A stretch of 42,290 bases of DNA from Laspinema olomoucense D3b (lineage in GTDB: Bacteria > Cyanobacteriota > Cyanobacteriia > Cyanobacteriales > Laspinemataceae): the NCBI RefSeq assembly GCF_025370785.1, contig NZ_JAMXFA010000052.1, positions 1 to 42,290 of the forward strand. The letters are read 5' to 3'. Under the pieces are notes generated by a model. That model was not told the origin of the DNA. It ran no database searches and saw only the letters and a list, made by a program, of their open reading frames with translations. Of this stretch, positions 1 to 42,290 are shown piece by piece. Within the stretch, counting starts at the first letter, position 1; each line of letters starts with the position of its first letter. The translations under genes and the position numbers were made by a program.

Positions 1-13
1 TCATGGTCCTGCT

Positions 14-36
14 CTGGCTTTCAGCCGTTTTTTTTT
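14..36 (+). terminator. Weak intrinsic terminator at the left edge
   Basis: A short GGCT/AGCC stem at 16-26 is followed by nine T residues (28-36). It would stop rightward transcription coming from outside the window. The stem is only 4-5 bp, so this is a tentative call. Confidence 0.35.
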
Positions 37-68
37 ATTATACTCTACCTAGAGTGACAGAAGAGGGC

Positions 69-1195
69 TATAGCAGTCCTAAATCAGTTGTAACCGATAT
101 AATATAAGGATGAGACCCGACCCAGAAAGAGGCATTCAGAAAACATCATGACCATTATCACTGAACTAGATGATTTCATCAACACCAGCACAAATACTCA
201 AGAAGTCAAAAGAGCCTTGGCTGTTAAAATGATTTTAATGGGAATATCTTCTCATGAAATTGAAGACCTATTGCAGGTGTCTCATAGTTTTATTAGCAAG
301 TGGAAAAATCGAGCTCTTTTTCATGGAGTAGACAGCTTAAAACTTCAATATAAAGGAAGTAAAGGTTACCTCAATGCTGACTCAAAAGCCAAGGTGATTG
401 AATGGCTAAGGCAGCAACCTTATTTAAGAACCGGGGATTTAAAACGACATTTAGACCATGAATATGGCGTGGTTTATGCTTCGGATGAAAGCTACTATGC
501 TTTATTCAAAACCGCTAAAATAAGCTGGAAGAAATCGCAGAAAAAAAATCCAGCAAAAGATGAAGAAAAAGTCAAAGCCAAAAAAAAGGAAATTCAAAAT
601 AAACTCGAAGAATGGGAACCCGAAATAAAAGCTGGAAAGCTTGCTGTGTTTATGATTGACGAATGTCATCTTCTTTGGGGAGACTTGTTAGGTTATGTTT
701 GGGGACGAACAGATAGTCGGGTGGAAGTCCCTATTAAAAATCAAAAAAATAGACAAACTTATTATGGGGCATTAGATTATCAAAATCATGAATTTATTGT
801 CAAAGAATATTCAAGCGGCAATACGGAAAACACCGTAGATTTTATAAAACATTTACAAAAACAAAGACCAGGTCAACGAATTGCCATTTTTTGGGATGGC
901 GCTAGTTATCATAAATCTCAAGAATTTAAAGAATATTTAAAGAAAGTAAATGGAGAGTTGTCAGAAGATGAATGGTTAGTTCATTGCACTACCTTTGCTC
1001 CAAATGCTCCCGAGCAAAACCCAGTAGAAGATCTTTGGTTACAAGCTAAAAACTTTATTCGGCAGTTTTATCATTTATGTGATTCATTTAAGGTAGTAAA
1101 AGGTCTATTTAAGTTTTTTGCTGATGGTCAAATATTTGATTTCCCCAAACTTTTTTATTATGGAATTTTGCCACAAGTGATTTAGGACTGCTATA
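69..1195 (+). mobile_element. Complete IS630-family insertion sequence with TA target duplication
   Basis: Near-perfect terminal inverted repeats face each other: 69-86 reads TATAGCAGTCCTAAATCA and 1178-1195 is its exact reverse complement. The similarity continues inward with mismatches. The outermost TA dinucleotides (69-70 and 1194-1195) are the target duplication expected of IS630/Tc1-type elements, giving an element of about 1123 bp at 71-1193. The transposase stop codon (1183-1185) lies inside the right inverted repeat. Ends and reading frame are intact, so the copy may be recent and functional. It sits exactly in the stop codon of the DUF4326 gene to its right. Confidence 0.92.
148..1185 (+). 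CDS. IS630-family transposase
   Basis: This 345-aa protein is the transposase of the surrounding element and would catalyse cut-and-paste transposition into TA sites. The N-terminal ~130 residues form a helix-turn-helix region (LLQVSHSFISKWK at 41-53) that should bind the inverted repeats, followed by a lysine-rich linker at 130-165. The DDE catalytic core is visible: D171 in FMIDECHLLW, D250 in FWDGASYHKS and E294 in NPVEDLWLQAK. The length is normal for the family and no frameshift is seen. The ATG at 148 gives the full N-terminal DNA-binding region, but no strong ribosome-binding site precedes it. Confidence 0.93.
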   Translation: MTIITELDDFINTSTNTQEVKRALAVKMILMGISSHEIEDLLQVSHSFISKWKNRALFHGVDSLKLQYKGSKGYLNADSKAKVIEWLRQQPYLRTGDLKRHLDHEYGVVYASDESYYALFKTAKISWKKSQKKNPAKDEEKVKAKKKEIQNKLEEWEPEIKAGKLAVFMIDECHLLWGDLLGYVWGRTDSRVEVPIKNQKNRQTYYGALDYQNHEFIVKEYSSGNTENTVDFIKHLQKQRPGQRIAIFWDGASYHKSQEFKEYLKKVNGELSEDEWLVHCTTFAPNAPEQNPVEDLWLQAKNFIRQFYHLCDSFKVVKGLFKFFADGQIFDFPKLFYYGILPQVI

Positions 1196-1549
1196 GGTAA
1201 TATACCCTCCATCAATGAGCCACTGGATACAACGGATTATAACATAACCGTGGCATAAAAGTGGCGGACAATAGCAACTCAGCTTTAATTGATGTCCGGC
1301 TTTATTTTGTCGCGCCAGAGCCATTAATTCTAGGAACGCGGCGGTTTCTACTCCGTCAAATAAACCCGCTTTTACCTGTTGCCAAAGCCATCGGCGATAG
1401 GCTTGTACGACGGCTTGACGATTACCGTGAACTCCAATGCGAAATGGATTAGCTAGGGCTGAACCTGGCAAACCCATTTTTGGATTAGAACGTCCGATAT
1501 AATGAGTACCTAGCCAACCGTAACTTTTTAAGTTTACAACCTTTATCAT
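1109..1549 (-). CDS. DUF4326 protein with IS-derived C-terminal extension
   Basis: A 146-aa protein with the layout of DUF4326 proteins: an N-terminal region with YIGR and LANPF motifs (residues 17-37) and a Cys-rich CYCPPLLCHGYVI motif near residue 92. The function of DUF4326 is not established. Removing the IS630 element and one TA copy makes the frame end ...GGYIT-TAG, so the original protein was 118 aa. The insertion split the TAG stop, and the present frame reads 28 residues into the right end of the element, antisense to the transposase. A GAGG ribosome-binding site at 1557-1560 precedes the ATG by 7 nt and overlaps the stop of the upstream gene, which suggests translational coupling. 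Confidence 0.8.
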   Translation of the reverse strand: MIKVVNLKSYGWLGTHYIGRSNPKMGLPGSALANPFRIGVHGNRQAVVQAYRRWLWQQVKAGLFDGVETAAFLELMALARQNKAGHQLKLSCYCPPLLCHGYVIIRCIQWLIDGGYITYSSPKSLVAKFHNKKVWGNQIFDHQQKT

Positions 1550-1559
1550 GATTAAACCT

Positions 1560-1877
1560 CTATTTGAGATTTCGATTTAAGAGAATTTGTTGGGTTCGGA
1601 GACTATACCGATGCCAGGGAGTTTTTATTTTTCCGGTTGGCTCGATATTGTAGATGTCATATTCAAGAATAACCGGGAAGATTGTACCCAACTTAAAACC
1701 TAGTACCCAGACAGAAACTCCAATGTTACAACTTATGTTGCACCCTTCAATAATGCCGTAAAATCCAACTAAATCAAAGTAACCTGTGAAGTCTTTACCT
1801 AAAATTTTAACAACTTGGCCCGGTTTAAGTCGCGGATATAAATCCAACTCTAGTTGACGAGGTGTTAAAGGTTCCAT
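1560..1877 (-). CDS. Hypothetical protein, about 105 aa
   Basis: Unrecognised small soluble protein. A longer frame opens with GTG at 1907, but the internal ATG at 1877 has a GAGG ribosome-binding site 8 nt upstream, so I prefer the shorter start. The N-terminal half contains a short basic/hydrophobic segment around KPGQVVKILGKDF, possibly a small beta-barrel, which is only a guess. It is co-directional with the DUF4326 gene and 10 bp before it, so the two are probably one transcript. Confidence 0.55.
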   Translation of the reverse strand: MEPLTPRQLELDLYPRLKPGQVVKILGKDFTGYFDLVGFYGIIEGCNISCNIGVSVWVLGFKLGTIFPVILEYDIYNIEPTGKIKTPWHRYSLRTQQILLNRNLK

Positions 1878-2165
1878 TCGGGTTGCCTCAAAACCTACAA
1901 AAATCACAAACTTTTTAATTTAAAATATTTGTTGCTAAAGTCTAATGACTTAAATATTCCAGATTTTTTATATAAACTAAAAATTTTGAATGTTGATAAA
2001 TTAAATTTGTAGGTCTAGTTTTTAATTGCACCTACAATAGGTAATTAATATTTTTAAAGGTAAATTTTATTTTAAATTATTTAATTTTTGAAAAATTCAA
2101 GCCTTAACTTTCAGGTACAAAATTTTTATCTGTCGTTTTTTTGAGTTACGCAAGGCAGAGTGAGC

Positions 2166-2369
2166 GGGTAGTCAGACTACCCACTTCAAGGACGCGCGTA
2201 GCGCCTAAACTGTGCAGTTTATGGAATTGATAGCAATCGTTCGATGGAAACGAAAATAAGCGATTGCTCTGGGTGAATCGTCACCGGCATCTACTCAGCT
2301 TTCTTTTTTTTATTAAGAACATGGCCCGGGAAAACCCGGTACTTCAGGATGGGGATGCGCCATGTTCTT
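2166..2369 (+). ncRNA. Candidate structured non-coding RNA or relic of a transposon end
   Basis: A stretch with no gene holds a run of consecutive hairpins: 2166-2182 (7-bp stem), 2194-2204 (GCGC stem), 2206-2221 (7-bp stem), 2232-2268 (8-bp stem AGCAATCG/CGATTGCT) and 2272-2285 (5-bp stem). A T-rich tract follows at 2303-2311. Immediately after comes a larger hairpin at 2315-2369 with a perfect 11-bp outer stem and an inner CCGGG-AAAA-CCCGG stem-loop. The GGTACTTCAGGATGGGGATG-like segment in its loop resembles TnpB/IS605-type omegaRNA ends as I remember them, so this may be a relic of such an element or an independent RNA. The rest of 1878-2588 is AT-rich with nothing else recognisable. Confidence 0.4.
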
Positions 2370-2588
2370 GATAAGAGATCCCTGACCTTTTTTTGGCGAA
2401 GGTATAGGGACTGGTAAGGGCTTTTGGTTTTGGGGTGAAATCTTTCAGGCGATCGCACTCAAACTTTTCTAAAACTCCCTACATAGTCAACCTTTAGGGA
2501 ATCTGGGTTAAATATTTAAAATCCGAAGCGCTCGACTCATCGGGGGAAATGGTGAGATCCGAGCGTTGCATCGTTGAATACCTTGAGG

Positions 2589-3158
2589 CTAATCTTGCCA
2601 AAAATCCTTAAAGCGATCAGGTGCAAGCTCGGTATAACGGACCGTATGCAGAATCGAGCGATGCCCCAAATAATCTTGGATGGCTCTGGTATCAAACCCC
2701 TTGGAAGCCAGGAAATATCCGCAAGCATGGCGCAACTGATGGGGGTGGCAATTGCGGATTCTTGCAATTTCCCCAGCGCGGGTGACAATTTTTCTGACGG
2801 CAGAGGTGGTCAATTTACCTCCGCGCTCGTTGCTAAAGACATAGCGGGAGTCAGGATATTCTGTCTGGAGCTGTTGGAGGGCTTGCATCTCCACTCCCTT
2901 CAACGGGTGGGTGGCGGGTTTCCCATTTTTGAGGCGACTAATATAAATGCTTGCACCTGCAAAATCTACACAGTCCCAAGTCAGGGCCACCGCTTCCCCC
3001 ACCCTCAGCCCATGCCGGAACGAAAGCAGAATCAAGGTTGAATCCCTCAAAGAGTGACGCCCCATCGATTGGGCCGCCGCAATCAGGCGCTCCACCTCAT
3101 TCGGTAGCAGGTGCTCTCGGGCGCGTTGGTCCTTATTTTTAGGTTTTCTGAATTCCAT
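2589..3158 (-). CDS. Tyrosine recombinase/integrase, short single-domain form
   Basis: A 189-aa site-specific recombinase consisting almost only of the catalytic domain. The family residues are present: R52 in HGLRVGEA, K77 in the beta-hairpin (RLKNGK), H140 and R143 in HPHQLRHACG, H166 in LGHRS, and the nucleophile Y175 in RYTEL. It lacks the N-terminal core-binding domain of full-length XerC/D-type integrases, so it resembles FimB/FimE-sized invertases in length. It could resolve plasmid multimers, invert a DNA segment or integrate the element. No attachment site was identified. The start at 3158 has AGGA a few bases upstream. Confidence 0.88.
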   Translation of the reverse strand: MEFRKPKNKDQRAREHLLPNEVERLIAAAQSMGRHSLRDSTLILLSFRHGLRVGEAVALTWDCVDFAGASIYISRLKNGKPATHPLKGVEMQALQQLQTEYPDSRYVFSNERGGKLTTSAVRKIVTRAGEIARIRNCHPHQLRHACGYFLASKGFDTRAIQDYLGHRSILHTVRYTELAPDRFKDFWQD

Positions 3159-3375
3159 AAATCCTGAATTCGCTCCTATTTTATTCTACGACAACTGTAA
3201 GTAAAAGGGACATTTTACGGAAAGTCCCCAAAAATCAAGGGTTTCCAGGGATAAATGGGGAGAGGGACCAGGTTTAATCTTCTGGAGATGGAAAGTTTTG
3301 AGCAACCCGCAAATAAGGCTCAGGTGGCGTTAGGATGTTTAGCGGCTCTGTGTATTGGCAATCTTCTTTAAACGT

Positions 3376-3415
3376 AATACATTTGTATTGGCAACACTGT
3401 ATTGGCGCTGTATGC
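3376..3415 (+). promoter_or_regulatory. Possible operator/promoter region with repeated TGTATTGGC
   Basis: TTGTATTGGCAACAC and CTGTATTGGCGCTGT occur next to each other (about 3381-3412), just upstream of the RHH-like gene, and GTGTATTGGCAATC occurs at about 3351. Small direct repeats of this kind are typical autoregulatory sites for RHH proteins. No -35/-10 pair is clear enough to name. Confidence 0.3.
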
Positions 3416-3452
3416 TAACCGTATAGACTGCTAACGCAATAACGCAAAAGTC

Positions 3453-3737
3453 ATGAAAAGAAAACCGATTTCCCTTCGGATGGAGCCGTCAGAGTGGCAA
3501 TCTTTCGTCGCCCTCTGCCAGGATGAGGGGACCACCGCCACAGAGCAAATTTCTATTTTTATTCGCCAGTGCCTTGCTCAGGGTTTGCCTTTGTGCGATG
3601 AGGATTTGGAGGTCAGTGCATCGAACCGGCTTAACAACCGCATCAACGAATTGGAGGAGAAAATTGGGTTAGCGTTGGCTGAACTCGACTTACGGCTGAT
3701 TGAGTTGGAGGAAGAAAACGAACGTCTACAAAATTAA
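3453..3737 (+). CDS. CopG/RHH-like DNA-binding protein with C-terminal coiled coil
   Basis: A 94-aa protein. The N-terminus (KPISLRMEPSEWQSFVALC, then TTATEQISIFIRQCL) matches the beta-strand plus two-helix pattern of ribbon-helix-helix proteins. Residues 56-94 form a Glu/Leu-rich heptad region (coiled coil), which could mediate oligomerisation. Such proteins serve as plasmid copy-number repressors, antitoxins or relaxase accessory factors. The relaxase is 1.1 kb away on the opposite strand and a set of degenerate repeats lies between them, so binding to those repeats is a reasonable but untested idea. The 290 bp upstream hold TTGTATTGGC-like direct repeats that might be operators. Confidence 0.6.
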   Translation: MKRKPISLRMEPSEWQSFVALCQDEGTTATEQISIFIRQCLAQGLPLCDEDLEVSASNRLNNRINELEEKIGLALAELDLRLIELEEENERLQN

Positions 3738-3975
3738 ATAGTAGTCGAGGTACGGGTATTGGTATTGGTCTACAAACCTTTCGACTCCTACACTGACAAA
3801 CTCCGTACCCGGGAGTTGGCGAAAAGGTTGTTGGTCAGCCTGTCAAGTCTCACCTCAAATTGTGAGAAAAAAGGCACGAACGCCTTTGCCAAATGGACAA
3901 ACTAACAGGATCCGGATAGCCTCACTTGGAGCTATCAACAAGGGCAATACAATCCTTTTCAGCTAAAGGGTTAGA

Positions 3976-4231
3976 GGATTTATAGACCAAACTTTAGACA
4001 GAAATAGAACGAGTGGAATTCCCTAAATTAAACGGAATTGTAGAAGGAAAATAGACCGATATTGACCACTAGGATAGATCGGTTTATAGACAGGTAATAG
4101 GCTTAACACTAGAAGCAGATTGACTCCTAGACTAGACAGGATTGTAGGCCCAAATTAAACCCAGATTAGCTGCTGAGGTAGACAGGGTTGTAGACAAAAA
4201 CTAGATCCGGATTGACCACTATAAATAGACA
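3976..4231. repeat. Five degenerate ~47/58-bp direct repeats (iteron-like)
   Basis: Units beginning GG(N)(A/T)TT(G/A)TAGAC start near 3976, 4034, 4081, 4139 and 4185, with spacings 58, 47, 58 and 46 and the last ending near 4231. Most units also carry a GATTGACCACTA or GATTGACTCCTA segment in the second half. The alternation of two lengths suggests a repeat with an optional ~11-bp segment. Spacing is not a multiple of three, so this is not a coding repeat. The rest of 3738-4347 shows no gene. An iteron, partition or oriT-associated array are all possible. Confidence 0.55.
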
Positions 4232-4347
4232 TGGAACGGTTATGCTCACATGGAGTACGACAAAATGTGGCAAGCATCTTAGACTGCATAGGGTCATCAA
4301 CTAAGCAGATAGGTTTACAGGCGCGGCTTTTAAGGAAAACTAAGGTG

Positions 4348-4827
4348 ATGAACTGCATTATTCGACCGCTCATATCAACAGATCAACCGTTTCTTTGGGA
4401 AATGTTGTACCAGGCACTTTATGTTCCTAAAGGGCAATCTGTCCCGCCTCGTGAGGTTGTTCAGCTTCCTGAACTCGCGCGGTATGTTCAGGGTTGGAAG
4501 CGCTCCGGCGATTGTGGTTTTCTCGCCAGCGATGCGGCAACGGGCCAATCTGTCGGCGCGGTTTGGTTACGTTTACTGGTGGGCGAGAACAAAGGTTATG
4601 GTTATGTGGATGATGACACGCCGGAATTAGGTATGGCGGTGTTGCCCGAATATCGGGGTCAAGGCGTTGGCATACAATTGCTCATTCACTTGTTGGCGTC
4701 GGATTATGGGCAATCCTCCATTTCGCTGAGTGTTTCGGTAGACAATCCGGCGTTGCGGCTTTATGAGCGTTTTGGGTTTGAGGTCGTAAACAAAAGCGAG
4801 GGGTCGCTCACGATGAAACGCGGCTGA
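4348..4827 (+). CDS. GNAT-family N-acetyltransferase
   Basis: A 159-aa acetyl-CoA-dependent N-acetyltransferase. The acetyl-CoA-binding motif A is visible as LGMAVLPEYRGQGVGIQLL, containing the R/Q-x-x-G-x-G signature, and motif B as NPALRLYERFGFEVV near the C-terminus. The substrate cannot be told from sequence. A longer frame starts at 4231, but the ATG at 4348 has AAGGTG directly upstream and gives a normal GNAT length; the extra 39 residues would come from the repeat region. It is convergent with the relaxase gene, 62 bp away, with a GCGATCGC site between them. Confidence 0.85.
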   Translation: MNCIIRPLISTDQPFLWEMLYQALYVPKGQSVPPREVVQLPELARYVQGWKRSGDCGFLASDAATGQSVGAVWLRLLVGENKGYGYVDDDTPELGMAVLPEYRGQGVGIQLLIHLLASDYGQSSISLSVSVDNPALRLYERFGFEVVNKSEGSLTMKRG

Positions 4828-4889
4828 AACTGCGATCGCCCCGAAGGAGGACTGCGTGATTTGCTTGCTTACCGGGGCCGCTCAATGCC

Positions 4890-6965
4890 TCAATCAGAAA
4901 TATCCAGTTGCCGGGAACGAGAGCGCTTCTTATTCTGAGCGCGTTTTTTATCTTGGCTCATGCGACGCTGCATCAGGGGGATAGACTGTTCCACAATGTA
5001 ATTGGCGTCCTCGCGTTTGACTGAGACTGAAAACTGCTGGGGAGTTTCCCAAGAACCCTTGCCAGTCGGTCGGCCAAGAATCAGAGTGTCCGACCCATCT
5101 CGATATTCCAAAACAAGGTACTGACCCCGCTTGTAAGTGCGGAAGCGATCGCCCTCGACCATCCGCCCACCCCGGTGTTTGAGGTAGGTATTGAGGAATG
5201 GAGCCACCCTGTTCACCCACTGTTGGTATTCCTGCTCACTCAGGACATCGGGTGGGGACGGTGTTGGGGACGGTTTTGCTGCGGGAGACTCAGAGGGTTT
5301 TGGTGGGGGTTCTCTAAAGGGGGGAGCGACGGTATTGACCCACTGTTGATATTCCTGCTTATTCCGGACCTCCGGTAGGGACGGTGGAGGCTCTGAGTCA
5401 TGCAAATTAAACCACGCATTATAGGGTCTCATCTCTTGCTGCATGGCTGGGAGGGACTGCTCCAAAATGTGCTGGGCAGTAGCTCGCTCAACGGGGAAAT
5501 AGTTGCGAGTTTCCCATGAACCCGAGTGAGTGTTATGGGCAATCATGAGCGTTTTTGAGCCATCCTGCTGCTCTAAAACGAGGCATTGACCGCGCTTGTA
5601 AGTGCGGAAGCGGTGGCCCTGGACAACCGGAACACTCCGGTGCTGGAGGTAAGCATCGATGACTGGCGCAACTTGGTTGACCCACTGTTGATATTCCTCA
5701 GAATCCAAGATGTCGGGTTTGGGCCGTGCCGTTGATGCTGACGCCGGAGATAATTCCGGTTGGGTTGATATGGGGTTTTGCAGGGAAAGTTGGCGATCGC
5801 TTGAAGCTGGTTCTGAGGACGCTGGGGATAACTCCCGTGCGGTTGATCTGCGGTTTTGGGCGTCCAGTTGGCGATCGCTTTGAGTGGGTTGGGTTGACTG
5901 AGGGTTTTGTCGGTTTCTTTGGCGATCGCTTTGAGTTAGGTCGGTTGATGTAGCCGATAACTCTCCCTCAGTTGACTGAGGGTTTTGTCGGTTTTCTTGG
6001 CGATCGCTTTGAGTTGGTTCTGAGGACGCTGGGGATAACTTCGGTGCGGTTGACCCGGGGTTTGCGGTGGGTTCTTGGCGATCGCTTGGCTGGGAAAAAG
6101 AGGCCCGCTCATACCACTGTTCTTTTAAAAACAGCTTGAGAACTGGATTGTCATAGGCAGGGTAATAAGAGACTCCCCGTCGCTGCTGCAATCCGAGGAC
6201 CGTATAGGCACGACCCAACGAACTTCCCGCAGCGGCCACCGAGCCAAGTTGGTAAGAAATTGCCAGCCCTCCATTTGAAGCAGGCTGAATCCGAACGCCT
6301 ACCCCATCCGCTCGCAGCCGTCTTACCAACTCTGGTAATCTGGGTTGGTCCTGGCAGAACTTATCAATGCGGTCCTGGAGTTCAGTCAAGATAATTGGGT
6401 CGGCGGGGGTTGACCTTGCGCCTTCGGCGTACTCTCGGTTTTGCCGTCGGACTCTTCTAATTTGTCCGGTGGAAGGATTGCGGCGATCGGTCTCCCATAC
6501 TGCCGGGACTCTATGCAAATCAAACTCTTCAATCAGCGCTCGGTGGGCGGATTGGGAGCGATACCAATCATTGAAGCTGCTGACCGTGCGAGAGCCATCT
6601 ATTGTCACCCGGTTCACCACCAGATGAAAATGGTCCCGGTCTTGGCCGCTTTCGGTTTTGGTATCTGTATGCCGGACCAACAACCATTGACAATTCTCAT
6701 GGCCCATCCGGTGACAGAATTTCTGGGCATACCGATAGGCCGTCTCGTCCGCCATCGGTTGATTGGGATGGGGGCTAAAGCTGTAGTGGGCCACAGGGTA
6801 TTCCGTGCGGCGTCGTTTGGCAGCAACCCGCATGAATTGAGCCACCCATTGATGTTCATGCTCACCAACTAGCTGACTTGCCCCAATATATTTGGCCCCA
6901 GGCTTGTCCAGGACATAGCTGAGGAGGCCCGTGAAATCATTTCCTTTGGTAACTTTCCCAATCAT
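4890..6965 (-). CDS. MobA/VirD2-type relaxase with repeated C-terminal domains
   Basis: A 691-aa relaxase that would nick oriT and lead plasmid DNA transfer. The N-terminus (MIGKVTKGNDFTGLLSYVL) is typical of the relaxase/mobilisation nuclease family, with H60 in HYSFSP, H99, and the metal-binding H112-x-H114 in RDHFHLVVNRV (motif III). Residues ~295-410 are a low-complexity linker of Ser/Gln/Asn/Pro repeats in which an SDRQ tetrapeptide recurs about every 26 residues. Residues ~420-505 and ~577-670 are two copies of one unknown domain (YQQWVN...APxxxxYLxHR, RFRTYKRGQ, GSWET), with a partial third copy near 535. No MobC-like partner is adjacent; the RHH protein is the nearest candidate accessory factor. 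Confidence 0.88.
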   Translation of the reverse strand: MIGKVTKGNDFTGLLSYVLDKPGAKYIGASQLVGEHEHQWVAQFMRVAAKRRRTEYPVAHYSFSPHPNQPMADETAYRYAQKFCHRMGHENCQWLLVRHTDTKTESGQDRDHFHLVVNRVTIDGSRTVSSFNDWYRSQSAHRALIEEFDLHRVPAVWETDRRNPSTGQIRRVRRQNREYAEGARSTPADPIILTELQDRIDKFCQDQPRLPELVRRLRADGVGVRIQPASNGGLAISYQLGSVAAAGSSLGRAYTVLGLQQRRGVSYYPAYDNPVLKLFLKEQWYERASFSQPSDRQEPTANPGSTAPKLSPASSEPTQSDRQENRQNPQSTEGELSATSTDLTQSDRQRNRQNPQSTQPTQSDRQLDAQNRRSTARELSPASSEPASSDRQLSLQNPISTQPELSPASASTARPKPDILDSEEYQQWVNQVAPVIDAYLQHRSVPVVQGHRFRTYKRGQCLVLEQQDGSKTLMIAHNTHSGSWETRNYFPVERATAQHILEQSLPAMQQEMRPYNAWFNLHDSEPPPSLPEVRNKQEYQQWVNTVAPPFREPPPKPSESPAAKPSPTPSPPDVLSEQEYQQWVNRVAPFLNTYLKHRGGRMVEGDRFRTYKRGQYLVLEYRDGSDTLILGRPTGKGSWETPQQFSVSVKREDANYIVEQSIPLMQRRMSQDKKRAQNKKRSRSRQLDISD
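5793..6085 (-). repeat. In-frame 78-bp tandem repeats each carrying a HIP1 octamer
   Basis: GCGATCGC occurs at 5793, 5871, 5922, 6000 and 6078, spaced 78, 51, 78 and 78 bp, all multiples of three. Each site encodes part of an SDRQ motif in the relaxase linker. The surrounding bases are also similar, so this is a 26-codon repeat that expanded with the HIP1 site inside it. Confidence 0.8.
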
Positions 6966-7753
6966 GATGCTTAGGATTGTTGACTCTATTTTTCAGTTTA
7001 AAAAGTGGCAGGGGTTGAACGCTCTAACTTGAGAAAGATTTTCAGGGAGTTTTCATAGAGGCGGGTAACTTCTTTGATAATTTTTATTACTACAAATGTT
7101 CTGACGTAACTTTTAAAAAATCTTGCCTAATTGTAGTAACAAGTATGAATAAGAAGGCGACGGTGTAAGGCAGAAATGAGGCAGGATTGACGCTTATCAT
7201 TTTTCCAAGAAACTGTCAAATCAGCCGAGAATTGCTACCCGAGGTTTGGTCAAGGTTGCTAGGAAATCGATAACCCCCTAAAAAAACTGTGGACACAATG
7301 ACATAGCATTGCTCTACCGAGGGAGGCTAAGAAAACCGCAGGCTAATTGTGGGCCAAACTCGAATAAGCGGACCTGGGCGGGATAGACTAGATTTGACCT
7401 AAAAAATCCCTCCCCCCCGAGGGATTTTTCGAGGGGATAGCAACATCTGTAACCTATTTTGTATCCACGTAAATTGTAACAAACTGTAATAATTGTACCT
7501 ACGTTGTGCTTACAGTGTTACTACAAACAGTACGATAGCCATAGGAAAAAACACAAAAATCCCTCTCTACCGAGGGAAAACTAATCATCGATTAGTAACT
7601 TAATAGTATCAGTATTGAAACCGCTAGGCCGATTAAGTGGGAGCAAGGGAACTGTTTTGAGAGGACTAAAAATAATTCAAAGTGGGTTGAAAGAAACCGT
7701 GGCTACAAAGGGATAGAGAGAAAGCGTGACTACCGTGTCTTTTTGCGCGTTCA
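6966..7753. other. Gene-free region upstream of the relaxase; candidate oriT region
   Basis: About 790 bp without a credible ORF separate the relaxase start from the TnpB element, the usual place for an oriT. It contains TTGTAACA/ACTGTAATA/GTTACTACAA-type short repeats around 7466-7531, a terminator-like hairpin at 7402-7429 and the palindrome ACTAATC-ATC-GATTAGT at 7580-7596. No known nic-site consensus was recognised, so oriT is an inference from position. Confidence 0.35.
7402..7429. terminator. Bidirectional intrinsic terminator hairpin
   Basis: A perfect 11-bp stem AAAAATCCCTC/GAGGGATTTTT with a loop of six C residues. The A and T runs make it work on either strand. It would isolate the relaxase transcript from rightward traffic. 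Confidence 0.7.
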
Positions 7754-8038
7754 GTGATTATTCTGGACCCGAGTATTTGGAATGATTGTCAAGGAGAAAA
7801 TAGCTGGTGCAATAAATATTTAGAGCCTAGAAGCTCAAGGGTCCCCACCATGATGAAGATGAAGATGAGTGAATTGAAGAATGCGCCGGGGCGCAATATT
7901 TTTACTCTGCTAAATGTATCAGATGAAGGCAAATTGGAGGTTAACTTAAGATAGCTGGGCCACCGCATACCCGACAAAACTGGGTATGAAAACTCGTTCT
8001 GAAGGACTCCTTATTCAAATCAACTAAACCAGCAGGAG

Positions 8039-8114
8039 TCCCGCGCTCTAATCTTTGATTGAGCGTCGGGAGGAATGCTGGGCAGATTGTGGGGTTCAAT
8101 ACTCCACAATCTGC
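8039..8114 (+). other. Two strong hairpins upstream of tnpB; possible relic of another IS605-type end
   Basis: The first hairpin (8039-8071) pairs TCCCGCGCTC with GAGCGTCGGGA. The second (8082-8114) has a perfect 11-bp stem GCAGATTGTGG/CCACAATCTGC. Single-strand transposons use such subterminal hairpins at their ends, and the CCCGCG...GTCGGGAGG arrangement looks like the 3' end of cyanobacterial TnpB elements as I remember it. It could be the left end of the present element or a leftover from a neighbouring one. The 66-codon frame at 7754-7954 just upstream is not convincing. Confidence 0.4.
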
Positions 8115-8161
8115 AAAATAGTATATAATTATATACATTGATAAAGTTCACCAATTGAAAA

Positions 8162-9361
8162 ATGACCCAGGTACTTACGGTCTCTTGTAAATTGATGGTT
8201 ACACCACAGCAGATTGAAAAACTTGATGTGGTGCTTGCTGCTTTTGCGAGTTGCTGTGAGTTCATCAATGAAAAGACTCCCGAAAAGCTGACCAATCAGA
8301 TTGCTGTCCAGTCTTTAATTTACAAGGAAGCTAGAGCGCATTCTGGTTTGTCTGCCCAGATGACCATTCATGCCATCCGACGAGTTTGTGCGAATCGCAA
8401 GACGGCAAAGCAAAAAGGTAGACCCGTCAAAGGGTTTGCTCCAACCTCTGCTACCTACGACGTTCGCACCTTCACTTTTAAGGAAACGGATTGGATGGTT
8501 AGCTTGACCATGCTCAAAGGTCGGGAAAAATTCAATCTCCACATCGGTAATTACCAGAAACAGTTACTAGAAGGGCAAACACCCAAATCGGCAACCCTGG
8601 TAAAACGGAATGAGGGCAGTTTTTACTTAAACATTCAGCTAGAGTCTGAACCTCCAGCTATCCCCGATACGGATGATGTGTTGGGTATCGACCTTGGGAG
8701 GACAGATTTGGTCTGCACATCCAAGGGAGAAAAATTCAGCGGCCAACAAATCACGCAGACTAGAGACAGATACAGCCGTGTAAGGGCTTCGTTACAGAAG
8801 AAAGCATCCAAAGGCACAAGGTCAACGCGGCGTCGATGCCGTCAGGTCTTGCAACGGTTAAGTGGACGTGAACGAAGATTCCAAACATGGCTGAACCATA
8901 CCATTAGCTATCGACTCACCCGTACCGCTAAAGCCTCAAACCAGGCGATTGCACTTGAGGATTTGACGGGCATTAGGGAACGCACCAATGAATTGCCACG
9001 CGCTAAGACAGAGCGGAGACGGTCTAACAGTTGGGCGTTCTATCAGTTACGTCAATTCTTGACCTACAAAGGAATAAAGTTTGGTGTAGATGTCCGGATA
9101 GTAGACCCTCGCTACACCTCAAAAACTTGTCATTGCTGCAAAGTAATTGGCAACCGACAAGGTAAGAAATTTGAGTGCCTAAACCTCAAGTGTGGATGGG
9201 TTGGTGATGCTGATGAGAATGGAGCGAATAATATCGCTACTTTGGGGGTTATTGTAAACAACCCCAGAGGCTCCGAGGTAATGTCTTGTTCTTTACAAGA
9301 TGTTGTCTTGAGGGCTACCAAAAGCCCTCATCGTAACGCTATAGCGGTCGGTGTCGGGTAG
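8162..9361 (+). CDS. tnpB: TnpB, RNA-guided nuclease of an IS200/IS605-type element
   Basis: A 399-aa TnpB, normal length. These proteins cut DNA under guidance of an omegaRNA made from the transposon right end. The RuvC residues are present: D177 in GIDLGRTD, E266 in ALEDLTG, and D349/D351 in GDADENGANNI. The zinc ribbon is C323/C326 with C339/C344. The N-terminal OB-like/REC region spans ~1-165. No tnpA transposase is next to it, so the element would depend on one elsewhere. The gene's 3' end folds into hairpins, as expected of an overlapping omegaRNA. ATG 8162 is the only sensible start. Confidence 0.9.
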   Translation: MTQVLTVSCKLMVTPQQIEKLDVVLAAFASCCEFINEKTPEKLTNQIAVQSLIYKEARAHSGLSAQMTIHAIRRVCANRKTAKQKGRPVKGFAPTSATYDVRTFTFKETDWMVSLTMLKGREKFNLHIGNYQKQLLEGQTPKSATLVKRNEGSFYLNIQLESEPPAIPDTDDVLGIDLGRTDLVCTSKGEKFSGQQITQTRDRYSRVRASLQKKASKGTRSTRRRCRQVLQRLSGRERRFQTWLNHTISYRLTRTAKASNQAIALEDLTGIRERTNELPRAKTERRRSNSWAFYQLRQFLTYKGIKFGVDVRIVDPRYTSKTCHCCKVIGNRQGKKFECLNLKCGWVGDADENGANNIATLGVIVNNPRGSEVMSCSLQDVVLRATKSPHRNAIAVGVG

Positions 9362-9365
9362 TTTA
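9310..9365 (+). ncRNA. Likely omegaRNA scaffold overlapping the tnpB 3' end
   Basis: The last codons of tnpB contain GAGGGCT/AGCCCTC (9310-9329) and the palindrome CGCTATAGCG (9337-9346), followed by GTCGGTGTCGGGTAG. In IS200/IS605 elements the guide RNA scaffold comes from exactly this position and the guide is the flanking DNA. The precise right end of the element, and so the guide, cannot be fixed by eye. Confidence 0.5.
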
Positions 9366-9682
9366 CTAACGACTTCAATAAAAATTTTTGAGGCAAACCG
9401 ACTTATAAAAAAACCAAAGGGTATCCATAAATTTTTTTGATATATCCAAAAGCTTAATACTCTCCAGAAAGATTTTATTTGGGGTTAAAGATAGTTATAA
9501 AGTCATAGTCAATCTCTATCTAAAGGTTGAGTGAAAATGGAGTTTTTCTAGCTAGATAGTATTGTGTCATCTACCTAGGATTATAAAAAAAACCTATACC
9601 TAAGCCATAAGTGAGAAATGCAGTACCTCGATTAAGGTAGAAGAAAGGGTGTCACAGACAGCAAGAAAACTACATAATTTCT
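9366..9682. promoter_or_regulatory. AT-rich leader of the ParM/ParA-type operon
   Basis: About 320 bp without a gene. It has A/T-rich blocks, two similar CTACCTAGGA/CTATACCTAAGC segments (9572-9606) and a small ACCTCGATTAAGGT hairpin (9625-9638). It should hold the operon promoter and is a reasonable place for a centromere-like site, but no clear array of iterons or -35/-10 pair can be named. Confidence 0.35.
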
Positions 9683-10786
9683 ATGACACACAATGAAAAC
9701 CCCCCCACAGTTATTTTGGCATTAGATACAGGAGGGGAAGGAACAAAGTTTATTTATGATGCAAATGCCAGCCAGGTACAAGCGGCAACGAGTTGCTATA
9801 TGGAACCACAGATGGTGAAGTTACCCCATAGTGCGATCGCCCAATTGCAAGGAAACAAAATCTCAGTGGCCTTGCCGGAGAATATGTGTTGGGTGGGTTC
9901 CGGGCAAGAATTTTATGCCCTCGGCTATTTAGCCTCTTCTAAGTTTCAGGGGAGCAAAGCGTTATCTAAATCTAAAGTAGAGACGGCTATTTACAAAACC
10001 TTGGGAGCAATTTGGGTAATCAAGCGTAAGTTAGACTTGGAGGCTAAGTTTACCTTGGATGTGGCTGTTGTGCTGCCTCCATACGAATTGAGTGATAAAT
10101 CTTATTTTGAAGAACAATTGCGCCGTCAGGCCAGACGATTTACCACACCCGATGGGGAAATGAGTGTTGATATCAATAAATTCTTGTGTTTTCCTGAAGG
10201 AGCGGGAACATTTTTATTGTACAAAGGACAATCTTCAACGGCTCAAATTCAGCAGAAAGATATCGCTTTAGTGATGCTAGGATACCGGAATGCATCAGTA
10301 TTGGTATCTCGCCGGGGTTTATTGGATGTTATCGCGTCCTGTGAATTAGGGATGTACCGCGCAATTGAGCAAATTGTCAAACGCTCATCGAACCAATCTG
10401 AAAAATGGCTGGTAAGTGCCGTAGCAAAAGCAGGTTGGAATGTTGAAAAAGAGGCTTTAATCAATTTAGTCAACAGCAGCGATTCAAATCGGAAATCTTA
10501 TGAGCTTGATTTATTGATTACAGCTATTACTGAAAGTCGATTAGAATATTTTTTTCAATTGAAAAATTGGCTTGATGAAACTATCCCAAAAGAAGCCCCG
10601 GTTATCATTTTTTGTGGCGGTACTGCTGAATATTTGCGTCAGCCTCTAAAACAAGCCTTTCCGGAGCGTTGTTTATTTCATGCGGGTGTAGAAATTCCTT
10701 CACCATTAGATACAGCAGGGTTGGGATGTCGTCTACTTGATATTTACGGAATTTATAGATTTTTTAGCCACAATATTTCAAAGTAG
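9683..10786 (+). CDS. Actin-like ATPase of the ParM/StbA type
   Basis: A 367-aa protein of the actin/Hsp70 fold. The phosphate-1 loop is LDTGGEGTKF (14-23) and the adenosine motif is IIFCGGTAEYL (308-318). The phosphate-2 region, normally DxGxxT, reads VMLGYRNASVLV at 197-208, so the usual acidic residue is absent there. Family members form dynamic filaments that push plasmid copies apart. It opens a rightward operon followed by a small unknown gene and two ParA-like genes. A classical ParR partner is not recognisable. No clear ribosome-binding site is seen before the ATG. Confidence 0.78.
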   Translation: MTHNENPPTVILALDTGGEGTKFIYDANASQVQAATSCYMEPQMVKLPHSAIAQLQGNKISVALPENMCWVGSGQEFYALGYLASSKFQGSKALSKSKVETAIYKTLGAIWVIKRKLDLEAKFTLDVAVVLPPYELSDKSYFEEQLRRQARRFTTPDGEMSVDINKFLCFPEGAGTFLLYKGQSSTAQIQQKDIALVMLGYRNASVLVSRRGLLDVIASCELGMYRAIEQIVKRSSNQSEKWLVSAVAKAGWNVEKEALINLVNSSDSNRKSYELDLLITAITESRLEYFFQLKNWLDETIPKEAPVIIFCGGTAEYLRQPLKQAFPERCLFHAGVEIPSPLDTAGLGCRLLDIYGIYRFFSHNISK

Positions 10787-10803
10787 AAGACAGGTAAAAC
10801 CAA

Positions 10804-11229
10804 ATGAAGAGAAACAAAAAAAGCCGAGAAGATTTTACATGGCGCTATCAGCCAATATTAGGGAGCGAAGGATATGTCTTAATTCGGTTTCTTAAAACAA
10901 TTAATCATAATGAGCGGTCTCAAAAATATTTGCAACTTCCTTTGATAGCATTTTGGCTTCCTTATGCGCAGCAAGGGACAAAATTTACTGAAGAACAGGT
11001 AAAAGAAGCGGCTTGGCAATCGATATATCAGCTTTATAATCATCTTCAGAATATTTGCCAAGACTTTAAGTTACCACTCCGAGTCAGTTTACATAATGTA
11101 AATGTAGAATCTCCTAATTCACCTCTTGAGCAATTTGAGGAGATTAAGGAAAATTCTGAACTTCAAGAGGCTTCTACTTCTTTGGCAATTCCTGATGATG
11201 CTGAAGAATTTTTGCAGAATTTTTTATAA
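10804..11229 (+). CDS. Hypothetical protein, possible adaptor of the ParM-type ATPase
   Basis: A 141-aa protein I do not recognise. It has a basic N-terminus (MKRNKKSREDF), a mixed central part (~20-85), and an acidic C-terminus (residues 105-141 are rich in Glu, with DDAEEFLQNFL at the end). It lies 17 bp after the actin-like gene in the place where ParR/StbB adaptors sit. An adaptor with a basic DNA-binding head and an acidic tail that contacts the filament would fit, but this rests on position and charge only. Confidence 0.6.
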   Translation: MKRNKKSREDFTWRYQPILGSEGYVLIRFLKTINHNERSQKYLQLPLIAFWLPYAQQGTKFTEEQVKEAAWQSIYQLYNHLQNICQDFKLPLRVSLHNVNVESPNSPLEQFEEIKENSELQEASTSLAIPDDAEEFLQNFL

Positions 11230-11286
11230 TGACCAGAATAGGTTTCGGAACAAATTAATTTTACTTTTGTAGTGGGGGATAAAATT

Positions 11287-12195
11287 ATGCCCAGAAAAAA
11301 GAAAAACGAGTTAGCTATGGTTGAAGAAATTGGAAATGAAGTTTTAAGGGAAACTGATTTACTAGAAAGTCAAGAATCTGAGAGTCATCAAGATGAGCAT
11401 AAGCGGTCAAATGAAGTTCCTGTAGATATAGAGACAAATAATTATATACCCGAAGCCCCACTCAAAACAACTGTTCATATGTGGGGTGGAGAACGAGGAG
11501 GAGCCGGAAAATCAACGGGCTGCCGAGTGATGGCGGATTATTTGTTGGAGCGTGATATCCCATTTTATCTGGTTGACACTGACCGCTCTCGACCCGATGT
11601 GAAAGCTTATTATGGGGAAAGGTTAGGAGAACGGTGTGTTGAAGCATACTTTTCAGAAGCCGAGCATAGATCAAATAATGCTGATACTATTTTCCAACTG
11701 GCCATTACCCAAAATGTGTTGGTCAATTTACCCGCTCAAGTTGGTGTACCTTTTAAGGAATGGGTGGAACGCAATTGCTTAGATGAAATGGCCTCGGAAA
11801 TGCAAGTCAGATTTGTGTTATGGTTTGCTTTTACAGGAGAGATGGATAGTCTCCAATTATTTGAAGAATCTCTAAATCACTATCCCTGGATGGAGCAGGT
11901 TTTGGTTAGAAATTTGGGTATCCAGCCCGATCCAAATGCTTGGAATAAAGTGTTGTCATCCGATAGGTTTAAAAATATGCAACAAAACTATTCCTTCAAG
12001 CAAATTGAGCTACCGAAATTTTATGCCATAGACCGGGATCTCCTAGAGGCAGAACCCATGCCCCTGAGCGAGGCGATCGCTACAGATCAACGGTTGGGGG
12101 TCCTCGGACGCAAGCGGACTCAAAAGTTTTTGGACAACTGCGCGAGGCAGTTTGAGGGGACGGGCTATTTTGAGGTGCTTGAAGGGAGGTTTTAA
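11287..12195 (+). CDS. ParA/MinD-like P-loop ATPase with Arg in place of the signature Lys
   Basis: A 302-aa protein. The ATG at 11287 has a GGGGG-type ribosome-binding site 8-12 nt upstream; a GTG at 11272 is also possible. Residues 1-60 are a charged, probably disordered tail. The Walker A region is WGGERGGAGKST (66-77), with K75. The deviant signature lysine of ParA proteins (KGGxGKS) is arginine here (R70). A switch-like VDTDRSRPD follows at 96-104. These ATPases position plasmid DNA or protein complexes. The gene overlaps the next by TAATG, so the two are probably made in fixed ratio. Confidence 0.78.
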   Translation: MPRKKKNELAMVEEIGNEVLRETDLLESQESESHQDEHKRSNEVPVDIETNNYIPEAPLKTTVHMWGGERGGAGKSTGCRVMADYLLERDIPFYLVDTDRSRPDVKAYYGERLGERCVEAYFSEAEHRSNNADTIFQLAITQNVLVNLPAQVGVPFKEWVERNCLDEMASEMQVRFVLWFAFTGEMDSLQLFEESLNHYPWMEQVLVRNLGIQPDPNAWNKVLSSDRFKNMQQNYSFKQIELPKFYAIDRDLLEAEPMPLSEAIATDQRLGVLGRKRTQKFLDNCARQFEGTGYFEVLEGRF

Positions 12196-13259
12196 TGAAA
12201 AATTTTACATTCAACGTAAATCCGTCACCCTTGCCCACCACTTTGCCTTATACTTTCCATTTGATTGGAGGAAAACCCCTGTGCGGAGCAACTATTGTAC
12301 TATTAGCGCTGGTGGACCGGGCTTGTCTGGGAGGATGGGACTATGGGGTGGTGGATGGCGGTTTGGGCAGTGCCAAGTTAGGATTCTATTTGCCATCCTG
12401 TAAACGCATTGACTTGGAGAGTGGAATCCATGTAGCGGATGCAATATTTTCCGAGGCGATCGCTCGGCCAATGACCTTTTTGCTTGAGCCAAAGCGCTCA
12501 GCATCACTCCATCGATGGTTCAAAGAATCAGGAGTATTAGAAGCGGCATCCGAGTATGGGTTGCGTCTGGTGCGCTGGCTTGTTTCTGATGGTTCACCCC
12601 AAAGTATAGAGGGTTTGCGAATCTCTCTAGCGGAGTATGGTGAGCAAGTCCTGCACGTTTTGGTACGGAATGCTTACTTTTGTGATTATGCGAGCGAGTC
12701 ATCTTATCAGCGATGGCAGTCTTGGTGGCCGCGTTTGCTAGAAGAGACCTGGATTAGTCAGGGCTTGGTGAATGGCTCGTTAGTGAGTATAGAATTTCCG
12801 AAACTCTATTCGGCGGAAATGGTCCGATTACAAAAAAATCCCATGTTTTTTTCCGAGGCGATCGCCGCTCAGGAGTTCCCTATTTTATCTCGTTCACGCT
12901 TTTTCCGGTTCGTGCGAGACTATTCCCAAGCCTTTTATTCGACCGGGTTATTTGGTCAAGCTCCAAAAGCATTGCCTTTATGGGGAAAAAAAACTGACGA
13001 GGTGATTACTGAGTTTACGGAACTCGTCAAGAAAACGATGTTGAGTAAAAGATGTGATAGGTTACAGGGCGTAGAAAAACTACTAAAACTTACCTCGGAT
13101 TCTCTGCATCCAGGAGCGAAACTACAGGTTTTAAAAAAGACATTGGAGGATTCAGAAAGCCCCTCGGACTATCCTGAGTTGTTGGAAAACAGTAGTGTAA
13201 AAGGTGCGGACCATCAGGAAGCGTTGGGCCAGCGATTGTTCTGTCAAGTTCCATTTTAA
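12195..13259 (+). CDS. ParA-like paralogue lacking a P-loop (pseudo-ATPase)
   Basis: A 354-aa protein that is a diverged tandem copy of the preceding gene. Shared landmarks include VLVRN, IEFPKLY (IELPKFY in the neighbour), PMFFSEAIA (PMPLSEAIA), and an RFFRFVRDYSQAFYSTGLF-type end that matches RTQKFLDNCARQFEGTGYF. Where the neighbour has GGERGGAGKST this one has GGKPLCGAT (25-33): no catalytic lysine and no GKS/T. The Switch-I-like position reads VVDGGLGS. It has an extra ~85-residue C-terminal tail. A non-hydrolysing partner that forms a heterodimer with the active ParA is the simplest model. The start ATG overlaps the upstream stop. Confidence 0.75.
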   Translation: MKNFTFNVNPSPLPTTLPYTFHLIGGKPLCGATIVLLALVDRACLGGWDYGVVDGGLGSAKLGFYLPSCKRIDLESGIHVADAIFSEAIARPMTFLLEPKRSASLHRWFKESGVLEAASEYGLRLVRWLVSDGSPQSIEGLRISLAEYGEQVLHVLVRNAYFCDYASESSYQRWQSWWPRLLEETWISQGLVNGSLVSIEFPKLYSAEMVRLQKNPMFFSEAIAAQEFPILSRSRFFRFVRDYSQAFYSTGLFGQAPKALPLWGKKTDEVITEFTELVKKTMLSKRCDRLQGVEKLLKLTSDSLHPGAKLQVLKKTLEDSESPSDYPELLENSSVKGADHQEALGQRLFCQVPF

Positions 13260-13273
13260 TATTGAATAAAAAA

Positions 13274-13834
13274 ATGAATGATAAAGATACTTTAGAAACT
13301 GAACAAACACTTGATACAGAAATGTCTTCTTCGACCACAACAACTTCAGAGAGTGAAGTTTTGCTTCAACAATTTAAGGAAGCAGTTTGGGAGCGGGTCA
13401 GAGCTTCTGGGGTAAGTGAAGATGACCCGCTGTTTGACATTTTATTTTCAACGGTAAAACTGGAGGTGTTGCTCCAGATTGCACCGGGGGCGTTAGAACG
13501 GCAATTTGGGCAGTGGATGGAGGATTCCCGTTCCTGGCTCAAGGAAGTGAAATGTGAAATAGAAGCTTATGAAGATGCCGCGATTCAGGGGCAAAAAAGT
13601 GCTATTGCCCGAACCGTGAGGGATTTAGTCCAGGTGAGCGATCGGGCCAACCATCAAAAATTTTTTACAGCGATTGTTCCGGCAGCGGGAGTCGTTCTGG
13701 CTTCGATCGGTATTGGTGTAGTTTTGGCATTGGCTGTCCCCCTGTTATGGAATAAGGGGGAGGAGCCAGCTTCAATTTATCTTCAGAGGGAAAGGATAGA
13801 GGCTAATGGTAGCGAGAGGCTTCCCAAAAATTAA
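13274..13834 (+). CDS. Single-pass membrane protein, last gene of the ParM/ParA operon
   Basis: About 186 aa from the ATG at 13274 (a TTG at 13262 would add four residues). Residues 1-30 are acidic and Ser/Thr-rich; the central part is helical with many charged residues and an acidic patch. One hydrophobic segment near residues 138-162 (AIVPAAGVVLASIGIGVVLA) predicts a transmembrane helix, with a short positive C-terminal tail. It could anchor the ParA-like pair or the plasmid to the membrane. I do not recognise the family. Its end overlaps the convergent small gene by 32 bp. Confidence 0.65.
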   Translation: MNDKDTLETEQTLDTEMSSSTTTTSESEVLLQQFKEAVWERVRASGVSEDDPLFDILFSTVKLEVLLQIAPGALERQFGQWMEDSRSWLKEVKCEIEAYEDAAIQGQKSAIARTVRDLVQVSDRANHQKFFTAIVPAAGVVLASIGIGVVLALAVPLLWNKGEEPASIYLQRERIEANGSERLPKN

Positions 13835-14000
13835 CCATAATATCTTCAGGAGTCGGTTCATAGAGAGGGTCGGGATAAACTAAAGGCGTATCATCTGCTA
13901 ACTCATCAGAATAATTCTGCCATTGAGTTAGAGTTGGCTGAAAATTTACGGAAAAAATGAAGCCAGGTTGAGTGAGAAGAATGAGTTGAAGTTTTGACAT
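13803..14000 (-). CDS. Small hypothetical protein, 65 aa
   Basis: Unrecognised. It starts with ATG and has an acidic, Pro-rich C-terminal half (LVYPDPLYEPTPEDI). No good ribosome-binding site is seen. A strong terminator lies just upstream at 14023-14057, so it would need its own promoter within a few tens of bases. It might be expressed weakly or not be a gene. Confidence 0.4.
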   Translation of the reverse strand: MSKLQLILLTQPGFIFSVNFQPTLTQWQNYSDELADDTPLVYPDPLYEPTPEDIMVNFWEASRYH

Positions 14001-14022
14001 CAGCTATTCAATAAAAACAATA

Positions 14023-14057
14023 AAAAAAGCCAAAGTTTAAGCAACTTTGGCTTTTTT
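14023..14057. terminator. Strong bidirectional terminator
   Basis: A perfect 14-bp stem AAAAAAGCCAAAGT/ACTTTGGCTTTTTT with a 7-nt loop. The A and T tracts make it effective both for the rightward ParM/ParA operon and for the leftward replication operon. Confidence 0.88.
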
Positions 14058-14075
14058 GAGATTTATGACAACGGA

Positions 14076-14324
14076 CTAGAAAGCATCAACAGCTAAGAAA
14101 GCTTGAAAATGCTCTCTAATTCGGCGGGCAACATGACTACTGCATTGTCCCCGCCAATGTTCGGTTGGTTTTCCGCCTATGGCTGAGAGTTTGACGCTAA
14201 AGTGGTCAGCACGGTAGAAAACAGGCAAAGTAATTCTTCCGTGGCGGTCTTGACGAGGAATGGGGGTAATGCCAAAACTGCGGAGTTTCTTTTCCAGTTG
14301 ATTCAATTGAGATATAGGAGTCAT
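14076..14324 (-). CDS. Small basic hypothetical protein, 82 aa
   Basis: Unrecognised. A TTG at 14330 would add two residues; the ATG at 14324 is preferred. The protein is basic, with a predicted helical N-terminus (ISQLNQLEKKLRSFG) and an RQDRHGRITLPVFYR segment. It may bind nucleic acid, judging from charge alone. It is the last gene before the terminator of the leftward operon. Confidence 0.55.
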   Translation of the reverse strand: MTPISQLNQLEKKLRSFGITPIPRQDRHGRITLPVFYRADHFSVKLSAIGGKPTEHWRGQCSSHVARRIREHFQAFLAVDAF

Positions 14325-14420
14325 ACGCAATTTTAAAGTTGGGGTTTAATGAAGAGTGATTTACCAGAATAAAACTCTTCATTAAACCAGGGCGAATGCC
14401 CATCTTTTCTGGCAATGAAA

Positions 14421-14681
14421 TTATTTGGTCAAGCAAGTATGAACGTAATTCAAGATAATTTGACTGGCTTTTTCGGGGGAGTTTTCTGGGACATTCCTCG
14501 TTAAATACTGAAAAGTAGCAGTTAACGTAGATTGCCGTATCAATACTTTATTTGTAGAAGGATGTTGGCAAAGTAGTAACTGAACGGCATTGGTAATAAC
14601 CTGAGTTTTAGTTTTTAATGACTGTTGATGGTGTAACATACGGCAATAAATTATGGCTAAAAAACAAGAGGAGTCAACCAT
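14421..14681 (-). CDS. Hypothetical protein, 86 aa, with its ribosome-binding site inside a terminator-like hairpin
   Basis: Unrecognised small protein rich in Thr, Gln and His, with no visible motif. The ATG at 14681 has a near-ideal AAGGAG 9 nt upstream. Both the Shine-Dalgarno and the start codon are part of the hairpin at 14669-14695, whose 3' side is followed on the same strand by CTTGTTTTTT. The gene is therefore downstream of, or overlapping, the terminator of the DUF5895-like gene, and its translation could be gated by this structure. Confidence 0.5.
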   Translation of the reverse strand: MVDSSCFLAIIYCRMLHHQQSLKTKTQVITNAVQLLLCQHPSTNKVLIRQSTLTATFQYLTRNVPENSPEKASQIILNYVHTCLTK

Positions 14682-14695
14682 TTAAGTTGACTCCT
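14669..14695 (-). terminator. Terminator hairpin that also hides a ribosome-binding site
   Basis: On the minus strand AGGAGTCAAC pairs with GTTGACTCCT (10 bp, 7-nt loop TTAAATG) and is followed by CTTGTTTTTT. The first arm contains the AGGAG of the next gene and the loop holds its ATG. It can act as terminator, attenuator or translational switch. Confidence 0.65.
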
Positions 14696-14721
14696 TCAAG
14701 GATTAACTACCTGGTGCTAGG

Positions 14722-15609
14722 TTAAAAATGGGAATCAGAGGGACTGGAATTACCCTCTGACGAAGAGAGGTTGATTGACGACTCTTCTACGCCAGTTAAA
14801 GCCGGTTGTGTTGCATCAGGAATTAACAAAGGAGATGAAGGTTCTAATCCTTCCCAGACTGCCTCTTTGATAGGAGAAAATCCGACAAAATAATTACGCC
14901 AGTTTTGTAGGGTAGGAATTTCATGCTGGATAACTTTGCAGGCAAAGGATTTTTGTTTGTCTCCGGCTAGATCCCGACGGACGGTAAACGAAAAGACTCC
15001 TAAACAGCGAAAGGCTGAATTTTTGGGGCGAGCTGGAATCTGATTGACAATAGCATGACAAGTTTCCAATTCATGACAAAATTCTTGCCAATGAATTGCA
15101 AAAGTTGCTTGGTTTGCTCCAGTCGCTCGATACATTAAGGGAACTTGGTGCAAGGGTTGGTTATTGACGTCCAGCAGATAAACTTGGAAATACTGCAAAT
15201 TTCCATAGTTTACCTCGGTTTTCATGTTAGGGGTATAACGGCCTAGAATAACAGGACCATTCTGTGATTCTTGGGTAAGTTTACGGTCAAAAGCCAAAAC
15301 TGGACTTTTGGGGCAAACTAACATCCGAGGGGAAGCAATTAAAATGCCTTCTTCTTGCTTCCCTGATGATTCAAAGGGGTAAGTAATCAGTTGATCTGAC
15401 TTGAAATCAAGCCACCCCGCTAAAGCCATTTGGTCCACACTGACAAAATAGCCACACAAATTTTCTGAAGGGCCTCTTAAGGCTTGAATCCGGGGAAGTT
15501 TAGCATTAGGGTCTACATAAATTGGGTTAGCAAATTCATCCCGAATCGATTGAGCTTCGGGATAATTTGTTCGGTTAGCATTAGGATCGGGAAGATTTGA
15601 GGAATTCAT
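14722..15609 (-). CDS. DUF5895-like protein
   Basis: About 295 aa from the ATG at 15609 (a TTG at 15636 is possible). The N-terminal block with FANPIYVDPNAKLPRIQALRG, then CGYFVSVDQM, matches my memory of DUF5895, a family common on cyanobacterial plasmids. Function is not established. The position beside a primase and SSBs suggests a role in plasmid DNA metabolism, which is inference. The last ~35 residues are Ser/Pro/Glu-rich and look disordered. No membrane segment or catalytic motif is visible. Confidence 0.65.
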   Translation of the reverse strand: MNSSNLPDPNANRTNYPEAQSIRDEFANPIYVDPNAKLPRIQALRGPSENLCGYFVSVDQMALAGWLDFKSDQLITYPFESSGKQEEGILIASPRMLVCPKSPVLAFDRKLTQESQNGPVILGRYTPNMKTEVNYGNLQYFQVYLLDVNNQPLHQVPLMYRATGANQATFAIHWQEFCHELETCHAIVNQIPARPKNSAFRCLGVFSFTVRRDLAGDKQKSFACKVIQHEIPTLQNWRNYFVGFSPIKEAVWEGLEPSSPLLIPDATQPALTGVEESSINLSSSEGNSSPSDSHF

Positions 15610-15688
15610 AGAATGGATAGGCTTTGAGTTCAACAAGTTAGGCGCATTAGCGCTTTAAAATGTAATAAAGTTTTTTGACCAATAACAT

Positions 15689-15988
15689 TTACTTTTCTCC
15701 CAAAAATTCTGAACAAATTGGCTGCATAGGTGGACTCCAAGACTCTAATAAATTGGGGTCTAACTTGGCATGATTTTGTTGAGGTTTAGGTTCCGTAAGT
15801 TTTTGTTTACAATTTTGAGCCAGTTGGATTAGTTCATCAATGGTATTTAAAGTAGATGAGTTAAACATTAACTCAATAGATTCTCCGGCTTCACTGAAAA
15901 TTATGACGATACAATCGTTGTGGACGGTAAAGGCATGAACTTGAGTGAAAGGGGAAATGGTCACGCGATAGTCAGTTTTGATGTTCAT
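15689..15988 (-). CDS. Hypothetical protein, 99 aa
   Basis: Unrecognised. The first ~60 residues look like a compact beta-rich domain (TDYRVTISPFTQVHAF, CIVIIFSEAGESIEL) followed by a helix (TLNTIDELIQLAQNCKQKL); the C-terminal 35 residues are Pro/Gln-rich. It is part of the leftward chain of small genes between the primase and the DUF5895-like gene. Confidence 0.55.
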   Translation of the reverse strand: MNIKTDYRVTISPFTQVHAFTVHNDCIVIIFSEAGESIELMFNSSTLNTIDELIQLAQNCKQKLTEPKPQQNHAKLDPNLLESWSPPMQPICSEFLGEK

Positions 15989-16023
15989 GATAAAATTCAG
16001 AGTAAAATTTGCTCAGGAATGGA

Positions 16024-16242
16024 TTAAAATCGCTCCAAATCAAAGTAACCTAGATGATAATAGTCCCATTCTTCCGTTAGAAGTTGGTCTAAATATTCAA
16101 CCTCTTCTACTTCAGATTCTTTGAACTGTTCATCGGTTGATAGAATCCGTGGGGGTGATATTTCCTGGAGGGCGGTAGACTTTAAGGGATGGGGTAAGCC
16201 AACCGCATGGGTAGGCTCAACATTCAGCTTAGGGTTTGTCAT
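16024..16242 (-). CDS. Small acidic hypothetical protein, 72 aa
   Basis: Unrecognised. The C-terminal half is very acidic (FKESEVEEVEYLDQLL) and ends with WDYYHLGYFDLERF, a Tyr/Phe-rich tail. Acidic peptides of this kind can be DNA mimics or adaptors, but nothing in the sequence settles this. It is 35 bp upstream of the 99-aa gene start. Confidence 0.5.
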   Translation of the reverse strand: MTNPKLNVEPTHAVGLPHPLKSTALQEISPPRILSTDEQFKESEVEEVEYLDQLLTEEWDYYHLGYFDLERF

Positions 16243-16272
16243 TTTAGGTAAAATACTCCATTAGAAAAGTCG

Positions 16273-16307
16273 GGAAAGCTGAGTTAAGTGTTAACTTTCA
16301 GCTTTCC
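16273..16307. terminator. Hairpin between two small leftward genes
   Basis: A 10-bp stem GGAAAGCTGA/TCAGCTTTCC with a 15-nt loop lies in the 120-bp gap between the 72-aa gene and the 124-aa gene. The following bases on either strand have only four to five T, so it may be an RNA-processing or attenuation site rather than a full terminator. Confidence 0.5.
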
Positions 16308-16363
16308 TGATGTTTTTGCTCAAAGGGATAGGGGCGTTAAGGACGGCTCAACCTGGTCAACTT

Positions 16364-16738
16364 CTAATAGGCACGAGTTCGAGAATTTTGAGGGAACTGG
16401 GTAGATGTAGAGGAAGTAAAAGGGACTGATTCCGTTGATTCACTGGGACGTTCAACGGAAGACAGGTTCGTTGAAAGTGGATTTACAGCGGAGGAATTTG
16501 GCGAGGAACTGGGGGAGATAGATTTTGTTAAATTTTCAGGTAAATCTACTCCCATTTCCTTAAGTTTGACTTGAATTAAAGCCAATCGTTGTTCTTGACT
16601 GAGGGAGGGTACAGTTTGACACAATTCGTCATCTTGTAATTCCATCCAAGCCTGAATTACTGCTTGGTTTCGTGCGTTTTTAAGTTGAGAGATTGCTTGT
16701 CTACGAAGGGTTTCGATGGGGTGACGTTTGCTTGGCAT
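16364..16738 (-). CDS. Hypothetical protein, 124 aa
   Basis: Unrecognised. ATG at 16738 is preferred over a TTG at 16753. The N-terminal ~70 residues are basic and helical (RHPIETLRRQAISQLKNAR, then QEQRLALIQVKLKEMGV); the remaining ~55 are Ser/Thr/Pro-rich and probably disordered. It follows the primase gene in the leftward operon and could be an accessory DNA-binding protein. Confidence 0.55.
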   Translation of the reverse strand: MPSKRHPIETLRRQAISQLKNARNQAVIQAWMELQDDELCQTVPSLSQEQRLALIQVKLKEMGVDLPENLTKSISPSSSPNSSAVNPLSTNLSSVERPSESTESVPFTSSTSTQFPQNSRTRAY

Positions 16739-16792
16739 ATAGGTTTTCAACAATGTTCAGCAAAACTCGGCGTAGCCGCTTCAGCTAAAAAG

Positions 16793-17710
16793 TTAAAAGC
16801 GACCCGCATACCAATAAAGACTGCCGACTGTGAGAGAATGGGGGTGAAAACCTTTCCATTTGTAGGTACATTCACCGGGTTTATACTTAAAAGATTGTTG
16901 ACTCCAGGAATCCCAAGCTCCCAGTAAATCAGGATGAATGGCTTTGAGGGTCAGCCCGATTTTAATCCAGTCATGATAGCTGTCGGCGAACCTAGGATGA
17001 ATCGCTTGAAGTACCGTATTCACCCAGTTTAAATGGGATGGAACAGCAGGTAGTAAAGTGGCTTTGGGATAGACTCGCTGATAGCGGGGATGAATGGGGG
17101 AACGATGGAGTTGAGGGGTGGGATGGGTTTGATTTAAGAAGTTGAGCAACCTTCGGGGAATCGGCGCAACCTGGGTTTCGGCGGGGGACAAATTGCACAA
17201 CCAATGGTAAGCGCCGGTGAGAGGATGGGGGCTAGGAGGCAGCACAGATTGGTGTCCGATTCCTCGGATTTCTAAGATTTCTGAGGATGCGGTGCGGATT
17301 TTTTGCGATCGCACCACTTGATTGGGAGCCAGCTTAAGTAAATACTGTGCTCTGAAAGGCAACCCCGAACTAAAGGCCACAGTGGGGGGGAGTTCTTGAT
17401 TGCCACAGAGTTCATAGAGTTTTGCCTGGGCCGATTCTCCATCAACATCAACAGCAATCAAAAATTCCTCGGGATTCGGTCCGGTCAATAACCCAAATCC
17501 TTGGGGCCGGATAAAGTAGGGTTTGAGCTGGCGATCGTTGATGGGAACGGCACCATATTGCAGGAGGTTTTCCTGAAATTGCTGGGACCTTAACGGATGC
17601 TGCTGCCATTGATAGCCAAGGGGCCTCTTACAATGGGAGGTCGGAACAAGCGGCCAATGGGCTGGCAGCATTTGCAGCCCATTGAGCAATTGCGTTAGAT
17701 CAGAAGACAT
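16793..17710 (-). CDS. Primase-polymerase (PrimPol) with PriCT-2 domain
   Basis: A 305-aa replication protein. The N-terminal bifunctional primase/polymerase domain has the metal-binding D88-x-D90 in FLIAVDVDGES and the H153 region GIGHQSVLPPSPHP. The C-terminal ~75 residues (HDWIKIGLTLKAIHP, then CTYKWKGFHPHSLTVGSLYWYA) match the PriCT-2 domain found after PrimPol. Such proteins make primers, and often extend them, on plasmid or phage DNA; most are fused to a helicase, which is missing here. The neighbouring AAA ATPase and SSBs support a replication role. ATG 17710 starts directly before the domain. Confidence 0.82.
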   Translation of the reverse strand: MSSDLTQLLNGLQMLPAHWPLVPTSHCKRPLGYQWQQHPLRSQQFQENLLQYGAVPINDRQLKPYFIRPQGFGLLTGPNPEEFLIAVDVDGESAQAKLYELCGNQELPPTVAFSSGLPFRAQYLLKLAPNQVVRSQKIRTASSEILEIRGIGHQSVLPPSPHPLTGAYHWLCNLSPAETQVAPIPRRLLNFLNQTHPTPQLHRSPIHPRYQRVYPKATLLPAVPSHLNWVNTVLQAIHPRFADSYHDWIKIGLTLKAIHPDLLGAWDSWSQQSFKYKPGECTYKWKGFHPHSLTVGSLYWYAGRF

Positions 17711-17723
17711 GATGCAGAAGTAA

Positions 17724-18287
17724 CTAATCCCAGATCATAAATTGGGTACGAAGGTCGGTACTGCCCTGTTTATCGGGTTTAGAGGAAATGACCCTTGGGA
17801 ACTGATTACGAATTTCGTCTAAGCTCGGAGGGGGCGAAAATGGTAATTCCAGCCGGGTATCAACCAAGGGGTAATTAATATTTTCCAGGTAAGTTTTTCC
17901 ATCAAAACCATAGGGTAAATTTAAGGCTTCAAAGTCGTACATAAACCAGGTATTTCCAGTACGAGAGTTTTGCTCATCCAAGGTAATCCGCGTGGTTACT
18001 GTATTGAGAGGAGCTTTTAAGTTTTGACGATAGTCTAAGAAAGACCGGAGGGCGTTAGAATTGCCGCTTGAAAGGAGAGCATAAGACCAATCTAAGTTTG
18101 AATCTAAAAAGCACAAACCAATCCACTCTTGCTGAAGCATATTGGAAAAAGGTCGCCCTAGGATAGGCGGGGTTGCGTATAAGATGATGGCATCTAAATG
18201 TTGCTCATTGATAGGTTGGATTTGTCGTTCTACTTCACGGTAAATGACGCCCTGGGAGCGATTAAATCGATAGTGCTGAATTCTCAT
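17724..18287 (-). CDS. Hypothetical protein between AAA ATPase and primase, 187 aa
   Basis: Unrecognised. It looks globular and soluble, with a mixed alpha/beta pattern (LDAIILYATPPI, EWIGLCFLDSNLDWSYALL) and no membrane segment. The C-terminal 40 residues are polar. It lies 13 bp upstream of the primase start, so the two are likely co-transcribed and functionally linked; no catalytic motif is visible. Confidence 0.55.
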   Translation of the reverse strand: MRIQHYRFNRSQGVIYREVERQIQPINEQHLDAIILYATPPILGRPFSNMLQQEWIGLCFLDSNLDWSYALLSSGNSNALRSFLDYRQNLKAPLNTVTTRITLDEQNSRTGNTWFMYDFEALNLPYGFDGKTYLENINYPLVDTRLELPFSPPPSLDEIRNQFPRVISSKPDKQGSTDLRTQFMIWD

Positions 18288-18314
18288 GGCAATTAATGAC
18301 TTTAAAGAATTAAA

Positions 18315-18348
18315 ACCCGAGCATTGATGGGGTTGTTCAAGCTCGGGT
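18315..18348 (-). terminator. Attenuator-like hairpin after the AAA gene
   Basis: ACCCGAGC pairs with GCTCGGGT (8 bp, 18-nt loop), followed on the minus strand by TTTTAATTC. It lies between the AAA ATPase and the next leftward gene. The short T run suggests partial termination. Confidence 0.45.
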
Positions 18349-18356
18349 ATAAGTGT

Positions 18357-19958
18357 CTACCACTCAATATGTCGAGAGTTTTGAGTAATAGAAGAAGATT
18401 CGGTTGAGGGATTTGCCCAAAGGGTTTGGGAAGAAGCGGCCCAATTGCGTAGATCAAGCAATTCTTGATTTCTACCGCCCCATTGGGGACGACGTCCGCG
18501 CAATTTATTGAGCAAGGCTCCAACATCTACCTGCCCAGGATGCTTTTCTACCCAAGCGGTTGTGGCACATTCTGAGACAACCCCATTGATTTCGGCTCCC
18601 GTATAAGATTCAGATTCAGCAGCCAGCAACTCGACTGCCTCGGTGGGGAGTGAAATACTGAATTTTTCCAGCAAAGCCTGCCAAATTTCAAGGCGGGCGT
18701 TAACATCGGGGATATCGACAAAGAAACATTGAAATCGCCGCAACTGTTCAGCGGTTAGATTCCAAGGCCGGTTCGCGGTGGCAACTAAAATTACATCGCT
18801 TTGGTGTTCTTGTAACCAGGTCAGGAGAAAGGCGATCGTCCTGGCAGAGGTGCCGCCATCATTTTCTCCATTAGAGTTTGCCAATTGTTTGTCAATTTCA
18901 TCAGCCCAGAGGATGCAAGGCGCACAGGCTTCAGCGATTTCTAGCAATCCTCGGAGGTTCGCTTCACTACCTCCGAGGTGTTTGTTCATCAACCGGCCCA
19001 TGTCCAGTTGGAGCAAGGGGATATTCCATTGTTGCGCCAGGGTCTTGGCAAACAAACTTTTGCCCGTTCCCGCAGGCCCTACTACCAACACCCCCTTAGT
19101 GAGGTGTAAATTGTATTGCGATCGCCCCACGGGGTCAAGTAAAAGGGGCAACTGTGAGTCCGCCCAAGTTTGGACCGCACTCAGCCCCCGCACTGCTACA
19201 TCTGGCGGATTGCCGAAAATGATACCCGAACTCGCCAAGCGCTGCACTTTTAATGTTTTGACCTGTTCGAGCGCATCGGAGGTAAAGCTAAACTGTTGAA
19301 GGGCTACTAACTGTAAAATATCTTCGATTGCTTCACTGGTTAAACCTTGGCAGGTACGGATTAATTGTTGCCATTCGCTAGAGGTAAGTGAAATAGGAAA
19401 TTCCACCCCAGCTAATCTGGCGCTTTGTGCTAAAGATTGCATTTTTTTATCAATTAAAGCACTAATTTCACCGGAGTTAGGAAGAGGATTGGGGAGCAGC
19501 CAAACTAGGTCTTGAAAATGTGCCGGAATGTTGCCGGTCCCATCTAAAATAAAGAGTCGATGATGGGAACGTTTTAGTTGGTAAAAGCAATCAATTGCCA
19601 ATCGGATAAAATCAGGACGAGCTTCGGGACTTTCAATGAACCTCCAAATATCTTTAGCAATAATCAAAGTAGGATGATTTAGCTCCAGCTTAGATTCGAG
19701 ATGATGGAAAAATGTTAGAACGGGATGGGCTTGTGGGTTAACTTCAAGGGGAGCCTCTGTCCGGGGTTCCCCATTTAGTTCCAAAGATGTAAATTGACGA
19801 GCTGCATCCCATTGCCAAGCTCTATCAAAATAAGACTTTTTTTGCAGAGTTTGGACAATCTCATGGATAATAAGTCCTTCATCAGCGCTGGGGCTTTTAA
19901 TGAGAAGGGTTGCCATTCCTGCTCTAGCAAAGTTTTGGAGTTGGTTGGGGTCAATCAT
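18357..19958 (-). CDS. Ycf46-like AAA ATPase
   Basis: A 533-aa AAA-family ATPase. The N-terminal ~240 residues have the layout of Ycf46-type proteins: a first, degenerate P-loop-like region (TLLIKSPSADEGL at 17-29) and ILDGTGNIP near 137-145. The active AAA module has Walker A GPAGTGKS (294-301, K300), Walker B ILWADEID (349-356) and sensor-1 TANRP (394-398). The GGSEANLR pore-side segment is at 329-336. The arginine-finger region is shortened to LRRFQCFFVDIP. With the DUF2997 and DUF1257 genes upstream it forms a set seen in cyanobacteria; the substrate is unknown. Confidence 0.85.
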   Translation of the reverse strand: MIDPNQLQNFARAGMATLLIKSPSADEGLIIHEIVQTLQKKSYFDRAWQWDAARQFTSLELNGEPRTEAPLEVNPQAHPVLTFFHHLESKLELNHPTLIIAKDIWRFIESPEARPDFIRLAIDCFYQLKRSHHRLFILDGTGNIPAHFQDLVWLLPNPLPNSGEISALIDKKMQSLAQSARLAGVEFPISLTSSEWQQLIRTCQGLTSEAIEDILQLVALQQFSFTSDALEQVKTLKVQRLASSGIIFGNPPDVAVRGLSAVQTWADSQLPLLLDPVGRSQYNLHLTKGVLVVGPAGTGKSLFAKTLAQQWNIPLLQLDMGRLMNKHLGGSEANLRGLLEIAEACAPCILWADEIDKQLANSNGENDGGTSARTIAFLLTWLQEHQSDVILVATANRPWNLTAEQLRRFQCFFVDIPDVNARLEIWQALLEKFSISLPTEAVELLAAESESYTGAEINGVVSECATTAWVEKHPGQVDVGALLNKLRGRRPQWGGRNQELLDLRNWAASSQTLWANPSTESSSITQNSRHIEW

Positions 19959-20012
19959 GATAAATCAGTGAAGGTCTAAGTGTTAATTGACTACAAATCT
20001 TTTTCACAAGTC

Positions 20013-20050
20013 AAAGCACCCTCAAAAAACTAGGTTTAAGAGGGCACTTT
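20013..20050 (-). terminator. G-U rich hairpin between the DUF2997-like gene and the AAA gene
   Basis: On the minus strand AAAGUGCCCUC can pair over 11 positions with GAGGGUGCUUU if two G-U wobbles are allowed; on the plus strand two mismatches remain. This strand bias suggests an RNA made leftward. No long T tract follows, so it is attenuator-like. Confidence 0.4.
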
Positions 20051-20066
20051 TTGATAGAGTTAGAGT

Positions 20067-20264
20067 TTAGAATTCGATATTTACAACGGGGTCAGTTGAG
20101 TTCTTATCTTCAAAATATTCCGGTTTGAGTGTTTGGTGGACTAAAGTGCCATTACTTACCAGGGGTTGAGTTAACTCAGTACAGGCACTGCCCGTAGCAT
20201 TTTCTACCTCAACTTTCATTGGTTGGTTGGGAGTGATTGTTACTTTGATAATAGGTTGCGGCAT
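20067..20264 (-). CDS. DUF2997-like small protein
   Basis: A 65-aa protein. The N-terminus IIKVTITPNQPMKVEVENA followed by TGSACTELTQPL resembles DUF2997 (a beta-hairpin with a conserved Gly-x-x-Cys turn). The rest is polar and extended compared with the family. Function is not known; it regularly occurs next to Ycf46-like and DUF1257 genes, which is also its context here. Its ATG follows the DUF1257 gene by 47 bp. Confidence 0.65.
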   Translation of the reverse strand: MPQPIIKVTITPNQPMKVEVENATGSACTELTQPLVSNGTLVHQTLKPEYFEDKNSTDPVVNIEF

Positions 20265-20311
20265 GATAAATTGAGAGATAACTTGGACTGGATGAGCTTG
20301 ATTTGGGAAAA

Positions 20312-20767
20312 TTAGGCCGTTATTTCAGCGTAAGGATCTAATTTTTGGGTAATCGTCACGGTATAAGACCCATTTTCATAAATAGGTTCACCAATATCGA
20401 AAGACGACTGATTGTACAAAACGGGCAGCATCTCCAATTGATATGCAACGGTCAACTGAGCTTGGAAATTTTCTAAGTTTTGGAAGTTTTTCTTCAGCGT
20501 AGAATGGTTGAATTCATAGGAGTCTGCCACGATTTTGTAACACGCGGATTCTGGCTCCCACTGAAATCCTAAGTCTGCTTGACAGGGACTATCTTCACTG
20601 ATAGTCTGACGACGCAGGATAATTTCTGCTTCTGCATAATCACCCCAGGTATTAACCAATTCGGTCGCCTGGTCGTAGACTTCGGGGGTAAGCCCTAATC
20701 GTTCTAAAGCCCGTTTCAGCGCTAATTTGTTGGTAAAAGAGGATTGAATTTGGGAGAAGTGGGACAT
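20312..20767 (-). CDS. DUF1257 (Ycf35-like) protein
   Basis: A 151-aa protein. It begins MSHFSQIQSSFTNKLALKRAL, close to the MSHF-S-x-I...L-x-x-AL start of DUF1257/Ycf35, and carries the family's EIILRRQ, LGFQWEP and YKIVADS segments; the last part (GSYTVTITQKL) also fits. Ycf35 is conserved in cyanobacteria and red-algal plastids, with no settled function. It heads the DUF1257 - DUF2997 - AAA set. An AAAGG sequence sits upstream of the ATG. The ~230 AT-rich bases before it should carry the promoter of the long leftward operon. Confidence 0.78.
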   Translation of the reverse strand: MSHFSQIQSSFTNKLALKRALERLGLTPEVYDQATELVNTWGDYAEAEIILRRQTISEDSPCQADLGFQWEPESACYKIVADSYEFNHSTLKKNFQNLENFQAQLTVAYQLEMLPVLYNQSSFDIGEPIYENGSYTVTITQKLDPYAEITA

Positions 20768-20995
20768 ATTTGATGTACCTTTGTAGGAATTTTCATCTTA
20801 TCCCCGCGTTAGCGGTTTTTATAATATAAAAAAATAGGTTTTTGGATGTTAGAAAAAATTTTATTATGACAAATATAAAATACTTTTTAAACAAAATTTA
20901 TTAGATTAACTTTTAAATACTTGCGGGTATTACAATCATTGATTGAAATACTTTTTGCAGCATTGTAATGTAACCCTATTATTCAAAACCTAAAA

Positions 20996-21043
20996 AAAAC
21001 AAAGTACACTAAACTAAAGTAATAGTTCAGTGTACTTTGTTTT
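20996..21043 (-). terminator. Strong terminator after the SSB-like gene
   Basis: A 15-bp perfect stem AAAACAAAGTACACT/AGTGTACTTTGTTTT with three further pairs beyond one mismatch. On the minus strand it continues into a T tract (complement of 20992-20999). It separates the SSB genes from the DUF1257-headed operon. Confidence 0.88.
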
Positions 21044-21057
21044 AGATTAAGAAGGGT

Positions 21058-21546
21058 TTAGAATGGGATGAGTTCTTCGTCATCCACGGGGGAATGACCA
21101 TTAGATGGAGCGGTTGCTAAGCCTACAGGTTGTTGCGTCGGCTGAGGTTGGCGATGAGAAGCTGCTGGGGCATGGGCAACGCGAGGTTGAGTAGTCGGCG
21201 CAGTAGTAGATTGAATGGTCGGGGGAGATACTTCGAGGGAGACCGAGTTCCCTTGGCGGAGGATTTGAGATTCTTCGACGTGGAAGTTCGCCACCTTGTC
21301 CTTGTGGGTTTGGCGGTCTACCGAGAATATATTGAGTTCTCCGATGGCGACAACAACTCCATTAATACCTGCTTGGGCAATGGTTTGTGCAGGTTCACCA
21401 TAAGCGGTGAATGCCAACGGATAAATTTGTGTTTGTTTGCCGTCAAAGAATTGAAACGAACTGAAACCCATCACCTGGATGTTGCCATCAGAGGTATGAC
21501 CAACTTGGATGGAATCGAGCCGTAATTTGAAGGAAAAGATATTCAT
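21058..21546 (-). CDS. Diverged SSB-like protein with acidic C-terminal tip
   Basis: A 162-aa protein. The first ~105 residues look like an OB-fold (SFKLRLDSIQVGHTSDG, IYPLAFTAYG, INGVVVAIGELNIFS), then comes a Pro/Gln/Ala-rich linker, ending in DDEELIPF. That tail resembles the acidic DDDIPF tip by which bacterial SSBs recruit partner proteins. The fold assignment is weaker than the tail. A good AGGAG site precedes the ATG by 9 nt. It follows a canonical ssb gene, which lacks this kind of tip. Confidence 0.68.
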   Translation of the reverse strand: MNIFSFKLRLDSIQVGHTSDGNIQVMGFSSFQFFDGKQTQIYPLAFTAYGEPAQTIAQAGINGVVVAIGELNIFSVDRQTHKDKVANFHVEESQILRQGNSVSLEVSPPTIQSTTAPTTQPRVAHAPAASHRQPQPTQQPVGLATAPSNGHSPVDDEELIPF

Positions 21547-21581
21547 ATGGAAAATCTCCTAATTCAATTGTTCACAAAAAA

Positions 21582-21613
21582 AGCGCGACCGCGCCAACAG
21601 GCCCGACCGCGCT
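21582..21613 (-). terminator. GC-rich terminator between the two SSB genes
   Basis: On the minus strand AGCGCG pairs with CGCGCT around a GC-rich loop with two GCGCGGTCG copies, and a run of seven T follows. This is a typical intrinsic terminator for the ssb transcript, probably partial, since the next gene starts about 35 bp later. Confidence 0.65.
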
Positions 21614-21633
21614 CATCAAGATGTAAAGTAAAT

Positions 21634-21993
21634 TTAGAAGTCGTTAGGGTTGGAAGTAGAAGAATTGTCGGAATCTGAATCAGCAGGTTTGCTTCCAAGG
21701 AGTTCTAAGCGACGGCCTTTTATGACAGGTCGAGAACGGACTTCACCCGTATTGGGGTCGGTCCATTCATCCAACTTTAAAGAGCCAGAAATGCCGACAG
21801 TCGAGCCTTTTCTCACATAGTTGCCAGCTACTTCGGCAGTTTTCCCCCAGAGTTCGATGGCAAACCAATTGGGTTGGTCTGAGCGTGAGTTTCGGTTGAC
21901 AGCTATCGAAAATTTGGCAAGAACTCGCCCGGACTCAAAATAGCGAAGTTCGGGGTTTTGGCCGACTCGTCCGACAATGTGAGCAGTATTCAT
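21634..21993 (-). CDS. ssb: Single-stranded DNA-binding protein
   Basis: A 119-aa OB-fold SSB. It reads MNTAHIVGRVGQNPELRYF, then SIAVNR, WFAIELWGKTAEVAGNYVRKG and GISGSLKLDEW, all standard for the cyanobacterial short SSB class. It coats single-stranded DNA during replication and repair. The C-terminal tail is short, Ser/Asn-rich and ends NPNDF, so the classical DDDIPF tip is weak; the following gene supplies one. An AAGGA site lies 9 nt before the ATG. It is the first gene of the leftward replication block. Confidence 0.92.
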   Translation of the reverse strand: MNTAHIVGRVGQNPELRYFESGRVLAKFSIAVNRNSRSDQPNWFAIELWGKTAEVAGNYVRKGSTVGISGSLKLDEWTDPNTGEVRSRPVIKGRRLELLGSKPADSDSDNSSTSNPNDF

Positions 21994-22029
21994 AAGGTCA
22001 ATTCCTTATTTAATTGTGTTCATAGCAAT

Positions 22030-22044
22030 GGCGCGTCCGCGCCC
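22030..22044. promoter_or_regulatory. Small GC hairpin in the ssb leader
   Basis: GGCGC-GTCCG-CGCC lies about 40 bp upstream of ssb. Similar GCGCGxCCGCGCC blocks occur downstream of the gene. It may be a protein-binding or RNA-stability element; the evidence is slight. Confidence 0.25.
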
Positions 22045-22102
22045 CAACTAAGTAATGGAATTTGCTATGAAAGATAAAGGACGACTTACGCTATCGTTAA
22101 TT

Positions 22103-22462
22103 AGGGCGGTTTCATTCTCTAAAATTTTGCCCGCGCCAAAACCCGCAACGGAAGAAAATTGGATCTGGTTTTTTGTGGGGCAGCACCCTTAATCTCAAGA
22201 GAAAGATGGCCCTTTCCTTCGGGGCGATCGGTTAGCCAATACTAAACTGGAAAAGAGTGGCCCCGTCGTTTGAGGCGATCGGTCAACTGCCACCAAGACC
22301 TACCACTGAGGCGATCGGTCAACTGCCACCAAGACCTACCACTGAGATGCTCAATAGGTCCTTTTGGCGATGAAGAAGATGGCCCCGTCGTTTGCGGCGA
22401 GGCGATCACTCAGCCCATACCTAACTGGAAAGAATGGGTCTTTCCTTTGAGGCGATCGCATC
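22103..22462. repeat. Repeat block, partner of 27935-28252
   Basis: Starting at TTTCATT...TAAAATTTTGCCCGCGCC, then the GGGGCAGCACCCTTAAT segment, then GGAAAAGAGTGGCCCCGTCGTTTGAG, this ~350-bp stretch matches 27935-28252 in the same order and orientation. It includes the GATGAAGAAGATGGCCCCGTCG and AAAGAATGGGTCTTT segments. It contains the 3' half of the palindrome-bearing repeat family without the palindrome. The whole 21994-22764 interval has no credible gene. Confidence 0.75.
22272..22343. repeat. Perfect 36-bp tandem duplication
   Basis: 22272-22307 and 22308-22343 are identical, each starting GAGGCGATCGGTCAACTGCC. The related block at about 28100-28135 has only one diverged copy, so the duplication is local and recent. 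Confidence 0.92.
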
Positions 22463-22764
22463 AGCCCGTACCAAGACCTACCCCCGGACTGAAGGCAGAC
22501 CAATCTTATGGGTTTAGGAAAGGAGGGTCCTTTTCTTCAGGGCAATCGGTCAACTGCCGCCAAGCTGATCGCCTGAGAGAATCACAATCACAACTGGCCC
22601 CCAAATGCAAACCAAGTGGTCCTATTTTCCTGGAGAAGAATGGCCTATTCTTCGGGGTGTTCGGTCAGCCACTAAACGAGTAGTGGACTGAAGGCAGGTA
22701 ACCTATGATAGTTCTGAAGTGGAGGCGATCGCACCCACCGCCATTTATTAGGCATTATTGTTGA

Positions 22765-25700
22765 TTATTTCCATTCCCCCTGCAAGGTAAACCCGGCCCA
22801 ATAATAGGGAGACTGCCACTGCTGTGTTTGCGACATCTCCAACTGTGCTTGTCGTAATGCTTGGGCTGGGGTGAGGTTTTGGGAGAGCATTCTTCCGTAA
22901 AACTTCGACATCAATACCGCTGTTGCTTCATCATCCACGCTCCATAGTGACACCACCAAACGCGGTACACCGGCATACATAAATCCGCGAGTCAATCCGA
23001 CCAAACCCTCGCCGCGAATGGAGCCTCCCAGTCCGGTTTGACAGGCAGAAAGTACCACCAAGTCGGCATTTAACGTGAGGTTAAAAATGTCATGTAGGCG
23101 CAGAAAACCATCTTGAGTATTTCCCTGGGAATCTACTAAAGAAAGAACTATTCCGGATAATTCGGGATTGACGCTATTGAGAAAGCCGTGAGTGGCAAAA
23201 TGCACCAGGCGGTATTGATTCAGTTCGTCGCTGGTGACGGTTTGACGGTTGGCATCAAAATCAAAGGCTTTCAGTCTTTCGGCATCGGGAATTAAAGATA
23301 GAATGGCTTCAGCTTCATTGCGAGTAAACTTGAGCCGCGCCAGGGTGCCGCTCACCCCGATATCTGCCGAGGAGCGCGTCACGACTACATCAGTTTGTGC
23401 CGCAATGGTTTCTCCGCTGCCGGGGATGCGTTCGTCTTGGGTGCTGAAGACAGGATCCGCAAAAATTGCCAAGGTCTTAGGTGCAACTGAGCGATCGCCA
23501 ATTTGTTCGCGCAATGCCGCCATAGAGGAGGAACTGGGGAGCGCAATCACCTCATGCTCAATCATTAACGGTTGATAATCGGCCATTGTCGGGTGAGAAA
23601 GTGCCGCAAAGGGAACGTAATGTAACGCACCATCGCCAACAATGAGTAATCGCTTATTACCCAGAAGTTCGGCAACAGGAGCCAGAACCATCTGACTGAG
23701 ATTTGCTGCCGTTTTGGCAATCCTTGGGGGACTATATCTTTGAGTTGGTGCAGTCATTGAATCGCGAAACTCTCGTGCTGCCTTCTCAATTTCAGCGCGA
23801 GGGGGTAACTCGTAGGCGGTTAAACTATCGGGAGTTACCGCCCAAAGAAAACTGCGGTTTTCTCCGAGAGAATATTGTAACAGCAAAGTATTTTCATCCA
23901 GAACCTGCTGCTGAATTTGTTCAGCAGTCAGGGGTTGTGGTTGAGTTAGGGCAGCATATCGGGGTGAAGTTTGGCGGATGGATGCTTTCACTGCATCCAA
24001 TTCGCGCAATAAATTCTCCAGTTCTTGTTTGAGTGCCGTTGCTTGTTCGTCAGTATATTCTACAGAAACTAACTCGATTTGACGAGCAGCCATGACATTG
24101 ATGCGCTGCTGTAAATAGCTTTCTTTTTCGCGCAGTTCGGGGTCAACACCTGCGCGGATATCGGCATTGGCTTCAGCGAGAATTTCCAACAAAGTGCGGG
24201 CACGGGCGCGTTCACTAACATTAAGGGCTTGTTTGTGATATTCTTTCCCTGGGTTTTGCTGATGCAATTGCATCAGCAAGTCGGTGTAAAATTCGTAATA
24301 GGATTGGTTTTGAGCGAAGTAAGATTGGCGGAGCTTTTCACTCTTGATTTGAGTGCGGAGGTCTTCGACAATATTAATAGCTGCTTCAATGTCGGTTTGG
24401 GCTGCTGTTAGGTTATTTTGCTGATGGTTTAAGATAGCCCGATTGTACAGAATGTTGGCTTCTTGAGTCTTAGCACCGAGTTGTTGGGATAAAGATAAGG
24501 CTTCGCTGTAAGATTCTTGCGCGGCTGAGTCTTGACCCAAAGCCACTTGAATCCTGCCGATTTCATTGAGAATGGTTGCTTGTTGAAGGTTATCGTTGAG
24601 GTGTCGGGAGATAATCAGGGATTGGTTGTAAGCATTCAGGGCAGTTTGCCATTGTTGGGAGGCGATGTAGGTGCGACCAATGCCACTTAAGGCAGCAGCT
24701 TCGGCGTGGAGATTGCCGGCGGGTCGGGAGATAATCAGGACTTTGGTGTAGGAATCAAGCGCGTTTTCCCCTTGTTTTAAAGTCGTATAGACATCGCCAA
24801 TATTATTGAAAGTCGTGGCTGCACCGCCTTGATCATTTAATTGATAGAACAGGGGCAGGGCTTGGTTATAGTAAGCCAGGGCAGTTTGCGGGTCGGCTAA
24901 ATTATTGTACAGTTGCCCCAGACTGTTGAAAATTTCAGCTTCTTGTGCTTTGACTCCCGCTTGTTGGGACAGGGATAAAGCTTGGGTGTAGGAGTCGATT
25001 GCGCTTTGAAATTGGCCGAAATTTGCGTAAAGATTGCCAATATAAAATAATGCTGCGGCTGCTTTGGTGAAGTTTCCCGATTGCTGATAGAGTTGGCGAG
25101 ATTCTTCTAATTTTTGAATGGCCTGTTGTCTGGATTCGATAGTTCCTTGGTTAGAGAGTTGGATGCCTTGTAGAAAGGCTATCTCAAGAGCCGATGTTTG
25201 TATTGCTAATGATATGTCCCAGAGGCGGGCAGTGTTATCCCAACTAGCAGTGAGAATTTGACCGCCATCGGGGCTGAAGGTGGCACTTCTGACACTCCCC
25301 TCATGCCCCCGGAAGACAGCGATGAGATTGCCAGAGGTATCCCACAAGCGGGCGGTGTCATCCCAACTAGCAGTGAGGATTTGACCGCCATCGGGGCTGA
25401 AGGTGGCACTGTTGACAAAACTCTCATGCCCCCGGAAGACAGCGATGAGATTGCCAGAGGTATCCCACAAGCGGGCGGTGTTATCCCAACTAGCAGTGAG
25501 GATTTGACCACCATCAGGGCTGAAGGTGGCACTCTCGACACCACGCTTATGCCCCCGGAAGACAGCGATGAGATTGCCAGAGGTATCCCACAAGCGGGCG
25601 ATGTTATCCTCACTAGCCGTGAGGATTTGACTACCATCGGGGCTGAAGGTAGCACTGTTGACAAAACTCTCATGCCCCCGGAAGATGGCAATGAGATTGC

Positions 25701-26247
25701 CAGAGGTATCCCACAGGCGGGCAGTGTTATCCGAACTAGCCGTGAGGATTTGACCGCCATCAGGGCTGAAGGTGGCACTTCTGACAATCCCCTCATGCCC
25801 CCGGAATACAGCGAGGAGATTGCCAGAGGTATCCCACAAGCGGGCGGTGTTATCCTCACTAGCCGTGAGGATTTGGCTGCCATTAGGGCTGAAGGTGGCA
25901 CTTCTGACACTCCCCTCATGCCCCCGGAACAGGGCGATGAGATTGCCCGATCTATCCCACAAGCGGGCGGTGTTATCCCAACTAGCCGTGAGGATTTGAC
26001 TGCCATCGGGGCTGAAGGTGGCATTGTTGACCAAATCCTCATGTCCCAAGAACACCGCCAGTTGTCCCGCAAATGCTTGCACGGGTTGAGCATTTCCCGA
26101 ATCAGTGGCGTTTTCTGGGGTGGGTGTCTGAGAGGGTGACTCTATCCTCGGTTGAGCGCTGATGGGGATGGCGGTTGCGCTGGCGAAAATCGCGCTGATG
26201 AGGACGGCGAGGGAGGGGTGGACTTTTCGGCTATTCTTTCGGCGCAT
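22765..26247 (-). CDS. Secreted WD40-TPR-CHAT protease-like protein
   Basis: About 1160 aa from the ATG at 26247; the longer frame to 26346 opens with TTG and would bury the signal peptide. Residues 1-32 look like a signal peptide (VLISAIFASATAIPISAQ). Seven near-identical 41-aa WD40 repeats (GHExxVxSATFSPDGSQILTAS..NTARLWD) span ~65-350, followed by TPRs to ~640. The C-terminal CHAT domain is a caspase-like peptidase with H1020 in HFATHGF and C1069 in LSACQTGLG. CHAT proteins act as proteases triggered by their sensor repeats; a periplasmic or exported location is unusual for a defence role. Confidence 0.88.
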   Translation of the reverse strand: MRRKNSRKVHPSLAVLISAIFASATAIPISAQPRIESPSQTPTPENATDSGNAQPVQAFAGQLAVFLGHEDLVNNATFSPDGSQILTASWDNTARLWDRSGNLIALFRGHEGSVRSATFSPNGSQILTASEDNTARLWDTSGNLLAVFRGHEGIVRSATFSPDGGQILTASSDNTARLWDTSGNLIAIFRGHESFVNSATFSPDGSQILTASEDNIARLWDTSGNLIAVFRGHKRGVESATFSPDGGQILTASWDNTARLWDTSGNLIAVFRGHESFVNSATFSPDGGQILTASWDDTARLWDTSGNLIAVFRGHEGSVRSATFSPDGGQILTASWDNTARLWDISLAIQTSALEIAFLQGIQLSNQGTIESRQQAIQKLEESRQLYQQSGNFTKAAAALFYIGNLYANFGQFQSAIDSYTQALSLSQQAGVKAQEAEIFNSLGQLYNNLADPQTALAYYNQALPLFYQLNDQGGAATTFNNIGDVYTTLKQGENALDSYTKVLIISRPAGNLHAEAAALSGIGRTYIASQQWQTALNAYNQSLIISRHLNDNLQQATILNEIGRIQVALGQDSAAQESYSEALSLSQQLGAKTQEANILYNRAILNHQQNNLTAAQTDIEAAINIVEDLRTQIKSEKLRQSYFAQNQSYYEFYTDLLMQLHQQNPGKEYHKQALNVSERARARTLLEILAEANADIRAGVDPELREKESYLQQRINVMAARQIELVSVEYTDEQATALKQELENLLRELDAVKASIRQTSPRYAALTQPQPLTAEQIQQQVLDENTLLLQYSLGENRSFLWAVTPDSLTAYELPPRAEIEKAAREFRDSMTAPTQRYSPPRIAKTAANLSQMVLAPVAELLGNKRLLIVGDGALHYVPFAALSHPTMADYQPLMIEHEVIALPSSSSMAALREQIGDRSVAPKTLAIFADPVFSTQDERIPGSGETIAAQTDVVVTRSSADIGVSGTLARLKFTRNEAEAILSLIPDAERLKAFDFDANRQTVTSDELNQYRLVHFATHGFLNSVNPELSGIVLSLVDSQGNTQDGFLRLHDIFNLTLNADLVVLSACQTGLGGSIRGEGLVGLTRGFMYAGVPRLVVSLWSVDDEATAVLMSKFYGRMLSQNLTPAQALRQAQLEMSQTQQWQSPYYWAGFTLQGEWK
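25206..26060 (-). repeat. Seven 123-bp WD40-coding repeats
   Basis: Copies of a 123-bp unit are nearly identical at DNA level, e.g. GGCTGAAGGTGGCACT recurs every 123 bp. The homogeneity points to recent duplication or gene conversion. It also keeps long antisense frames open, which should not be taken as genes. Confidence 0.9.
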
Positions 26248-26346
26248 GGTTGTTGTTTGAATGGTTAATAGAGAATAAGAGAAGAGTGCATGACCATCTG
26301 GGGGAAATGACAGACAAGCAGTTAAGGGAGGTAATGACAACCTCAA

Positions 26347-26589
26347 TCAAAAACCCAACTCAGAATTCGCATTGGGTTCGCAACGGTCTGCGGGTATGCG
26401 ATCGCCCTGAGCACTACCCTGGGCACTACTCGAATTCTGAGCAACCCAACTTTCTCCAATCCCGGTTGATTCTGATAACTTATCCATCTTCTGCGCTAAA
26501 CTCATCTGGGCAACACTTGAGCCTAGTAGCAGAGTTGCGGCTATAGCCAATCCTGGACGACATAGAAATAACAACCCTTGACGCACCAT
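26347..26589 (-). CDS. Small secreted protein upstream of the CHAT gene
   Basis: An 80-aa frame from ATG 26589. Residues 1-33 form a convincing signal peptide (GLAIAATLLLGSSVAQMSLAQ), the rest is a short polar, Ser/Gln-rich chain. I do not recognise it. It lies 97 bp upstream of the CHAT gene in the same direction and shares with it an exported destination, so it might be a partner, or a 3'-truncated exported protein. Confidence 0.5.
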   Translation of the reverse strand: MVRQGLLFLCRPGLAIAATLLLGSSVAQMSLAQKMDKLSESTGIGESWVAQNSSSAQGSAQGDRIPADRCEPNANSELGF

Positions 26590-27420
26590 TGTTTTGCTTC
26601 CTGATTTGTGAATTGGTTGAGTGATTAGTTGAACGTTAAAACTTAAATTGGAAGGGGCCGATTGCTTTTGTTTCTCTTTGTAATCTTGGGTGAGTTGGGA
26701 GGACCACTGATTTCACTGATTTTCACCGAAGGATTTGATGATTTTGGACTGGACGGGTGGCATTATGGATGGTTTTTTGTGGCAGGTTTTGGGTTGATTG
26801 GTTTGGGTTGATTTATCTAATTGGGTTAAGGGTTTCGATACCCTAACATAGGATGAGAGTTGATTTTTGTAAAATGTTATATAGTGAGTCTAAGGTGATC
26901 CATTTCTTGATGCTGATAGAGCGACACTCTCGGGATTATACAGAACTTTTCACTGTCCAGTCAGCCAGTACGGAGACCTACCGCCTGACTAAATCCCAGG
27001 GACCACTGCCCCAAATCTAAACAACGTAGTCCTATTTGCGATGGAAAAGAATGCCCCATTTGAGGTTAGGGATCACTCAGCAGAAAATGGCTCACAGGAC
27101 TGAATCCCCAGGACAACGGGTCTCGATAAATCAAAACAGAGTAGTCCTATTTCTAGCCAAAAAGATGGACCCTTTTTTCGGGGCGATCGGCTACTCAGCA
27201 GCAAACCGCTCACCTGACTGAAAGCCAACAAACCATCTGGTTTTTGAACAAAAATGGCTCCTTTCTTCGAGGCAATTAGTCACTCAGCACCGAACTGAGC
27301 GGGAAATGGCCCATTCCTTTGAGGCGATTGCAAGTAGGCATAGTTGCGCTTACCGGCCAATCAGCACCGAACTGAAAGAGGATGAATCTTTCGTTCGGGG
27401 CGATCATTCAGCTATCAAAA
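26590..27420. other. Non-coding region with degenerate short repeats
   Basis: No credible gene. From about 26930 it holds successive degenerate units in which GAAAAGAATGGCCC-like and GGGCGATCGGCTACTCAGCA-like segments alternate with ACCGAACTGA (27015-27410). One unit includes GCAAGTAGGCATAGTTGCGCTTACC (27329-27353), a sequence related to the widespread cyanobacterial GCCTACGGCATAGCTGCGCTTACG repeat. The 26640-26900 part is unique and may hold the promoter of the two leftward exported-protein genes. Confidence 0.6.
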
Positions 27421-27725
27421 CGGAACCTAACCCCAGAGACAGTCAGCTACCTGCGAGGGACGTGATATGAACTCAATAAGCGTTTTGATGGGGGTGCTCA
27501 TTTTTCAAGTGCTCAAAATGAGCACTTGAAATTTGTGGGGCAGTTGGGCAAACAATTTAATCGTTGAACCCATCGCCCTCACCAGGGGCCACCTGCAACC
27601 CAGGCTATTTCATTTCTAAAATTTTGCCCGCGCCGAAACCCTAACCGGGAGAAAGTTTGACCCAGGTTTTTGGGGCAGTAGTCTTAATCCCAAGGGAAAA
27701 TGGCCCTTGATTCAAGGCAATCGGT
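27421..27725. repeat. Palindrome-bearing repeat family, copy A
   Basis: This ~300-bp unit opens with CCCCAGAGACAGTCAGCTACC, contains AACTCAATAAGCG and the perfect palindrome at 27504-27530 (12-bp stem TTCAAGTGCTCA/TGAGCACTTGAA, 3-nt loop), then GGCAGTTGGGCAAACAATTT, TAAAATTTTGCCCGCGCC and GTTTTTGGGGCAGTA. It matches 27779-28037 and 30911-31212 over most of its length and 22103-22215 over its 3' half. No reading frame is conserved. Confidence 0.85.
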
Positions 27726-27778
27726 CAGCCAACAGCGAACTGAAGCCGAAAAAATGGCCTCTTCTTTCTAGGCAGTCG

Positions 27779-28037
27779 GCTACCCGCGAGGGACTTGACC
27801 TGAACTTAATAAGCGCTCTCATGGGGGCGCTCGTTTTTCAAGTGCTCAAAATGAGCACTTGAAAATTGTGGAGCAGTTGGGCAAACAATTTAATCGTTGA
27901 ACCCATCGCCCTGACCAGAGGCAACCAGCAACCCAGGCTGTTTCATTTTAAAATTTGGCCTTCCCCGAAACCCTAAACGGGAGAAGGTTTGACCCGGGTT
28001 TTTGGGGCAGTATCCTTAATTTCAAGGGAAGAATGGC
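27779..28037. repeat. Palindrome-bearing repeat family, copy B
   Basis: Second near-complete copy, 333 bp after copy A in the same orientation. The palindrome at 27837-27863 is perfect with the same AAA loop. It runs directly into the repeat block that fuses to the DUF3370 remnant. Confidence 0.85.
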
Positions 28038-28249
28038 CTCGTCGTTTGCGGCGATTGATTAGCCAGTACCAAACTGGAAAAGAGTGGCCCCGTCGTTTGA
28101 GCCGATTTGTCAACTACCACCAAGACCTACCGCTGAGGTGACCGATAGGCCCTATTGGCGATGAAGAAGATGGCCCCGTCGTTTGTGGCGAGGTGATCGG
28201 TCAGCCCATACCCAAATGGAAAGAATGGGTCTTTTCCTTTGAGGCGATC

Positions 28250-29014
28250 GCTTTTCCCACACCAACGCCGGAGGTCTATTTGGCAAATTTAGCGATGCGA
28301 TCGCCCTTGACGGATGATGGCAAAGAACGCGCACCTACTTTAGCCGAATGGCAACGATTGTTAGAAAATGGTGGGTTTGCAGGGCCGCGAGATACGCCGC
28401 CGACTTCTCTGGATCCGAGCAATATCGATGTGGTGTTCGGGCGCGTGGCGGGGGTGGCGCAGGGGTCGCAGTGGCGATCGCATCTCACTGATGACCCGAA
28501 TTCGGAAACCCTCACAATTCCGCCTCTGGGTCAAGCGTTTGCCTATGCGTTGAGTACGGTACATCGCATTACTTTGGGAACGGGGCAGATACAAAGTGCG
28601 CCAATGCTGGCACGGTATCCCGATACGGCCTATTTCGCTCATGCTAATTATGGGATAGAATACGATTTGAGCTTGCCATTGTACAATTCTAGCGAGCGAG
28701 CGCAGACGGTGAGGTTAGAGTTTTCGTCACCGTTGAAGGAAAATGAGGATATGGATGCACTGTTATTCTTCAATCCGCGCGATCGGCAAGTGTTCTTTCG
28801 CGGGACGATCCGAGTGTGCTATCCCGATGAAAAAGGCGTCACTCAGACGCGCTATCTGCACTTGGTACAGCGACGGGGACAACAGGGAGAACCGTTGTTG
28901 ACCCTGACTCTACCACCGGGCGATCGGCGTTTGGTTGAGGTGGATTTTCTCTATCCTCCCGATGCGACCCCACCGCAAGTGCTGACGGTGAGAACGGTGG
29001 CAAGTCCGAATTAA
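28250..29014 (+). pseudogene. 5'-truncated DUF3370 gene
   Basis: From about codon TPTPEVYLANLAMRSPLT onward the frame matches DUF3370, a cyanobacterial family usually well over 400 aa: APTLAEWQRLLENGGFAGPRDTPP, FGRVAGVAQGSQW, GTGQIQSAPMLARYPDTAY and YDLSLPLYN are landmarks. Only ~250 residues of the C-terminal part remain. The open frame continues upstream to a GTG at 28193, but those ~20 residues are translated repeat DNA (the AAAGAATGGGTCTTT block also found at 22430). The N-terminal portion and signal peptide are therefore lost. The remaining frame is intact, so truncation looks recent or the product is kept. Confidence 0.75.
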
Positions 29015-29474
29015 TTGGGGTGGGTTTGAGGCGATCGCTCCCAAATCAAATCCCACACAAGCGGGTAGCGGGAGTGAGGTCACGCCTCGTCTCTGAGCGA
29101 GCGAGTCACCCAAGCGACTCGGCGGCTTTAGCCTCCGTCAATATGATAAAATAAAATGGTGAGTAAGAATAACCATCTACGCGATGAATTGTCCTAGTAC
29201 AGAGAAATCCCCGCAACGAAGAACCGGATGCAATTGGCATAACGACTAGACGAGCAAATAATGGCAGGACAAGGAGCGTACCTATCTGGCTTAGTGATGG
29301 AACCCAAAAGCAAAACAATTTGGAAAGTAAGCGCAATTGCAGCATCTTCTTGATAGTTGTTTTGAGCGTCTAGGGGGATACTTGACTATCCCTTTTAAGC
29401 AAGTCTTAAAGAATCTGCCTCTTTTTAGAGGGCAGAGTGTCAATATCCCTTTGACATGAGCAGTTACTAAATCT
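29015..29474. other. Gene-poor region with possible transposon-end hairpins
   Basis: 29085-29135 holds GAGTC...GACTC and GGCGGCT-TT-AGCCTCC stems in a pattern that could be the end of a lost IS605-type element. Further hairpins are GGGATA/TATCCC at 29369-29390 and a bulged TCTGCCTC/GAGGGCAGA terminator-like stem at 29414-29436. No coding sequence is supported. Confidence 0.4.
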
Positions 29475-29690
29475 ATGAGTTACGCAATTGATTCCGAATC
29501 TATTAGAGCTTATCGCAATCTCGTGATGGTTTATGCGAATGACTTATGGCGAGAAAAAGACCCGGAGAAAAGGGTTACTCTGGTTACCTATTTATCCGAT
29601 GCCGTGACGACTTTGGCGCGAATGGAAATTGAAGAAGCCAAAAAAATTAAAGAGAATTCCCAACAGGCAACCTCTTCCTCTAACTCCTGA
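29475..29690 (+). CDS. Small hypothetical protein, 71 aa
   Basis: Unrecognised. The composition looks coding: a helical, soluble protein with a regular amphipathic pattern (SESIRAYRNLVMVYANDLW, then KRVTLVTYLSDAVTTLARM) and a charged C-terminal tail. The ATG at 29475 follows a hairpin (29414-29436) by 40 bp; no good ribosome-binding site is seen. Confidence 0.5.
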   Translation: MSYAIDSESIRAYRNLVMVYANDLWREKDPEKRVTLVTYLSDAVTTLARMEIEEAKKIKENSQQATSSSNS

Positions 29691-30910
29691 TTTTATCAGA
29701 CCGTTATCCGAGGGTGGTGAGGCAAATTGTCACCCCATCCTCAGCAATTCTCATTTGGGAAATTCAACTGCTATTGGGTGGGATGTCTAACTCAAGTCCT
29801 TATTGGAGGCGATTGCAAGTAGGCATAGCTGCGAAGACCGCTCAACTGCCACTCAGACTGATCGCCGCAGAGAACCACGATCCCCACTGCCCTCAAACCC
29901 AAGAGTCGTCCGATTGGCAATGGAAAAATGGCCCTTTCCTTGGGGGCGATTGCCTACGGCATAGCTGCGCTTACCGCTCAGGCAACACCGATGAGATGGC
30001 CTCAGAGCACATCCAGGACAAATGCCTTCAACTCAACTGAGAATGCCCCTATCTTCCCGGGAAAAAATTGCCTATTCTTTGGGGCGATTGCAAGTAGGCA
30101 TAGCTGCGCTTACCGCTCACCCAGCACCAAACTCAACGGAAAAAGAATATCTGCTCAAGCCCTCTGATGGGGGCGTTCGTTGTTCAAGTGCTCAAAGTGA
30201 GCACTTGAAAATTGTGGAGTACCAAATTTCTGGGCCGGGGTGACAAGTTGTTCTACCCGATCGCCCCCCAACTCCCACCTCAACTCACCCGGTTGAATCG
30301 GCACTCTGAACTATCCGCACGGGAACTGTCGAAGCTAACATTTATTGGCGATCGCCCAGGGGAAGTTGAAGTTATGCGGTAGCCGATCGCCAGCAAAAAC
30401 CCTTGCAAATGGGTAGTTTTCATCACAGATTGTCCTACCCGATCCCGTCAGATTTCACCGCATTCTGAGGTAGCGGCACAGGCGATCTCCGTCACTGGAG
30501 TTAATGACTCCTGGAACTGTTGCACAGGCGAAAAGCCTACGACATAGCTGAGGCTTCCCGCCACCTCAACATCATGCCGTAACTGCCGCTTCTTTCGAGG
30601 CGCTCGACCCGCCAGTGCCAAGACCGACTGCCGGACTGAACGGCCAACACAAGTGGCTCACGAACCCAAGAGTCGTCCTATTGGTGATGAAGAAGATGGC
30701 CGTTTCCTTAGAGGCGATCGGTCAATTGTTACCACATGGATCGCCCGGGTGAACCGCTTTCCCCAAGTGGTCGCCAACCGAAGAGTCGTCCTATTGGCAA
30801 TGAAGAAGATGGCCCGTTCCTCGGAGGCGATCGGTCAATCCGCACCGAACTGAGCAGAAGAGAAGGCACTGCTCCACATTTCAAACCCTGGATTATTGCC
30901 AACCCGCTAT
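29691..30910. other. Non-coding repeat-rich region
   Basis: No credible gene. GGGGCGATTGCAAGTAGGCATAGCTGCG-type units occur at about 29805, 29943 and 30083. Degenerate GAAGATGGCC..TCGGAGGCGATCGGTCAA units occur around 30675-30730 and 30795-30845. A truncated copy of the palindrome family sits at 30160-30226. All small frames here are translated repeats. Confidence 0.6.
30160..30226. repeat. Palindrome-bearing repeat family, copy C (truncated)
   Basis: Only the segment around the palindrome remains: CTGATGGGGGCG, the palindrome at 30183-30209 (perfect 12-bp stem, loop AAG) and GAAAATTGTGGAG. Sequence similarity ends abruptly just after. Confidence 0.75.
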
Positions 30911-31212
30911 CGAACCGAAACCTTACCCCAGAGGCAGTCAGCTACCTGCGAGGAACCTTACCTTAGATGAACTCAATAAGCGCTCTGATGGGGCCGCTCA
31001 TTTTTCAAGTGTTCATTTTGAGCACTTGAAAATTGTGGAGCAGTTGGGCAAACTCTTTAAGACTTGAGCAGATCCCCCATGCCAGAGGCAACCGGCAATC
31101 AGGGCTGTTTCATTTCTAAAATTTTGCCTACGCCAAAACCCTGAAGTGGAGAAAGTTTTACCCAGTTTTTGGGGTAGCACCCTTAATTTCAAGAGAAAGA
31201 TGGCCCTTAATT
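30911..31212. repeat. Palindrome-bearing repeat family, copy D
   Basis: Full-length copy starting CGAACCGAAACCTTACCCC and including CAGTCAGCTACCTGCGAGG. The palindrome at 31004-31030 has a TTT loop in place of AAA and one C-to-T change that still allows a G-U pair in RNA. It ends near the AAGAGAAAGATGGCCC segment, about 400 bp before the STAND gene. Confidence 0.82.
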
Positions 31213-31612
31213 CCAAGTGATCGGTTAATGAGTACCAAACCGATTGCTGGACTGAATCCCCTGGAAAACAAGCCATGAACCCAAACAAAAGTTTCCTATT
31301 TGCACTGAAGAAGAATGACAACTGAGCTAGAGTCAAGTATTTTCGCAGATAGGTCTGGTATAATTGAGTCATCATTTTTTCTCAATAGGTCAAGGTTAAT
31401 TTGAATGGGACCTATTTTTTTCTACCATAATTCGGCCAACTCCTTACGCAGTGAGGCTTTTAGCTCCCTTGTTACCCCCCCCCCAGGGGAGATATCCAAA
31501 CACAGCATCCAGCTTATAAGGTCGAGTCTGCCAACGTTTGTGGTATTTTGGCAGATGAAAAACTGGGCGTGATGTCCGAGCATTCTTATTGATTTTTAAA
31601 TAGTTAAAGAAT
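31213..31612. promoter_or_regulatory. Upstream region of the STAND/HEPN operon
   Basis: Unique sequence follows the last repeat unit. It has a run of ten C (31478-31487), a CTTACGCAGTGAGGC stretch and an AT-rich end TTGATTTTTAAATAGTTAAAG (31588-31608) just before the start codon, which may include the promoter. No gene is supported here. Confidence 0.35.
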
Positions 31613-34600
31613 ATGAAACAAAAGACAGTCGAGTTACAAACTGATTTAAACTCTTTAGCCCAAAAACTTTTACAACTTAGCGAACAACTGTCAGAAGCCG
31701 TCAAAAAATTACAAGAACCTTTGATTCCTCCATCATTTGCCCTCGCTGAACAAATTGCTAGAGAACGACAACGATTTGAAGAACTCCGCAGTCTAGTTGT
31801 GCAAGTGGCACAATCTTTTGGAGTTTCTACTCCTGATGTTGAGGAAATCATTTCTATTAAGGATATAGAAGTTATCCTTAGTAGGATTAACGAAGCGGAA
31901 CAAATTGTTAACATAAAGAATCAAGAAGCCTTAAATATATTAGATAAATTTTTGCAAATTCGCTACAGCGATAATGGTGATTTTACTCCTCTAGAACAAA
32001 GTCTATTGCAAGCTTGTGAATTGCACAGTTCGATTTTAAATTGGCAGGAAAATGGCTTACATCCAGAAGCAAAAATCTTAGTATCCGGTGAACATCCATT
32101 CGTGCAGCTTCTCACACTAATTTCCGAACGAGAATCTCCAGACTATCAACGATTGGAAAACTTGCAGAAAGCAGTAGGTCAGTCATTGGGGACGCCTGTT
32201 GCAATAGCTGCATTGACAGGAAAACTCTTTTTTCTATCAGCGTCCACATTTGGAGAGGAGAAGGCTGATAATGTAATTCCAGAATCTGGACAAATTAAAC
32301 CAGAAGTATCTGATATGCCTTCGTTTTCTGACGAAAGAGAGAGGCCAGAGGCAACTGAAAGTGGCACTTCTAAAGAAGCAGAAGTCCCTAATATCCCAAT
32401 TCCCACTCCAACTCATAGCCAATCTGATGCTTTTACTAAAATTCCGACAGATGCTCAAGAAATAGCAGTTTCATTATTAAATAGCAAACTTGAAGAGAGC
32501 CAGAATGAACTTCAATATTTAATCTGGCAACTAATTTATGAAGACAAGGGTAGTCTAGCTTTTAATCTAGCGCGTTGTCTCGAAAGAAAATTCCCCAACA
32601 TTCGTTTCCAATTGCCCTATTGGGTAATTCGAGCAGTAATTTTAGGAGATCATGTACGTTACGAAGTAGGAATTGGAGAAATTGCTAATATCCTTGTGGA
32701 GGATTTTGCAAACTTTAGTGAGAGCTTGTTTACTGGAGATGGTGAGTGGAATCAGGCAATTAGTTTACTTTTAGCTGCTTCAGCACTCCGTCCGGCATTA
32801 CTAGCTCCAAATACTAATGCTTCAGACATTCTCAACCACCTACGACTGGGAGGAGGTCTAAGCCAACTCTTTGAGTATTGTCGAGCAATTGCAAATTACG
32901 GAAGCCAACGCTACGCACTAAATACAACAGCCATCAAAACAGTCAGAAATCAGGCAGACTGGGAAACTGATATAGTGACTTTGCAGCAACAAGTTGAGGA
33001 ATGGTTTTCTCATGCTCCACTTGCTGACATGATTTATGGAGTTGCCAAAGCAGTTTGGGGCGAGTGGCTGAAACCCAATAATTTAATTTACTCTTTATTA
33101 TTGCCGGTACGAGAAAATAATCATAATCAAGTAGAAATAGTTCGCAGGTATGTTGATCAATTATCTTCCGAGTCTCAAATTAATGCAGAGGTTAAGCGAA
33201 CCCAAAAAGAGATTGGCGGTCTTGCAGGTGGTAATGCGATTACAGGTACTGCTCTAAATAGAATTCGGCTCCGAGTTGGAGAAGCTGTGACTTTTGGACG
33301 GCGATGGTTGCAGCTTCAAGAGTCACGTCCAGAGCGAGAAAATGATTTTTCTCAACAGCAAGCGAAGCAACTTAAACAAGAACTATCTAATCGTCACAGT
33401 GCTGTTTTGAAGGAACTAGAGGATTTTGCAGAAGGGAATTTGTCAGGGAATTTGTCAGGATTAATTAAGGCAGGTATTTCCTGCTGCCAAAGATCTGTAA
33501 CCAATATTCAGACTTTGTTTGCTTCTAGTGTTCCTCTAGCAATTGAAGAATCCGCTCCAAAATATCTCTTGTATGCGGATATGCTAAGAATAGCCGAGCT
33601 TTCTTTAGATGGTAACTGGAAGCCTGACAATAGCGAAAATCTAATTGTTAAAGGCATTCTGGAACTATTAGCCCAAAATAATTTTGATTGGTCGGTAAGT
33701 TTTTATTGTCAAAGAGAAAACAGAAATCACGAAGCTACGGAAAAAATTATTGAGTATCTTCGTGCTAAGTCAGAACTTTCGCTCAATATTGAAGAACTCT
33801 CGCGGATGCGAGAAGAGGGGCTACGAGAATGTCGGGATAGTTTACTTAGAGATCTCAAGGAAACCAGAAATCAAATTGAACAAGCAGTTGCTTTAGGAAT
33901 TCTGAAAGAAGCAGATAGATTTGATTATGCAACCAAAATTGTCAATATAGAGAAAGAAGTTGAAACAACTCTGCGGTTCGATCTAAAACATGAGAATCTG
34001 AGAGATATTAAAGCAGCTATCGCTCAAAAGAAAGAAGTAGCAATTGATCAGGTAAGGCAAAGATTAAATGCACTTTTTATAGGTCCTGAACAGCCAAGCT
34101 ATGTACGCATCACCGAACTATTAGAGCGAGGAAATGTGCTGACAGCCAATGAATACATAGACATGGTAGATAGGGGTGATGAAATTCCCAAAGTAGTAGA
34201 AGCAGAATCAAATGAGTTCACTGATTTTTTTCCCATAAAAGTCACTGATATTGACAAATTTATGGAGGAAAATAACCCACCATTTTACATCCAAAAGGTA
34301 CAAAGAAGAGAAAGTTTTTGCGGAATCAATTTAAAACGACCCTCTGGATCTGCAACTGATAGAGCAACTGAAATGCTGAGTGCCTGGTTTTCAGCCAAAA
34401 GAGGGGGTAAATCCCAGCAAATGTCAGAATCAGATGCACGGACTATTTTAGTCCACTTAGGGTTTAACCCATTACGAGTTACAGTAGAACGGAACGGGGG
34501 CCGGATGTGGCTGCAAGTAACCACAGAAGTTATACGTAACAAAGAATTGTGTCCGGTTGCTGCTTACGGTTCAGCCGCTCACGGACAATATCGCATTCTT

Positions 34601-36958
34601 TGCGTATGGGATAGACCCACAGTAGAAGATATTCTGAATACAGTTGGAGAAACTTCTCATGGTTCTCCAGCTTTTGTATTCTTTTTTGGACGTTTGACGG
34701 AAGTGCGACGTAGAGAATTAGCACGACTGTGCCGAGAACGTCGTCGGACATTTGTTTTGATTGATGATATATTAATGCTGTATCTTTGCGGTGCAGAAGA
34801 ACCCAGACTGCGTACATTATTTAAGTGCGCTCTGCCTTTTACCTTTCTAGAGTCTTATGCAACCACTGCTGGATTAGTTCCTCCAGAAATTTTTTACGGA
34901 CGTAGACAAGAGCGAGACTCTATCATTAATTCAATGGGTTCTTGCTTTATTTATGGAGGACGACAGTTAGGAAAAACCGCTTTATTACGTTCTGTAGAGC
35001 GTGATTTCCACGCGCCACAGGAAAGAAGAATAGCTCTTTTTCTTGATTTAAAAGCTGATGGTATTGGTATCCACAGGCCAATTGAAGACATTTGGAGCCT
35101 GTTGGCAGATGAGTTTAAAAAATTTGAAGTTGTCCCCCGTAACAGTCCGACCAATGTAGGTGCGGAAACTCTGCTAAAGCATCTGCAAAATTGGTTGGAA
35201 CAAGATAAAAGCCGTCGCATCCTTTTGTTACTCGATGAATCTGACAAATTTCTTGAATCTGACGGGCAAAAAGAGTTCAATCAAACCAGTCGTTTTAAAG
35301 GGCTGATGGATAAAACAGAGCGTCGCTTTAAGGTAGTATTTGCAGGTTTGCACAACGTTCAGCGTACTACTAGGTTGGAAAACCATCCTCTTGCTCATTA
35401 TGGGGAGCCTGTTTGCATTGGCCCTTTGTTAGAAAATGGAGAGTGGCGGGAAGCTAGAGAGCTAATCAAACGCCCCTTAACAAGCATTGGGTATGAATTA
35501 TCAGACGATTTGGTGACCCGAATTCTTTCTCAAACTAATTACTATCCGAGTTTAATTCAGCTTTATTGTCAGGAGTTGCTCAGAGACGTTAATAAGAATC
35601 ACTTGAAAAAGTACGAACGGAGCAATACTCCTCCGTATGAGATTGGTGACAAGCAAGTTGACGAAGCTTACCAAAGTCAAAATCTCCGCAAGGCTATCCG
35701 TGATCGCCTCCTCTGGACGCTGCAACTAGATCAACGGTATGAAGTGATCGCATATTCCATAGCCTATGAGTCTCTCACGAGTCAGACAGGCATGGTTGAT
35801 GGATTTGCTGTATCCTGGGTTCAGGATACTGTCCTATCTTGGTGGTCAGAAGGATTTCAAGGTAAATCTACAGATGAGTTTCGCGCCCTGCTAGCAGAGA
35901 TGGTGGGTTTAGGAGTTTTAAGAGAAACCGATCAAGGACGCTTTGCCCTCAGAAGTCCCAACGTAGTTTTGCTTTTGGGCACTGAAGCTGAAATTGAGGA
36001 ACAACTTCTGAGAAGTCGTGAACCTTCGTTAGGCTACGATCCTGAAATTTTTAGGTCAGCTTTGCGAACTGACTTATCTCGTCGCAGTCCTTTGACGGTG
36101 CAACAAGAATCAGCCCTGCGACGACGAGAAAATAGCGTTTCTATTATTTTTGGTTGCCCAGCAGCAGGTTTAGATGAGTTGCAGGAGTTCTTAGTCTCAG
36201 CAGTGGGTCAAGAATTTTTTAGTGCTATTGAAGATGTCTCTGAAACATCGGTTTTTACCAACCATTTAAACAACCTAGACAAGCGAGAACGAGAGATTGA
36301 TGGAACGACGATTATATTTGTTTCATCCAATTGTTCTTGGGGTCAAGAATGGGTAAGAGCAGCGCTGGATAAACTTCATAGGCTGAAATCTAAAAAGTCA
36401 TTTGCACGAGTTGTTTTTGTAGCCAATCCCCAAAAATTGTGGGAATTAATGAATGTTAACTGTCTTGATTCATTGGTGTCTCAAGGGGTAAGTCTTTTGA
36501 GTCTCAAACCTTGGCATGACGGAGCTCTTAGGCAGTGGTTGGAGGATTGTGATTTAGCATTGAATAAAGAAAGCCGAGAGAAGATAACTGAGATTACAGG
36601 AAATTGGTCAGTTCTACTTCAGCGTTTGTATCAACAAGCTAAATCCGATCGCCACTGGGAACCTCACCTACAAAAGATTGGAGAGTCATTGACTCATTTT
36701 GATGTCCTGAGTGAATTAGCAATTCTTATGGGGCTTGATAATCCTCATTCCCAACAAAAACAGATATTACGCGCTCTGGCTACTTTAGAAAAAGCCTCTA
36801 CTGAAGATTTAATTGAGATTGTTGATGGCATATCGAATGAAATTGTTTGTCAAACTTTTAGGTGGGCGGAGTTGCTTAGACTTGCATATCCAATTGGCAA
36901 TGGTAATTGGAGTGTCGATCCACTTGTAGGTCGTATCCTGACATCTTTTGGAGAATAA
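31613..36958 (+). CDS. Very large STAND-like NTPase, putative conflict/defence sensor
   Basis: A 1781-aa protein. Residues 1-45 are a heptad-rich coiled coil; ~200-290 a polar linker; ~290-850 a long helical region without a recognised family; ~880-1100 an unknown mixed alpha/beta domain (AFVFFFGRL, RRRELARLCRERRRTFVLID). The NTPase has Walker A GGRQLGKT (1115-1122) and Walker B LLLLDES (D1208, E1209), then helical and winged-helix-like parts to ~1480. Residues ~1507-1620 look like a second P-loop fold with the GKT lost (IIFGCPAAGLDE). It is followed after 6 bp by the HEPN-motif gene. Composition is visibly more AT-rich than the NB-ARC gene nearby. Confidence 0.7.
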   Translation: MKQKTVELQTDLNSLAQKLLQLSEQLSEAVKKLQEPLIPPSFALAEQIARERQRFEELRSLVVQVAQSFGVSTPDVEEIISIKDIEVILSRINEAEQIVNIKNQEALNILDKFLQIRYSDNGDFTPLEQSLLQACELHSSILNWQENGLHPEAKILVSGEHPFVQLLTLISERESPDYQRLENLQKAVGQSLGTPVAIAALTGKLFFLSASTFGEEKADNVIPESGQIKPEVSDMPSFSDERERPEATESGTSKEAEVPNIPIPTPTHSQSDAFTKIPTDAQEIAVSLLNSKLEESQNELQYLIWQLIYEDKGSLAFNLARCLERKFPNIRFQLPYWVIRAVILGDHVRYEVGIGEIANILVEDFANFSESLFTGDGEWNQAISLLLAASALRPALLAPNTNASDILNHLRLGGGLSQLFEYCRAIANYGSQRYALNTTAIKTVRNQADWETDIVTLQQQVEEWFSHAPLADMIYGVAKAVWGEWLKPNNLIYSLLLPVRENNHNQVEIVRRYVDQLSSESQINAEVKRTQKEIGGLAGGNAITGTALNRIRLRVGEAVTFGRRWLQLQESRPERENDFSQQQAKQLKQELSNRHSAVLKELEDFAEGNLSGNLSGLIKAGISCCQRSVTNIQTLFASSVPLAIEESAPKYLLYADMLRIAELSLDGNWKPDNSENLIVKGILELLAQNNFDWSVSFYCQRENRNHEATEKIIEYLRAKSELSLNIEELSRMREEGLRECRDSLLRDLKETRNQIEQAVALGILKEADRFDYATKIVNIEKEVETTLRFDLKHENLRDIKAAIAQKKEVAIDQVRQRLNALFIGPEQPSYVRITELLERGNVLTANEYIDMVDRGDEIPKVVEAESNEFTDFFPIKVTDIDKFMEENNPPFYIQKVQRRESFCGINLKRPSGSATDRATEMLSAWFSAKRGGKSQQMSESDARTILVHLGFNPLRVTVERNGGRMWLQVTTEVIRNKELCPVAAYGSAAHGQYRILCVWDRPTVEDILNTVGETSHGSPAFVFFFGRLTEVRRRELARLCRERRRTFVLIDDILMLYLCGAEEPRLRTLFKCALPFTFLESYATTAGLVPPEIFYGRRQERDSIINSMGSCFIYGGRQLGKTALLRSVERDFHAPQERRIALFLDLKADGIGIHRPIEDIWSLLADEFKKFEVVPRNSPTNVGAETLLKHLQNWLEQDKSRRILLLLDESDKFLESDGQKEFNQTSRFKGLMDKTERRFKVVFAGLHNVQRTTRLENHPLAHYGEPVCIGPLLENGEWREARELIKRPLTSIGYELSDDLVTRILSQTNYYPSLIQLYCQELLRDVNKNHLKKYERSNTPPYEIGDKQVDEAYQSQNLRKAIRDRLLWTLQLDQRYEVIAYSIAYESLTSQTGMVDGFAVSWVQDTVLSWWSEGFQGKSTDEFRALLAEMVGLGVLRETDQGRFALRSPNVVLLLGTEAEIEEQLLRSREPSLGYDPEIFRSALRTDLSRRSPLTVQQESALRRRENSVSIIFGCPAAGLDELQEFLVSAVGQEFFSAIEDVSETSVFTNHLNNLDKREREIDGTTIIFVSSNCSWGQEWVRAALDKLHRLKSKKSFARVVFVANPQKLWELMNVNCLDSLVSQGVSLLSLKPWHDGALRQWLEDCDLALNKESREKITEITGNWSVLLQRLYQQAKSDRHWEPHLQKIGESLTHFDVLSELAILMGLDNPHSQQKQILRALATLEKASTEDLIEIVDGISNEIVCQTFRWAELLRLAYPIGNGNWSVDPLVGRILTSFGE

Positions 36959-36964
36959 AGCGAT

Positions 36965-38116
36965 ATGACTCGTTTTTGGTGGCAACTCCCCGGTCCGAGT
37001 CAATTTGTCGAACGGGTTGTTCAAGACTTTAGAGATGGAAAAAATGTCATTCTCTGTTTACCAGAACATTTACCAAGCGGTTTGTCGAGCGCTATCCGGT
37101 CTGAACTTGGCGACGATTGGGATTGGCAGAAGATTTCTGTATCTTCTGAAAGCTCAGGCGAACCTGTTCATTTCCTCTTCGACCATTTTGTAGGCGAAAT
37201 TAGCTCAAATGAAGTTCGGAATGCTCGTACATTGGCACAACATCAAAATTTTGCTGGCAAGATTGTCTGGTTGGATGATTTGACTCCCAATGTTTGGCCT
37301 GTCTGGAAAAAATTTATTTTAGACTACGAACAACCATGTCGGAATATCCCTAAGCTTTATCGCACGCTTTTTTGCGTCTCGTTAGTTGGGAAACTGGCTC
37401 TCGATCCCCCAGCCGAAGAAGTATGTTTGTCCCACCATTTTTGGAAGGGTGTCGTTGACCGTATGGATATGATGTTGTTCACTTCTCAGCTTTTTCAAGG
37501 CAAACGATTGCCCGATTTACAAAAGCGGGTAGCTATCTCAGTAGTAACAAATATTGCTCTTTGGGACTGCAATATTAGCAAGCGTCTGGCTTATGAAAAA
37601 CTTGAACATATTCTTAAACCTTTACCAATTCTTCATCAGATTGCTGGGGAACGTAACTGGTGTGATTGTAATTATGAATTATCCGAGAGATGGTGTAAAG
37701 GAATGAAAGATATTATTGAGAGTGAAGAGAAAATTCACTCTGCTGTTTTGGTAAATGGAGTTTTAGATAAAGTAGAAATAGAACGTCGAATCTGGAGCGG
37801 GGAAGTTGGAGAGCTATTGCCATTTGTTGAAGAAAGAAGGCATGATATTCTTAGGCTTCTAGCGGGATTTTTAAAAGTGCCTTTTACGACCAGATTTGGT
37901 GAGGTTATTAAAGATGTTCAAGATTTAGAAATTGGTCATATCGAGTATCAAATTGATGAAAATTGTAGAGTTGTAAAAAGCGACGTTAGAAATCTTGTGC
38001 GGCACTTAAGGAAAATACGCAATGCTCTCTCTCATTTAGAAACGATTAGCCCAGAACTCTTACTGAGCCGAGAAATTACTGACTGGCATCGGATATTAAG
38101 GCGAAACTCAAAGTAG
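36965..38116 (+). CDS. Partner of the STAND NTPase with possible HEPN RNase motif
   Basis: A 383-aa protein with no family I can name. Residues ~18-110 look like a degenerate NTPase fold (KNVILCLPEHLPSGLS where a P-loop would be, WLDD at 102-105 as a Walker-B-like strand). The C-terminal ~60 residues are helical and contain RNALSH (R352-H357), the Rx4H pattern of HEPN ribonucleases. A GGAG site precedes the ATG and the gap to the upstream gene is 6 bp, so they are one operon. An effector released or activated by the STAND protein would fit. The HEPN call rests on a short motif in a fitting context. Confidence 0.62.
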   Translation: MTRFWWQLPGPSQFVERVVQDFRDGKNVILCLPEHLPSGLSSAIRSELGDDWDWQKISVSSESSGEPVHFLFDHFVGEISSNEVRNARTLAQHQNFAGKIVWLDDLTPNVWPVWKKFILDYEQPCRNIPKLYRTLFCVSLVGKLALDPPAEEVCLSHHFWKGVVDRMDMMLFTSQLFQGKRLPDLQKRVAISVVTNIALWDCNISKRLAYEKLEHILKPLPILHQIAGERNWCDCNYELSERWCKGMKDIIESEEKIHSAVLVNGVLDKVEIERRIWSGEVGELLPFVEERRHDILRLLAGFLKVPFTTRFGEVIKDVQDLEIGHIEYQIDENCRVVKSDVRNLVRHLRKIRNALSHLETISPELLLSREITDWHRILRRNSK

Positions 38117-38154
38117 AGTTAGATTAACTGTGTACGCTGTTAGACGCTTGTTTG

Positions 38155-38316
38155 ATGCCACCCACAACACCCATCACTTTTAGATGCCCCAACTCCGTAG
38201 CTGAAGTGATCGACCACATTGGACACGATCGCTACCCTCGCTTAGAAGGCGAAGGGGGAGTCGCTAAAATCGACTACAATTGGACCGCTGCTATTCTTAA
38301 CCCACATTCCGCATAA
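38155..38316 (+). CDS. Small ORF, 53 aa, possibly a gene fragment
   Basis: Frame from ATG 38155 to TAA 38314-38316. It begins MPPTTPITFRCPNSVAEVIDHIG, which resembles the start of ribbon-helix-helix proteins, and then continues with RLEGEGGVAKIDYNWTAAIL. It lies 38 bp after the HEPN-motif gene in the same direction. It could be a third gene of that operon or a remnant. No ribosome-binding site is clear. Confidence 0.35.
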   Translation: MPPTTPITFRCPNSVAEVIDHIGHDRYPRLEGEGGVAKIDYNWTAAILNPHSA

Positions 38317-38480
38317 GCAAAAATACTTCGATGGAATGTCTCCGCAAGTTTTTTGGCTGAAGCAACCAATTTTTTAAAATCGCTACAAACCTTTTCCTTT
38401 GAAATTTACAGCTATTTTCTGTACCCGGGGTTTTATTACTCTCTCCAGGGGAGTAAGCACTCAAAAAGTGCAGTTTTTAC

Positions 38481-38513
38481 TGAGAATATTCTCAAGAAGC
38501 CGGAAAACTCCGG
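38481..38513. terminator. Two adjacent palindromes between convergent loci
   Basis: TGAGAATATTCTCA (38481-38494) is a perfect 14-bp palindrome, followed by CCGGA-AAAC-TCCGG (38500-38513). They lie in the gene-free gap 38317-38828 between the rightward STAND/HEPN operon and the leftward NB-ARC gene. They may end transcription or bind protein; no long T tract follows. Nothing else is recognised in the gap. Confidence 0.4.
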
Positions 38514-38828
38514 TTACATTGAGGACCATAGTTCCCATAGATTTTTTATAAAATCGCTGAAACCATTTATGGGCAAAGGTTTTTAAAAAATAAAAAGTCA
38601 GCAATTAAACCAGTGGAATATGGGTTCAATCCGATTTTGGACGGATTTGGAGGTACTAAAGATTAAAATGTCATCCACGAGTTCCAGTTGGATGGGGAGA
38701 TCGAGCGGTAGGCTTGACCACCATTGTTGTCAGGCAGGGTAAGATGAACTGGACAGGATGGATTGTGGGCGCTGGCTCATCAATTTTATCGCCAGACTTT
38801 AGAACCTGGGTTTCTGGGCTTTCCGGGA

Positions 38829-41800
38829 CTAGAGGCGCGAGCGAATTTGGTCGCCAAGGGGGTGTTGGTGCAGGCGAGTGGGCAGTCCCGCAGCGAGGCC
38901 AGTGCGGTAGAAATTGATGCAATCTTGGAACTTTTTTTTGAATCGTGGGTGCTCCAATCCCCAGGACTCAAATAGTATTTGTATCCCCTCTAACATCATG
39001 GGTTCAGTACCTTCATAATTGCCTTGCTTTCCTTGAAATCGTGCAAAATTGACAAGATGGATGGCTAAATCGGGATGATTAGGGAGCAGGCTCTTCCGGT
39101 CAATCTCCACGGCTTCCAAGTAGAGGAGTTTGGCAGCGTCGTACTTCCCTTGCTCCTCGTACAACTCTGCCAGGTTGTTGAGATGGATGGCTAAATCAGG
39201 ATGATTAGGGGGCAAGCTCTCCCGGTCAATCTTCAGGGCTTCCAAGACGAGGGGTTCGGCAGCGGTGTAGTTCCCTTGCTCCCGGTACAACGTCGCCAGG
39301 TTGTTAAGAAGGATGGCTAAATCGGGATGATTAGGGGGCCGGCTTTTCCGAGCGATCGCCAAGGCTTCCAAGTAAAAGGGTTCGGCAGCGGCGTAGTTCC
39401 CTTGCTCGTAGTACAACGCCGCCAGGTTATTGAGGAGGATAGCTAACTGCGGATGATTGGGGGGTAGGCTCTCTCGGTCAATCTCCAAGGCTTTTAAGTA
39501 GAGGAGTTCAGCGTCGTTGTACTTTCCTTGCACCCGGTACAAATCCGCCAGGTTGTTGAGGTGGGTGGCTACATCGGGATGATTGGAGGGCAGGCTCTCC
39601 TGGTCAATCTCCAAGACTTCCAAGTAGAGGGGTTCGGCGGCGTCGTACTTCCCTTGTTGGTAGTATAACCCCCCCAGATTGTTGAGGTCGCAGGTTAAAT
39701 CGGGAAGATTGGGGAGCAGGCTCTTCCGGTCAATCTCCAAGGCTTCCAAATAGTGGAGTTCGGCAGCGTCGTACTTCCCTTGCGCCCGGTACAACTCTGC
39801 CAGGTTGTTGAAGTCGCGGGCTAAATATCGATGATTAGGGGGCAGGCTCTCCTGGTCAATCTTCAGGGCTTCCAAGAGGAGGGGTTCGACAGCGGTGTAG
39901 TTCCCTTGCTCCCGGTACACAGCCGCCAGATGGCTGAGGGCAGTCGCAGTGTCTGGATGTTTGTCGCCTAAGCGCGATCGCACCACCGCCACACACTCCT
40001 CAGCCCAAAGTTGCGCTGCTCGATAGACTCCCTGTCCATAATAAAACTGGAGTAATGCCTCTAGCGGTGAAATTACATCCTCATCCCCCACCCAGGGCAA
40101 CAATTCCTCCCACACCTCCTCCAGATGGGGAATCCAGGGGGCAAACTCCCGCGCCTGGGTCATCGTAAAGCGGTCAGGAATATGTTTACCCTGTTTAACG
40201 ATCGCCCCCGCCACTTCCCTCCGCAATTCATCCACCGCCTCCGCAGACAACTCCACCGCCAACCGTTGCCGCACAAACTGCCGCACTAACGGATGCAACC
40301 GCACCCAGTTCCTCTCCCCCTCCAATAGATTCAAATTTAACAACCCGTTGAAAGCCTCGTGCCAATCTTGTAGCTCATCTTCCGTCAGAGGAATCGCCGC
40401 TGCCCCATATAGCCCCAACCGCAGGGCCAACCCCCGCGCCGCCTCCCCATCCAGCCGCGCCCAACTGAACGCCAGGGCCGCCTCCAGCCCGTGGGGATAG
40501 CCCATCTCAATATTTGAGTTTAGGGATTTATGGGTCAGATGTAACCCTTCCATATACTTGGCAATCAGAGAAATTTTATATAACACCAAATACCGCCCTG
40601 CCAACTCCAACCCCAGAGGCAACCCCCCAAACCACCACAACAAATCCTCCACCGCCTCCGGTTCCGCCTCTAGGCGCGCTGGGTCAATGTAGCTGGTCAA
40701 CAACTCCCGCCCTGCGTCATCGGAAAGCTGATCCAGGGGGTAATCCTGCACCCCGGTCCACCGTTCCCGGGTTGTCCGCAACACCCGAAACCAACCCCCG
40801 GGCCGAAACATCGCCAACTGCGCCCCGTCCCGCTCCCGCACCACATCATCCAACACCACCAACACGGCACCCTCCCCAGGCCAATGCTGCCAACAATAGG
40901 CGACGCGATCGGCCACCGTCGCCAACTCCTGGGGGACTTCCACGGCAAAGGTGGTCTGATAAAACAGCAGCAACTGGTCCCCGGGATTCCCTGCTGCCAC
41001 ATCCAGCCACACCACCCCACCGGGAAAATTGCCCGCCTGATATTCCTGGTCCGCCCACTGCCATGCTAATTCGGTTTTCCCTAGGCCGCCCATCCCCGAC
41101 ACTGCCACCTGGTCCGTCTCTGCTAACAACCGGCTCAACTCTGCCTTTGCCACCTCCCGCCCCACGAATTTGGGCACAGTGCGAGCGTAGCGCGAGAGGT
41201 TAGAGGGTGAGTGGGGGTTTTGGGGGGTGACGACGGGGCGAAGCTCATGGATAATGCGATCGGCCTGGTTGCCCATCGTTTGCTCAATCTTTTCCCCTGT
41301 GGCTGTCACCGTCTCCCGGGTGATTTCACCCTCCCGAGTCACCACCCCTTCTAACCACAGCAATTCCAGGGTTAGTTGCTCGGCAAGGGCATGGGAAAGA
41401 GACTGGGTTTGCGATCGCCACTGAGCCACCCGTTTTGCTAAATCCTGCTGACCCGCCGTTAAGTTGCCCAGCAGGTCAAACACCATCCCGGCAAATGCCT
41501 CTTTTCCCTCGGCAAAATCCCGCTTCAACACTTCCCGGATTGCCCTCGGGAAATCTTGATGCAACCGTTGGGCTAGAGTATCCACCTGTCCCGGATTTAA
41601 GGCTCTTAAGGGATACACTGTCCCCGATAGCCACCGCCGGAATCGCTTCCCTCGCCGCACTCTATGTCCCAAGGCGTCAATCACGAGCCGCCAGTCTTCC
41701 CAGGTTGCCAAGGCCCGCATCTGGTCAAAATTCGCTGGTACCGTCGCAAAATAATTCGCCGCTAAATTTTCCTCAAATAACTCCGCCGGGGTCTGATTTC

Positions 41801-42140
41801 CTACGGTTTCCCGGACGATTTGAGGCCAATCTTGCCGCGCGGTTTGGGCCAGCGCTTTCAACGCTCGGCCCGATCGCCCCTTGTGGTCTTTGGCGACATC
41901 TTCAATCACGATGGCGAGCGATCGCCCCACCGCCCGGGTTAAATGGGCATTTCGCAAATCCGGCTCCCCTAACTGAGCATTGAGCGCCCCCAAATCATTG
42001 GCAACAATCCCCCCCGCTACCGCAGTGAGGGCGGTTCCTACTGCGACCAAGGGAACCGAGGGGGTGGCGGCGGTCACTGCTGCCCCCACAACCACCGCCG
42101 CGCCAAAAGTCCCCAACCGACCAGCTATTGCTTGATCCAT
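38829..42140 (-). CDS. NB-ARC-TPR protein (NLR-like)
   Basis: An 1103-aa STAND ATPase. The N-terminus has an Ala/Gly/Val-rich hydrophobic stretch (~12-45) that may insert in membranes, followed by a helical effector region to ~320. The NB-ARC has Walker A GMGGLGKT (349-356), Walker B VLVVLDDV, the GLPLGLELAG motif and an LHPLV segment in the MHD position. The C-terminus holds eight 42-aa TPRs of the kinesin-light-chain type (NNLAxLYxxQGxYxxAE). In bacteria this layout acts as a sensor that oligomerises on ligand binding, often against phage. The gene is markedly GC-rich. The first ATG at 42140 lacks a clear ribosome-binding site. Confidence 0.87.
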   Translation of the reverse strand: MDQAIAGRLGTFGAAVVVGAAVTAATPSVPLVAVGTALTAVAGGIVANDLGALNAQLGEPDLRNAHLTRAVGRSLAIVIEDVAKDHKGRSGRALKALAQTARQDWPQIVRETVGNQTPAELFEENLAANYFATVPANFDQMRALATWEDWRLVIDALGHRVRRGKRFRRWLSGTVYPLRALNPGQVDTLAQRLHQDFPRAIREVLKRDFAEGKEAFAGMVFDLLGNLTAGQQDLAKRVAQWRSQTQSLSHALAEQLTLELLWLEGVVTREGEITRETVTATGEKIEQTMGNQADRIIHELRPVVTPQNPHSPSNLSRYARTVPKFVGREVAKAELSRLLAETDQVAVSGMGGLGKTELAWQWADQEYQAGNFPGGVVWLDVAAGNPGDQLLLFYQTTFAVEVPQELATVADRVAYCWQHWPGEGAVLVVLDDVVRERDGAQLAMFRPGGWFRVLRTTRERWTGVQDYPLDQLSDDAGRELLTSYIDPARLEAEPEAVEDLLWWFGGLPLGLELAGRYLVLYKISLIAKYMEGLHLTHKSLNSNIEMGYPHGLEAALAFSWARLDGEAARGLALRLGLYGAAAIPLTEDELQDWHEAFNGLLNLNLLEGERNWVRLHPLVRQFVRQRLAVELSAEAVDELRREVAGAIVKQGKHIPDRFTMTQAREFAPWIPHLEEVWEELLPWVGDEDVISPLEALLQFYYGQGVYRAAQLWAEECVAVVRSRLGDKHPDTATALSHLAAVYREQGNYTAVEPLLLEALKIDQESLPPNHRYLARDFNNLAELYRAQGKYDAAELHYLEALEIDRKSLLPNLPDLTCDLNNLGGLYYQQGKYDAAEPLYLEVLEIDQESLPSNHPDVATHLNNLADLYRVQGKYNDAELLYLKALEIDRESLPPNHPQLAILLNNLAALYYEQGNYAAAEPFYLEALAIARKSRPPNHPDLAILLNNLATLYREQGNYTAAEPLVLEALKIDRESLPPNHPDLAIHLNNLAELYEEQGKYDAAKLLYLEAVEIDRKSLLPNHPDLAIHLVNFARFQGKQGNYEGTEPMMLEGIQILFESWGLEHPRFKKKFQDCINFYRTGLAAGLPTRLHQHPLGDQIRSRL
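38960..39970 (-). repeat. Eight 126-bp TPR-coding repeats
   Basis: DNA of the TPR array repeats every 126 bp (GCCAGGTTGTTGAG and GATGATTAGGGGGC recur). Outer copies are more diverged than inner ones. Such arrays change copy number by recombination, which would alter sensor specificity. Confidence 0.85.
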
Positions 42141-42290
42141 GATCGCGTCACCATAACCACTTCATTCATTGTATCCACAATAGGGAGGGCAGTAGAATAA
42201 CCTACATTTTTTTGCAATACCTTCGCCAATTTAATGGTCAGTGGCTTCATGGGAATGTTGATGGATACAGCCCAGACTGGATAAGCGTTT
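42141..42290 (-). promoter_or_regulatory. Upstream region of the NB-ARC gene
   Basis: The 150 bp before the NB-ARC start hold an AAAAAAATGTAGG run and TTGCAAAAAAATG...TATTCT-like sequence on the minus strand, compatible with a promoter, but no element can be named with confidence. Confidence 0.25.

Follow-up and report, generated by a model that had tools for sequence, protein, structure and literature searches.

A plasmid-like contig of Laspinema olomoucense D3b (NZ_JAMXFA010000052.1, 42,290 nt, called the window below) carries two adjacent genes whose products are predicted to act as one anti-invader unit of the abortive-infection type, found on chromosomes and plasmids. From the sequence evidence set out below, this reading is given a probability of roughly 0.6. 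The first gene encodes a giant STAND NTPase and the second a smaller partner in which an inactive STAND-like domain is followed by a HEPN domain.

Organization of the gene pair

The initial annotation described two coupled reading frames of 1781 and 383 amino acids separated by 6 bp, and their coordinates and strand are confirmed: the stop codon of the giant gene ends at 36958 and the partner ATG lies at 36965. The features of the pair are as follows.

31613..36958, + strand: giant STAND NTPase gene P0001, 1781 aa (open reading frame; relatives among genome contigs)
31613..32464, + strand: N-terminal region of variable sequence, aa 1-284 (P0001 without Pfam match here)
32465..34459, + strand: long helical array, about aa 285-949, probable sensor (AlphaFold2; block identity)
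34469..34849, + strand: alpha/beta domain of unassigned fold, about aa 953-1079, with a helix before it (DSSP on the model)
34865..35644, + strand: active STAND NTPase domain, aa 1085-1344 (AAA_22, Walker A and B)
34973..34975, + strand: Walker A lysine K1121 (alignment)
36050..36724, + strand: second, degenerate STAND-like domain with no P-loop, aa 1480-1704 (motif absence; weak profile match)
36950..36953, + strand: Shine-Dalgarno-like GGAG at the 3' end of the giant gene, about 11 nt 5' of the partner ATG (sequence)
36965..38116, + strand: partner gene P0002, 383 aa, inactive STAND-like domain plus HEPN (open reading frame, model, profile comparison)
36965..37747, + strand: partner N-terminal AAA+/STAND-like domain without P-loop, aa 1-261 (AlphaFold2, Foldseek)
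37748..38113, + strand: HEPN domain, aa 262-383 (hhalign with column-shuffle control)
38018..38035, + strand: Rx4H motif, R352-H357 (conservation in aligned partners)

Promoter-like sites around the pair are fewer than in shuffled sequences (8 versus a mean of 13.9), terminator-like sites are about equal in number (9 versus 7.0), and a tRNA search found none. The contig also bears plasmid-type genes among its Pfam-scanned reading frames.

The giant STAND NTPase

The intact STAND-type NTPase claimed for the giant is borne out, as AAA_22 matches residues 1109-1250 above the Pfam cut-off (32.3 versus 27 bits) and P0001 has both Walker motifs. Among 34 aligned sequences the Walker A pattern is kept in all and the Walker B pattern, as defined here, in 31, with an invariant D-E pair. 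The nSTAND1 Pfam model matches 2 of 12 giant cores below its cut-off (best E 1.1e-4), and none of the core's Pfam matches is to a model called nSTAND2. Residues 1001-1400 are 78-93% identical to the giants of loci L015 and L016, whereas the N-terminal regions vary: identity is 27-60% to both over three 100-aa blocks of residues 1-300, and over residues 401-700, again by 100-aa blocks, it is 35-46% to L015 and 48-76% to L016. In some relatives the N-terminal end bears other modules (sigma-70, PIWI-RE).

Residues 285-1095 were modelled with a mean pLDDT of 91.2. The helical array is the probable sensor of the giant. The helix and alpha/beta domain that follow have the element order alpha-beta-beta-beta-alpha-beta-alpha-beta; this order by itself raised the idea of a PD-(D/E)XK-like nuclease, for which no structural match was found, a Foldseek search of the PDB with the helical plus alpha/beta model having given nothing useful (best match E 0.16). 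A second, degenerate P-loop domain had also been proposed for the giant. The absence of the P-loop holds, with GxxxxGK[ST] in none of 44 aligned sequences of the C-terminal region; an AAA+-like nature is suggested very weakly, the lid region matching the profile of the active STAND domain with E 0.014 and a probability of 3%. Sequence searches of the PDB with the giant and partner profiles found no meaningful relative of either protein; the match at E 6.5e-7 was discarded as a circular tendon repeat protein aligned to a helical stretch.

The HEPN partner

The degenerate NTPase fold attributed to the partner is supported by its predicted structure (whole-protein mean pLDDT 95.7) and not by its sequence. 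Foldseek matches include RFC, FtsH, Apaf-1, the STAND protein 6mfv and NRC2 at E 4e-4 to 5e-3, five of the matches listed reaching E 0.001, with TM-scores of 0.23-0.37 by query length and large rmsd. The modelled N-terminus resembles AAA+, STAND and NLR-like domains. GxxxxGK[ST] occurs in 0 of 45 aligned partner N-termini, and profile comparison with both STAND-like domains of the giant showed no sequence relation.

The C-terminus of the partner aligns with a Swt1-type HEPN profile, built from five sequences of which four are close kin, with a probability of 78 and E 1.8e-5. Other hhalign settings gave a probability of 28.6 and E 1.1e-4, and 30 column-shuffled controls did not exceed 0.4. Pfam HEPN_Swt1 scores 13.5 bits on the window partner, below the curated cut-off of 27.5, and reaches E <= 0.01 in 3 of 53 partners. 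The region is modelled as helices, and none of the 50 Foldseek matches listed is described as HEPN. The Rx4H motif noted earlier fits the Rx4-6H pattern of HEPN domains, and its loss was not seen in homologues: all 53 aligned partners keep R352 and 52 of them keep H357 (the window partner plus 52 of 55 near-full-length ones, the plasmid loci and three others being left out), the sole H357 exception being the 350-aa reading frame of L069, whose end is unaligned so that its counted arginine is doubtful too. In five pairwise comparisons dN was 0.16-0.23 against a dS of 0.86-1.31, which is near saturation. The low dN relative to dS and the near-invariance of R352 and H357 make the observation more than chance. 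The partner is described here as a predicted RNA-cutting HEPN protein.

Coupling, co-divergence and distribution

The proposed pairing of a STAND NTPase with a HEPN protein recurs well beyond the window. A partner-family reading frame is present at 67 of 94 loci (two of the 67 being fragments), or 64 of 91 when only loci fetched through the giant are counted, and at 60 of the 67 it lies -163 to +19 nt from the giant. Two further genomes (L142, L143) have the same gene order, and at L144 the partner occurs without a detectable giant on its 11.3-kb contig. Distances between giant cores and between partners are correlated (r 0.85, n=61; maximum 0.21 in 2000 permutations), and the nearest neighbour agrees in 29 of 61, a co-divergence that partly reflects shared descent.

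At least 530 relatives of the giant were confirmed in genome contigs, of which 80 loci were kept for comparison. By record titles, the matches listed span more than 10 phyla, with many MAGs. Distribution in the sampled genomes is patchy: the core is in 6 of 386 cyanobacterial genomes, including that of the window, and in the phylum to which genome G386 belongs the partner occurs in 4 of 247 genomes, G386 among them. Giant matches are carried by 27 plasmid records, and at least 6 of the 80 loci lie on contigs longer than 3 Mb. Phage records gave no giant match; two related loci are on viral contigs.

A check of the gene neighbourhood near known defence genes, as had been suggested, covered one reading frame per side with no background control; some nearest neighbours match DISARM, BREX-helicase, Hma, Dpd, pAgo and restriction models, several of which may mark one same helicase.

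Relatives with other modules

N-terminal and partner modules are exchanged among relatives of the giant. In a cyanobacterial sister clade, 12 of 15 giants contain an in-frame sigma-70 factor (regions 1.2-4), and a PLD-SNF2 helicase stands in place of the HEPN partner, so that the giant persists without HEPN. Of five PLD-helicases examined, those of L006, L017 and L018 have the pattern H-x-K-x(3-5)-D/E and those of L020 and L021 lack it; nuclease activity is therefore not assured for all. Three alphaproteobacterial loci combine a PIWI-RE module with a HEPN partner bearing an added kinase-like domain; PF13111, PF18157 and PF13032 are modules of these relatives. A tblastn search of the window for a sigma-70 remnant gave nothing below E 0.067. 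The window pair is sister to the sigma-70 clade, and its HEPN output is likely the older.

Relationship to known systems

The pair had been called undescribed. No PADLOC-DB 2.0.0 family matches either protein at E <= 1, a point against the defence reading, and the single NCBIfam match, to the giant, is at chance level (E 0.06). The word undescribed is weakened by Kaur et al. 2021 (PMC8195603), who predicted a mobile two-gene operon pairing an active STAND protein with one whose STAND is inactive and joined to HEPN or GT4. In the nSTAND2 system as set out there, the two proteins share a STAND-type core, the NTP-binding motifs have been lost from the one that carries the effector, and a hetero-multimer is predicted; a conserved arginine finger in both proteins is a further trait of that system. 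The window pair shares this layout, an active STAND protein encoded beside an inactive one (STAND-like by fold) that is fused to HEPN, one of the two commonest effectors of that system. GT4 is the other; a Pfam scan of 53 partners, their ends cut 25 aa beyond the profile, found none. By published description, the window pair and the operon of Kaur et al. are probably of the same kind. The nSTAND2 section of PMC8195603 names no link to sigma-70, PIWI-RE or PLD-SNF2, all present among relatives of the giant, and a literature search found no published description of such reuse of the core. The GT4-conflict family PF20706 matches 220 of 244 cyanobacterial genomes and 14 of 14 controls, and matches so nearly everywhere make it of no use as a marker for the GT4 form.

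Avs (AVAST) and other NLR-like STAND systems likewise couple a large STAND sensor to an effector; in Avs the effector is within the same chain, whereas in the window pair it is a separate protein. Elsewhere in the genome of the window is an HEPN_Swt1 reading frame of 1128 aa, which we take to be of the DUF499 type. HEPN-DUF499 ATPases (Hma or BREX-related Type 1) also join a Swt1-type HEPN to a STAND/ORC-like ATPase in restriction-like loci, as outlined in the relevant parts of PMC12839542 and PMC3710099, but there HEPN is N-terminal on the active ATPase and here it is on a separate inactive-STAND protein. The PIWI-RE modules of the alphaproteobacterial relatives recall the pPIWI_RE systems; the triad described in PMC3702460 consists of a REase, a DinG helicase and PIWI-RE, and that description mentions neither a STAND giant nor HEPN.

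Proposed function and alternatives

As an abortive-infection unit, the pair would have the giant as its sensor and switch. The variable N-terminus and helical array would detect an infection cue or foreign nucleic acid, upon which the STAND domain would bind ATP and then oligomerise. The partner would be recruited through its inactive STAND-like domain, and oligomerisation would bring HEPN domains together, allowing the R352/H357 active site to cut RNA and stop growth of cell and invader. Some relatives join the same switch to a sigma factor, others to an Argonaute-like protein, which points to an anti-invader alarm with exchangeable parts.

Alternatively, the giant could scan DNA within a restriction complex like the BREX-related or Hma systems, with an SNF2 helicase-nuclease as the true effector and HEPN as a back-up killer, the role that HEPN has in the part of PMC12839542 on DUF499 ATPases. 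The PLD-SNF2 helicase of the sister clade is consistent with this, as are L088, where the pair lies between a DUF1156/N6-N4 methylase and an SNF2-type helicase, and L093, where an SNF2-type helicase follows it (both helicases recognised by a local profile). Such a helicase is nevertheless found at 3 of 63 HEPN-type giants in the stretch compared. The scanned reading frames adjoining the window pair show no methylase or helicase by Pfam, those scanned across the window lack the methylase and SNF2 helicase of the BREX-related or Hma type, and tblastn for a helicase remnant gave nothing below E 0.68. A restriction complex is thus unlikely.

A plasmid addiction module like a toxin-antitoxin pair, in which the giant merely restrains a HEPN toxin, is somewhat less likely still. 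An ATPase of 1781 aa with a variable N-terminus far exceeds known antitoxins in size, the homologous loci on contigs above 3 Mb fit poorly, and the sister clade retains the giant without the HEPN partner; these points outweigh the plasmid-type genes of the window contig and the frequency of HEPN toxins in two-gene modules (treated in part of PMC3710099). The in-frame sigma-70 regions could point to transcription control instead of defence, with the giant sensing cellular state and altering transcription or RNA turnover, but such a regulatory unit is improbable given the sparse distribution, the HEPN and PLD nuclease domains of the partners and some defence-type neighbours in the uncontrolled survey.

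More tentatively, and with odds somewhat short of even, the abortive-infection unit may be one form of a general STAND relay into which sensors and effectors are plugged, a reading that goes beyond what one window can show. The sigma-70 factor would let the giant read RNA polymerase or invader promoters, the PIWI-RE module would confer guide-directed recognition, and helical arrays would be the sensor form in the window giant. The output would come from a HEPN RNase, from a HEPN protein that also carries a polynucleotide-kinase-like domain, or from a nuclease-helicase of the PLD-SNF2 type.

Implications

The window pair is a simple two-gene version of the system, and K1121, R352 and H357 give testable points. 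One homologous core links NLR-like STAND switches, PIWI/Argonaute guides and sigma factors, ideas that have been studied separately. If the relay reading is true, an NLR-like switch with a sigma factor or an Argonaute relative wired straight into it would represent a principle new to bacterial immunity. RNA polymerase is a common target of phages, and bacteria may protect it by an NLR-like alarm if the sigma-70 form acts as a sensor.

Coupling and co-divergence of the pair

The two ORFs of the pair are exactly as the initial annotation described them, including the 6-bp gap and the numbering of residues K1121 and R352/H357. GGAG precedes the second ATG.

31613-36958, + strand: giant STAND NTPase, 1781 aa
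36965-38116, + strand: partner, 383 aa

A partner-family ORF is found at 67 of the 94 loci that match the conserved core of the giant (L001-L094, L001 being the window). Because L001, L002 and L013 had been retrieved by way of the partner, they are left out of the fair count, which is 64 of 91; two of the 67 ORFs (L035, L047) are fragments. The partner starts between -163 and +19 nt from the end of the giant at 60 of the 67 loci. Larger distances occur at L045 (3696 nt), L055 (855 nt), L088 (159 nt, main piece) and L071 (116 nt), and the ORFs at L007, L036 and L049 begin far upstream because the first start codon was taken in ORF calling. The 27 partnerless loci comprise 15 of a sigma-70/helicase clade (L006, L017, L018, L020-L029, L032, L062) and 12 others, several of which are cut by contig ends. 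The giant-partner order is repeated in two more genomes (L142, L143); L145 is a wider stretch from the same genome as L002, and L144 has a partner without a detectable giant. Core and partner distances are correlated across 61 loci (r 0.85; permutation maximum 0.21), and the nearest neighbour by core is also the nearest by partner in 29 of these. In both genes dN is far lower than dS, which is near saturation in both comparisons: dN is 0.23 and dS 1.26-1.31 for the giant against its relatives L015 and L016, and 0.16-0.20 and 0.86-1.15 for the partner against L015, L016 and L002.

Domains of the two proteins

The degenerate NTPase fold and HEPN motif proposed for the partner are supported. A P-loop is absent from the N-terminal domain in all 45 members, and Foldseek matched the AlphaFold2 model (mean pLDDT 95.7) to AAA+ and STAND/NLR structures (RFC, FtsH, Apaf-1, 6mfv and NRC2; E 4e-4 to 5e-3), with TM-scores of 0.23-0.37 by query length and large rmsd. 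None of the 50 Foldseek rows listed is described as HEPN. Comparison of a profile of 45 partner C-termini with five HEPN domains of Swt1 type, of which four are closely related, gave a probability of 78 (E 1.8e-5) with the Rx4H motif in register; other settings gave 28.6, against at most 0.4 for 30 column-shuffled controls. This profile comparison assigns the C-terminus of the partner to HEPN. The Pfam HEPN_Swt1 model scores below cut-off for the window partner and reaches E <= 0.01 in 3 of 53 partners. The Rx4H motif is retained in the homologues: among 53 aligned partners (the window's plus 52 of 55 near-full-length sequences that the core scan supplied), R352 is invariant and H357 is missing only from L069, whose end fails to align.

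Residues ~285-1781 of the giant are common to most relatives compared; the helical stretch is largely absent from L021, L022 and L028. A model of residues 285-1095 (mean pLDDT 91.2) shows an array of helices plus a small alpha/beta domain, and no structural match was found for it. Identity to L015 and L016 is 27-60% in 100-aa blocks over residues 1-300, 35-46% (L015) and 48-76% (L016) over residues 401-700, and 78-93% over residues 1001-1400, the pattern expected if a constant switch carried a sensor that evolves faster.

Distribution and neighbourhood

The 12-row core profile A1 yielded at least 530 confirmed relatives on genome contigs, of which the best 80 were retained, so that the sample is biased towards the window. 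Among the matches listed, the nearest relatives of the core are cyanobacterial. By record titles, hosts among the 80 are cyanobacteria, acidobacteria, planctomycetes, verrucomicrobia, proteobacteria, Myxococcales, Gemmatimonadota, Paenibacillaceae, Calidithermus, Thermoflexales and others, with numerous MAGs. Of 386 cyanobacterial genomes, 6 were found to have the core, counting that of the window; of 247 genomes from the phylum to which G386 belongs, 4 have the partner, counting G386. By tblastn, the giant matches 27 plasmid records and the partner 8. Only two giant relatives, L149 and L150, were detected among IMG/VR contigs, each with a partner-family ORF.

The check for nearby defence genes took, on either side of HEPN-type loci, the nearest ORF between 150 and 1000 aa, 97 in all (longest-ORF rule, some distant). 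These matched 133 PADLOC families, a count of families rather than of ORFs and made without a matched background. By Pfam, ordinary genes are also among these ORFs. Among 25 listed families, pAgo, QatD and WYL have two members each, and DpdE, ZacA, DrmA, DrmD, BrxH, HmaA, HmaB, DarG, LmuA and a type II restriction enzyme one each; several models may mark the same protein, and QatD models also catch TatD-type DNases, two of which Pfam lists among the 97. At two loci the pair is placed as if substituting for the DUF499 ATPase of Hma/BREX-related systems.

L088:3286-17186: pair flanked by a DUF1156/N6-N4 methylase on one side and, by local profile, a SNF2-type helicase on the other
L093:1-8499: SNF2-type helicase after the giant-HEPN pair

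Contig C18 of the window's genome (L151) carries an ORF of 1128 aa that begins with a HEPN_Swt1 domain and that we take to be of the DUF499-ATPase type.

The contig C59, which is the window (42,290 bases), belongs to a 7.02-Mb genome and by Pfam has genes of plasmid type: a MobA/VirD2-like relaxase, a single-strand-binding protein, a primase-polymerase and an actin-like N-terminal domain, the last scoring below cut-off. A terminal overlap indicating circularity was sought and none was found. Other Pfam-identified genes are as follows.

8162-9361, + strand: OrfB/TnpB-type protein with Cas12f1-like TNB domain
22765-26346, - strand: WD40, TPR and CHAT protein, 1193 aa
38829-42140, - strand: NB-ARC and TPR protein, 1103 aa

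The last is a second STAND-type protein on the contig, convergent with the pair.

Forms with other modules

An in-frame sigma-70 module, detected with a local profile built from five members, is present in 12 of 88 giants compared (window counted).

L006:7267-14472, L017, L018, L020-L025, L028, L029, L062: module N-terminal to the STAND giant, cyanobacterial sister clade

Sigma70 regions 1.2, 2, 3 and 4 matched 3 of 57 giant N-termini, which deliberately included three of this clade (E down to 7.6e-26). A PLD-SNF2 helicase ORF, identified by Pfam in two cases, adjoins 10 of the 12; the HEPN partner accompanies none of the 12 versus 63 of the other 76. Since the 88 giants are kin, the swap represents one or a few events rather than 88 independent ones. 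The form recurs in one more genome (L146); L148 and L147, whose contigs are as long as those of L028 and L027, are probably the same records as these. In the midpoint-rooted core tree, the window, L015 and L016 are sister (support 0.95) to the sigma/helicase clade of 15 (support 0.999), and both groups sit among HEPN-bearing lineages. From this position, HEPN looks to be the older output, later exchanged, with support of 0.12-0.77 at the nodes just below and a guessed root.

In the alphaproteobacterial L005 the giant is joined in one chain to a PIWI-RE protein (PF13111, PF18157, PF13032); in the alphaproteobacterial L007 this protein is a separate ORF directly before the giant (both by Pfam).

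PIWI-RE loci: L005:2036-12256, L008:3092-12430, L007:2545-12321, L150:957-10490

L008 has the RefSeq name 'RNaseH domain-containing protein' and is consistent with the Pfam counts among the 57 N-termini (RNaseH_pPIWI_RE in three, MID and X in two), and the 3177-aa giant of the viral contig L150 matches a local PIWI profile (E 1.8e-90). Upstream of the PIWI-RE giants lies another large ORF of unassigned kind, which in L005 and L008 is truncated where the stretch ends. In L005, L007 and L008 the partner keeps the Rx4H motif and adds a C-terminal P-loop domain. Such a domain also occurs in the partners of L012 and L013, which have no PIWI-RE match in the stretch covered; AAA_33 is above cut-off in L005 and L008 and below it in L012. 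The added domain is presumably polynucleotide-kinase-like. On the Agrobacterium plasmid locus L012:12373-18649, ThiF-family and patatin-like genes follow the giant and this partner. The combination of HEPN and P-loop recalls Las1-Grc3, a HEPN nuclease-polynucleotide kinase pair (PMC10942766).

Precedent and proposed mechanism

Within the open-licence literature, passages of PMC12839542, PMC10853773, PMC3710099, PMC3702460, PMC7641849, PMC13092281 and PMC7159879 describe no STAND giant fused to sigma-70 or PIWI-RE. The pair itself had been considered a candidate for an undescribed system. Kaur et al. 2021 (PMC8195603) predicted a mobile two-gene operon in which an active STAND accompanies an inactive one with GT4 or HEPN fused to it. 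The pair very likely represents a system of that kind, likened by description rather than by family alignment. This paper is the one close precedent that the search of the open-licence literature gave.

From parts which, with their conservation, are established, we infer each functional step. The giant would act as a sensor and assemble in an ATP-dependent manner, the inactive-STAND protein may serve as an adaptor, and the HEPN domain would then cleave RNA, with growth arrest as the predicted outcome.
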